From assembly GCA_947382625.1 (NCBI GenBank), contig CANDAG010000032.1, forward strand, positions 1 to 41,769: DNA of 41,769 nucleotides. The letters run 5' to 3'. The DNA comes from an uncultured Lachnospiraceae bacterium. Its GTDB lineage: Bacteria > Bacillota > Clostridia > Lachnospirales > Lachnospiraceae. The translations under genes and the position numbers were made by a program. Positions 1 to 41,769 of the stretch are shown here, in pieces (the stretch's first letter is position 1; the number at the start of each line of letters is the position of its first letter). The notes below the pieces were generated by a model. The model was not told where the DNA came from. It searched no databases and was given only the letters and a program-made list of their open reading frames with translations.

Positions 1-14
1 AGGAGGAAATACTC

Positions 15-1220
15 TTGCTGGAAATTAAGACAAACGAAGCTGAATCTGCAGCCAAAATTATTGTGATTGGTGTAGGTGGCGCAGGTAATAATGCTGTAAA
101 TAGAATGGTTGACGAGTGTATTACGGGCGTTGAATTTATCGGTATCAATACAGATAAGCAGGCACTGCAGCTCTGCAGGGCGCCGAAGCTTTTACAGATC
201 GGAGAGAAGCTGACAAAGGGATTAGGAGCCGGTGCCAAGCCGGAGATCGGCGAGAAGGCAGCCGAGGAAAGCAGCGAGGAGATCGCTGCAGTACTTAAGG
301 GTGCGGATATGGTATTTGTCACCTGTGGTATGGGAGGCGGTACAGGAACAGGTGCTGCACCTATTGTGGCCAAGCTTGCCAAGGATATGGGGATCCTCAC
401 GGTAGGCGTGGTGACCAAGCCCTTCCGTTTTGAAGCCAAGGCCCGTATGGTCAATGCTATTAATGGTATTGAGAAGATCAAGGACAACGTAGATACCCTG
501 ATCGTAATTCCCAACGATAAATTGCTTGAAATTGTGGACAGGCGTACCACTATGCCGGATGCCCTTAAGAAAGCGGATGAAGTGCTTCAGCAGGCAGTAC
601 AGGGGATCACTGACCTTATCAATGTACCGGCTGTCATCAATCTGGACTTTGCGGATGTACAGACGGTTATGAAGGATAAGGGGATCGCCCATATCGGTAT
701 CGGTAACGGTAAGGGTGACGATAAAGCCAGCGAAGCGGTTAAGATGGCGGTGGAGAGCCCGCTTCTTGAGACTACCATTTCCGGGGCTACCCATGTGATC
801 ATCAATGTATCCGGTGACATTACCCTGGCAGATGCTTCTGATGCGGCCAGCTATGTACAGGAGCTGGCAGGAGATGAGGTCAATATCATTTTTGGTGCCA
901 TGTACGATGACACCCAGTGCGACAGCTGCAGGATCACAGTGATCGCTACCGGGCTTGAAGATACCACGCTTCCTACCAATAAGCCTATTTCTCCTTATGG
1001 AACTTTTGCCAATAAATATATGAAGCCTGTTCAGCCTAATATTAATTTCAGAAATACGGCTGTTGCCGGTGGAGATGCCGGAAACACCCAAAGCCATGGG
1101 ACAGGAGCAGCAGCTCCGGTTCCTCACAGAGCAGCGCCGGGGATCAATTCTCCCGGTGATATCAGAAGCAATGTGGCGGACAAGCCTTTGAAGATACCGG
1201 ATTTCCTGCAAAAAAAATAA
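15..1220 (+). CDS. ftsZ: Cell division GTPase FtsZ
   Basis: Tubulin-like GTPase that polymerises into the cytoplasmic Z ring and recruits the division machinery. The 401-residue protein has the N-terminal Rossmann segment [10 protein letters not shown] (about 19-28), the GTP signature loop [10 protein letters not shown] (107-116), the catalytic T7 loop NLDFADV (about 208-214), a Gly/Pro/Ala-rich linker after about 320, and the C-terminal peptide KIPDFLQKK that binds FtsA and similar partners. I take the TTG start at 15 because AGGAGG lies 8 nt upstream, at the very edge of the window. Any promoter or ftsA is outside. It sits a few genes before spoIIGA-sigE-sigG, as in Bacillus and other Clostridia. 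A hairpin terminator follows. Confidence 0.97.
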
Positions 1221-1262
1221 ATCCGGGTTGCATTTAACCGTTTAAAACCAAAATGTCAATAC

Positions 1263-1295
1263 AAAAGACTGTGATTATCCGATTGCAGTCTTTTT
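1263..1295 (+). terminator. Terminator of ftsZ
   Basis: A 9-bp perfect stem AAAAGACTG / CAGTCTTTT (1263-1271 with 1286-1294) and a 14-nt loop, ending in a T run. It lies 42 nt after the ftsZ stop. Confidence 0.75.
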
Positions 1296-1311
1296 GAGTT
1301 CATTAAACCGT

Positions 1312-1337
1312 CATCAAAGCACGGACAGAGTTTGATG
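1312..1337 (+). repeat. Degenerate type A palindromic element
   Basis: CATCAAA (1312-1318) and TTTGATG (1331-1337) form a 7-bp inverted repeat. The right end matches the GTTTGAT end of the type A family described at 18259-18298, and the AAGGAG ribosome binding site of the M18 peptidase follows within a few bases. The inner hairpin is not conserved here, so this may be an eroded copy. Confidence 0.4.
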
Positions 1338-1359
1338 TGGAAGGAGAGCGATCATTTAG

Positions 1360-2715
1360 ATGAAAAAGGAGAATTTAACAACAGCGAAAGGCTGTCTTGC
1401 ATTTATTGACAAAAGTGTAACCGCCTTTCATGCGGTAGAAAATGTGGAAAAGAGACTGGAGGAAGAGGGCTTTCAGGAGCTGAAAGAAAACAGCAGCTGG
1501 GAAATCCTTCCCGGAAAGAGCTATTTTGTCAAAAGGAACGGCTCCTCTCTGATTTCCTTCCGGATGCCGTCAGGGAATGGAAAGGGATTTCATATAGTGG
1601 CCTCCCACAGCGATTCCCCCTGCTTTAAGCTGAAGGCAGGAGAAGAGACCTTTGTTGAGAACCGCTATGTAAAGCTGAATGTGGAACCTTATGGAGGAAT
1701 GATCTATGCCTCATGGTTCGACAGAAGTCTGTCTGTGGCAGGAAGAGTGATCTGCAGGGACGGGGATAAGCTGGTGAGCAAAACGGTAAATATTGACGAG
1801 GATCTGCTGGTGATCCCCAACGTAGCCATTCACCTGAACAGAGAAATGAATAAGGAGCTTACCTATAATCCACAGATCGACCTGCAGCCTCTGTTAAGCG
1901 TTTGTCCTCTGGAGGAGGAGGCTTGCGCAGAGGAAAATGGCGAAAAGGAAGAAGGAGCCGGGGACGCAAAGGAAAAAGCCAAAAAAAGTAATGTTCTCAT
2001 GCAAAAAATAGCATCCTCTGCAGGGGTTAAGGAAGAGGATATCTTAGGAAAGGATTTATTTTTGTATGTAAGGGACAGGGGGAAGCTATCTGGCGCAGAG
2101 GGCGAGCTGATGCTTTCTCCCAGACTGGACGATCTGGAATGTGTCTATGGTTCCATGGAAGGCTTTCTGGCGGTAGAGCCAAAAGAGTTCATTTCGGTCT
2201 GCGCAGTTTTCGACAATGAGGAGGTGGGGAGCCATACCAGGCAGGGGGCAGCTTCCACTTTTCTTAGGGATACCTTAGAGAGGATCGGGGAGGCTCTTGG
2301 AAAGTCGGGGAGCGGATACCGGCAGATGCTTGCGGAGAGCTTTATGATCTCTGCGGACAATGCCCACGGTATGCATCCTAATCACCCCGAAAAGTCAGAT
2401 CCTGCAGGAAAGCCTTGTTTGAACCACGGGATCGTGATCAAATTTCACGGCGGGCAGAAATATACAACGGACGGATATTCTGAAGCGGTCATGCGGGATA
2501 TTTGTGATAGGGCTCAGGTTCCCTGCCAGTCTTACTCCAATCGTTCTGATATTGCAGGAGGATCCACTCTGGGAAATATTTCTGCCGGACAGGTATCCAT
2601 CCCTGCGGCGGATATCGGCCTTGCCCAGCTTGCTATGCATTCCGCGGTGGAGACTGCCGGAAGCATGGACATCGAGTATTTAATAAAAGCCTTCAAAATT
2701 TTTTATGCACAATAG
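1360..2715 (+). CDS. M18 family aspartyl-type aminopeptidase
   Basis: Cytosolic, two-metal aminopeptidase that removes N-terminal acidic residues from peptides. The 451 residues fit the family (about 430-480). Visible metal and catalytic motifs are ASHSDSP (His83, Asp85), the RLDDLECVYG segment (about 250), FDNEEVGSHTRQGA with the catalytic Glu pair (about 280-290) and the closing HPNHPEKSDP (about 338-347). A Lys/Glu-rich insertion at about 185-212 looks like a solvent-exposed loop. Start ATG is preceded by AAGGAGAG about 12 nt upstream. It stands alone between two terminators, so it is probably a single-gene unit between ftsZ and spoIIGA. The family assignment is firm, substrate preference is inferred. 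Confidence 0.93.
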   Translation: MKKENLTTAKGCLAFIDKSVTAFHAVENVEKRLEEEGFQELKENSSWEILPGKSYFVKRNGSSLISFRMPSGNGKGFHIVASHSDSPCFKLKAGEETFVENRYVKLNVEPYGGMIYASWFDRSLSVAGRVICRDGDKLVSKTVNIDEDLLVIPNVAIHLNREMNKELTYNPQIDLQPLLSVCPLEEEACAEENGEKEEGAGDAKEKAKKSNVLMQKIASSAGVKEEDILGKDLFLYVRDRGKLSGAEGELMLSPRLDDLECVYGSMEGFLAVEPKEFISVCAVFDNEEVGSHTRQGAASTFLRDTLERIGEALGKSGSGYRQMLAESFMISADNAHGMHPNHPEKSDPAGKPCLNHGIVIKFHGGQKYTTDGYSEAVMRDICDRAQVPCQSYSNRSDIAGGSTLGNISAGQVSIPAADIGLAQLAMHSAVETAGSMDIEYLIKAFKIFYAQ

Positions 2716-2730
2716 GATCATTTATTTACA

Positions 2731-2753
2731 GCCGGCCATTGGCCGGCTTTTTT
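2731..2753 (+). terminator. Terminator of the M18 peptidase gene
   Basis: GC-rich 7-bp stem GCCGGCC / GGCCGGC with a 3-nt loop (2731-2747), followed by six T, 16 nt after the stop codon. Confidence 0.85.
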
Positions 2754-2794
2754 GTCGTTTATCCGCGATGAATGAGGCGGCACAGGACAATGGT

Positions 2795-2827
2795 TTGACA
2801 AATTATGAAGGCATTCATGTTTATAAT
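2795..2827 (+). promoter_or_regulatory. Candidate Spo0A-type long-spacer promoter of spoIIGA
   Basis: TTGACA (2795-2800) and TATAAT (2822-2827) are both consensus but lie 21 bp apart instead of about 17. The Bacillus subtilis spoIIG promoter, which needs phosphorylated Spo0A, has the same unusual design with a spacer of about 22 bp. TTTGACA at 2794-2800 reads TGTCAAA on the other strand, one base from the 0A box TGTCGAA, and TGTCGTT (2753-2759) upstream is also one base away. The expected start of transcription is near 2834. The elements are seen; Spo0A control is inferred. Confidence 0.6.
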
Positions 2828-2836
2828 GAACAAGTA

Positions 2837-2887
2837 CATAAGTGCTTCCGGTGATATGAGGTGCGGGAAGCGTACCGGTGTTTGATG
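2837..2887 (+). repeat. Partial type A palindromic element in the spoIIGA leader
   Basis: The right half (TGCGGGAAGCGTACCGGTG then TTTGATG) matches type A elements elsewhere, with CCGGT / ACCGG as the paired arms (2848-2852 with 2874-2878). The left half is eroded. It fills almost the whole predicted leader of spoIIGA. Confidence 0.45.
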
Positions 2888-2891
2888 GGAA

Positions 2892-3722
2892 ATGGAGGTG
2901 AAAGATTGCAGGGTGCAATTGCAGGGTACTGTTTATATTGACAGTGTGTTTTTTATAAATCTGGTGATGGATCTGTATCTTCTTGCACTTACGGGAAGGA
3001 TCCTCGGGAGGACTGCCGCCTTCCGCAGGGTCTTTGCAGGAAGCATGGTCGGTGCAGCCGGGTATTGTATTGTCCTGTGCCTGCCAAAGATACCCTACGC
3101 CTTAAAGGTGTTCCTGGGAATGATCCCGGTTGGCGCATTGATGGTGAAGATTGCCTGCAGGACCGGAGGCTTTGGAGAGCTGCTTCGCGGATTGGGGATT
3201 CTTTATACCTGTTCCTTCTTTTTCGGAGGCTTCATCCTTTTTCTGAGGGATAAAATAGGTCTGTTTTCGGGCTATGGAGATTCCCGGGCCGTGCTGCTCG
3301 GAGGCGCTTTTGCAGGTTTTGCGCTTTTCAGGAAGCTGATTTTGTTTTACAGGGAAAGGAAGAGGGAGCTTTTCTGCCGGGTAAGCCTTTCGGGAAATTC
3401 AGGGCCGGTGGAGTTTGCAGCTCTGATCGATACGGGAAACGGGCTAAGAGAGCCTGTCAGTCAAAGACCGGTGGCAATATTGGATGCGGAACAATGGGAG
3501 AAGCTGGAAATATGGATGAAACCGGAAAAGTATAAGATCATCCCCTATCACAGTCTTGGAAAAGAGAATGGGGTGATGGAGGGATACGAAATAGATACTA
3601 TGAAGGTAAAGGGAAAGAGTGGCGAGAAACAGTTTGATAAGGTGATCATAGCAATATGTAAAGGGAAGGTATCTCAAAAGGGCAGTTATCAGATGATACT
3701 GCCGCCGGAATTATCGGTATAA
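2892..3722 (+). CDS. spoIIGA: Sporulation sigma-E processing peptidase SpoIIGA
   Basis: Membrane-embedded aspartic protease at the sporulation septum. It removes the pro-sequence of SigE in the mother cell after a signal from the forespore. The N-terminal half (about 15-155) is strongly hydrophobic with about five membrane segments, starting [18 protein letters not shown]. The C-terminal half carries the catalytic motif [13 protein letters not shown] (Asp180 counted from this start). The start is uncertain: the ATG at 2892 has no good ribosome site, while GGAGG at 2894-2898 would serve a GTG at 2913, closer to the usual family N-terminus. It is 22 nt upstream of its substrate gene sigE, the standard arrangement. 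Family identity is clear. Confidence 0.92.
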
Positions 3723-3744
3723 AATCAACGGGAGGAATCAAAAA

Positions 3745-4488
3745 ATGATATTTAAGGTTGCAATACCGGGGAAACTGCAGTTTAAGCTTTATCGCAGAGA
3801 ACCCAATTTTTTATTGACAAGACAGGGAGATGTACACTACATAGGCGGTTCGGAGGTTTTGCCGCCGCCGCTGGAGATTGAAAAGGAAAATGAGGTGATA
3901 GGAGACCTGGGAACAGAGTATGAAGACGAGGCCAAGTCTATCCTCATAGAACACAATCTGCGGCTGGTGGTTTATATCGCAAAGAAGTTTGACAATACGG
4001 GAGTGGGGGTGGAGGATCTGATCTCTATAGGGACCATCGGACTGATCAAGTCCATCAACACCTTCAATCCGCAAAAGAACATTAAGCTTGCCACTTATGC
4101 CTCCAGGTGTATAGAGAACGAAATTCTCATGTACCTTCGCAGGAATAATAAAACAAGGCTGGAGGTATCCATTGATGAGCCATTAAACGTGGATTGGGAT
4201 GGAAATGAGCTGCTTCTCTCCGATATCCTTGGAACGGACGAGGATGTTATCTACAAGGATATAGAAAATGAAGTAGAGCGAAAGCTTCTTCTGAAGGCCA
4301 TTGACAAGCTCAGCGAAAGAGAACAGACCATTGTCAGGCTGCGCTTCGGTCTGGGGACCCTGGACGGACAGGAAATGACACAAAAGGAAGTGGCGGAGCT
4401 GCTTGGCATCTCTCAATCCTATATTTCCCGGTTGGAAAAGAAGATCATGAAGAGGCTGAAAAAAGAGCTGCTTCGGGAAAGCTATTGA
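3745..4488 (+). CDS. sigE: Pro-sigma-E, mother-cell sporulation sigma factor
   Basis: RNA polymerase sigma-70 family factor that drives early mother-cell gene expression. It is made inactive with an N-terminal pro-sequence. Here the first about 30 residues end in [13 protein letters not shown], the region where SpoIIGA cuts in Bacillus. Region 2 ([16 protein letters not shown], then [14 protein letters not shown] and [17 protein letters not shown]) and region 4 with a helix-turn-helix ([21 protein letters not shown]) are complete. At 247 residues it is close to the Bacillus protein. GGGAGGA lies about 8 nt before the ATG. It is probably cotranscribed with spoIIGA. A 12-bp palindrome follows immediately after the stop codon. 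Confidence 0.96.
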
Positions 4489-4489
4489 A

Positions 4490-4526
4490 CATAAGGGGCT
4501 GTTCGCAGAGCGGGCAGCCCCTTATG
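4490..4526. repeat. Type B palindrome between convergent sigE and ylmC
   Basis: A perfect 12-bp inverted repeat CATAAGGGGCTG / CAGCCCCTTATG (4490-4501 with 4515-4526). Its loop contains the small hairpin CGC-AGA-GCG. It fills the whole 38-nt gap between the sigE stop and the stop of the minus-strand gene, so it could act as a two-way terminator, although neither side has a T run. The ACATAAGG ends match the type B copies at 15613 and 34292. Confidence 0.7.
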
Positions 4527-4760
4527 TCAGCATTTGATATCCACGATTATGATGTCGGGGCCGATCTGCTTGATATCCCGGTATGGAATACAGATATCGG
4601 GTTCTGTGCAGAGCAGATTAAAGAATTTATTGCCGCTGGGAATAAAGACCTTGCAGATCTGGCCGCTGCACTGGTCAAACTCCAGGTCGGAAATCCTGCC
4701 AAGCTTCTTACAGTCCCGCATATTGATCACGTCTTTGGACTTCAGTTCAGAAAAGAGCAT
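4527..4760 (-). CDS. YlmC/YmxH family PRC-barrel sporulation protein
   Basis: Small protein (77 residues from this start) of the YlmC/YmxH family, a single PRC-barrel domain found in nearly all endospore formers. Its biochemical role is not established. The N-terminus MLFSELKSKDVINM and the segment LGRISDLEFDQCSGQI fit the family. I prefer the ATG at 4760 over one three codons earlier: the GAAAGG ribosome site is about 9 nt from it but touches the earlier ATG. The gene lies between sigE and sigG but on the opposite strand, leaving the two sigma genes in separate transcripts. A perfect sigma-E-like -10 lies 33 nt upstream. Confidence 0.85.
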   Translation of the reverse strand: MLFSELKSKDVINMRDCKKLGRISDLEFDQCSGQICKVFIPSGNKFFNLLCTEPDICIPYRDIKQIGPDIIIVDIKC

Positions 4761-4792
4761 AACCGGCATCCTTTCTTCTTTCCGGTTAGTTT

Positions 4793-4825
4793 ATTGTATG
4801 TTTAAAAAGGAAAACCGTGAATATT
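4793..4825. promoter_or_regulatory. Possible overlapping sporulation promoters (ylmC minus, sigG plus)
   Basis: On the minus strand CATACAAT (4800 to 4793) equals the sigma-E -10 consensus CATAYAAT and sits 33 nt before the ylmC-type start, but I find no convincing -35 at 13-15 nt. On the plus strand GTATG (4796-4800), 16 nt, then GTGAATATT (4817-4825) loosely resembles a sigma-F/sigma-G promoter upstream of sigG. Both are weak pattern matches. Confidence 0.3.
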
Positions 4826-4893
4826 TTCCGGCCATTTTGTGAATGATTTCTATTACAGGCATTTTTTGTAAGCGAAGCAGGAGGAAGATGGAT

Positions 4894-5673
4894 ATGGCAC
4901 AGGGAAAGGTTGAAATATGCGGAGTGAACACGGCAAAGCTGCCGCTTCTTAAGGCAGATGAAAAGGAAAAGCTCTTTGAACAGATAGAATCAGGGGACCA
5001 GGAGGCCAGACAGAAGTATATTGAAGGAAATCTGCGTCTGGTTTTAAGCGTGATAAAGCGTTTCTCCTCCAGCAACGAGAATGTGGATGACCTTTTTCAG
5101 ATCGGATGTATCGGACTGATCAAGGCTATTGACAATTTTGATTCTTCTTTGAACGTAAAATTCAGTACCTATGCAGTTCCCATGATCATTGGAGAGATAC
5201 GCAGATTCCTGCGGGATAACAACACTATCAGAGTGAGCAGATCACTGAAGGATACTGCCTACAAGGCGATCTATGCAAAGGAAAATCTGATCAAACAGAA
5301 TATGAAGGAGCCTACTATTAACGAAATCTCTGCGGAGATCGGTATTTCCAAGGAAGATATTGTGTATGCCTTAGACGCCATTCAGAATCCCATGAGTCTT
5401 TACGAGCCTGTTTTTACAGACGGCGGGGACACTCTCTATGTAATGGATCAGATCAGCGACAAAAAAAACAAGGAGGAAAACTGGGTAGAGCATCTTTCCT
5501 TAAGTGAAGCAATGAAAAAATTAGGAGAAAGAGAGCATGAGATCATCAGCCTGCGTTTTTTTGAAGGAAAAACACAGATGGAGGTAGCGGAAATGATCGG
5601 TATCTCGCAGGCCCAGGTGTCTCGGCTTGAAAAGAATGCTCTGAAGGTCATGAAAAATTATCTGACCGCATAA
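4894..5673 (+). CDS. sigG: Forespore sporulation sigma factor SigG
   Basis: Late forespore-specific sigma factor, active after engulfment. The N-terminus MAQGKVEICGVNTAKLPLL is a family signature that binds the anti-sigma factor SpoIIAB and delays activity. Region 2 (GNLRLVLSVIKRF, VDDLFQIGCIGLIKAIDNFD, STYAVPMIIGEIRRFLRDNN), region 3 (SLKDTAYKAIYAKENLI) and region 4 (KTQMEVAEMIGISQAQVSRLEK) are all intact. I chose the ATG at 4894 because GGAGG lies 9 nt upstream and the resulting 259 residues match the usual 257-260. An in-frame ATG at 4888 is too close to the site. No terminator follows clearly. A promoter for nrdR starts 18 nt downstream. Confidence 0.96.
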   Translation: MAQGKVEICGVNTAKLPLLKADEKEKLFEQIESGDQEARQKYIEGNLRLVLSVIKRFSSSNENVDDLFQIGCIGLIKAIDNFDSSLNVKFSTYAVPMIIGEIRRFLRDNNTIRVSRSLKDTAYKAIYAKENLIKQNMKEPTINEISAEIGISKEDIVYALDAIQNPMSLYEPVFTDGGDTLYVMDQISDKKNKEENWVEHLSLSEAMKKLGEREHEIISLRFFEGKTQMEVAEMIGISQAQVSRLEKNALKVMKNYLTA

Positions 5674-5690
5674 TTTTTTCTATCCTTTTA

Positions 5691-5719
5691 TTGAAATATT
5701 TTGCGAACGGGAATATAAT
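5691..5719 (+). promoter_or_regulatory. Sigma-A promoter of nrdR
   Basis: TTGAAA (5691-5696), 17-bp spacer, TATAAT (5714-5719). Placement just after sigG and about 70 nt before nrdR gives nrdR a vegetative promoter of its own. Confidence 0.75.
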
Positions 5720-5750
5720 GGTATTGTTATCATAATTTTGTACAAATTAT

Positions 5751-5775
5751 CAGACTCTCTCAGAGGCAGAGTCTG
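5751..5775 (+). other. Hairpin in the nrdR leader
   Basis: Perfect 8-bp stem CAGACTCT / AGAGTCTG (5751-5758 with 5768-5775) with a 9-nt loop, ending 17 nt before the nrdR start. There is no T run after it, so it is a leader structure rather than an ordinary terminator. No NrdR-box pair was recognised in the promoter. Confidence 0.5.
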
Positions 5776-5792
5776 TATACAGGAGAAAATCT

Positions 5793-6242
5793 ATGAAATG
5801 TCCGTTTTGCAGCCATGAAAATACCAGAGTGATCGATTCAAGACCGGCGGATGACAATAATTCCATCAGGCGCCGCAGAGTGTGCGATGAGTGCGGGAAG
5901 CGTTTTACCACCTATGAGAAGGTAGAGACCATTCCCCTGATCATAATCAAGAAGGATGATAACCGCGAAACCTTTGACAGGACCAAGATTGAGGCTGGCG
6001 TAGTCCGGGCCTGCTACAAGAGGCCGGTCAGCGTAGGCCGGATCAAGGAGCTGGTGGATGCAGTTGAAAATGAGATATTTAGCAGAGAAGAGAAGGAAAT
6101 CCCAAGTCAGGTCATCGGAGAGATCGTGATGAACCGGCTGAAGGATTTAGATGCGGTAGCATATGTACGTTTTGCTTCCGTTTACCGGGAATTTAAGGAC
6201 GTCAATACCTTTATGGAGGAATTGAAGAAGTTTCTGGAATAG
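5793..6242 (+). CDS. nrdR: Transcriptional repressor NrdR of ribonucleotide reductase genes
   Basis: Zinc- and nucleotide-binding repressor that represses ribonucleotide reductase operons in response to dATP/ATP. The 149 residues are typical. The N-terminal zinc ribbon has its two Cys pairs at C3-x2-C6 and C31-x2-C34, with SRPADDNNSIRRRRVCDECG between. The ATP-cone follows (about 48-138), with KKDDNRETFDRTKI and the closing VAYVRFASVYREFKD. AGGAGA is 7 nt before the ATG. The gene often neighbours sporulation sigma genes in Clostridia, so this is conserved synteny rather than a functional link with SigG. Confidence 0.97.
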   Translation: MKCPFCSHENTRVIDSRPADDNNSIRRRRVCDECGKRFTTYEKVETIPLIIIKKDDNRETFDRTKIEAGVVRACYKRPVSVGRIKELVDAVENEIFSREEKEIPSQVIGEIVMNRLKDLDAVAYVRFASVYREFKDVNTFMEELKKFLE

Positions 6243-6281
6243 AAGAAGATATTGCAGATTGTTGAAGTTACAGGGAGGTTA

Positions 6282-6305
6282 GTGTGAAAAATGAATTTTT
6301 CACAC
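6282..6305. promoter_or_regulatory. Perfect 24-bp palindrome upstream of yqeG
   Basis: GTGTGAAAAAT, 2 nt, ATTTTTCACAC: two 11-bp arms without mismatch. It follows a good ribosome site (GGGAGG, 6273-6278) and overlaps a GTG at 6284 that opens a short unassigned frame running into yqeG. It could be an operator or a hairpin that hides that start. No protein family is implied. Confidence 0.5.
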
Positions 6306-6363
6306 GCGAATTTGTGCCTGCGGCCCAAAGTTCGCAGGTTGTGAGAAAGGAATGGATATTTTC

Positions 6364-6885
6364 ATGCTGCAGCGCTTTTATCCGGATCTTTATATCAGTT
6401 CCACTTATCGGATCGACTTTGAACAATACTATAAGAAGGGCTACAGAGGGATTATTTTTGATATAGACAATACCCTGGTTCCCCACGGTGCACCGGCGGA
6501 CGAGCGGAGTATAAGGCTTATCCGGGGATTGCAGGAAATGGGCTTCGGGATCCTTTTTTTGTCCAACAACAAAGAGCCCAGAGTGAAGATGTTCAATGAT
6601 GCAGTTCATGCCCGATATATTTATAAGGCCGGAAAGCCGGCAAAAGCAGGCTACCTTAAAGCAATGGAAATGCTCGGGACAGATCTGCAGACCACACTTT
6701 TTGTAGGCGATCAGCTTTTCACAGATGTCTGGGGAGCCAGAAATACAGGGATTTTTTCAATCCTGGTGCAGCCCATAGACAAAAGAGAGGAGATCCAGAT
6801 CGTACTGAAGCGTTATCTGGAAAGGGTCGTGCTGGCTTTTTATAAAAGGAGATGCCGGAGGAACGGAAAGATATTCTGTCATTGA
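6364..6885 (+). CDS. YqeG family HAD-type phosphatase
   Basis: Haloacid dehalogenase superfamily, subclass IIIA phosphatase. Bacillus YqeG lies in the yqeG-yqeH-aroE-yqeI-nadD cluster and its substrate is unsettled. The 173-residue protein has motif I DIDNTLVPHG (33-42), motif II LFLSNNK, the Lys motif KAGKP and motif IV VGDQLFTDVWGARN. Hence all catalytic positions are present. I use the second ATG (6364), giving the family N-terminus MLQRFYPDLYISS. The earlier ATG at 6352 almost touches the AAAGG site, while 6364 is 13 nt from it, so either is possible. yqeG next to aroE is kept here, whereas yqeH, yqeI and nadD are not. Confidence 0.88.
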   Translation: MLQRFYPDLYISSTYRIDFEQYYKKGYRGIIFDIDNTLVPHGAPADERSIRLIRGLQEMGFGILFLSNNKEPRVKMFNDAVHARYIYKAGKPAKAGYLKAMEMLGTDLQTTLFVGDQLFTDVWGARNTGIFSILVQPIDKREEIQIVLKRYLERVVLAFYKRRCRRNGKIFCH

Positions 6886-6940
6886 TAACACATGTAATGA
6901 ATCCGGTTACATATGGAAATTACGAAGGAAATGAGGATAA

Positions 6941-7001
6941 GTTTGGAAATAAGTTTCCAAACCTTCAATATAACGCAGTATCGCAGGCCTTGCCTGCGAT
7001 A
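6941..7001 (+). other. Two consecutive hairpins before aroE
   Basis: GTTTGGAAA / TTTCCAAAC (6941-6949 with 6954-6962) and TATCGCAGG / CCTGCGATA (6979-6987 with 6993-7001), each a perfect 9-bp stem, fill most of the 132-nt gap between yqeG and aroE. The second ends 3 nt before the GGGGG of the aroE ribosome site. Neither is followed by a T run. Confidence 0.55.
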
Positions 7002-7017
7002 TGCAGGGGGCATAAAA

Positions 7018-7893
7018 ATGATCGATGGTTATACAAGAGTCTGCGCAGTGATCGGCAATCCCGTGGAGCATACCATGTCGCCGACAATCCACAATACGTT
7101 AGCGCAAAAGCTCTCTCATAATCTGGTATACGTTCCTTTTCGTGTGGAAAAAGGACAGGCGGTTACCGCGGTAAAGGGGGCTTATGCTCTGAATATGCTG
7201 GGGATGAATGTGACGGTTCCCTTTAAAAGCGATGTGATACCGGCGCTTTCAGAGATTGATGAGCTGGCGGAAAAAATCGGGGCGGTAAATACCCTCGTGC
7301 GTGTTAAATCAGGATTTAAAGGGTACAATACCGATATGCCGGGATTGTACCGTGCCATGTGCAGTGAAGGGATAAGACTTGAAGGAGAAAAGGTGGTGCT
7401 GCTGGGGGCGGGAGGCGTAGCAAGGGCGGTCGCCTTTTTGTGTGCTTCCAAAAATGTTTCCAGAGTCTATATGCTGAACCGTTCTCTCCAGAAGGCAGAG
7501 GCATTGGCTGAGGAGGTAAATCAAAAAACAGGAAGAGAATGTATCCTTCCGATGGCTCTTTCTGATCATGAAAGATTGCCGGATGAAAGATTCCTGGCTA
7601 TTCAGGCTACCAGTGAAGGGATGTATCCCAATGTAGGAAAGGCTGTCATTGAGGATGAGTCCTTTTACCAAAAAATACATACAGGCTACGAGCTGATCTT
7701 TAACCCGGCAAATACCCGTTTCATGCAGCTTGTAAGAGCACAGGGGGGCAGAGCCTTCCATGGGCTGAAAATGCTTTTGTATCAGGGGATCATTGCCTAT
7801 GAGCTCTGGAATCAGGTGAGCGTTTCAGAAGACCTTGCAAAAGAAGTATACGAAGCGATGAAGGAAAAAATGGGAGTAACAGATGAAGGATAA
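7018..7893 (+). CDS. aroE: Shikimate dehydrogenase
   Basis: NADP-dependent reduction of 3-dehydroshikimate to shikimate in the chorismate pathway. From the ATG at 7018 the protein has 291 residues. It shows the substrate-binding site VIGNPVEHTMSPTIHN (11-26), catalytic Lys70 in NVTVPFKSD, GYNTDMPG with the catalytic Asp106, the nucleotide loop LLGAGGVARA (about 128-137) and a late ATSEGMYP. The start is chosen because a GGGGG site lies 7 nt upstream. The longer frame from 6913 would read through both leader hairpins. It overlaps aroK by 11 nt, so the two are translationally coupled. Confidence 0.95.
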   Translation: MIDGYTRVCAVIGNPVEHTMSPTIHNTLAQKLSHNLVYVPFRVEKGQAVTAVKGAYALNMLGMNVTVPFKSDVIPALSEIDELAEKIGAVNTLVRVKSGFKGYNTDMPGLYRAMCSEGIRLEGEKVVLLGAGGVARAVAFLCASKNVSRVYMLNRSLQKAEALAEEVNQKTGRECILPMALSDHERLPDERFLAIQATSEGMYPNVGKAVIEDESFYQKIHTGYELIFNPANTRFMQLVRAQGGRAFHGLKMLLYQGIIAYELWNQVSVSEDLAKEVYEAMKEKMGVTDEG

Positions 7894-8395
7894 TATTATA
7901 TTGATCGGTTTTATGGGTTGCGGAAAGACCAGCGTGGGAATCAGGCTGTCTTATCAGATGAAAAGGCCTATGATCGATACGGATAAATGGATCGAACAGA
8001 AACAAAAAATGTCAGTTTCCGGGATTTTTGAGGAGTTCGGGGAGGAAGCCTTCCGGAGGATGGAGACAGAGTGTCTGAGGAGGCTTATCTCGTCTGTGGA
8101 TCATCAGATCATTTCCGTGGGCGGCGGGTTGCCTGTGCGGGAGGAAAATCATAAACTGCTCAGGGAGCTTGGCAGGGTATTTTATTTAAAGGTAAAGCCG
8201 GAGACGGTTTATGACAGGCTGAAAAATGACACTACAAGACCTCTTCTGCAGGTGGATGATCCGAAGGAGAGGATCAGAAATCTGTTGGATCAGCGTGGAC
8301 CTGTTTATGAGGCCTGTGCGGATGTGGTGGTGGATGTGTCTGACAGATCTTTTGATGAGATCATTGGACAGATCATGATGAATTTGGATCAATAA
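7883..8395 (+). CDS. aroK: Shikimate kinase
   Basis: ATP-dependent phosphorylation of shikimate to shikimate 3-phosphate. The 170-residue size is standard. It has Walker A GFMGCGKTSVG (9-19), the shikimate-binding DTD (32-34), Arg in EEAFRRMET (about 58), the GGGLP loop (about 81-85), the lid RPLLQ and the R-NLLDQRGPVYEACA segment. Its ATG overlaps the end of aroE. The stop codon and the two codons before it (GAT CAA TAA) are also the left end of a type A repeat, so the repeat either inserted at, or now supplies, the C-terminus. Confidence 0.95.
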   Translation: MKDNIILIGFMGCGKTSVGIRLSYQMKRPMIDTDKWIEQKQKMSVSGIFEEFGEEAFRRMETECLRRLISSVDHQIISVGGGLPVREENHKLLRELGRVFYLKVKPETVYDRLKNDTTRPLLQVDDPKERIRNLLDQRGPVYEACADVVVDVSDRSFDEIIGQIMMNLDQ

Positions 8396-8424
8396 ACCGG
8401 CGCGCGGAACGTGACAGCGTTTGA
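8387..8424 (+). repeat. Type A palindromic element, copy 1 of a tandem pair
   Basis: Begins GATCAATAA, which contains the aroK stop codon, and ends GCGTTTGA. The inner part GCGCGGAACG keeps the GGA triloop but the arms are only partly complementary. It runs directly into the next copy. Confidence 0.7.
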
Positions 8425-8461
8425 GCAATAAGCCGATCTGCGAAGCGTATCGGCGTTTGCT
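8424..8461 (+). repeat. Type A palindromic element, copy 2 of a tandem pair
   Basis: AGCAATAA, arm GCCGAT, inner TGC-GAA-GCG, arm ATCGGC, GTTTG. The arms pair perfectly. It ends a few bases before GGAAAGGA, the aroQ ribosome site. Nearly identical to 18259-18298. Confidence 0.8.
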
Positions 8462-8476
8462 GGAAAGGACAGATAA

Positions 8477-8929
8477 ATGAAGATTTTAGTGATCAACGGA
8501 CCCAATATAAATTTTCTTGGGATAAGAGAAAAAGGTATTTACGGAACCCGGAGCTATGATGACCTTCTTGCCCTGATCGGGCAAAAGGGAGAGGAAAAGG
8601 GGATTTCCATAGAAGTGTTCCAGAGCAATCATGAGGGCGCTATTATTGACCGCATACAGGATGCCTACTTTGATGAAACAGAAGGGATCGTCATCAATCC
8701 GGGGGCTTATACACATTATAGCTATGCTATCCGGGATGCCCTTGCAAGCATTTCCCTCCCCAAGGTGGAAATACATATTTCCGATATCACAAAGCGGGAG
8801 GAATTCCGGAAAATATCGGTGACAGCGCCTGCCTGCAATAAGCAGATTTATGGTCATGGTCTCAACGGTTATCTTGAGGCAATTGACTTTATTTTGGATT
8901 TTTTGGCATTCTCACAAGAAAATGGTTGA
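8477..8929 (+). CDS. aroQ: Type II 3-dehydroquinate dehydratase
   Basis: Dodecameric type II enzyme that converts 3-dehydroquinate to 3-dehydroshikimate. The 150 residues match the family. Conserved segments are INGPNINFLGIREKGIYG (with the catalytic Tyr in GIYG), QSNHEGAIIDRI, VINPGAYTHYSYAIRDA, the catalytic-His-bearing VEIHISDI and the closing YGHGLNGYLEAI. A GGAAAGGA site is about 6 nt upstream. It follows aroK by 81 nt filled by two repeat copies and precedes efp. In Bacillus a Pro-Xaa peptidase gene lies between aroQ and efp, and that gene is absent here. Confidence 0.95.
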   Translation: MKILVINGPNINFLGIREKGIYGTRSYDDLLALIGQKGEEKGISIEVFQSNHEGAIIDRIQDAYFDETEGIVINPGAYTHYSYAIRDALASISLPKVEIHISDITKREEFRKISVTAPACNKQIYGHGLNGYLEAIDFILDFLAFSQENG

Positions 8930-8954
8930 AAAATATTAGTTTTTATATTAAACT
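8926..8954 (+). promoter_or_regulatory. Candidate promoter of efp
   Basis: TTGAAA (8926-8931), 17 bp, TAAACT (8949-8954), overlapping the aroQ stop. An alternative -10 (TATATT, 8944-8949) is too close. It would give efp its own transcript, as expected for a strongly expressed factor. Confidence 0.45.
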
Positions 8955-8994
8955 GAGAGAGAATTATATGGTGAAAATTTAGGAGGAGTATTTT

Positions 8995-9552
8995 ATGATT
9001 TCTGCAGGCGATTTCAGAAATGGTATTACAATTGAGTTAGATAATAATGTTTACCAGATTATTGAGTTTCAGCATGTGAAGCCCGGAAAAGGTGCAGCAT
9101 TTGTGAGAACCAAGCTGAAGAATATCAAGAGCGGCGGCGTTGTGGAGAAAACTTTCAGACCTACTGAAAAGTGTCCCCAGGCACGTATTGACAGAAAGGA
9201 TATGCAGTATCTGTATTCAGATGGAGAGCTGTATAACTTTATGGACGTTGAAACCTATGACCAGATCGCATTAAATGAGGAAACTGTGGGTGATGCCCTG
9301 AAGTTTGTCAAAGAAAATGAGATGGTTAAGATATGCTCTCACAATGGCAGTGTATTTTCCGTTGAACCGCCTCTGTTTGTTGAATTGGAGATCATTGACA
9401 CAGAGCCCGGCTTTAAGGGAGATACGGCAACAGGTGCATCAAAGCCGGCTACAGTGGAGACTGGCGCTACAGTAAATGTACCTCTGTTTGTGGAAATGCA
9501 TGATGTGATCAAGATTGATACCAGGACCGGCGATTACCTTTCCAGGGTATAG
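8995..9552 (+). CDS. efp: Translation elongation factor P
   Basis: Binds the ribosome between the P and E sites and relieves stalling at consecutive prolines. The 185 residues form the usual three OB-like domains: KOW-like (1-65), central (about 66-128) and C-terminal (129-185, ending [16 protein letters not shown]). The modification loop is [13 protein letters not shown] with Lys32 at the tip, the residue modified in Bacillus. Lachnospiraceae modification enzymes are not in this window. AGGAGGAG lies about 7 nt before the ATG. A strong terminator closes the unit. Confidence 0.97.
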
Positions 9553-9584
9553 ATCAGGAGACGTCCCGTCAATTCAAAAAGCCT

Positions 9585-9619
9585 AAAGACAATGAGATTT
9601 GTATCATTGTCTTTTTTTT
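9585..9619 (+). terminator. Terminator of efp
   Basis: Perfect 11-bp stem AAAGACAATGA / TCATTGTCTTT (9585-9595 with 9604-9614), 8-nt loop, eight T. Confidence 0.92.
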
Positions 9620-9685
9620 GAATACCCTTAATTTACATGGAACCCTGAAATTTGTTGACGAAAGAACGAGGTATATATCATTTCT

Positions 9686-10663
9686 ATGGATTTCACATCT
9701 TTTACGCAAGTAATTCTAAAAAGTCTGCAGGAGGAATTAGGCGATAGCTATATGGTCCTGTCCGGGATCGTAAACAAAAATAATGGAGTCAGGCGGACCG
9801 GCATTACCATCAAAAAGGAAGGACAAAATATTTTTCCAACGATTTATATTGATGGATTATACAGAGAGGATATAACGGAAGAGGAAATTGAACAGCTTGT
9901 AGACAGGCTTCTGGAGAATTTTGAGTCGGCGGAGCTTGAGAGTGATGTGGATCTCTCCGGATTTACCGAATTTGAAAGAGCCAGGGAAGGGTTGGCATTT
10001 AAGCTTATTTCAGCAGAGAAGAACAAAAAGCTGTTGGCCACCATTCCTCACAAAATATTCCATAATCTTGCCATTGTATATTATTATACCATGATGGAGG
10101 CACCTTTTTACGGAAAGGCCATTGTGCTTGTGAATAACCAGCATATGAAGCAGTGGGGCACAACTCCCCGGCAGATCATGGAAGCGGCAGTCTGTAATAC
10201 GCCGGAACTGTTTCCCTGGATCTTAGACAGCATGGATGAGGTCATGCGGGGGATACTTGCGGAGGATCTTTCGGAGGACGGCTCTGACCGGAGCATGTTT
10301 TTGGCGGAGGAGGAAGAGGGCGACTGGGCAGATGCGCTGATCGAACAGATGGCTTCTGATTTTGCGTCCGGCAAGGTGCCTATGTATGTGCTGACAAATA
10401 CGCAAAGACTGAACGGAGCGGCATGCATGCTTTATCCTGATGTACTTAAGCGATTTGGAGAAAAGCTGGGAAGAGATTTTTATATTTTACCAAGTTCTGT
10501 TCATGAGCTTATACTTGTTCCGGATGATGAAAGCGTCAGCAAGGAGGCTCTCTGGCAAATTGTGACAGATATCAACCGGACCCAGGTGGCCAGAGAGGAG
10601 ATTCTGGCTGACTCTGTCTACTATTACAGCAGAGCAGAAGACAGGATATTATGGCTTTTATAA
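9686..10663 (+). CDS. DUF5688 family protein
   Basis: A 325-residue soluble protein without signal peptide or membrane segments. I recognise it as DUF5688, a family largely restricted to Lachnospiraceae and relatives, with no known function. Visible traits are an acidic middle (about 195-220, AEEEEGDWADALIEQ), the phrase FHNLAIVYYYTM and a C-terminal FYILPSSVHELILVPDDE block typical of these proteins. The sequence hints at an alpha/beta regulatory or housekeeping protein but nothing catalytic can be named. The ribosome site is weak (GAGG 14 nt upstream). It is a single gene between the efp terminator and the tRNA promoter. Confidence 0.75.
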   Translation: MDFTSFTQVILKSLQEELGDSYMVLSGIVNKNNGVRRTGITIKKEGQNIFPTIYIDGLYREDITEEEIEQLVDRLLENFESAELESDVDLSGFTEFERAREGLAFKLISAEKNKKLLATIPHKIFHNLAIVYYYTMMEAPFYGKAIVLVNNQHMKQWGTTPRQIMEAAVCNTPELFPWILDSMDEVMRGILAEDLSEDGSDRSMFLAEEEEGDWADALIEQMASDFASGKVPMYVLTNTQRLNGAACMLYPDVLKRFGEKLGRDFYILPSSVHELILVPDDESVSKEALWQIVTDINRTQVAREEILADSVYYYSRAEDRILWLL

Positions 10664-10714
10664 ATATTTTTGAAAAAACTCACTATTTTTAAAAAATTTT
10701 TATAGATGATAGAC

Positions 10715-10743
10715 TAGACAATCTGAAAAGCTTATGATATGAT
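10715..10743 (+). promoter_or_regulatory. Promoter of the tRNA-Arg gene
   Basis: TAGACA (10715-10720), 17 bp, TATGAT (10738-10743), with an extended -10 TGA just upstream. The expected start near 10750 gives a 35-nt leader before the tRNA. Confidence 0.6.
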
Positions 10744-10876
10744 ATTCAAGGTGATGTAACAAATTTGTAATATTTAATCCATATGCACCCGTAGTCTAAC
10801 GGATAGAACGAAGGCCTCCGACGCCTTTAATGCAGGTTCGATTCCTGTCGGGTGCATTTACATCACCTTGGATATC
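10741..10876 (+). repeat. 19-nt inverted repeat flanking tRNA-Arg
   Basis: The arm at 10741-10759 (GATATTCAAGGTGATGTAA) and the arm at 10858-10876 are reverse complements except for one base. The right arm starts 1 nt after the tRNA discriminator base. In the predicted transcript at least GGTGATGTAA / TTACATCACC can pair, closing a stem around the whole tRNA. Confidence 0.8.
10785..10856 (+). tRNA. tRNA-Arg, anticodon CCG
   Basis: Acceptor arms GCACCCG / CGGGTGC, D arm around GTCT-AACGGAT-AGA, anticodon stem AAGGC / GCCTT enclosing the 7-nt loop CTCCGAC (anticodon CCG), T arm CAGG-TTCGATT-CCTG, discriminator A. CCA is not encoded. The CCG anticodon reads CGG, an Arg codon that occurs in these genes. 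Confidence 0.95.
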
Positions 10877-10896
10877 CCTTCGGGGCAAATATTAAG

Positions 10897-10926
10897 AGTA
10901 GGGAATGACCTTCCCTACTAATTTTA
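10897..10926 (+). terminator. Terminator after tRNA-Arg
   Basis: Perfect 9-bp stem AGTAGGGAA / TTCCCTACT (10897-10905 with 10911-10919), 5-nt loop, then a short AATTTTA tail. It lies just before the next ribosome site, so some read-through into the SH3 gene is possible. Confidence 0.6.
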
Positions 10927-10950
10927 TCAAAATTTTAGGAAAGGATGATT

Positions 10951-12285
10951 ATGAAATATTCAGAACAGAGCAATAAGCATGGGATGAAAGCAAGATTCAT
11001 GGCCATAGAGGAATGGATCATGGATCATAATAAGGTTGTAATGCCTCTTGTTCTTATAGTCTGCGTATTGATTACCGTATTGGTGGCAGTAAATGCCAAT
11101 CATAGAAAGATACAGGAGAAGGAGGCCGAGGAGGCTGCGGTACCGGTTCCGGCCGAGGCGGCAGAACCTTTGGAGCAGGAGGAAGAGACTCCTGTGTATG
11201 AGCTGGAAGAAAATACCCACCCGGAGATCAATAATGTAATAAGAACCTATTATGACGCTCAGGCAGAGGGGGATATAGAGACAATTTCGTCGTTGAATGC
11301 TTATCTGGATGACATTGATACCATACGTGTCCAGGAGCTGAGCAAATATATTGATTCCTATCCGGTGCTGAATGTTTATACAAAGCCCGGCATAGAAGAA
11401 AACAGCTATGTGGCATATGTTTATTCCGAAACATTGTTTTCAGATGTTGAAAAGGCGCTTCCGGGAATGCAGACCTATTACATCGGACAGGATGAAGGCG
11501 GCGATTACTTTATCAATGACGGTACCTACAATGTTGAGGTATGGGACTACATTAAGGCAGTGACGCTGCAGGACGATGTGGTGGATCTGAACAATAAGGT
11601 AGTGGTGCAATATAATGAAATGCTTGCTGAGGATGAAGAACTCAACGAATATATTGCTTATCTGAAAGAAAAAATCAATGAAGATGTAGGAGAGATCCTG
11701 GCGCAGGTTGAAAGGCCTGAGGAGGAGACTGTCCCGGAGGCGGATACTGCTGAAGCGACAGAGACTTCTGAAGAGGAGGCCGGTGAGTCAAACGTGACAG
11801 TACTGAAAATGGTACGTGCTACGGATGTGGTCAACATCAGAAGCTCTGACAGTGAAGAGGCTGATAAGCTGGATAAGGCTCAGATCGGACAGGAGTTTAC
11901 CCTTCTTGAAGAAAAGGGAAACGGCTGGAGCAAAGTCAGATATAATGACAGGGACGCTTATATCAAGAGCGATTATCTTGAGGTGGTTTCCCAGGAAACA
12001 GCAGATGCGGGTACGCAGACATCCGCTGATCAGGCATCAGACGATGGGCAGGAGGAAACGCCCACAGAGGCAGCATCGGATACTTCTTCATCATCCGGCA
12101 GCACCGGAACGGTGAAGGTGATTGAAAGTGTCAGAGTCCGCAAGAGTGCCAGCACGGATGCAGAATCTTTGGGGACTGTCTATGAAGGAGAGGAGCTTGA
12201 GCTTTTAATGAAGCAGGCAGACGGGTGGACCAAAGTGAAATATAAGGGACAGACCGCTTATGTGAAATCTGATTATGTAGAATAA
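10951..12285 (+). CDS. Membrane-anchored protein with two bacterial SH3 domains
   Basis: A 444-residue protein with a short cytoplasmic N-terminus, one membrane segment (about 29-49, VVMPLVLIVCVLITVLVAV) and an extracellular part. After an acidic linker comes a folded region (about 85-240) I do not recognise. Then come two SH3b domains, about 288-342 (VNIRSSDSEEADKL ... AYIKSDYLE) and about 393-444 (VRVRKSASTDAESL ... AYVKSDYVE), separated by a Ser/Thr/Glu-rich linker. SH3b domains usually bind peptidoglycan or its cross-bridges, so a cell-wall role is inferred. I chose the ATG at 10951 because AGGAAAGG lies 6 nt upstream. No catalytic domain is present. Confidence 0.8.
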   Translation: MKYSEQSNKHGMKARFMAIEEWIMDHNKVVMPLVLIVCVLITVLVAVNANHRKIQEKEAEEAAVPVPAEAAEPLEQEEETPVYELEENTHPEINNVIRTYYDAQAEGDIETISSLNAYLDDIDTIRVQELSKYIDSYPVLNVYTKPGIEENSYVAYVYSETLFSDVEKALPGMQTYYIGQDEGGDYFINDGTYNVEVWDYIKAVTLQDDVVDLNNKVVVQYNEMLAEDEELNEYIAYLKEKINEDVGEILAQVERPEEETVPEADTAEATETSEEEAGESNVTVLKMVRATDVVNIRSSDSEEADKLDKAQIGQEFTLLEEKGNGWSKVRYNDRDAYIKSDYLEVVSQETADAGTQTSADQASDDGQEETPTEAASDTSSSSGSTGTVKVIESVRVRKSASTDAESLGTVYEGEELELLMKQADGWTKVKYKGQTAYVKSDYVE

Positions 12286-12303
12286 GGAATGAATGCATTT
12301 TAT

Positions 12304-12340
12304 TAACACGGGCAGTACGCTTTGCGACCTGCCCGTTGTT
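12304..12340. repeat. Type B palindrome, possible terminator of the SH3 gene
   Basis: ACGGGCAG / CTGCCCGT (12308-12315 with 12329-12336) enclose CGC-TTT-GCG. The right end CCGTTGTT equals the other type B copies, and read in reverse the triloop is AAA. It begins 19 nt after the stop codon and has a weak T-rich tail. Confidence 0.65.
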
Positions 12341-12354
12341 GTATAAGGATATTT

Positions 12355-12389
12355 TGCTGAGAATGACAGCGAATAGACAGCGTTTGATG
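12355..12389 (+). repeat. Partial type A element upstream of the oxidoreductase gene
   Basis: Only the right end (GACAGCGTTTGATG) is well kept. The left side (GCTGAGAATGACAGC) is altered. It sits about 28 nt before the next start codon, the same place as other type A copies. Confidence 0.4.
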
Positions 12390-12416
12390 GATCAAAGAAG
12401 GAAAGAAGGGGTATGA

Positions 12417-13412
12417 ATGATAAGAAAATTTAATGTGGGTATCATGGGGACCGGAAATATAGCAGGTGTTATGGCGAACACCATCAATAAAATGAAGAAT
12501 GTAAAGCTCTATGCTGTGGCCTCCAGGGAAAAGGTAAAGGCAGATGTATTTGCAGGAAAATATGGGTGCAAAAAGGCCTATGGCTCCTATGAAGAGCTGG
12601 CCATGGACAAAAAAGTAGATTTAATTTATATCGCATCACCTCACTCGGAGCATTTTTCCAATGCAAAGCTGTGTATGGAGCATGGAAAGCCCGCCCTGTG
12701 TGAAAAAGCGTTTACTGCCAATGCTGCTCAGGCGGAAGGATTGCTCAGGATGTCGGAAGAAAAGGGCGTATTTCTGGGGGAAGCGATCTGGACACGCTAT
12801 ATGCCTATGCTTTCCACCATACGCGAGGTGGTAGAGAGCAAGGTGATCGGAGAGCCCAGGACGCTTACGGCAAATCTGGGCTATGTGATCGATAGTGTGC
12901 CAAGGCTTCAGGATCCGGCTCTGGCAGGAGGTGCATTGCTGGATGTGGGAGTGTATCCCCTTAATTTTGCACTTATGATCTTTGGCAGAGATATTGAGAA
13001 GATCAGCTCTGATTGTACCTATACAAAGAGCGGAGTGGACGAGCAGAACAGCATAACTCTTCAATATAAGGATGGAAGAGTGGCTCATCTTAACAGCTCA
13101 ATGGTCTCTTTAAGTGACAGAAAGGGGATCATTTACGGCACCAGGGGATTTATGGTCATAGAAAATATCAATAATTATGAGAGCCTTGCAGTTTACGATG
13201 CCTCTCGTAAAAAGGTGGCTTCTTATAAGGCTCCGAAGCAGATATCGGGATATGAATATGAGATTGAGGCCTGTATGCAGGCAATCCGTGAGGGAAGGAT
13301 CGAGTGTGAACAGATGCCTCACAGCGAAATACTATATGTGATGCAGCTTATGGATGGCCTTCGCAGAGAGTGGAATATTAAATTTCCCTTTGAAGAAGAA
13401 AGTCAGGAATAA
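12417..13412 (+). CDS. Gfo/Idh/MocA family oxidoreductase
   Basis: NAD(P)-dependent dehydrogenase of 331 residues. The N-terminal Rossmann fold carries GIMGTGNIAGVMA (about 8-20) and the family signature CEKAFTAN (about 94-101, EKP-type catalytic Lys). The C-terminal half is the alpha/beta substrate domain, with GGALLDVGVYPLNFA (about 177-191), a pattern usual in dihydrodiol-dehydrogenase or MviM-like members. The substrate, probably a sugar or cyclitol derivative, cannot be told. An AAGGGG site precedes the ATG. It has its own terminator, and no sugar transport or kinase gene is nearby to hint at a pathway. Confidence 0.88.
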   Translation: MIRKFNVGIMGTGNIAGVMANTINKMKNVKLYAVASREKVKADVFAGKYGCKKAYGSYEELAMDKKVDLIYIASPHSEHFSNAKLCMEHGKPALCEKAFTANAAQAEGLLRMSEEKGVFLGEAIWTRYMPMLSTIREVVESKVIGEPRTLTANLGYVIDSVPRLQDPALAGGALLDVGVYPLNFALMIFGRDIEKISSDCTYTKSGVDEQNSITLQYKDGRVAHLNSSMVSLSDRKGIIYGTRGFMVIENINNYESLAVYDASRKKVASYKAPKQISGYEYEIEACMQAIREGRIECEQMPHSEILYVMQLMDGLRREWNIKFPFEEESQE

Positions 13413-13435
13413 ATCTCTCTGATCAGGGCAAAATA

Positions 13436-13475
13436 AGACGGAATGGACAAAAGGAGGTCCGGACCGTCTTTTTTC
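13436..13475 (+). terminator. Terminator of the oxidoreductase gene
   Basis: Stem AAGACGG / CCGTCTT (13436-13442 with 13465-13471) with a structured loop containing GGTCCGGACC, then a run of T. Confidence 0.8.
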
Positions 13476-13541
13476 TTTACAGGAAAATCCAATGTGATTT
13501 TCATTGAGAAAAAAGCGCTCCACGCAGGAGGGATAGGCAAA

Positions 13542-13973
13542 ATGAAAAGTGATGATGCAAAGGTATTACGGGAGGTACAGAGAAATACAAAGATGGCCAT
13601 GAAAGCCATAGATACGATCAACGACAGAGTTTATGATGATGATCTGTCCATGCACATAACCAGAGAATCCATGAAATATGCGGATATATATAATAAAGCA
13701 ACCGAAAGGCTTCTTGGAGGCCGGGCCGCCTCCTACAGGGAGAATGGCTTTCAGGATATGATGCTGAAGGGGGGAGTGCGTGCCAACACTATGCTCAATA
13801 CCAGTACCAGCCATATAGCGGAGCTTTTGATCCAGGGATCGAACAGAGGGCTCACCAGTATGTGGAAGGCTATCAATCACAATGAAAATGCCGGAAATGT
13901 TTCTATGGAGGTAGCCAAGGAGCTGATGGATTTTGAGGAAAAGAATATTGAAAAGTTGAAGCAATATCTCTGA
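13542..13973 (+). CDS. Conserved small helical protein of unknown function
   Basis: A 143-residue protein I do not recognise. It is soluble, has no Cys and no signal peptide, and is predicted almost wholly helical, with several Met/Asn-rich stretches such as GGVRANTMLNTSTSHIAELLIQ. The ATG at 13542 is chosen because GCAGGAGGG lies about 11 nt upstream. A longer frame from 13443 would start inside the preceding terminator. The layout (N-terminal helix pair, then a His/Glu-containing helix, then EKNIEKLKQYL at the end) is reminiscent of ferritin-like helical bundles, but no metal motif is complete, so that is only an impression. Confidence 0.7.
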   Translation: MKSDDAKVLREVQRNTKMAMKAIDTINDRVYDDDLSMHITRESMKYADIYNKATERLLGGRAASYRENGFQDMMLKGGVRANTMLNTSTSHIAELLIQGSNRGLTSMWKAINHNENAGNVSMEVAKELMDFEEKNIEKLKQYL

Positions 13974-14075
13974 AGGATATTCGGTTAAGGAGTTAAATCA
14001 CTATTTACTAAAAAATATATACAATTTATCTAAAATATTTCAAGAAATTTTTTCAATTTAGTGGATTAAAGCATC

Positions 14076-14104
14076 TTGAGATTTTTTTGAGTACGTTATA
14101 TAAT
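14076..14104 (+). promoter_or_regulatory. Sigma-A promoter of gdhA
   Basis: TTGAGA (14076-14081), 17 bp, TATAAT (14099-14104), preceded by a very AT-rich stretch from about 13995 that could act as an UP element. The leader is about 75 nt and contains no structure I recognise. Confidence 0.75.
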
Positions 14105-14174
14105 AGCAACAGCAAGAGGGTGTTTTTGGTAATTATTGTATACAAGAATACCGTACTACAATTATACTAAATAA

Positions 14175-15524
<1,350 letters not shown>

Positions 15525-15533
15525 TCAGGATTT

Positions 15534-15568
15534 AAGATCCCGGAAACGTGATGTTTCCGGGATCTTTT
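15534..15568 (+). terminator. Terminator of gdhA
   Basis: Perfect 14-bp stem AAGATCCCGGAAAC / GTTTCCGGGATCTT (15534-15547 with 15553-15566), 5-nt loop, followed by TT. Confidence 0.9.
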
Positions 15569-15569
15569 G

Positions 15570-15612
15570 GTTAACAACGGATAACTCGCAGAGTGTGTTA
15601 TCCGTTGTTAAC
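15570..15612. repeat. Type B palindrome with perfect 16-bp arms
   Basis: GTTAACAACGGATAAC (15570-15585) and its exact reverse complement (15597-15612) enclose TCGCAGAGTGT, which holds CGC-AGA-GTG. Ends are AACAACGG on both sides. It abuts the gdhA terminator and the next type B copy. Confidence 0.85.
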
Positions 15613-15645
15613 ATAAGGATGGCTGGCAAAGCCTGACATCCGTTG
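15613..15645. repeat. Type B element beside the chemoreceptor stop codon
   Basis: Reads ATAAGGATGGCTGGC-AAA-GCC..CATCCGTTG. Outside 3 of about 35 positions it is the same as the copy at 34292-34328 in reverse. GGATG / CATCC and GGC / GCC pair. It sits directly after the minus-strand chemoreceptor stop codon, with CATAAGG at one end and CCGTTG at the other. Confidence 0.8.
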
Positions 15646-15646
15646 C

Positions 15647-16996
15647 TTATCCATTGGTAAGCTGCAGGATACGTTCCATGTCGGAGATCAGTTCCCTGGA
15701 ATAATTCTCAGCCTCCCGGTAAATATGCTCCGCTTCTGTATAATCTCCGGTCCGGATCGCCTGGATGACAGCGGCACCGTATTTGTGGAACTTCTGATGC
15801 TTAGGTCCTAAGCCCTTCCACAGAGGAAGAACGCCCGGGATTTCCGGCGTCATAGCGTAATAAAAATGTCCGAATCCGCATTTGGAGGAATCCAGCTGGA
15901 GAGGACTGACAGTCTGGGAGTCAACCATTTTTTTCAGATTTCCAAGCCAGGTATGGTGGGAGGAAATCGCTCCCTTCATATACTGGGCAAATTCCTTATT
16001 TTCCAGATGGAAAAAGGCATCCTTCGTCATCTCGCCCATTTGCTTCACCGTTTCGTCTAATGTCTTTTCGATGCCTACCACCGGCTTCGTTGATCTGTGC
16101 AGATCTTCTCCCACTCTGCGCATGAATTCTGTGCTGTCCTTGAGCTGCTTTTCCATTTCTTTCATAGAGTTGCTGATCTGCTCACTGACAGAGGCGATGG
16201 AGCTTACAGAGTCGTTTACCCTGGAAACATATTGCTGGCTTTCGTTATTCAGTTCCCAGACGTTTTTGATCTTGTCAGTCATAGTACCCAGGGCTTCAAT
16301 GGTACTGGTGGAGCTCTGGACACTTTGGGCAGATGCATTCTTCATTTTTTCCACAAACACGCCCATATCCTTTGTGAGGTTCTGGGTCTGTCCGGCCAAA
16401 GCGCGTATCTCAGCAGCCACTACCGCAAAACCCTTTCCGGCCTCTCCGGCTCTGGCCGCTTCCACGGAGGCATTCAATGCCAGAAGATTGGTCTGCATGG
16501 AGATAGAGTTAATTCCTGATATAACTTCGCTGATATGGTTGATCGTATTGAACAGATCGTCCATATCCTTCTGCATTTGGAGAGAAACAGCAATGGTCTG
16601 TTCAGAGAGATCCCGGATGGTGGTGAGTTCATTCTGACCGGCCTCGATCTTACGATAAACCTCGTTGGTCTGCTCGGAAACTCTGACAATGGTATCGGTA
16701 AGCTCCTCATGCTGATTGTTGGAGCCGCCCCCGGAGCTTCCGAAGATGGTTTCTGTCGCATCCGCCACCTTGCGGGAGATGTCCAGTACTTTTTCTGTCT
16801 GATGCTGCATGGTCAGGTCCAGAGAGCTGATCTGCATGACAGCGTTGATGTTTTTTTCTAAGACCTGCGCAAATCTTTGCCGTCCGTTGAACAGCCGCCG
16901 GTAAATGTGGTCAAGCTCCGGGACTGTGGAATAGTCTGCAGCTTTTAACTCAGAAACCGAACGCATGAGAACCGATTTTTTCTTGTTGATTGGCAT
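15647..16996 (-). CDS. Soluble methyl-accepting chemotaxis protein with CZB zinc domain
   Basis: Cytoplasmic chemoreceptor of 449 residues that lacks membrane segments and a periplasmic sensor. Residues about 60-310 are the coiled-coil signalling domain, with the hairpin tip [20 protein letters not shown] (about 170-189) that contacts CheA/CheW. The C-terminal about 110 residues look like a CZB (chemoreceptor zinc-binding) domain: His347/His348 before W350, Cys373 in KCGFGHFYY, and His400 with His404. CZB domains in other bacteria sense zinc or oxidants such as hypochlorous acid, so a similar role is inferred. No che genes are near. AGAGG is about 9 nt before the start. Confidence 0.9.
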
Positions 16997-17019
16997 TCAA
17001 ATATCCTCTTATCTTTCTT

Positions 17020-17066
17020 GATCAATAAGCCGGCTCGCGAAGCGAAGCGTGGCGTGCGTGTTTGAT
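17020..17066 (+). repeat. Type A element, copy 1 of a tandem pair
   Basis: GATCAATAA, arm GCCGGC, inner CGC-GAA-GCG with an extra AAGCG, then GCGTG and TTTGAT. It shares its terminal GATC with the next copy. It lies in the leader of the minus-strand chemoreceptor. Confidence 0.75.
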
Positions 17067-17097
17067 CAATAAGCTGCCTCGCAGGGCAGCGTTTAAT
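17064..17097 (+). repeat. Type A element, copy 2 of a tandem pair
   Basis: GATCAATAA, arms GCTGCC / GGCAGC pairing perfectly around TCGCA, then GTTTAATG. The arm sequence differs from copy 1, while pairing is kept. Confidence 0.75.
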
Positions 17098-17121
17098 GGT
17101 GAAATGAACATGTATAAGTCC

Positions 17122-17149
17122 ATCATACGGGATTTCAGTTTTTTTGCAA
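17122..17149 (-). promoter_or_regulatory. Candidate promoter of the chemoreceptor gene
   Basis: Read on the minus strand: TTGCAA (17149-17144), 16 bp, TATGAT (17127-17122). Transcription from here would carry the two type A repeats in the leader. The remaining part of this 390-nt gap (17150-17290) holds two small hairpins, GCCACGC / GTGTGGC and GCCCG / CGGGC near 17218-17262. I recognise no riboswitch class and no credible gene. Confidence 0.5.
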
Positions 17150-17295
17150 GTTATTTTTCAGCCGGCTTTGCTGGATATATTTGCCGGAAAGTGAAAAGAG
17201 CAAAAGCCGTCAAAGGAAGCCACGCGATAAGTGTGTGGCCCGGGTGCGAAAAGTAACGGGCATGTTTACTGATGAAAAACCCGGAGAGGTGATGC

Positions 17296-17323
17296 TTGAA
17301 AAAAACAATGGATGCAGTATAAT
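17296..17323 (+). promoter_or_regulatory. Promoter of the patatin-like gene
   Basis: TTGAAA (17296-17301), 16 bp, TATAAT (17318-17323), 63 nt upstream of the ATG. Confidence 0.6.
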
Positions 17324-17386
17324 GGGTATTATGAGGGGATTAAAGGGGATAAAGATAAAAGGCGTTGATAAGGAAAAGGGTTACAA

Positions 17387-18238
17387 ATGGAAAAGGTGGG
17401 AATTCTAATTGAAGGCGGGGCTATGAGGAGTGTTTTTGCAGCCGGTGTGCTGGATTTTTTTCTTGAAAAGGGGATTGAAATACCAAACGTGCTGGCGGTC
17501 TCCGCAGGCGCTTATGCGGCCATGAACTATGTGTCAGGACAAAAAGGGAGAGCTGTGGATGCGGTGATCAAGCCGCTGGAGAAGGAAAAATATATGGGAC
17601 CCGGGATTTTTTTGAGGAAGGGTACCTTTTTTGATATGGATTTCCTTTTTGAGGATGTTCCCAAAAAGCTTTCGCCCTTTGATTTTGAGACCTTCAAAAA
17701 TTCGGCAAAGCGCTTCATCGTCAATACTACGGATTGTCGGACAGGGCAAAGTGTATTCCATGAGGAATTTGAATCAGAGGAGCAGTTCTGGAAGATCTGC
17801 AGGGCGGCAAATTCCCTGCCGTTTATTTCCAGAATAAGCAGGATCAATAATATTCCCATGCTGGATGGGGGAATGGCGGATGCGCTGCCTGTGGCCAAGG
17901 CGTTAGAGGAGGGATGGGATAAGCTTCTGGTGATCCTTACCCGCAAGTCTGACTATCGGAAGAAATACAGGCATTTATATATGATGATGATAAGGCTTTT
18001 GTATCACCGGTATCCTGAGTTTGTAAAGACGGTAGCGCGCAGAGCAAGGAAATACAACCATTGTTTAAATGAACTGGCGCAGATGGAACGGGATGGCAAG
18101 GCTATGATCTTCCGGCCCTCAAGGCTTGCCGTAAACAATAACGAATCCAATGTGGATGTTCTGATGGATTACTATCATCACGGATATGAGGAAGCCAGCG
18201 GACGTGAGAAAGAAATTTGGAGCTTTTTAGCAACGTAA
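17387..18238 (+). CDS. Patatin-like phospholipase/acylhydrolase (YjjU type)
   Basis: Predicted Ser/Asp dyad lipid acylhydrolase of 283 residues. The nucleophile elbow reads LAVSAGAYA (about 36-44), so the classic G-x-S-x-G has Ala in its first position. The oxyanion loop is IEGGAMRSVFAAGVLD (about 8-23), where most relatives have EGGGMRG. The catalytic Asp lies in LDGGMADALP (about 160-169). Substitutions at two glycine sites are conservative enough that activity may be kept. No signal peptide, so it acts in the cytoplasm. Substrate is unknown; family members cleave phospholipids or esters. The AAAAGGG site precedes the ATG. A hairpin overlaps the stop codon. Confidence 0.87.
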   Translation: MEKVGILIEGGAMRSVFAAGVLDFFLEKGIEIPNVLAVSAGAYAAMNYVSGQKGRAVDAVIKPLEKEKYMGPGIFLRKGTFFDMDFLFEDVPKKLSPFDFETFKNSAKRFIVNTTDCRTGQSVFHEEFESEEQFWKICRAANSLPFISRISRINNIPMLDGGMADALPVAKALEEGWDKLLVILTRKSDYRKKYRHLYMMMIRLLYHRYPEFVKTVARRARKYNHCLNELAQMERDGKAMIFRPSRLAVNNNESNVDVLMDYYHHGYEEASGREKEIWSFLAT

Positions 18239-18257
18239 ATCCCTTTACGTTGGTTTT
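18231..18257 (+). terminator. Terminator overlapping the end of the patatin-like gene
   Basis: CAACGTAAA / TTTACGTTG (18231-18239 with 18244-18252), 4-nt loop, then GTTTT. The left arm includes the final codons and the stop. Confidence 0.6.
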
Positions 18258-18258
18258 A

Positions 18259-18298
18259 TATCAATAAGCCGATTCGCGGAGCGTATCGGCGTTTGATA
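18259..18298 (+). repeat. Type A palindromic element (best archetype)
   Basis: TATCAATAA, arm GCCGAT, inner CGC-GGA-GCG, arm ATCGGC, GTTTGATA. Three nested pairings: TATCAA / TTGATA ends, GCCGAT / ATCGGC arms and CGC / GCG around the GGA triloop. It lies between the patatin-like gene and the TPR-DUF4037 gene. Confidence 0.85.
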
Positions 18299-18339
18299 AG
18301 GAAGCGCGTGATGGCAGAGGCACGCAGATAGGAGAAGAT

Positions 18340-20673
18340 ATGGTAATAGAAGAAGTATTGAGACAGTTAGATGAATTATTTGCACAGCATCATGTGGATC
18401 AGGTAGAGCCTTTTTTACTGCAAAAAATGGAAGACGCAGATGCAGAAGGGGATATCGGCTCCATGATCACGCTTCTCAATGAGCTGATCGGGCATTACAG
18501 GGAGACAGGAGAATTCGAGAAGTCCATTTCCTGCTGTAAGCAGGTATTGCTTTTGACAGAGCGGGCAGGCCTTAAGGGCACAGTGGTTTATGCCACTACG
18601 CTTCTTAATGTGGCTAATGCATGCCGCGCGGCCGGACTCCTTCGGGAATCCATGATCTATTATCAGGAGGTTAAGGCGGTCTATGAGAAGGAATTAGAGC
18701 ATGGTGACTTCCGGTATGCAAGTCTGTACAATAATATGAGCCTTCTCTTTCAGGAGATGGGTGATTTTGAAAGCGCCTGTGATTGTTTGGAGAGGGCTCT
18801 TTCTATTGCTACCATGTATGCGGAGGCAAGAATAGAGGTGGCCGTAACCTACACCAATTTAGCGGCGTCGCAGCTAAAGCTTGGACGTTATCAGGATGCC
18901 ATTGACAATCTTGAGAGAGCCTTCGCCATTTTTGAGACGGATGAAGATAAAGATTATCATTACAGCGGAGCCCTTTCTGCAATGGGCGAGGCTCAGTATC
19001 TGGCCGGAAATCTGGAGGAATCCGCCAGATATTACAGAATGGCTTTAGATGAGATCGAGAGAAATGTAGGAAAAAGCAAGGCCTATGAGATCACCTTGCA
19101 GAATCTGAATACAGTGACCGAAAAGATTAAGCAGATTCCTGTGAAAAACCGGCAGTTTGGAAGTGGAATGGAGCTTTGCCAGGCATTTTATGAGGAATAC
19201 GGCAGGCCTATGATCCGGCAGAAATTCCCCATGTATGAAGATGTGATCGCAGTCGGGCTTGTGGGAGAGGGCTCAGAGTGCTTTGGTTTTGACGACCAGG
19301 TATCCAGAGATCACGATTTTGGACCGGGCTTTTGTCTCTGGCTCACGGACCAGGTGTATGACGAGATCGGGGAGGATTTGCAAAGAGCCTATGAGGAGCT
19401 GCCATCTACTTACATGGGTATCACCCGCTTTACCACGCTGAAAGCCCAGAAGAGGGTAGGCGTGTTCAGGATCGGGGATTTTTATGAGGGACTGATCGGC
19501 CTTCGGGATGTGCCTGCCACTCAGAATCAGTGGCTGTTCCTGGATGACTACCGGCTTGCCACGGCGGTGAACGGTAAGGTGTTCCGGGACGATTTCGGAG
19601 AATTTACAAGGATCCGCAGAGGGATACTTTCCTATTATCCGGAGGAGGTACGGATCAGAAAAATTGCAAGGGAAGCCGCTTTGATGGCGCAGTCCGGGCA
19701 GTACAATTATTCCCGTATGTTCGGCAGGGGGGAGCGTGTGACGGCAAGGATCGCCCTGTCAGAATTTATGAAGCATACCATGTCCATGGTCTATCTTCTG
19801 AACCGGACTTATGCACCTTTTTATAAATGGATGCACAGAGGGATGGAGAAGCTTCCGGTGCTGCCGGAAATCAGGGATATATTAAGCGCTCTGGTGGATT
19901 TCCCGGCAGGAGACGAGCGGATTCCGCAGACCATTGAAATGATCGTTGCGATGATCATAGCGGAAATGAAAAAGCAGGGGCTGACCAGTGGGGAGGATAA
20001 CTATCTGGACAATCATACAGATAAAATTTTAAGAAGTATTCCCCAAAAAGATAAAAAGGAGGAATCCTTCCACAGCGCCCTTATAGATGAGCTGGTTTTG
20101 CTGGAATGGGAAGCCTTTGATAAGGTGGAAAACGAAGGTGGAAGGGCCGAGTGCCAGGATGACTGGAATACCTTTTCCATCATGAGAAAAAGCCAGTATA
20201 TGACATGGACAGCAGAGATGTTAAAGAGCTATATCGGAGATTTTCGTAGAGCCACGCAGAGAGGATGGAATCTGATCACGGAGAAATACGGGCGGATGAT
20301 GGAGAGTACGGCGCCCCTTCGGTATGCCCAGATCAAGGATTCTCTGCCGGTGCTGCCGGACATGAAAAAAGAGATCATTGAGGAGATCGTAAAGATCCAG
20401 GTGGGATGGATGGAGGATCTCTCCCGCAGATATCCCAAGGCGGCAGGCCTTGCCCGCAGGATCCATACAGCGGAGGATACCCCCTTTGATACTTCCTACG
20501 AAACCTATTTAAGAGGAGAGGTGTCTACCTACTCGGATGAGACCCTGGATCTGTATGGCAGATTTATTGCAGGGCTTTGCAGAAGAGAGGAAAATCTTGC
20601 AGAGAAGATCATGACAAATACTGCGCTTCTTTATGGATATGCCTCCCTGGATGAGCTGGAAAGGAAGCTATAA
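18340..20673 (+). CDS. TPR-repeat protein with C-terminal DUF4037 nucleotidyltransferase-like domain
   Basis: A 777-residue cytoplasmic protein. Residues about 20-260 are tetratricopeptide helices (for example NMSLLFQEMGDFESACDCLERALSI, in two 20-residue parts). A domain from about 285 onward matches DUF4037. Its start VGLVGEGSECFGFDD and DQVSRDHDFGPGF (about 303-330) has the G-S ... D-x-D layout of the nucleotidyltransferase fold. A four-helix-like C-terminal region follows (to 777). A transferase acting on a small molecule or protein is a reasonable guess, the substrate is unknown. AGGAGA lies 6 nt before the ATG. The next gene (MATE) starts 2 nt after it ends, so they are cotranscribed. 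Confidence 0.85.
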   Translation: MVIEEVLRQLDELFAQHHVDQVEPFLLQKMEDADAEGDIGSMITLLNELIGHYRETGEFEKSISCCKQVLLLTERAGLKGTVVYATTLLNVANACRAAGLLRESMIYYQEVKAVYEKELEHGDFRYASLYNNMSLLFQEMGDFESACDCLERALSIATMYAEARIEVAVTYTNLAASQLKLGRYQDAIDNLERAFAIFETDEDKDYHYSGALSAMGEAQYLAGNLEESARYYRMALDEIERNVGKSKAYEITLQNLNTVTEKIKQIPVKNRQFGSGMELCQAFYEEYGRPMIRQKFPMYEDVIAVGLVGEGSECFGFDDQVSRDHDFGPGFCLWLTDQVYDEIGEDLQRAYEELPSTYMGITRFTTLKAQKRVGVFRIGDFYEGLIGLRDVPATQNQWLFLDDYRLATAVNGKVFRDDFGEFTRIRRGILSYYPEEVRIRKIAREAALMAQSGQYNYSRMFGRGERVTARIALSEFMKHTMSMVYLLNRTYAPFYKWMHRGMEKLPVLPEIRDILSALVDFPAGDERIPQTIEMIVAMIIAEMKKQGLTSGEDNYLDNHTDKILRSIPQKDKKEESFHSALIDELVLLEWEAFDKVENEGGRAECQDDWNTFSIMRKSQYMTWTAEMLKSYIGDFRRATQRGWNLITEKYGRMMESTAPLRYAQIKDSLPVLPDMKKEIIEEIVKIQVGWMEDLSRRYPKAAGLARRIHTAEDTPFDTSYETYLRGEVSTYSDETLDLYGRFIAGLCRREENLAEKIMTNTALLYGYASLDELERKL

Positions 20674-20675
20674 AA

Positions 20676-22037
20676 ATGCAAAAGAAAACATCAAAATCCT
20701 ATGAGATCGACATGTGCAACGGGCCCTTGTTTGGCAAGATCATGCTTTTTACTCTGCCGCTTATGCTCTCCGGTATCCTGCAGCTTCTTTTTAATGCGGC
20801 TGATGTGGTGGTAGTAGGAAGGTTTGCGGGAAATGAGGCTCTTGCTGCAGTGGGTTCCACGGGAGCGCTCACAAATCTGCTGGTAAACCTGTTTATTGGT
20901 CTGTCTGTCGGTGCAAATGTGCTGGTAGCAAGATATTATGGAGCAAGGCAGGAGGATGAGGTGAGCCGGACGGTGCATACTTCCATGCTGGTCAGCGCAG
21001 TAGGAGGGATCATCCTTACTTTTCTTGGTATTACACTGGCAAGACCCTTGCTGCAGCTGATGGATACGCCGGAAAATGTGATCGGCCATTCCGTGTTATA
21101 TATGCGGATTTATTTTGTGGGTATGCCGGTGATGCTGGTCTTTAATTTCGGCAGTGCGATCCTGCGTGCGATCGGAGACACCCGAAGACCTCTGTTTTAT
21201 CTGATCATTGCAGGAGTGATCAATGTAGCCCTGAATCTTTTCTTTGTGATCGTACTGCATTTGGGAGTGGCAGGTGTGGCGCTGGCAACGGTTCTTTCCC
21301 AGTGCGTATCTACGATGCTGATCGTCAGATGCCTGATGCGCAGTGAAGGATGCTTTAAGCTGTGCTTTGATAAGCTCCGCATGGATTGGGATAAATTCAG
21401 GAAGATCGCCGCCATCGGTTTCCCGGCAGGGATCCAGGGGTCTTTGTTTTCCATATCCAATGTGCTGATCCAGTCCTCTGTCAATTCCTTTGGCTCCGTT
21501 GCCATGGCAGGTAATACTGCCGGCTCTAATGTGGAAGGCTTTGTGTACACAGCTATGAATTCCGTTCATCAGACAGCGGTAAGCTTTACCGGGCAGAATT
21601 TAGGCGGTAAGCGATATGACAGGATCCGTATCATAGTGCTGGATTGTGTTTTGTTCGTATCAGTCATTGGTCTTGTGTTGGGAAACGGTGCAGTTTTTCT
21701 GGGGGATCGGATCCTGGGATTTTATTCTTCCGATCCGGAGGTGATCAGCTATGGCCTGCAGAGAATGAGTATTATCTGTACCACCTACTTTTTGTGCGGG
21801 CTGATGGATGTAATGGTGGGATGTATCCGGGGACTGGGCTATGCGGTGATGCCCATGATCGTTTCCCTTATGGGAGCATGTGCCTTTCGTGTGATCTGGA
21901 TTTATACCTTTTTCCAGTGGGACAGAACGCTGCGGACGCTCTACATATCCTACCCTATTTCCTGGGCATTGACTGCAGCGGCGCATTTTGCGTGTTTCGT
22001 AGTGGTGTATCGGAAGCTTAAAAAAGATATGGGATGA
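20676..22037 (+). CDS. MATE family efflux transporter
   Basis: Multidrug and toxic compound extrusion-type exporter driven by sodium or protons. The 453 residues show twelve hydrophobic segments in two halves. Family landmarks include GPLFGKIMLFTLPLMLSGIL at the N-terminus, LFNAADVVVVGRFAGNEALAAVG (about 40-62), and in the second half GFPAGIQGSLFSISNVLIQ and ANTAG/GQNLG-type segments. It lies within the NorM/DinF clade, but the cargo cannot be predicted. The start is 2 nt after the upstream stop, with GGAAGGAAG inside that gene's end, so expression is coupled to the TPR-DUF4037 protein. Confidence 0.92.
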   Translation: MQKKTSKSYEIDMCNGPLFGKIMLFTLPLMLSGILQLLFNAADVVVVGRFAGNEALAAVGSTGALTNLLVNLFIGLSVGANVLVARYYGARQEDEVSRTVHTSMLVSAVGGIILTFLGITLARPLLQLMDTPENVIGHSVLYMRIYFVGMPVMLVFNFGSAILRAIGDTRRPLFYLIIAGVINVALNLFFVIVLHLGVAGVALATVLSQCVSTMLIVRCLMRSEGCFKLCFDKLRMDWDKFRKIAAIGFPAGIQGSLFSISNVLIQSSVNSFGSVAMAGNTAGSNVEGFVYTAMNSVHQTAVSFTGQNLGGKRYDRIRIIVLDCVLFVSVIGLVLGNGAVFLGDRILGFYSSDPEVISYGLQRMSIICTTYFLCGLMDVMVGCIRGLGYAVMPMIVSLMGACAFRVIWIYTFFQWDRTLRTLYISYPISWALTAAAHFACFVVVYRKLKKDMG

Positions 22038-22054
22038 CAATTTTTGGTTTGAGA

Positions 22055-22092
22055 ATCAAACGCGGACATGCTCCGCGAATCGGCTTATTGAT
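22055..22092 (-). repeat. Type A palindromic element (reverse orientation)
   Basis: On the minus strand: ATCAATAA, GCCGAT, TCGCGGAGC, then ATGTCCGC and GTTTGAT. The ends pair well; the right arm has changed so that GCGGA / TCCGC can pair instead. It directly precedes the MATE terminator. Confidence 0.75.
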
Positions 22093-22099
22093 AAAAAGG

Positions 22100-22123
22100 G
22101 TCTGCCTTCGGGCAGACTTTTTT
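22100..22123 (+). terminator. Terminator after the MATE gene
   Basis: GTCTGCC-TTCG-GGCAGAC (22100-22117), a UUCG tetraloop hairpin followed by six T. Confidence 0.93.
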
Positions 22124-22142
22124 ATTCGTCGAAAAATATATA

Positions 22143-22177
22143 TTGACAATAATGTACATATATGATATATACATTAT
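22143..22177 (+). promoter_or_regulatory. Promoter and putative GntR operator
   Basis: TTGACA (22143-22148), 17 bp, TATATA (22166-22171). Overlapping it, ATAATGTA (22149-22156) and TACATTAT (22170-22177) are exact reverse complements 13 nt apart, and 12 of 14 positions match across the whole 29-nt palindrome. The YtrA repressor of Bacillus binds AGTGTA-13 nt-TACACT, the same spacing. Self-repression of the operon is therefore likely. Confidence 0.7.
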
Positions 22178-22219
22178 ATAAGCACTTGAAAAGGAATTCC
22201 GGTGAAAAAGAGGTGAAAA

Positions 22220-22594
22220 ATGGACATTATAATCAGTAATTCCAGTGACAGACCCATTTATGAGCAGATCACCAATCAGATCAAAGGGTTGGTCATGAGT
22301 GGGGCGCTGAAGGAAGGGGATCCGTTACCCTCCATGAGGACGCTGGCGAAGGAGCTGCGTATCAGTGTGATCACCACGAAGCGGGCCTATGAGGATTTAG
22401 AGCGGGATGGATTCATCTCCACTGTGGTGGGCAAGGGAAGCTTTGTGAAAGCGGCAGATACCAGACTGGTGAGGGAGGAAAAACTCAAACAGATAGAGGA
22501 TCTTCTTTCCCGGGCGATCCTGCTTGCTCGGCAGAGCGCCATCGGGAGAGAGGAAATTGAGGAAATCATCGATATCCTTTATCAGGAAGAATAA
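22220..22594 (+). CDS. GntR family repressor, YtrA subfamily
   Basis: Short GntR regulator of 124 residues: an N-terminal winged helix-turn-helix (about 10-75: PIYEQITNQIKGLVMSG, then LPSMRTLAKELRISVITTKRAYEDL) and only a small C-terminal helix pair for dimerisation. That size is the YtrA subfamily, whose members sit first in ABC-transporter operons and repress them until cell-wall-active antibiotics or similar stress appear. AGAGGTG is about 5 nt before the ATG. It is followed by an ABC ATPase and a permease in the same direction. The inducer is unknown. Confidence 0.92.
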   Translation: MDIIISNSSDRPIYEQITNQIKGLVMSGALKEGDPLPSMRTLAKELRISVITTKRAYEDLERDGFISTVVGKGSFVKAADTRLVREEKLKQIEDLLSRAILLARQSAIGREEIEEIIDILYQEE

Positions 22595-22674
22595 AAGAGT
22601 AAAATATGGAGTATCACTGAATGATCTGCTGTAAAATATGCTGCAAGCGGCGGCAGAATGAGAGGCGAAGGTTT

Positions 22675-23622
22675 ATGGAAAATGCAGTTACAGTTAAAAA
22701 TCTAACAAAAAAGTATGAGGGATTTACTTTGGATCATATTAGCTTTACAATCCCTACAGGGTCGGTTGTAGGGTTTGTAGGGGAAAACGGCGCAGGAAAA
22801 AGCACTACGATCCTAGCAATTCTGGGAATCATATCTGCAGACGAGGGAGAAGTGGAAATGCTCGGACACCCTGTCACAACCGGAAAGAATAGGTCAGGCT
22901 CTCTGGAAGGGAAAGGACAGTTTCCGGATGAGTCCTGGAGAGAGCATATAGGAGTGGTTTTTGACGAATGCAACTTCTCCGCAGAGTTAAATCTAAAATA
23001 TATTTCCAGGATCATGAAAAATATCTACCATACATGGGATGAAGACAGATTTATGAAATATATAAAGAAGTTTGAGCTTCCCATGAACAAAAAGGTAAAA
23101 GAGCTATCCAAAGGGATGAAAATGAAGCTGTCAATTGCAGTGGCGCTGTCCCATGACAGCAGGCTGCTCATTTTAGACGAGGCCACCAGTGGTCTTGATC
23201 CTGTGATCAGAAATGAGATCCTCGATATTTTCAGGGAGTTCATTGAAGATGGGGAGCATACGGTTTTTATTTCTTCACATATCACCTCTGATATCGAAAA
23301 GATTGCAGATTATGTCATGCTGATCCATAAGGGAAAGCTCTTGTTTGAAGAAAACAAGGATGAGCTTCTTTATAATTATGGGATCGTGAGATGCAGCAGA
23401 AAACAGGCGGAACTGATCCCTCGGGAGCTTATTATGGGATCGGAAGGAAATGAATACGGAGTCAGCGTGCTTATTAAGGACAGGAATAAACTGATGGAGA
23501 GTACCTTTCCCAAAGAGGCAGAAATGGCGGGCCAGAGTCCGATTGCTCTGGATCGGGTCAGTATAGAGGATGTACTGCTTTATTTTGTGAAATCGGCAGA
23601 TATGATCAGAAAGGATGTATGA
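22675..23622 (+). CDS. ABC transporter ATP-binding protein
   Basis: ATPase subunit of an ABC-2 type exporter, 315 residues from the ATG at 22675. Walker A GENGAGKSTT (about 39-48), signature LSKGMKMKLS (about 143), Walker B LLILDEATSGLDP and the switch His in ISSHITSDIEK. The last about 90 residues form an accessory domain. The start at 22675 is chosen for its GAAGG site 5 nt upstream and the normal N-terminus MENAVTVKNLTKKY; the longer frame from 22621 begins with an unlikely Cys-rich stretch. The stop overlaps the permease start by 4 nt. It works with the permease and the GntR regulator. Confidence 0.93.
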   Translation: MENAVTVKNLTKKYEGFTLDHISFTIPTGSVVGFVGENGAGKSTTILAILGIISADEGEVEMLGHPVTTGKNRSGSLEGKGQFPDESWREHIGVVFDECNFSAELNLKYISRIMKNIYHTWDEDRFMKYIKKFELPMNKKVKELSKGMKMKLSIAVALSHDSRLLILDEATSGLDPVIRNEILDIFREFIEDGEHTVFISSHITSDIEKIADYVMLIHKGKLLFEENKDELLYNYGIVRCSRKQAELIPRELIMGSEGNEYGVSVLIKDRNKLMESTFPKEAEMAGQSPIALDRVSIEDVLLYFVKSADMIRKDV

Positions 23623-24299
23623 AAATGAAAGGTTTGGTTTTAAAGGATTTATACTATTTGAAAGGATTTGCAAGACAGTATATATTGATTCTGTTATTTA
23701 TGGCAGTGTGGTCTTTTATGGTGAAAAATTCCTCCTTTGCCATTACCTATCTGCTTGTTATGGGAAATACTATGATGCTTAGTACAGCCTCTATGGATGA
23801 GGCGGTTTCGTTTAACAAATATGCGCTTACTATGCCGGTAAGCAGGAAGATGCTGGTACAGTCAAAATATATTTTGATGGGCGTCATAGAGACGGCAGCG
23901 CTTCTGATCGGGCTCATGTTTGGAGTCCTCATAGAATTAAGTACCTTTCAGATCAATGGTTCTGCCAGATGGATCCAGACTGACTTTGAGTGGACCGGGA
24001 TCATCACATTATTTGCCTTATTTTTGGTCATAAGCTGTGCAACGCTTCCTGCTGTTTTCAAATTGGGAGTAGAGAAGGCAAGGCATATCTATCTGATTCT
24101 GGTGATGGGGCTGGCTGTTTTGGTGTTCGGAGGATTGAAGCTCTTTGAGATGGCAGGGATTTCATTAGATTTTTTGGAACATTTTTATGAGATTCCTTCA
24201 GGTAAATTGACGGTGGTTTTTCTGGCTGTTTGTGTGGCAGCCGTTGCCATCTCCTATCGGGTTTCCCTTAGAATGGCCAGAAGTAAAGAATGGAAATAA
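23619..24299 (+). CDS. ABC-2 type transporter permease
   Basis: Membrane partner of the preceding ATPase, 226 residues with six hydrophobic segments (roughly 17-37, 40-60, 85-110, 128-150, 160-180 and 197-217). The N-terminal MKMKGLVLKDLYYLKGF is a typical ABC-2 permease entry helix. No substrate can be read from the sequence. The ATG overlaps the ATPase stop (ATGA-type coupling) and AAAGGA sits 5-6 nt upstream. Operon: GntR, ATPase, permease. Confidence 0.85.
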   Translation: MKMKGLVLKDLYYLKGFARQYILILLFMAVWSFMVKNSSFAITYLLVMGNTMMLSTASMDEAVSFNKYALTMPVSRKMLVQSKYILMGVIETAALLIGLMFGVLIELSTFQINGSARWIQTDFEWTGIITLFALFLVISCATLPAVFKLGVEKARHIYLILVMGLAVLVFGGLKLFEMAGISLDFLEHFYEIPSGKLTVVFLAVCVAAVAISYRVSLRMARSKEWK

Positions 24300-24337
24300 G
24301 GAAGCTAAAAAGTAAAGGTAAGTAAATCATTTTCCCA

Positions 24338-24366
24338 TTGGCAGAATCCTAAAAAGTTGTTATAGT
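24338..24366 (+). promoter_or_regulatory. Promoter of aroA
   Basis: TTGGCA (24338-24343), 17 bp, TATAGT (24361-24366). The predicted leader is about 75 nt and contains a possible relic of a type A element (AATAAGCCTG and CAGGC, 24397-24424). Confidence 0.65.
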
Positions 24367-24448
24367 AATAAGGAAGCAATGCGGGGCAAGCGTGCAATAA
24401 GCCTGCCGGATCATAACAACAGGCCAGACATTAAATGGAGATTTAACA

Positions 24449-25756
24449 ATGGGAAACAGGTATAAAGTCAAAAAATTAGAAGATATCCGATCCATAACCG
24501 TGGAGGTACCGGGATCAAAAAGCATTACGAACCGGGCGTTGCTTTTAGCGGCGTTGTCCAGTCAGAGATGCAGACTGAAGGGAGTTTTGTTCAGTGACGA
24601 TTCCAGAGCCTTTCTGGAATGTCTGGTCAGACTGGGATTTGAGGTGGAGGAAAATGAGCAGATTAAGGAAGTGATCATACAGGGGACGGGGGGACGGATC
24701 CCCAACCCGAATGCAGCCATTAATGTGAGAAGTGCAGGGACAGCAGCAAGGTTCCTTACGGTGATGCTTGCCCTTGCCGGAGGGGAATATGAGCTTACGG
24801 CATCTCCCCAGATGTGCAGACGCCCTATGCAGCCGCTTTTAGATATTCTGAAAGCGGCTGGCGTTGTTTTTGTTTTTAGGGGAGAGGAGGATCATTTCCC
24901 CTTTTTTATGAAGTCGGATGCGCTTTCTTTGCAGGAGGTTTCTGTTGATACAAAGATCAGCAGCCAGTTTGCCAGTGCACTTTTAATGTCCGGAGTCATG
25001 TTAAAAGAAGGTTTAACGGTAAAAATGCTGGGACAGAGGGCCGAGGGAGCCTATATCAGGATGACTCTTGCCATGATGAGGCAGTTTGGCATTGTAACGG
25101 AAAGGGTTTCTGACCGGGAAGGTGGGGGATGGAGGATCCCTCATACAGATGCCTTTGGACTGAAAGAATATCAGGTGGAGCCGGATGTTTCCGGAGCCTG
25201 CTATTTTTATGCCATGGCGCCACTATTAAGAACGGAGGTTACAGTCAAAAATGTACATAATGATTCTTTGCAGGGAGATATTCGGTTTTTAGAAGCCCTG
25301 CAGCAAATGGGATGCGAACTTGAAGACAGGGAGGAAGGGATCCGGCTTTCAGGAAAGGGACTGGATGGGTATCCGGGATTAGAGCTTTCCATGAAGGACT
25401 TTTCGGATCAGACAATGACAATGGCGGCCTTATCGCCCTTTGCCAAGAGCCCTACCCTGATCCGGGAAGTGGGACATATACGATATCAGGAAACAGACAG
25501 AATGGCAGCCATATTGACAGAGCTTAAGAGAATGGGGATATCCTGTGAGGAGGCACCGGAAGAGGATGGTATCCGGATCTATCCCGGCAGCGTGCAGGAG
25601 ACAGAAGTGGAGACCTATGAGGACCACCGGATGGCCATGGCTTTTACCCTGATCGGTCTCAAAACAGGAAAAATTACCATTAAAGATCCTGGATGCTGCA
25701 GAAAAACATTTGAAAATTATTTTGAACTGATAGATGGATTGTATGTTCAGGCCTGA
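24449..25756 (+). CDS. aroA: 3-phosphoshikimate 1-carboxyvinyltransferase (EPSP synthase)
   Basis: Transfers the enolpyruvyl group from PEP to shikimate 3-phosphate, the sixth step to chorismate and the glyphosate target. The 435 residues are typical. Landmarks: VPGSKSITNRALLLAAL (about 19-35), NVRSAGTAARFLTVMLAL (about 90-107), DTKISSQFASALLMSG, YQETDRMAAI, and YEDHRMAMAF near the end. The phosphate and PEP sites all appear intact. The gene is apart from aroE-aroK-aroQ, which are 15 kb upstream, and has its own promoter. GGAG is about 9 nt before the ATG. It may extend into hflX by read-through. Confidence 0.95.
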   Translation: MGNRYKVKKLEDIRSITVEVPGSKSITNRALLLAALSSQRCRLKGVLFSDDSRAFLECLVRLGFEVEENEQIKEVIIQGTGGRIPNPNAAINVRSAGTAARFLTVMLALAGGEYELTASPQMCRRPMQPLLDILKAAGVVFVFRGEEDHFPFFMKSDALSLQEVSVDTKISSQFASALLMSGVMLKEGLTVKMLGQRAEGAYIRMTLAMMRQFGIVTERVSDREGGGWRIPHTDAFGLKEYQVEPDVSGACYFYAMAPLLRTEVTVKNVHNDSLQGDIRFLEALQQMGCELEDREEGIRLSGKGLDGYPGLELSMKDFSDQTMTMAALSPFAKSPTLIREVGHIRYQETDRMAAILTELKRMGISCEEAPEEDGIRIYPGSVQETEVETYEDHRMAMAFTLIGLKTGKITIKDPGCCRKTFENYFELIDGLYVQA

Positions 25757-25792
25757 CGCTCTTGAGGGAAACGGCCTGATCTTTTGATGTGC

Positions 25793-25817
25793 GTTTACAT
25801 AATTTAATTATGTAAAC
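25793..25817. other. Perfect AT-rich palindrome between aroA and hflX
   Basis: GTTTACATAAT, TTA, ATTATGTAAAC: 11-bp arms with a 3-nt loop. It lies 24-48 nt before the hflX start and 36 nt after aroA. It lacks a T run, so an operator or processing hairpin is as likely as a terminator. Confidence 0.6.
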
Positions 25818-25840
25818 TGATGCGCGAACGGGGGTAAAAT

Positions 25841-27139
25841 ATGGAAAATAAGACAGAAATGGAAACCTGGGAAACGGTTTTGCTGGTGGGAGCAGACGAT
25901 GGGACAGACAGTGCTAATTTTCAATATTCTATGGATGAGCTGGCCAGTCTTGCCAGGGCATGCTTCATGGAGCCGGTGGGTGTGATCACCCAGCGGATGG
26001 AGAGTATCAATAAAGGGCTTTATATTGGAACCGGTAAGGTGTCAGAGGTAAAGGAAGCAGCGGAGCATCTGGAGGTGGATGTGATCGTTTTTGACAATTC
26101 CTTAAGTCCTTCCCAGCTCAGGAATCTGCAGAAGGAGTTAAAAAGGCCCATATTAGACAGAACCTCGCTGATCCTGGATATTTTTGAGCGCAGGGCAAGG
26201 ACCAGAGAGGCCAAGCTTCAGGTGGAGTGTGCGAAATTGAAATACCTTTTGCCACGGCTTGTGGGAATGCATGAAGCCCTGACCAGACAGGGCGGAACCA
26301 GCGGCAGTATGAGCAGCCGCGGCGCGGGAGAGAAAAAGCTGGAGCTGGACAGAAGAAGGATCGAACAGAGGATCACGGAGCTTTCAAAGGAGTTAGAGGA
26401 GATTTCCTGTGAAAAACAGGTGCAGAGTAAGAGACGTAGGTCGGACGGTATTCCGCTGATCGCTATGATGGGATACACCAATGCAGGTAAATCTACTATC
26501 ATGAACGCCATGATAGATATCTACATGAAAAATGAAGAAAAGAAGGTGCTTGAAAAGGATATGCTTTTTGCCACCTTAGATACAACGGTCAGAAGGATCA
26601 ACACGGGAAATAACAGGGACTTTTTGCTCTCGGATACCGTGGGGTTCATCCACAAGCTGCCTCATGGTCTGGTGAAAGCCTTTCGTTCCACGCTTTCCGA
26701 GGTGTTAAATGCAGATTTACTTCTTCAGGTAGTGGATTACTCGGATGAAAATTTTAAGGAGCATATGCGTGTCGCAAAAGAAACTCTTGAAGAGCTGGGG
26801 GCAGGAGAAATTCCGGTCATAACTGTTTTTAACAAGGCAGATAAATGTGGAGAGGAAGAGAAGATTAAGTACCCTCAGATCATCGGCGATGACAAGATTT
26901 ATATTTCCGCAAAGGATGAAGAGTCACTGAAAGCCCTGACAGATATGGTATTAAATCATGTTTATGCGGATTTTCAGACGGCAGAGTTTTTGCTTCCTTA
27001 TGAAAAAGGGAATATTCTATCCTATTTTATGGAGCATTCTCATGTTCTGGAGAGAAAATATGAGGAGAAGGGCACAATACTCTGTGTAAAATGTCACAAA
27101 GCGGATAAGGAGAAATATGCGGAATTTCTGCGAAGCTGA
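25841..27139 (+). CDS. hflX: GTPase HflX
   Basis: Ribosome-associated GTPase that splits stalled 70S ribosomes after stress. 432 residues. The N-terminal HflX domain (about 12-190) contains the conserved LERRARTREAKLQVECAKL-type helix (here FERRARTREAKL) and GAGEKKLELDRRRIEQRI. The G domain has GYTNAGKST (G1, about 207-215), the switch ATLDTT, DTVGFIHKLPHGLVKAFRST (G3 region), NKADKC (G4) and a C-terminal extension. GGGGG lies about 6 nt before the ATG. It is followed 34 nt later by rluF, suggesting a small RNA/ribosome cluster. Confidence 0.95.
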   Translation: MENKTEMETWETVLLVGADDGTDSANFQYSMDELASLARACFMEPVGVITQRMESINKGLYIGTGKVSEVKEAAEHLEVDVIVFDNSLSPSQLRNLQKELKRPILDRTSLILDIFERRARTREAKLQVECAKLKYLLPRLVGMHEALTRQGGTSGSMSSRGAGEKKLELDRRRIEQRITELSKELEEISCEKQVQSKRRRSDGIPLIAMMGYTNAGKSTIMNAMIDIYMKNEEKKVLEKDMLFATLDTTVRRINTGNNRDFLLSDTVGFIHKLPHGLVKAFRSTLSEVLNADLLLQVVDYSDENFKEHMRVAKETLEELGAGEIPVITVFNKADKCGEEEKIKYPQIIGDDKIYISAKDEESLKALTDMVLNHVYADFQTAEFLLPYEKGNILSYFMEHSHVLERKYEEKGTILCVKCHKADKEKYAEFLRS

Positions 27140-27173
27140 ATACAACAGATAAAAATTTAAAGCAGGAGGAAAT

Positions 27174-27920
27174 ATGGAAAGAGAACGTTTGAATAAATAT
27201 CTTGCATCCTGCGGTCTGTGCTCCCGAAGGGAGGCAGACCGTCTGATCAGTGAAGGCAGGGTAACGGTAAACGGTGAAAAGGCGGAAGCCGGAATGCAGG
27301 TAAGCAGCAAAGACAGGATAGCCGTAAATGGAAAGCCTGTTCACGGAAAAGATGAAAAGGTGGTTTTAGCCTATTATAAGCCTATAGGGGTAACATGCAC
27401 GGAGAAAGACAGGTTTGCGGACAGGAAGATCACGGATATGGTGAAGTTTCCTGTCCGTGTAACCTATGCGGGGAGATTGGATAAGGATTCGGAAGGACTG
27501 ATACTGCTTACCAATGACGGGGATCTGATCCAGGCAATGATGAAGGGGAGCGCAGGTCATGAAAAGGAATATCTGGTAAAGGTAAACAGAGAGATCACCG
27601 AGGATTTTTTGCAGAAAATGCGTGCAGGGGTCTATCTTTCCGAGCTTGATATCACCACGAAACCATGTATAGTTGAAAAAAATGGAAAATTTCAGTTCAA
27701 AATAATACTGACTCAAGGAGTCAATAGGCAAATAAAACGCATGACTAAGGAGCTTGGATTTCACGTCATTGCCATTAAAAGGATCAGAGTGCTCAATATT
27801 ACCCTGAAAGGCTTGAAAAATGGGGAATATCGTCAGCTCACAAAAGAAGAGATACATGTGTTATACAATTTGTGTTTCGAAAAAACGAACAAAAACAAGT
27901 TGTATTTTAATATCAAATGA
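27174..27920 (+). CDS. rluF: Ribosomal RNA pseudouridine synthase, RluF-like
   Basis: Isomerises a specific uridine in 23S rRNA (E. coli RluF: position 2604). 248 residues: an N-terminal S4 RNA-binding domain (RLNKYLASCGLCSRREADRL, about 3-22, then INGEKA-like VTVNGEKAEAG), then the RsuA/RluB/E/F catalytic domain with AGRLDKDSEGLILLTNDGDL (about 100-119; catalytic Asp in RLDKDS), and VNRQIKRMTKELGF. The C-terminal third resembles RluF more than RluB. AGGAGG is about 6 nt before the ATG. The substrate position is inferred from the subgroup, not proven. Confidence 0.88.
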   Translation: MERERLNKYLASCGLCSRREADRLISEGRVTVNGEKAEAGMQVSSKDRIAVNGKPVHGKDEKVVLAYYKPIGVTCTEKDRFADRKITDMVKFPVRVTYAGRLDKDSEGLILLTNDGDLIQAMMKGSAGHEKEYLVKVNREITEDFLQKMRAGVYLSELDITTKPCIVEKNGKFQFKIILTQGVNRQIKRMTKELGFHVIAIKRIRVLNITLKGLKNGEYRQLTKEEIHVLYNLCFEKTNKNKLYFNIK

Positions 27921-27970
27921 ATGGAAAAATAAGTTAAATGCAGGAAAACTTGCAAAAGGAGGCTGCAAAA

Positions 27971-29935
27971 GTGGAAGATTATAAGAAAAGATGTGAAGAA
28001 TTAGTAAAAAAACTGAATGAGTCATCGGAAATTTACTACAATGGCGGAGAAGAGATCCTGTCAAACTATGAGTGGGACGCCATGTTTGATGAGCTATTGG
28101 CCATAGAGTCAGAGACCGGTTATATTCTTCCTGACAGTCCGACCCAGAACACCGGCTATGAGGAAAATAACGGGGAGAAGGAACCCCACGAGTTCCCGGC
28201 GCTTTCCCTTGCAAAGACAAAGCAGATATCGGAGCTGACAAAATGGGCGGAGGACAAAGAGGTCTGGCTTTCCTGGAAGCTGGATGGACTTACACTGGTC
28301 CTTACCTATGACGGCGGAAAGCTCAGTAAGATCCTTACCAGAGGGAACGGTACTATTGGCACAAACATTACTTATCTGAAGAACGCTATCAAAGGTTTTC
28401 CTCTGAAGATAAAGTATCAGGGCCATATGGTGGTGCGGGGGGAGGCGGTCATTTCCTATTCGGACTTTGCACTGATCAACGATATGGTGGAGGATGACGA
28501 TGAGAAATATGCCAATCCCCGGAATCTGGCTTCCGGCACCTTAAGCCTGGACGATCCGGATAAGGTGAAGGAGAGAAGAGTATGCTTTCATGCTTTTACT
28601 CTGGTTTACAGGGAGGACCCCTTAAGGTCATGGGGGGAGAGGATGGAATTCCTTCAAAAAGAAGGCTTTACCGTGGTTGACAGAGAGAAGGCGGATGCCG
28701 GGAGCCTTCCCGGAGCTGTTGAGAGATGGAGTAAAAGGGTTGAGAGCGGAGAGATGGATCTGCCTGTGGACGGTCTTGTGATCTGCTATGATGATACAGA
28801 ATATGCTGCCTCTGGCAGTGTCACCGGACATCATGCCGCCAAAGCGGGCTATGCCTTTAAATGGCAGGATGTATCTGCTTTGTCCGAGCTTTTGTATGTG
28901 GAGTGGTCCTGTGCGGCCTCCACGATCTCACCGGTGGCGGTGTTTGAACCTATCCAGCTGGAGGGAACCACCGTTTCGAGGGCATCCCTGTGTAATTTAA
29001 GCGAAATGGAGCGCCTTGGAATAGGTAAGGAATGTACCTTGGAAATTATCAAGGCAAACAAGATCATTCCCAAGTGTATTTCTGTGAAAAAGGCAAAAGG
29101 GGAGGTTGAGATTCCTGCCAAATGTCCGGTCTGCGGCGCTGATACCGAGATCCATACCAGCGAAAAAAGCAAAACCCGTACCCTTCATTGCTCTAATCCG
29201 GACTGTAGTGCAAAGCACGTAAAAAAGTTTACCCGTTTTGTGAGCAAAACGGGGATGGATATTGATGGTTTGTCGATCCAGACCATGCTCCGGTTTATGA
29301 ATGAAGGATTTATCAGCGATTTCGCAGATATTTACCGTCTTTCCAGATATGCGGATACCATCAGGGAAATGGAGGGCTTTGGGGATAAATCCTGTGAAAA
29401 TATGATGCGTGCCATTGAGAAGAGCCGGCAGGTAAATCCGGTTAATTTTATCTATGCCCTGTGTATTCCCATGATAGGCATCGACGCCGGAAAGAAGATC
29501 GTTGCGGAGTGCGGATTTGAAGGGTTTCTGGAACGTCTTGAAAGCAAGCAGGGGTTTGAGGATATTGACGGTATCGGGCCGGAAAAATCCGGCTCGGCTA
29601 TTTCCTGGTATGAAAATGACAGAAACAGGTCTTCCTTGAAAGAACTGCTGAAAGAGGTTACAATAGAAAAGGTGGATTTAAGGCCTGATGAGAAAGGAAA
29701 ATGCGCGGGACTTACCTTTGTGATCACAGGCGATGTTCATCACTACAAAAACCGGGACGAATTCAAGGCTTATGTGGAGTCGGCCGGCGGCAAGGTGACG
29801 GGAAGCGTCACCTCCAAAACAGATTATCTGGTGAATAATGATGCGGCGTCCGCTTCCTCTAAGAACCGGAAGGCGAAGGAGCTGGGGATCCCGATCCTCA
29901 CAGAGGACGAATTTGTAAGCCGGTTCGGTGCTTAG
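27971..29935 (+). CDS. NAD-dependent DNA ligase, divergent LigA type
   Basis: Seals nicks using NAD. From the GTG at 27971 it has 654 residues. Domains: Ia-like N-terminus with the TPDSPTQ-like PDSPTQNTG (about 54-62), adenylation domain with the active-site Lys103 in SWKLDG, an OB fold, a zinc finger (CPVCG, then CSNPDCS), a helix-hairpin-helix region (IEKSRQ ... DGIGPEKSG), and a C-terminal BRCT domain (from about 580). It is clearly less similar to housekeeping LigA than expected. GTG is chosen because AAAAGGAGG lies exactly 8 nt upstream. A canonical ligA may exist elsewhere; this could be a second copy. The gene follows rluF. Confidence 0.88.
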   Translation: MEDYKKRCEELVKKLNESSEIYYNGGEEILSNYEWDAMFDELLAIESETGYILPDSPTQNTGYEENNGEKEPHEFPALSLAKTKQISELTKWAEDKEVWLSWKLDGLTLVLTYDGGKLSKILTRGNGTIGTNITYLKNAIKGFPLKIKYQGHMVVRGEAVISYSDFALINDMVEDDDEKYANPRNLASGTLSLDDPDKVKERRVCFHAFTLVYREDPLRSWGERMEFLQKEGFTVVDREKADAGSLPGAVERWSKRVESGEMDLPVDGLVICYDDTEYAASGSVTGHHAAKAGYAFKWQDVSALSELLYVEWSCAASTISPVAVFEPIQLEGTTVSRASLCNLSEMERLGIGKECTLEIIKANKIIPKCISVKKAKGEVEIPAKCPVCGADTEIHTSEKSKTRTLHCSNPDCSAKHVKKFTRFVSKTGMDIDGLSIQTMLRFMNEGFISDFADIYRLSRYADTIREMEGFGDKSCENMMRAIEKSRQVNPVNFIYALCIPMIGIDAGKKIVAECGFEGFLERLESKQGFEDIDGIGPEKSGSAISWYENDRNRSSLKELLKEVTIEKVDLRPDEKGKCAGLTFVITGDVHHYKNRDEFKAYVESAGGKVTGSVTSKTDYLVNNDAASASSKNRKAKELGIPILTEDEFVSRFGA

Positions 29936-30017
29936 AAACCAGAGGCTTTGCAAGAACTGAATTGATTAAATGTTGATTTAACAACAAACGGAAATTATAG
30001 AAACGGAGCAAAAAATC

Positions 30018-30923
30018 ATGCCTATTAAAGTACAGAGAGATCTGCCTGCAAGAGAGATACTTGAAAATGAAAATATATTTGTGATGGACGAATACAGGGC
30101 CATGCATCAGGATATCCGCCCGTTGCAGATCTGTATCCTGAATCTGATGCCGGTAAAGCAGGATACAGAGCTTCAGCTTGCCCGTGTGCTGTCCAACACC
30201 CCTCTTCAGATCGACGTTTCCTTCATGAAAATGAACAGCCATTTTTCACTGAATACGCCGATCCAGCATTTAAACAGGTTCTATAATACCTTTGATGAAC
30301 TGAAAAACAGAAAGTTTGACGGACTGATCATCACGGGAGCGCCGGTAGAGCAGATTCCTTTTGAGGAAGTGGATTACTGGCAGGAGTTATGCGAGATCAT
30401 GGAGTGGACAAAGGGCAATGTGACCTCTACCCTGCATATTTGCTGGGGAGCACAGGCGGGACTTTATTATCATTTTGGAATCGATAAATTACTGTTGCCC
30501 GAAAAGCTCTTCGGTGTTTACCGGCATAAGGTTATGAACCGGAAGGTTCCCCTGGTGAGAGGCTTTGACGACTATTTTATGATACCTCACAGCAGGCATA
30601 CGGCAGTAAGCTCTGAGGCGATCTATAGCTGTAAGGAGCTTACAGTACTGGCGGATTCGGAAGAAGCCGGAGTGTTTCTCTGCATGACGGAGGGCGGCCG
30701 GCAGATTTTTGTTACCGGACACCCTGAATATGACAGATATACGCTCCATAATGAGTATTTACGGGATAAAAATAAAGGACTTCCTATCCAGATCCCCAAA
30801 AACTATTATCCAGAGGACGATGATACGAAAAGACCGGATCTGCAGTGGCGTTCACACAGTAATAATCTGTATTCTAACTGGCTCAATTATTATGTATACC
30901 AGGTGACTCCGTACGAAAATTAA
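30018..30923 (+). CDS. metA: Homoserine O-acetyltransferase (MetA/HTS family)
   Basis: Acylates homoserine in the first committed step of methionine synthesis. The 301-residue protein is the glutamine-amidotransferase-like fold: nucleophile Cys142 in HICWGAQAG, catalytic His235 and Glu237 in GHPEYD, and Lys47 in LMPVKQDTE. Residue 111 is Glu (GAPVEQIPF), the residue that in studied members marks acetyl-CoA use; E. coli MetA has Gly and uses succinyl-CoA. So acetyl transfer is the better call despite the MetA name. CGGAG is about 9 nt upstream. No SAM riboswitch fits into the 82-nt gap before it. A hairpin follows. Confidence 0.93.
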
Positions 30924-30937
30924 TTTGTGATTTAATA

Positions 30938-30983
30938 TATTGAGGGATATAAGAAGGTGTTGCTTTTCTTATATCCCTCAATA
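30938..30983. terminator. Bidirectional terminator between metA and the ABC-F gene
   Basis: A perfect 18-bp stem (30938-30955 with 30966-30983) and a 10-nt loop in the gap between two converging genes. There is no long T run on either side, but the stem contains AAGAA / TTCTT at the loop end. Confidence 0.7.
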
Positions 30984-30994
30984 AGTTTACATTT

Positions 30995-32908
30995 CTAGTT
31001 GGCATAGGTTTCCCACTGCTCATACCAATCAAGGAGCTGGGCATTTAACTCCTGCTGCTTAGCGGCAAGCTCCTGGAGCCTGACAGAGTTGGTGGCGATT
31101 TCGGGCCGGGCCATAGATTCTTCTATTTCAGCCAGCTCCAGCTCTAACTTTTCGATGGCAGCTTCGCATTTTTTCATGGCATTTTCTTTTTTGCGTTCCT
31201 GTGCCTGCTGTTCCTTTTGGGCTTTCCAGTCCAGCTTGCTTTCGGAGACAGCCTCCTGCCTGCGAGTGGCAGCATCACGATCTGTATCAGCGTCTTTAGA
31301 TAATTCCTGCTTTTTTTCCATATAGTAGTCATAGTTGCCCAGATAGCTGTTAAGCCTTCCGCTCCTTAAATCCAAAATCCTGTCAGCGGTACGGTTTATA
31401 AAATAACGGTCATGAGAGACATAAAGCACAGTGCCCTCATAAGCATTTAGGGCATCCTCCAGAATTTCCTTGGAGGTGATATCCAAATGGTTGGTAGGCT
31501 CGTCTAATATCAGAAAATTGGATTCGGAAAGCATGAGCTTGGCAAGGGACACCCTTCCCCGTTCTCCACCGCTTAAATCCCCTACTCTTTTGTAGACATC
31601 GTCTCCTGTGAAAAGGAAAGCGGCAAGAGTATTACGGATCTCCGTATTATTTAAATAAGGATAAGCGTCTGATATTTCATCAAAAAGGCTTTTTTCCATG
31701 TGAAGTACATGATGCTCCTGGTCATAATACCCGATATGTACATTGGTGCCGAGGGTGATCGTTCCCTCATCAGCATCCAAAAGGCCATTGATGATCTTTA
31801 AAATGGTAGTCTTGCCGGTGCCGTTATCGCCGATAATGGCCACATGCTCCCCGCGCTTGATATCCATGGAAAGTCCGGAAAAAAGCAGATGCGGGGCAAA
31901 GGACTTGGTAAGCCCCTCAATATGCAGGACATCGTTGCCGCTGGTACACCTTGGAGTTAGGGTCATGTGAATGTCTGTGGCGGCCTGGGAAGGCTTTTCT
32001 AATAACTCCATTTTGGTCAGCTGCTTTTCACGGCTCTGGGCTCTTTTGAAAAATTTTTCACGGTTATAGGATCTGAGGCGCTCGATCACCGCCTCCTGAT
32101 GCTTGATCTCATTTTGCTGCTTTAAATAAGCGTTTAAGGCGATGGTGCGCATCTGTTCCTTTTTGACTGCATAATCAGAGTAATTTCCGCTAAAGACAGT
32201 TGCCTTTGTCTGATCGATCTCAACGATCTTGCCGGTGATCTTGTCAAGAAAGTACCGGTCATGGGATACGATCAGTACAGCGCCCTTGTAGTTTAAAAGA
32301 TAAGTTTCCAGCCATGCAATGGAATTTAAGTCCAGGTGGTTGGTAGGCTCATCCAAAATAATTAAATCAGGTTTTAACAGCAAAAGACGTCCCAGGGCAA
32401 CCCGGGTTTTCTGTCCACCGGAGAGGATAGAGATCTGTTTGGAGAAATCTTCCTCCTCAAAGCCAAGGCCTTTAAGAACGCCGGTGATCTCGCTTTTGTA
32501 GGAATATCCGCCGGAGATCTCGAAGGAATGGGTCAGGCGGGAATAGGTCTCCATAAGGCTTTCAAGCTCAGAGTCCTTAGCCTGTTTCATGGAAAGCTCC
32601 ATCTGACGGATTTTTTCTTCCATAAGGATTAAATCCTCTTTTGCGGATAAAAGCTCTTCGTAGAGGGTTTTTGTACTGTCCACGTCCTGATTCTGTGCGA
32701 GATACCCAAGGGTTTTTCCTTTGGAAAGGGATACTACTCCGCTGTCAGGTGTAAGCTCTCCTACCAGAATACGGAGCAGGGTGGTTTTTCCGGCACCGTT
32801 GATCCCCACAATGGCGGCTTTTTCATAATCCTCAATATGAAAGGAAACATTGCTTAATATAGATACTTCGTTAAATGCTTTTGATATATTCTGACATGAC
32901 AAAATCAT
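30995..32908 (-). CDS. ABC-F family ATPase (YdiF-like)
   Basis: Soluble protein with two ABC domains and no membrane part, of the kind that acts on ribosomes (translation factors or antibiotic-protection proteins). 637 residues. Domain 1 Walker A is GINGAGKTT (about 35-43), signature LSGGQKTRVALG, Walker B IILDEPTNHLD. Domain 2 repeats GDNGTGKTT, LSGGERGRVSLA and ILDEPTNHLD. A charged linker of about 70 residues (PtIM; LKQQNEIKHQEAV ... KRAQSREK) joins them, and a C-terminal coiled coil (about 560-637) follows. It groups by look with YdiF-type housekeeping members. AAGGATGG precedes the start. Divergent from rex. Confidence 0.92.
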   Translation of the reverse strand: MILSCQNISKAFNEVSILSNVSFHIEDYEKAAIVGINGAGKTTLLRILVGELTPDSGVVSLSKGKTLGYLAQNQDVDSTKTLYEELLSAKEDLILMEEKIRQMELSMKQAKDSELESLMETYSRLTHSFEISGGYSYKSEITGVLKGLGFEEEDFSKQISILSGGQKTRVALGRLLLLKPDLIILDEPTNHLDLNSIAWLETYLLNYKGAVLIVSHDRYFLDKITGKIVEIDQTKATVFSGNYSDYAVKKEQMRTIALNAYLKQQNEIKHQEAVIERLRSYNREKFFKRAQSREKQLTKMELLEKPSQAATDIHMTLTPRCTSGNDVLHIEGLTKSFAPHLLFSGLSMDIKRGEHVAIIGDNGTGKTTILKIINGLLDADEGTITLGTNVHIGYYDQEHHVLHMEKSLFDEISDAYPYLNNTEIRNTLAAFLFTGDDVYKRVGDLSGGERGRVSLAKLMLSESNFLILDEPTNHLDITSKEILEDALNAYEGTVLYVSHDRYFINRTADRILDLRSGRLNSYLGNYDYYMEKKQELSKDADTDRDAATRRQEAVSESKLDWKAQKEQQAQERKKENAMKKCEAAIEKLELELAEIEESMARPEIATNSVRLQELAAKQQELNAQLLDWYEQWETYAN

Positions 32909-32946
32909 AGGTAATCCATCCTTATCTGTTAATTGGCAACACTAAC

Positions 32947-33008
32947 AGTTTACCGTTCATAAAAGGGAATGTCAATGAATTGACATTATTTTACCCGTGT
33001 TATATATT
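32947..33008. promoter_or_regulatory. Divergent promoters of the ABC-F gene and rex with overlapping -35 palindrome
   Basis: For rex: TTGACA (32980-32985), 17 bp, TATATT (33003-33008). For the ABC-F gene on the minus strand: TTGACA (32975-32970), 17 bp, TAAACT (32952-32947). The two -35 boxes lie in the arms of one palindrome, AATGTCAAT-GA-ATTGACATT (32968-32987). Another inverted repeat, CTGTTA-11-TAACAG (32926-32948), covers the end of the ABC-F -10. Confidence 0.75.
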
Positions 33009-33042
33009 ATATCTGATAAAGTTTTTTGCGGGAGGCAGACCA

Positions 33043-33681
33043 GTGGATAACAAGGAAATCTCACAGGCTGTGATAGGACGGCTGCCAAGATATTTCAGAT
33101 ATCTGGGAGAGCTTAAGGATGAAGGGATTGAAAGGATATCCTCTCAGGAATTGAGTGATATCATGAAGGTAACGGCCTCTCAGATACGCCAGGATTTTAA
33201 CAATTTCGGAGGATTTGGCCAACAGGGCTATGGATATAAGGTGGAATATCTTTATGAGGAGATCGGCAAGATCTTAGGCCTTAACAAATCCCATAACCTT
33301 ATCATAATCGGAGCGGGAAATCTGGGCCAGGCGCTGGCTAATTATATGAACTTTGAGAGAAGAGGATTTCTTTTTAAGGGGATTTTTGACAATGATCCGG
33401 CCCTTTACGGGAGGAAGATCAGGAGTCTGGAAATACAGCCTATGGAGGAAATGGAAACCTTTGTCAGGGTAAATGAAATAGATATAGCAGTGCTTACCAT
33501 TCCCAAGACGGAAGCAGTAGGTGTGGCGGAAAGGCTGGTACAGGCCGGGATCAGGGGAATATGGAATTTTGCCCATGTGGATCTTAATGTTCCTAAGGAT
33601 ATCCAGGTTGAGAACGTACATCTTTCAGACAGTCTGATGAAGCTCACCTATAATATCAGCAGATTCGAAAACGGCGATTAA
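33043..33681 (+). CDS. rex: Redox-sensing transcriptional repressor Rex
   Basis: Dimeric repressor that senses the NADH/NAD ratio and controls fermentation and respiration genes. From the GTG at 33043 the protein has 212 residues. N-terminal winged helix: AVIGRLPRYFRYLGEL (about 8-23) and TASQIRQDFNNFGGFGQQGYGY (in two parts). C-terminal Rossmann fold with GAGNLGQALANY (about 92-103). GTG is preferred since GGGAGG lies 7 nt upstream; the longer frame adds a hydrophobic stretch that belongs to the promoter region. It probably forms an operon with the coiled-coil gene 19 nt downstream. A true Rex box was not found. Confidence 0.95.
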   Translation: MDNKEISQAVIGRLPRYFRYLGELKDEGIERISSQELSDIMKVTASQIRQDFNNFGGFGQQGYGYKVEYLYEEIGKILGLNKSHNLIIIGAGNLGQALANYMNFERRGFLFKGIFDNDPALYGRKIRSLEIQPMEEMETFVRVNEIDIAVLTIPKTEAVGVAERLVQAGIRGIWNFAHVDLNVPKDIQVENVHLSDSLMKLTYNISRFENGD

Positions 33682-33700
33682 TTTTTACGGAGGAAAGCGT

Positions 33701-34303
33701 ATGTCAAGATCAGAGGATGTGTACCGGCCTGCGCTGGCCGGCAGAAAGATACCTATACTTACGTTGGACAGCAAGTGGCACCGGCTCTTCAATCAGACTA
33801 AGCCGGATAAGCGCCTGAAGCGTCTGGAGGAAAAGTTAAATGAGCTTTTAAAGAAACAGGGCAAGGCAAACACGGAGATCAAAGAGGTCAAAAGGCTCAA
33901 AAAGAAGCTGATGCAGGAGATTTTGGATAATGCAGAGGCAGCCGCAGGGAATGATGAGCGTGCTGTGAGGAAAGCCGATGAAAACAAGCGTCTGATCAAT
34001 GAGTGCAATGAAAAGATCAAAGAATATGAAGATGAGCTTTTTGAGCTTCCAAGAGAAATTGACAAGGTAAATACAGAGCTGATGCTTGCCACTATGGACA
34101 TATGCTATCACAGATTAAAGGATAATGAAAAGGAGATCGGGGAGATCGCTGAGTGGGTATCGCAGATCCGGACAGAGCTGAAAGAAAAACTGATACGTAA
34201 GCAGGAGATGGAGCAGATGGATCAGGAGCTGTATTCTTACATGCATGATATATTCGGAGCTAATGTGATCGATATATTTGATATGAAATATAACAACGGA
34301 TGA
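33701..34303 (+). CDS. Coiled-coil protein of unknown function downstream of rex
   Basis: 200 residues. The first about 35 form a compact conserved segment (PALAGRKIPILTLDSKWHRLF), and residues about 35-180 are one long Lys/Glu-rich coiled coil (EEKLNELLKKQGKANTEI and similar), followed by a short tail. I recognise no catalytic motif. GGAGGAAA is about 7 nt before the ATG and it is 19 nt after rex, so the two are cotranscribed. A scaffolding or adaptor role is possible but only a guess. Its last codons, including the stop, lie in the adjoining type B repeat. Confidence 0.75.
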   Translation: MSRSEDVYRPALAGRKIPILTLDSKWHRLFNQTKPDKRLKRLEEKLNELLKKQGKANTEIKEVKRLKKKLMQEILDNAEAAAGNDERAVRKADENKRLINECNEKIKEYEDELFELPREIDKVNTELMLATMDICYHRLKDNEKEIGEIAEWVSQIRTELKEKLIRKQEMEQMDQELYSYMHDIFGANVIDIFDMKYNNG

Positions 34304-34328
34304 CAGGCTCCGCCAGCCATCCTTATGT
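34292..34328. repeat. Type B element containing a stop codon
   Basis: AACAACGGATGACAGGC-TCC-GCCAGCCATCCTTATGT (shown in two halves here). GGATG / CATCC and GGC / GCC pair. The TGA in it is the stop codon of the coiled-coil gene. Reversed, it matches the copy at 15613-15645 nearly base for base. Confidence 0.85.
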
Positions 34329-34330
34329 CG

Positions 34331-34368
34331 ATCAAACGCTGCCACGCTCCGCAAGTCAGCTTATTGAT
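34331..34368 (-). repeat. Type A palindromic element (reverse orientation)
   Basis: Minus strand: ATCAATAA, GCTGAC, TTGCGGAGCGT, GGCAGC, GTTTGAT. Arms pair with one mismatch and the ends are exact. It follows the type B copy after 2 nt. Confidence 0.8.
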
Positions 34369-34373
34369 AAATG

Positions 34374-34407
34374 AATGCGTCATTGCCGGAGCGGTGGATG
34401 ACGCATT
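34374..34407. repeat. Further 10-bp palindrome before nnr
   Basis: AATGCGTCAT and ATGACGCATT (34374-34383 with 34398-34407) are perfect reverse complements. The interior TGCCGGAGCGGTGG has a CCG-GAG-CGG mini-hairpin. It continues the run of three consecutive palindromes between the coiled-coil gene and nnr. Confidence 0.65.
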
Positions 34408-34452
34408 TGCCGCGTCAAAGAATAAATTTAAGGAAAGGTTTAGCGTGGGTAA

Positions 34453-35973
34453 ATGAAATATGTATTAAAAGCATCGGAAATGAAAGCCTGTGATAATGAT
34501 ACGATAGAGAGGATAGGGATACCCTCCCTGGTGCTCATGGAACGGGCGGCGCTGTCAGTCCTTCAGACCCTGGACGAAATCGGGATATGTCCCCGGCGGG
34601 TACTTATTGCGGCGGGGGTAGGGAACAACGGAGGTGACGGACTGGCCGTGGGACGTCTTCTTGCCGAAAGAGGGACAGAGGTTGCCTTTTATATAGAAGG
34701 AGATCCGGAAAGGATGACAAAAGAAACCCGGATCCAGAAAAATATCCTGGAAAATTTGGGGATTTCTATCCAGAGCAAATTGGAATCGGCGGAATATGAT
34801 ATGGTAATAGATGCTTTATTTGGGATCGGCTTATCCAGAGAGCTCACAGGAGGCTGCCGGAAGGCGGTGGAGGAGATCAACCTTCTGAAGGACAGGGGCG
34901 CAGTGGTGTGCAGTCTGGATATTCCGTCAGGAATATGTGCAGATGACGGGAAGGTCCTAGGCTCTGCAGTCCGGGCGGACATTACCGTGGCCTTTGCCTT
35001 TGCCAAAAGAGGGCATCTTCTTTATCCCGGAAGAGAATATACGGGAAGATTATTTGTGAAGGACATCGGCATTTCAGAGAACTCATTTGCAGATAGAAAG
35101 CCTTCCGCATTTTATTATAAGAAAGAAGACCTGCATATGCTGCTGCCTGGGAGAAGCAGGGCAGGAAATAAGGGTAGCTTTGGCAAAGTGCTTCTTATTG
35201 CAGGAAGCCGGGATATGTGCGGAGCATGTATTTTGTGTGGAAAGGGGATCTTAAGGGTTGGAGCCGGGATGCTGAAGATCATAACGCCTTCCTGCAACCG
35301 TGAGATCATCCAGCAGGCTTTGCCGGAAGCAATGCTTTATACCTTTGATGAGATGCCGGAAGAGGAAAAAATGCAGCAGGCCTTTAAGTGGGCGGATGTC
35401 ATTGTGGCAGGCCCCGGACTGGGAACCGGAGAGGCTTCTCTTTTCTTAATAGAGAAGGTATTGACCTGCATAAGACGCCTTCCTGTGGTGGTCGATGCCG
35501 ACGGCCTGAATCTGATGGCGTCTGAGGGTAAGCTGCGGCAGATGGCCCAGAGCGCATCAGTAGAAGGTGGGCTGATCCTTACACCTCATCCCGGCGAGCT
35601 GATGCGTCTTGTGCAACGGGAGATGAAGGAGTACGCCGGATGTCAGGAAGCCTTTGCCAGAGAGCTTTCGGAAATGTTTAACTGTACGGTTGCAGCCAAG
35701 GACGCTGCCACCCTTGTGGCCGGGGCAGGGCGGAAGGAAATTTATATCAATATATCAGGGAATGACGGTATGGCCACAGCAGGAAGCGGAGATGTGCTTG
35801 CAGGAATCATCGGAGGGCTTCTGGCACAAGGGATGAGGGGCTTTGAGGCGGCAAGCCTTGGGGTGTTCCTTCATGGCCTTGCAGGAGATGAAGCCGCCGG
35901 AAGAAAGGGGCGGTACGGAATGCTTGCAGGTGATATTGGAGAGGCTGTAGCTTTGGTGACCAGAATGGATTGA
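34453..35973 (+). CDS. nnr: Bifunctional NAD(P)H-hydrate epimerase / ADP-dependent NAD(P)H-hydrate dehydratase
   Basis: Repairs hydrated NAD(P)H: the N-terminal YjeF_N domain (about 1-210) interconverts R and S hydrates, and the C-terminal carbohydrate-kinase-like domain (about 225-506) dehydrates the S form with ADP. The N-domain has GVGNNGGDGLAVGRLLAERG (about 55-74) and DALFGIGLSRELTG. The C-domain has NKGSFGKVLLIAGS, TPHPGELMRL and NDGMATAGSGDVLAGIIGGL (about 437-456). The 506 residues are usual for the fusion. The ATG lacks a close strong site: AAGGAAAGG is 14 nt away. It is next to alr, as in other Clostridia. Confidence 0.94.
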   Translation: MKYVLKASEMKACDNDTIERIGIPSLVLMERAALSVLQTLDEIGICPRRVLIAAGVGNNGGDGLAVGRLLAERGTEVAFYIEGDPERMTKETRIQKNILENLGISIQSKLESAEYDMVIDALFGIGLSRELTGGCRKAVEEINLLKDRGAVVCSLDIPSGICADDGKVLGSAVRADITVAFAFAKRGHLLYPGREYTGRLFVKDIGISENSFADRKPSAFYYKKEDLHMLLPGRSRAGNKGSFGKVLLIAGSRDMCGACILCGKGILRVGAGMLKIITPSCNREIIQQALPEAMLYTFDEMPEEEKMQQAFKWADVIVAGPGLGTGEASLFLIEKVLTCIRRLPVVVDADGLNLMASEGKLRQMAQSASVEGGLILTPHPGELMRLVQREMKEYAGCQEAFARELSEMFNCTVAAKDAATLVAGAGRKEIYINISGNDGMATAGSGDVLAGIIGGLLAQGMRGFEAASLGVFLHGLAGDEAAGRKGRYGMLAGDIGEAVALVTRMD

Positions 35974-36006
35974 CCAAATCGGTCATACAGACCAAGACAG
36001 TCAATC
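35968..36006 (+). other. Nested hairpin at the nnr stop codon
   Basis: Outer stem GATTGAC / GTCAATC (35968-35974 with 36000-36006) includes the TGA stop. Inner stem GGTC-ATACA-GACC (35981-35993). No T run. It precedes a type A copy at 36025. Confidence 0.55.
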
Positions 36007-36024
36007 GAGATAATGAAGAGAAGT

Positions 36025-36063
36025 ATCCAACGCCGGCATGCTTTGTGACCCGGCCTATTGATC
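36025..36063 (-). repeat. Type A palindromic element before alr (reverse orientation)
   Basis: Minus strand: GATCAATA, GGCCGG, GTCACAAAGCAT, GCCGGC, GTTGGAT. The arm GCCGG / CCGGC is a third arm sequence type and pairs. The alr ribosome site starts 8 nt beyond. Confidence 0.75.
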
Positions 36064-36087
36064 AAAAAGAGAAAGAGGAATGAAGAA

Positions 36088-37332
36088 ATGAGAGAAGAAA
36101 ACAGGATTCCCTCCTGCCAGAGACTTTATGCCGAAATCAATCTGGATGCAATAAGGAGTAATCTGGAGCAGATGAAGGCGGGCTTGTCACCAAAGACAAA
36201 GATCATTGCAGTGGTAAAGGCAGACGGCTATGGCCACGGAGCGATCCCCATTGCCAAAGAACTGGAGAACTTTGAGGGGTTGTGGGGCTTTGCAGCGGCC
36301 ACGGCAGAGGAGGCTATTTTGCTGCGGGAGGCAGGGATATCCTCTCCCATACTGGTTCTGGGATACGTTTTTCCATGCTACTATGAGCGGATGATAGAGG
36401 AGGAAATCAGGGTTACAGTGTTCCGGAAGGATACCCTGACAGAGCTTTCCTGTGCCTGCAGGGAGCTTGAAAAAAAGGGAATCCGCAAAAAGGCAAAGAT
36501 ACATATCAAAATAGATACAGGTATGAACCGCATCGGCATCAAGCCTGTGGAAACAGAGCTGGATTTTGTGGACAGAGCCTTTCAGACAGAGGGCATTGAG
36601 GTGGAGGGGATATTTACCCATTTTGCCAGGGCGGATGAAGCAGATAAAACCTCTGCTGACAGCCAGCTTTCTGCATTTTGCAGCTTTTTAAAGCTGATCG
36701 AAGAAAAAAGAGGCTATCAGATTCCGCTCAGGCACTGTTCTAACAGCGCTGCCATCATGGAGCTTCCTGAGGCCAATATGGATGCGGTAAGGGCGGGGGT
36801 AGCCATGTATGGTCTGTGGCCTTCCGAGGAGGTTATGCGCTCCTGTGGGCTTAAGGACGGTACACCATCAGGAAAGAATAAGGTATCCCTTACACCTGCG
36901 CTGTCCCTTTTCAGCCGGATCGTCTGTGTAAAGGAGATTGGTCCGGGGGAGGCTGTCAGCTATGGGGGATGCTTTGTGGCGGAGCGGAAGATGCGGATCG
37001 CCACGATTCCGGCAGGCTACGGAGACGGCTACCCCAGGGGGCTTTCCGGAAAGGGCTATGCCCTGATCTGCGGCAAAAAGGCGCCTGTTCTGGGAAGGAT
37101 CTGTATGGATCAGTTTATGGCGGATGTGACGGATATTCCTGAGGCGGCAGAGGGAACCTTAGTGACTCTGATCGGCAGGGACGGAGCAGAAGAGATCACT
37201 ATGGAGCAGTTAGGGGAGCTTTCCGGAAGATTTAACTATGAGTTTGCCTGCTGCCTTGGAAAACGGATGCCCAGAGTTTATATTAAGGATGGCAGCTTTT
37301 CTTCCCTTTGGGAGGAAGGACAGAATTTTTAG
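36088..37332 (+). CDS. alr: Alanine racemase
   Basis: PLP enzyme that makes D-alanine for peptidoglycan. From the ATG at 36088 it has 414 residues. The Schiff-base Lys44 is in AVVKADGYGHGA. The substrate-side Tyr sits in EAVSYGGCFVAE, followed by RIATIPAGYGDGYPRGLS. The intervening IKIDTGMNRIGIKP and GIFTHFARAD segments are also canonical. The start is chosen because AGAGG is 9 nt upstream; an in-frame TTG at 36058 would lie in the type A repeat. The alr-ndoA order is widespread in Firmicutes. Confidence 0.95.
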   Translation: MREENRIPSCQRLYAEINLDAIRSNLEQMKAGLSPKTKIIAVVKADGYGHGAIPIAKELENFEGLWGFAAATAEEAILLREAGISSPILVLGYVFPCYYERMIEEEIRVTVFRKDTLTELSCACRELEKKGIRKKAKIHIKIDTGMNRIGIKPVETELDFVDRAFQTEGIEVEGIFTHFARADEADKTSADSQLSAFCSFLKLIEEKRGYQIPLRHCSNSAAIMELPEANMDAVRAGVAMYGLWPSEEVMRSCGLKDGTPSGKNKVSLTPALSLFSRIVCVKEIGPGEAVSYGGCFVAERKMRIATIPAGYGDGYPRGLSGKGYALICGKKAPVLGRICMDQFMADVTDIPEAAEGTLVTLIGRDGAEEITMEQLGELSGRFNYEFACCLGKRMPRVYIKDGSFSSLWEEGQNF

Positions 37333-37445
37333 TGCGCCTGAATACCTTCCGGCAATACGGTTATACTACCTACTAAACAGTGAATGCTGCGTTTTGGGAA
37401 CATTCCTGTATGAACCAAAATATCCTATTGGCAGGGAAAGGTGTG

Positions 37446-37793
37446 ATGATAGTGAGAAGAGGAGATATTTACTATGCAGATTTGCGTCCGGTAGTGGGCT
37501 CTGAGCAGGGCGGCGTCCGTCCGGTACTGATCATACAGAACGATGTGGGAAACAGGCACAGTCCTACCGTGATCTGTGCGGCGATCACGTCAAAAATGAA
37601 TAAGGCAAAGCTGCCTACCCATATAGAGCTGAGTGCAGGAAAATACGATATGGTGAAGGATTCTGTTGTGCTGCTGGAGCAGCTCCGTACCATAGACAAA
37701 AAGCGTCTTAAGGATAAGGTGTGTCATCTGGATGAGGATATCATGAAAATGGTGAATCGGGGGCTGATGGTCTCTCTGGAGCTGAATACATAA
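37446..37793 (+). CDS. ndoA: MazF/PemK-type endoribonuclease (EndoA/NdoA)
   Basis: Sequence-specific mRNA interferase that cuts single-stranded RNA, in Bacillus at UACAU. 115 residues from the ATG at 37446. [20 protein letters not shown] at the start and [13 protein letters not shown] are the family core, and [26 protein letters not shown] follow almost as in Bacillus EndoA. AAAGG is 4 nt upstream. In Bacillus the antitoxin gene (ndoAI/ydcD) lies directly before it; here the 113 nt between alr and this gene hold no recognisable antitoxin. A toxin gene this close to the housekeeping version must be controlled somehow. Confidence 0.93.
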
Positions 37794-37804
37794 AGAGACA
37801 GACC

Positions 37805-37833
37805 TTGACGGCACAGGCAGGAAATGATATAGT
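37805..37833 (+). promoter_or_regulatory. Promoter of the CNNM/CBS gene
   Basis: TTGACG (37805-37810), 17 bp, TATAGT (37828-37833), plus an extended -10 TGA directly before the -10. It starts 12 nt after the ndoA stop. Confidence 0.75.
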
Positions 37834-37870
37834 TTATTTTGAAATTTTATGCAAAAAGGGAGATGAAATA

Positions 37871-39295
37871 ATGGACGATGGCGGACCTACGGCCAGTTTT
37901 ATTGTATTTTTCATGCTGCTGTTCATTGATATGCTTTTTTATGGCTTTGGTGAGGCAGTAAAGGAATTGAATTCCAAGGAGCTTTTGGAGCAGTTCGAGG
38001 AAACCAAAAATAAAAAGACCGGACGGCTCTATGAGATCACAGTAAGCCCCGGACAGTATATCAATACCGTTCAGCTGGTGGTTACCCTGATCAATCTGGT
38101 GATGGGAGGATTTTTTCTCAGGGTATTCGGGCGGATCGCAGGGAATCTTCTCGAAAAGGGAGCGAGCGAATGGTTTGAGGAGAAGATGATCTCCCCAGAG
38201 CTCCTTTCGGCAGTTGCCCTGCTCCTTGCAGGAGCGGTGCTGCTTTACATATTGCTTACCTTTGGCGTGCTGATCCCTAAGCGGTTAGGGAGCAGATATG
38301 CATCCAAATGGGCTTATGCCTGTATCAATCCTATTTACCATATCACCAGGATATTTGCTCCGGTCACAGGGCTGATATCCTATACGGCCAAAGGAGTTCT
38401 GCGGCTTTTCGGCATCCATGCAGATTCAAATACAGAGGATGTGACGGAGGAAGAGATCATATCCATGGTCAATGAAGGACATGAGCAGGGAGTGCTCATG
38501 GCTTCGGAGGCGGAAATGATCACAAAGATTTTTGCTCTGGGAGATAAGGAAGCTCAGGATATCATGACCCATAGAGCAAATATTCTGGCAATCGACCGGA
38601 ATATGCCTCTGGGCGAGGCCATTGATTATATGCTGGCGGAGAGTAAGAGTCGTTTTCCGGTGGTGGAGGAGAATATTGATAACATTACCGGTATCCTTCA
38701 TTTCAGGGATGCCATGCGGGTTTACCGGGAGCATGAGGGAGCGGGCCAGAACCCTTCGCGTCCTGTAGGGGAGATTGAAGGACTGCTGCGGGACGCCATG
38801 TTTGTTCCGGAGACCAAAAATATTGATGCTTTGTTTGAAACCATGCAGCATACCAAAACCCAGATGGTGATCGTGGTGGATGAGTATGGTCAGACCAAGG
38901 GACTCATTGCCATGGAGGACATTCTGGAGGAGATCGTAGGAAATATCCTGGATGAATATGATGAGGATGAGGCCCATCTCAAGGAGACAGGAAACGCAGG
39001 GGAATATATAATAGAAGGGATCACGCCTCTTGAGGAGCTGGAAGAGAAATTTGACATTTCTTTTAAGGAAGAGGAGTTTGAGACCTTAAACGGATTTATG
39101 ATTTCCAAAATGGACAAGATCCCCGAAGAGGATGAGGAGTTTTCCATTGATGTGGACGGTTATGAATTCAAGATCCTGCAGGTGGAAAGCAGGATGATCA
39201 AAAGCGTTCTTATGACAAAGCTGCCCGAAAAAACAGGAACAAAAGAAAGCGAGACAGGTTCCGAAGAAAAAGAAACCGAAAAATGTAACGATTAA
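37871..39295 (+). CDS. CNNM/CBS/CorC-type membrane protein (hemolysin-like)
   Basis: Member of the family related to CorB/CNNM magnesium transporters. 474 residues from the ATG at 37871. The N-terminal CNNM region (about 1-175) has three to four membrane segments, for example SFIVFFMLLFIDMLFYGFG and LLSAVALLLAGAVLLYILL. A CBS pair follows (about 205-330; KEAQDIMTHRANILAI, TKTQMVIVVDEYGQTKGLIA). The CorC/HlyC domain ends at about 450. The E-rich tail (GTKESETGSEEKETEK) is disordered. The start is chosen because AAGGGAG is 8 nt upstream. Mg2+ handling is inferred from relatives; toxicity as a hemolysin is not implied. Confidence 0.92.
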   Translation: MDDGGPTASFIVFFMLLFIDMLFYGFGEAVKELNSKELLEQFEETKNKKTGRLYEITVSPGQYINTVQLVVTLINLVMGGFFLRVFGRIAGNLLEKGASEWFEEKMISPELLSAVALLLAGAVLLYILLTFGVLIPKRLGSRYASKWAYACINPIYHITRIFAPVTGLISYTAKGVLRLFGIHADSNTEDVTEEEIISMVNEGHEQGVLMASEAEMITKIFALGDKEAQDIMTHRANILAIDRNMPLGEAIDYMLAESKSRFPVVEENIDNITGILHFRDAMRVYREHEGAGQNPSRPVGEIEGLLRDAMFVPETKNIDALFETMQHTKTQMVIVVDEYGQTKGLIAMEDILEEIVGNILDEYDEDEAHLKETGNAGEYIIEGITPLEELEEKFDISFKEEEFETLNGFMISKMDKIPEEDEEFSIDVDGYEFKILQVESRMIKSVLMTKLPEKTGTKESETGSEEKETEKCND

Positions 39296-39307
39296 AGGAG
39301 AAGATCT

Positions 39308-40036
39308 ATGTCAGGACATTCAAAATTTGCCAATATCAAACACAAAAAAGAAAAGAACGATGCGGCCAAGGGTAAGATATTTACGATTCTGGGCAGAGAG
39401 ATTGCAGTGGCAGTCAAGGAGGGCGGGGCGGATCCTGCCAACAATTCCAGGCTGGCCCAGGTGATCGCCAAGGCGAAATCTAACAACATGCCAAACGATA
39501 CCATTGAGAGAGGTATCAAAAAAGCTGCCGGGGATGTAGGAAGCGTTAACTACAAATACATAACCTATGAAGGGTATGGACCTAACGGTATTGCTATTAT
39601 CGTGGATGCGCTTACAGATAACCAGAACCGGACGGCGGCAAATGTACGGAACGCCTTTACCAAGGGGAACGGAAATGTAGGAACGCCGGGCTGTGTCTCC
39701 TTTATGTTCGATAAGAAGGGACAGATCATTATCGATAAGGAAGAGTTTGAAGGGGATTCCGATGAGCTGATGATGCTGGCCTTAGACGCCGGGGCGGAGG
39801 ACTTTGGTGAGGAGGAGGACAGCTACGAGGTGCTCACGGATCCGGATGATTTTGATAAAGTTGAGAAGGCGCTTTCAGAAAATAAGATTCCCATGGCTTC
39901 CGCAGAGGTGACGATGATCCCTCAGAACTATGTAGAGCTTACAGATGAAGCTGCGATCAAGAGCCTGCAGAAGATACTTGATCTTTTAGATGAGGATGAT
40001 GATGTACAAGCCGTATACCACAATTGGGACGAATAA
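39308..40036 (+). CDS. yebC: YebC/PmpR family protein
   Basis: Widespread family of DNA-binding-like proteins, also shown to help translation of proline stretches. 242 residues: MSGHSKFANIKHKKEKNDA at the start, then FTILGREIAVAVKEGGADP, YEGYGPNGIAIIVDALTDN (about 87-105) and VRNAFTKGNGNVG. The acidic C-terminal domain ends DLLDEDDDVQAVYHNWDE. AAAGGAGA is about 7 nt before the ATG, and it is 12 nt after the CNNM gene. The last 35 nt overlap the following gene, which may be translated by coupling. Confidence 0.95.
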   Translation: MSGHSKFANIKHKKEKNDAAKGKIFTILGREIAVAVKEGGADPANNSRLAQVIAKAKSNNMPNDTIERGIKKAAGDVGSVNYKYITYEGYGPNGIAIIVDALTDNQNRTAANVRNAFTKGNGNVGTPGCVSFMFDKKGQIIIDKEEFEGDSDELMMLALDAGAEDFGEEEDSYEVLTDPDDFDKVEKALSENKIPMASAEVTMIPQNYVELTDEAAIKSLQKILDLLDEDDDVQAVYHNWDE

Positions 40037-41285
40037 ACAGACACATACGTATGAAATACATAAAGGGATTCGGATTTTTTTTGCCGTCATCTGGTTTCTG
40101 GCGGTGACAGTAAGCAGAGTCTTATATCTTTTCTGTGGCGGAGGCGCCTCGGCGGATACCTATGGACTCTTTGCCCGTGCCATGGTCCGTATGGAGGCGG
40201 GAGCTCCAAGCCTGGATTCCGGACTGGCCTATGCCTACACCAGAAGTCTGTCCAGGCTTCTTAGATTTGCGGGTAATCGTATTGAGGCAGTGACCTTTTA
40301 TCAGATGATACTTCAGATTTTGTGGCTGATCCTGCTTTTTGCCGGGATCAGCCTGTTGTTTGGCTACGTGGCCGGTGCGGTGGCCGGAAGTGTTCTGGCA
40401 GCTTCTCCCTGGATCGTGGCAACAATATTTACGATCTGGCCGGGAAATTATTATATGCTGCACTTTGCGCTGGCGCTTGTTCTGTTGGGAGGCTTTGGCC
40501 GCAGGGCCAAAAAAGAGAGGTGGCCGGCCAATGACTTTTCCAGACTTCTGTTGATCGCCGCCGGCTTTTATGCCGGGGTTCTCTGTATCTGGAATATTCT
40601 GGGGATTTTGCTGGCATTTGTCATGGTCTATATCCTGCTGCGAAATTATTTATCCTTCAGAAAAGAGCATGTCTGCAAAAAGGAAGAAACAGAGGCAGAG
40701 CCTGCCCACGGGGCAAAACGCCGGGCAATGGGAGCAGGGACTCAGGCGGCGGTTTTAGGAGAGGGAATCCTGTTTGGTATATTTGCCACGTTGATGAAAT
40801 ATACGGGGGTCACCGGAGAGGCAATCGCCGGTCAGGCAATGTGGTGGCTTTCACAGCTGAAAAATCCTTTTGCACAATATAGAGAAATGCAGATTCCACT
40901 GATTGGCTGGCTTTTGGGGGCTGTGGGGGCAGGCATTTTGTGTCAGCTTCTTTTCTTACAGGCGATCAAACGCCGATACGCTTCGGAAACCGGCTTATTG
41001 ACGAAGAAAAAGGAACTGTCCACAGAGGATGAACGAAGGGATAAGACGCCGGGGAGAATGGACGGTTATGGAAAGGAAACAGAAAAAGAAATGACAGCGA
41101 AGGGAGAAGAGGGGAAGTATATCATTACGGAAGACGGAAGAAGAATCAAGCTGTTGGATAATCCGCTGCCCGGTCCCAAAAAGCATGTCAGGAGAGAAAT
41201 GGATTTCGACTTTGATATAGAAGAGGAAGTAAAGGACGATTTTGACATCAAGATCAAAGACGGCGATGATTTTGATTTTGAGTAA
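40002..41285 (+). CDS. Multi-pass membrane protein with acidic Asp/Phe C-terminal tail
   Basis: About 427 residues. The first 300 contain eight or nine hydrophobic segments (for example IRIFFAVIWFLAVTVSRVL, MILQILWLILLFAGISLLFG and IPLIGWLLGAVGAGILCQLL), so it spans the membrane. The luminal YMLHFALALVLLGG and general look recall Lachnospiraceae glycosyltransferase-39-like proteins, yet I see no catalytic motif. The tail (about 365-427) is soluble and ends in DFDFDIEEEVKDDFDI and DDFDFE. ATG 40002 is chosen over three upstream ATGs since GAGG sits 6 nt away. A type A repeat is part of the coding sequence at 40964-41003. Confidence 0.72.
   Translation: MYKPYTTIGTNKQTHTYEIHKGIRIFFAVIWFLAVTVSRVLYLFCGGGASADTYGLFARAMVRMEAGAPSLDSGLAYAYTRSLSRLLRFAGNRIEAVTFYQMILQILWLILLFAGISLLFGYVAGAVAGSVLAASPWIVATIFTIWPGNYYMLHFALALVLLGGFGRRAKKERWPANDFSRLLLIAAGFYAGVLCIWNILGILLAFVMVYILLRNYLSFRKEHVCKKEETEAEPAHGAKRRAMGAGTQAAVLGEGILFGIFATLMKYTGVTGEAIAGQAMWWLSQLKNPFAQYREMQIPLIGWLLGAVGAGILCQLLFLQAIKRRYASETGLLTKKKELSTEDERRDKTPGRMDGYGKETEKEMTAKGEEGKYIITEDGRRIKLLDNPLPGPKKHVRREMDFDFDIEEEVKDDFDIKIKDGDDFDFE
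40964..41003 (-). repeat. Type A palindromic element inside a coding sequence
   Basis: Minus strand: GTCAATAA, GCCGGT, TTCCGAAGCGT, ATCGGC, GTTTGATC. Arms pair (one G-U). It lies in the hinge between the last membrane segment and the soluble tail and adds about 13 residues (AIKRRYASETGLL) without a stop or frameshift. Confidence 0.8.
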
Positions 41286-41319
41286 TGCATAAAAAATATC
41301 AGGAGAGCTATACTAAAAG

Positions 41320-41345
41320 GGACTGCAGAAAAGCAGTCCTGTTTT
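41320..41345 (+). terminator. Terminator after the membrane-protein gene
   Basis: GGACTGC-AGAAAA-GCAGTCC (41320-41339) followed by TGTTTT. Confidence 0.75.
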
Positions 41346-41386
41346 GATTCAATAAGCTGTCTCACAAAGTGGGACAGCGTTTGATG
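41346..41386 (+). repeat. Type A palindromic element upstream of tepA
   Basis: GATTCAATAA, arm GCTGTC, inner CAC-AAA-GTG, arm GACAGC, GTTTGATG. Both arms and the inner stem differ from the archetype at 18259 yet still pair. AAAAGGAG, the next ribosome site, starts 2 nt later. Confidence 0.85.
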
Positions 41387-41401
41387 TTAAAAGGAGACGG
41401 T

Positions 41402-41769
41402 ATGGCAGATAAGAAAATTGAGGCAGAAAAGCATCGCAGTGAAAAGATAGAGGAAACAGGACAGGTTACCCTTGATAAAAACAATAAGTCCCATACGATC
41501 CATCTGATCTCGGTGATCGGAGAGGTGGAAGGACATGATAATCTCAGTAATAATTCCAAAACCACAAAATATGAGCATATCCTGCCGGAGCTGGCGGCTA
41601 TTGAGGACAGCAGTGATATAGACGGCGTTCTCATTCTTTTAAATACCATGGGAGGGGATGTGGAGGCAGGGCTTGCCATTGCGGAGATGATCGCTTCCTT
41701 AAGCAAGCCTACGGTATCTCTGGTGCTTGGGGGCAGCCATTCCATAGGCGTACCTATTGCTGTCAGCAC
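41402..41769 (+). CDS. tepA: TepA/ClpP-class serine protease-like protein (3' end outside the window)
   Basis: Only the first 122 codons are in view; the frame is open to the window end. The start is [15 protein letters not shown] with AAAAGGAG 6 nt upstream. The segment [20 protein letters not shown] (about 75-94) is the ClpP-like oxyanion strand, and [15 protein letters not shown] (from about 107) carries the nucleophile Ser. This pattern fits TepA, which in Bacillus (ymfB) is encoded directly before spoIIIE and is linked to protein translocation and spore formation. So ftsK/spoIIIE is expected just beyond the window. Confidence 0.88.

Follow-up and report, generated by a model that had tools for sequence, protein, structure and literature searches.

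REPs are imperfect palindromes of 20-50 nt with an unpaired 5' motif, the GTAG (or CGTC) tag, and an irregular stem, which occur in high copy number, mostly between genes and with strand polarity. According to PMC8266576, their spread is tied to RAYT (TnpA-REP) enzymes, known largely from gamma-proteobacteria, and both TnpA-REP and IS200/IS605 enzymes act on single-stranded hairpins. The IS200/IS605 element ISDra2 is reported to insert 3' of TTGAT (PMC2806898) and, together with IS608, to target the lagging-strand template (PMC6006769). Rickettsia palindromic elements (RPEs), given as about 150 bp long (PMC10969869), form in-frame palindromic inserts in unrelated protein genes. MITEs (RUP, BOX and others) are non-autonomous, dispersed and folded.

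Here, we analysed a stretch of 41,769 nt (contig CANDAG010000032.1 of assembly GCA_947382625.1; the whole stretch is called the window) from a Lachnospiraceae MAG, whose relatives are recorded as gut or faecal MAGs and isolates. It contains a dispersed family of hairpins of 36-38 nt, here called type A, whose folded shape is conserved and whose copies look mobile. We consider it probable that type A is a non-autonomous, REP-like mobile hairpin, moved in trans as folded single-stranded DNA by a candidate HuH-type enzyme. Type A works like a REP but fails the tests for REP tag and RAYT, and is hence not classed as one. The likeness to REPs proposed in a first-pass annotation of the sequence thus held for size, dispersal, copy number and palindrome, but not for GTAG tag, linked RAYT and BIME pairs. 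Instead of the tag, type A has a 5' CAATAAG and a 3' GTTTG; no RAYT was found linked to it or bordered by it in the draft genomes searched; and neighbouring model matches less than 200 nt apart (11 pairs) stack mostly head to tail (8 on the same strand, 3 on opposite strands) and not as REP/iREP pairs. Furthermore, type A inserts behind T-runs and has in-frame copies in genes. It shares the latter trait with RPEs, but is 36-38 nt long, occurs in Lachnospiraceae and lies mainly between genes, a distinction drawn against the description of RPEs and not against their sequences. With IS200/IS605 elements (IS608, ISDra2) it would have in common single-strand hairpin recognition, insertion 3' of a short target and the lagging-strand template, whereas it has no gene, one hairpin instead of two ends and no autonomous parent that we could find. 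Compared to MITEs it is far shorter and has a polar T-rich target, with no target duplication in the few sites examined. Searches of open-licence full texts for REP or palindromic repeats in Lachnospiraceae, Firmicutes or Clostridium turned up no paper on the type A family.

Fold of the type A repeat and its copies in the window

The top strand of type A, ATCAATAAG...GCGTTTGAT, has conserved ends (CAATAAG in the 5' part, GTTTG at the 3' end) and is laid out as an outer stem, a short unpaired AAUAA/GU, a 6-bp stem, a T.T mismatch, a 3-bp GC stem and mostly a GNA triloop. The copy cited first spans exactly 18260-18297 (38 nt). With a covariance model of 17 type A copies, based on the structure (((((...((((((.(((...))).))))))..))))), and with filters switched off, we found nine window positions with E-values up to 1.1e-5 (18260, 34331, 22055, 8424, 40965, 41348, 36025, 8390 and 17065); a tenth at 17023 is marginal (E 0.44), and the next match after it has an E-value of 1.2. 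According to the model, all copies located by the first-pass annotation are present in the window, the one at 17020 being enlarged, eroded and marginal. The repeats of the window are as follows:

8388..8425, + strand: type A, first of a tandem pair (model match 8390-8423, E 1.4e-6)
8424..8461, + strand: type A, second of the tandem pair, outer pair G-C (AG...CT); 57.7 bits
15612..15645, + strand: type B (CATAAG-GATGGC...GACATC-CGTTG), sister family of the same layout (pattern search and fold)
17021..17066, + strand: type A, eroded and enlarged, junction with the next copy TTTGATCAATAAG; 13.9 bits, E 0.44, marginal
17065..17097, + strand: type A, shortened (33 nt); 31.1 bits
18260..18297, + strand: type A, the copy cited first, consensus-like, 5' flank TTTTAT; 66.4 bits, folds computed
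22055..22092, - strand: type A, 5' side adjoining the T-tract of a terminator-like hairpin (A-run after 22092 on the + strand); model match
34293..34327, - strand: type B, head to tail with the type A copy 34331-34368 (pattern search)
34331..34368, - strand: type A beside a type B repeat; model match
36025..36062, - strand: type A, 5' flank CTCTTTTTG; model match
40965..41002, - strand: type A, within the 431-aa ORF 39990-41285 (without Pfam match), antisense and in frame; model match
41348..41385, + strand: type A, inner hairpin CAC-AAA-GTG; 51.4 bits

Rfam at gathering thresholds returned only a tRNA from the window and no family for the type A repeat. ORF 7883-8395 ends by a repeat-supplied stop, as its TAA sits inside the type A copy 8388..8425 (window 8388-8395, GATCAATAA). 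The type B consensus, CATAAG-GATGnC-T-GGC-GAA-GCC-T-GnCATC-CGTTG with variants, occurs by strict pattern in 19 places of the host genome stretches searched, mostly with a T-rich 5' side, and type B mixes with type A in arrays, some of them tandem.

Paired changes in the middle arm and the inner hairpin had been taken as a sign that a folded shape is being kept. These changes are real in the aligned copies, and their covariation was assessed statistically. Among 133 aligned copies of the host genome (125 distinct rows, in an alignment fitted to the covariance model), standard pairs occupy 90.4% of the cells, and the covariation score of 0.211 exceeds both shuffled alignments (0.139 +/- 0.005) and slid structures (at most 0.073). 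Since copies of one genome are related, we employed a tree-based null on 120 distinct ungapped 38-mers, in which the substitutions of each column were re-placed on the branches (400 nulls). Four of five measures lay above this expectation from phylogeny: doubly changed cells (101 vs 22 +/- 10; 0/400 nulls as high), paired cells (90.2% vs 83.0%; 0/400), further pair types (28 vs 20.7; 0/400) and covariation score (0.216 vs 0.135; 3/400). The fifth, the number of pairs changed on both sides, did not differ significantly (9 vs 6.5; 40/400). A second set from other genomes (58 matches, 43 distinct) scored 0.279, compared to 0.148 for shuffled and at most 0.136 for slid structures.

All four Watson-Crick combinations are seen at pair 2/37, and together they make up 157 of 173 copies counted as distinct within each of 22 genomes (T-A 111, A-T 21, C-G 20, G-C 5; further T-G 6, other 10). 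Its form differs by genome, with T-A in 103 of 120 copies of the host genome (G000), A-T in 9/9 of G019, G035, G029 and G023, and C-G in 19/24 of G034, G003 and G124. Position 13/27 is a tolerated mismatch with a standard pair in 53 of 128 copies; the 13 other pairs are all kept in 59 and broken at one or more places in 69 of these. Position 15/25 is T.T in 97/128 copies. Of 128 host-genome copies, 114 have a GNA triloop; this loop is not universal, as G034 has AAA loops. A stable RNA fold was obtained for three of the four copies folded; the copy at 34331 folds weakly (DNA z -1.70, RNA z -0.78).

We conclude that type A is one family with a conserved folded shape. Covariation is equally compatible with RNA and DNA folds. 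GNA loops are best known from stable DNA hairpins. GCGAAGC-type DNA hairpins are called extraordinarily stable (PMC10527192). Of the earlier reading as 'RNA or cruciform DNA', the kept shape stands; as to its form, the polar T-rich target, the GNA triloops and the strand bias favour folded single-stranded DNA, with RNA also compatible.

Copy number, insertion sites and movement

The 4.18-Mb host genome yielded at least 131 type A matches at E <= 1, a floor since 150 of 1795 candidates were scored and the strong window copies 41348 and 36025 were absent among them. A re-search of 80 stretches (133 + 8 matches, one both-strand place dropped) gave at least 140 distinct places, and the family is thus not confined to few copies outside the window. 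As a control, 634,759 bases from 31 relatives, surrounding the orthologues of a single window gene, contained no match at E <= 0.01 and one at 0.23. The search of related Lachnospiraceae, which had been proposed along with the first-pass annotation, detected type A at E <= 1e-4 in 28 of 60 genomes (host included), all of them among the 36 of its own genus, and in none of 24 genomes from other families of the order (model search, same threshold). Family-wide, type A was present in 4/299 genomes and 3/298 genera, namely the own genus and those of G124 (at least 16 copies) and G295 (one listed copy); this search was shallow and would miss weaker relatives, as 22 candidates per genome were scored.

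Among the 140 places, 92 lie between mechanical ORFs, 40 inside and 8 at edges. Those between ORFs comprise 58 co-directional (36 on the same strand, 22 opposite), 23 convergent and 11 divergent positions. The 5' side of the copies is T-rich: of the 79 full-length copies that no other unit precedes, 48 have a T-run of at least four within the 9 nt upstream, compared to a background of 4.8% of 20,000 9-mers from the same loci, and the 5' T-run is also seen in 11/17 full-length copies of G124, which belongs to another genus. On the downstream side, such a run within 9 nt occurs in 4 of 108 copies. A terminator-like hairpin abuts the 5' T-run in 32/79 cases, while 200 upstream shuffles gave a mean of 3.9 and a maximum of 8, a control that does not correct for a general proximity to gene ends. 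Some T-rich targets have no such hairpin, and some lie inside frames. We rejected a reading of type A itself as an intrinsic terminator, given that its T-run lies 5' of the element and rarely 3'.

A further unit or remnant was found alongside 60 of 128 full-length copies (loose patterns), and head-to-tail junctions have a period of 36 (GTTTGATCAATAAG), 37 or 38 nt. Units of the host genome end in TTTGAT and stack with this end directly followed by CAATAAG, while those of other species end in TTGTT or TTGGT. The exact insertion junction can be placed to within about 2 nt, and no target-site duplication was evident in the few sites aligned (ECF gene; G019/G035 loci).

Comparison of close relatives revealed differences in both presence and unit number. 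G019 and G035 are 93-95% identical in their matched pieces. Behind one terminator, G019 has two units and G035 a single one (37-nt difference), whereas G004 and G008 have the terminator with none; G013 has neither that terminator nor the unit. A second copy is present in G019, eroded in G013 and absent in G035, G004 and G008. At a site that is contiguous in G009, G034 has an additional 133 nt, made up of two tandem copies and some unrelated DNA. These differences, together with in-frame gene insertions absent in orthologues (see below), support the mobile origin that had been suspected. The copy L299:15262 is uninformative on recent movement, being shared in eroded form by G019 and G035. For the copy 18260-18297, a clean empty site was not obtained among the orthologous loci (30 loci, those with both anchors compared; L087 and L119 are the same contig): the gap measures 104 nt in G000 and its closest relative G012, where it includes an eroded GGCGTTTG stretch; in nine others it spans 20-42 nt and in one 205 nt. 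Two other dispersed elements were noticed, a distinct one of about 220 nt at L299:15650-15875, for which G035 has many further matches and G013 and G004 have some (among the matches listed), and one of about 120-150 nt at L288:12179-12330, which is matched many times in both G009 and G034.

The G-rich strand usually has the sequence of the leading strand and serves as the template for the lagging strand. The element strand coincides with the G-rich strand in 94/140 copies (GC skew by contig, p = 6e-5) and in 64/91 of those on contigs with at least 4.5 kb analysed and clear skew, although GC skew from short stretches is a proxy for replication direction and copies in tandem are not independent of each other. 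Counting a single copy per locus, without the window, gives 71/107 (p = 0.0009). No bias towards the majority coding strand was found (47/107), and the window's own contig lacks the G-rich-strand bias (4 and 4). The type A family may serve as a marker of lagging-strand-template insertion.

Candidate movers and rival explanations

We suggest the following mode of spread. The top strand would fold as single-stranded DNA into an imperfect hairpin. An enzyme working in trans and able to cut and join single strands of DNA, in all likelihood a HuH-type one, would take the folded strand from the lagging-strand template. It would be joined to the 3' side of a T-rich target (CTTTT-n), in many cases the T-tract belonging to an intrinsic terminator, and further units would stack head to tail with the 36-38-nt period. 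Insertions into genes might sometimes be retained in frame, the antisense strand being open. We infer the handling of single-stranded DNA and the HuH-type enzyme from these features, and the unpaired AATAA might act as a guide.

The first-pass annotation had proposed to look for a RAYT-type transposase elsewhere in the genome. No RAYT was found in the own genome or the genus by scans with PF01797 and the RAYT and IS200 models, an absence that is not final in draft assemblies. The single Y1 gene that PF01797 identified in the own genome is an IS200/IS605 tnpA with a tnpB-like frame next to it; across the genus, 21/37 genomes had matches. Of the 34 places listed, 25 Y1 proteins were scanned: every one matches the IS200 model, and 19 give an additional weak match to the RAYT model. 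Neither type A copies nor hairpins of the ATAAG...CGTT type were detected in 30 Y1 loci of the genus, the ends being unlike those of the resident IS200/IS605. Eight of the 23 genus genomes with at least four copies have no PF01797 match, including G007 (100% complete), G003 (100%), G013 (98%) and G020 (94%, with 49 type A matches), and G124 (61% complete) has none either. Y1 genes are present in 15/23 copy-rich and 5/13 copy-poor genomes of the genus, which gives no clear association. G295 encodes a 258-aa Y1-type protein (L358:1474-2250), of which the searched 114-aa part scores higher against the RAYT model than against the IS200 model, with 41.4 bits compared to a RAYT cut-off of 80 and below the cut-offs of both models. 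Its gene lies between GTPase-like and RsgA-like frames (by sequence reading) and has no type A copy beside it.

These results bear on several alternatives. Type A could be a true REP family, the RAYT of which is missing from the draft genomes or was lost after spread. Size, mismatched hairpin, copy number, intergenic bias and strand polarity are indeed alike, the own genome is 88% complete and the G295 protein leans to the RAYT model; the missing GTAG/CGTC tag, the Y1 loci devoid of copies, including that of G295, and the copy-rich genomes without Y1 match make this origin unlikely in our view. Mobilisation in trans by a resident IS200/IS605 TnpA would fit the TTTGAT end of the host's units, which resembles the ISDra2 target TTGAT, and the somewhat more frequent Y1 genes in copy-rich genomes. 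As the Y1 loci contain no matching hairpin, eight copy-rich genomes lack a Y1 match and other species' units end differently, we regard it as very improbable and the least credible of the readings considered here.

Two further readings involve RNA. Class C group II introns insert behind terminator-like hairpins, and a group II intron-like reverse transcriptase might have inserted a hairpin RNA behind terminator T-tracts in a similar manner, in line with the 32 copies right behind such a hairpin and its T-run. This route appears improbable given the T-rich targets without terminator-like hairpin and inside frames, the G-rich-strand bias and the triloops best known from stable DNA hairpins. We likewise give little credence to a cis-regulatory RNA, such as an attenuator or a stabiliser of mRNA 3' ends, which would be selected in place and not mobile: the stable RNA folds, compensatory changes and mostly intergenic positions would suit it, but the 140 copies have no fixed place or orientation, copies are present or absent between close relatives, no Rfam family was found in the window and, lacking a 3' T-run, type A is not itself a terminator. 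Transfer of a folded DNA strand by a probable HuH-type enzyme remains the reading we prefer. A REP-like, recently active family in Lachnospiraceae without detected RAYT opens the movement of REPs to tests in gut isolates that can be cultured, and the unit-number differences between close relatives offer a possible assay for movement.

Copies inside genes

Of the 40 copies located inside mechanical ORFs of at least 70 aa, 37 are antisense. This bias follows from the sequence, given the stops on the forward strand. In antisense, two of the three frames are open, and some gene insertions can therefore be kept in frame. Many of the ORFs holding copies may be chance. Three cases are supported, an ECF S-component, an ABC ATPase and, more weakly, a pterin/B12 enzyme. 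The in-frame insert of the ECF gene is absent from 11/11 aligned orthologues (net 111 nt compared to ten of them, 105 nt compared to one; nine weaker matches with at most 35-50% identity were left out), and two clear overlapping units account for 74 nt together, the remainder being eroded. In the ABC ATPase, the copy lies in the segment that links the Walker B region to the H-loop and forms a 17-residue insert relative to both domains of one solved chain. For the pterin/B12 enzyme (L214), a linker insertion is plausible but weak, since the linker varies among relatives. PARCEL coding repeats, described as a 25-residue amphipathic motif, were considered and rejected.

The in-frame copies show a route for adding peptides to proteins outside obligate intracellular bacteria. 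More tentatively, type A might be a minimal single-stranded DNA element whose mover belongs neither to the RAYTs nor to the IS200/IS605 transposases. Such an enzyme would place the 36-38-nt hairpins on the lagging-strand template, downstream of T-runs (on their 3' side), and the open antisense frames and in-frame insertions would enable the element to seed short peptides into proteins. We consider this wider proposal possible, though doubtful; if true, type A would be a free-living counterpart of the Rickettsia palindromic elements.

Two frames of the host genome, L203 and L188, hold two copies each, the latter without a match to a solved structure. A sigma-factor-like frame (L015, by sequence reading) ends in a repeat-encoded peptide and similar degenerate repeats.
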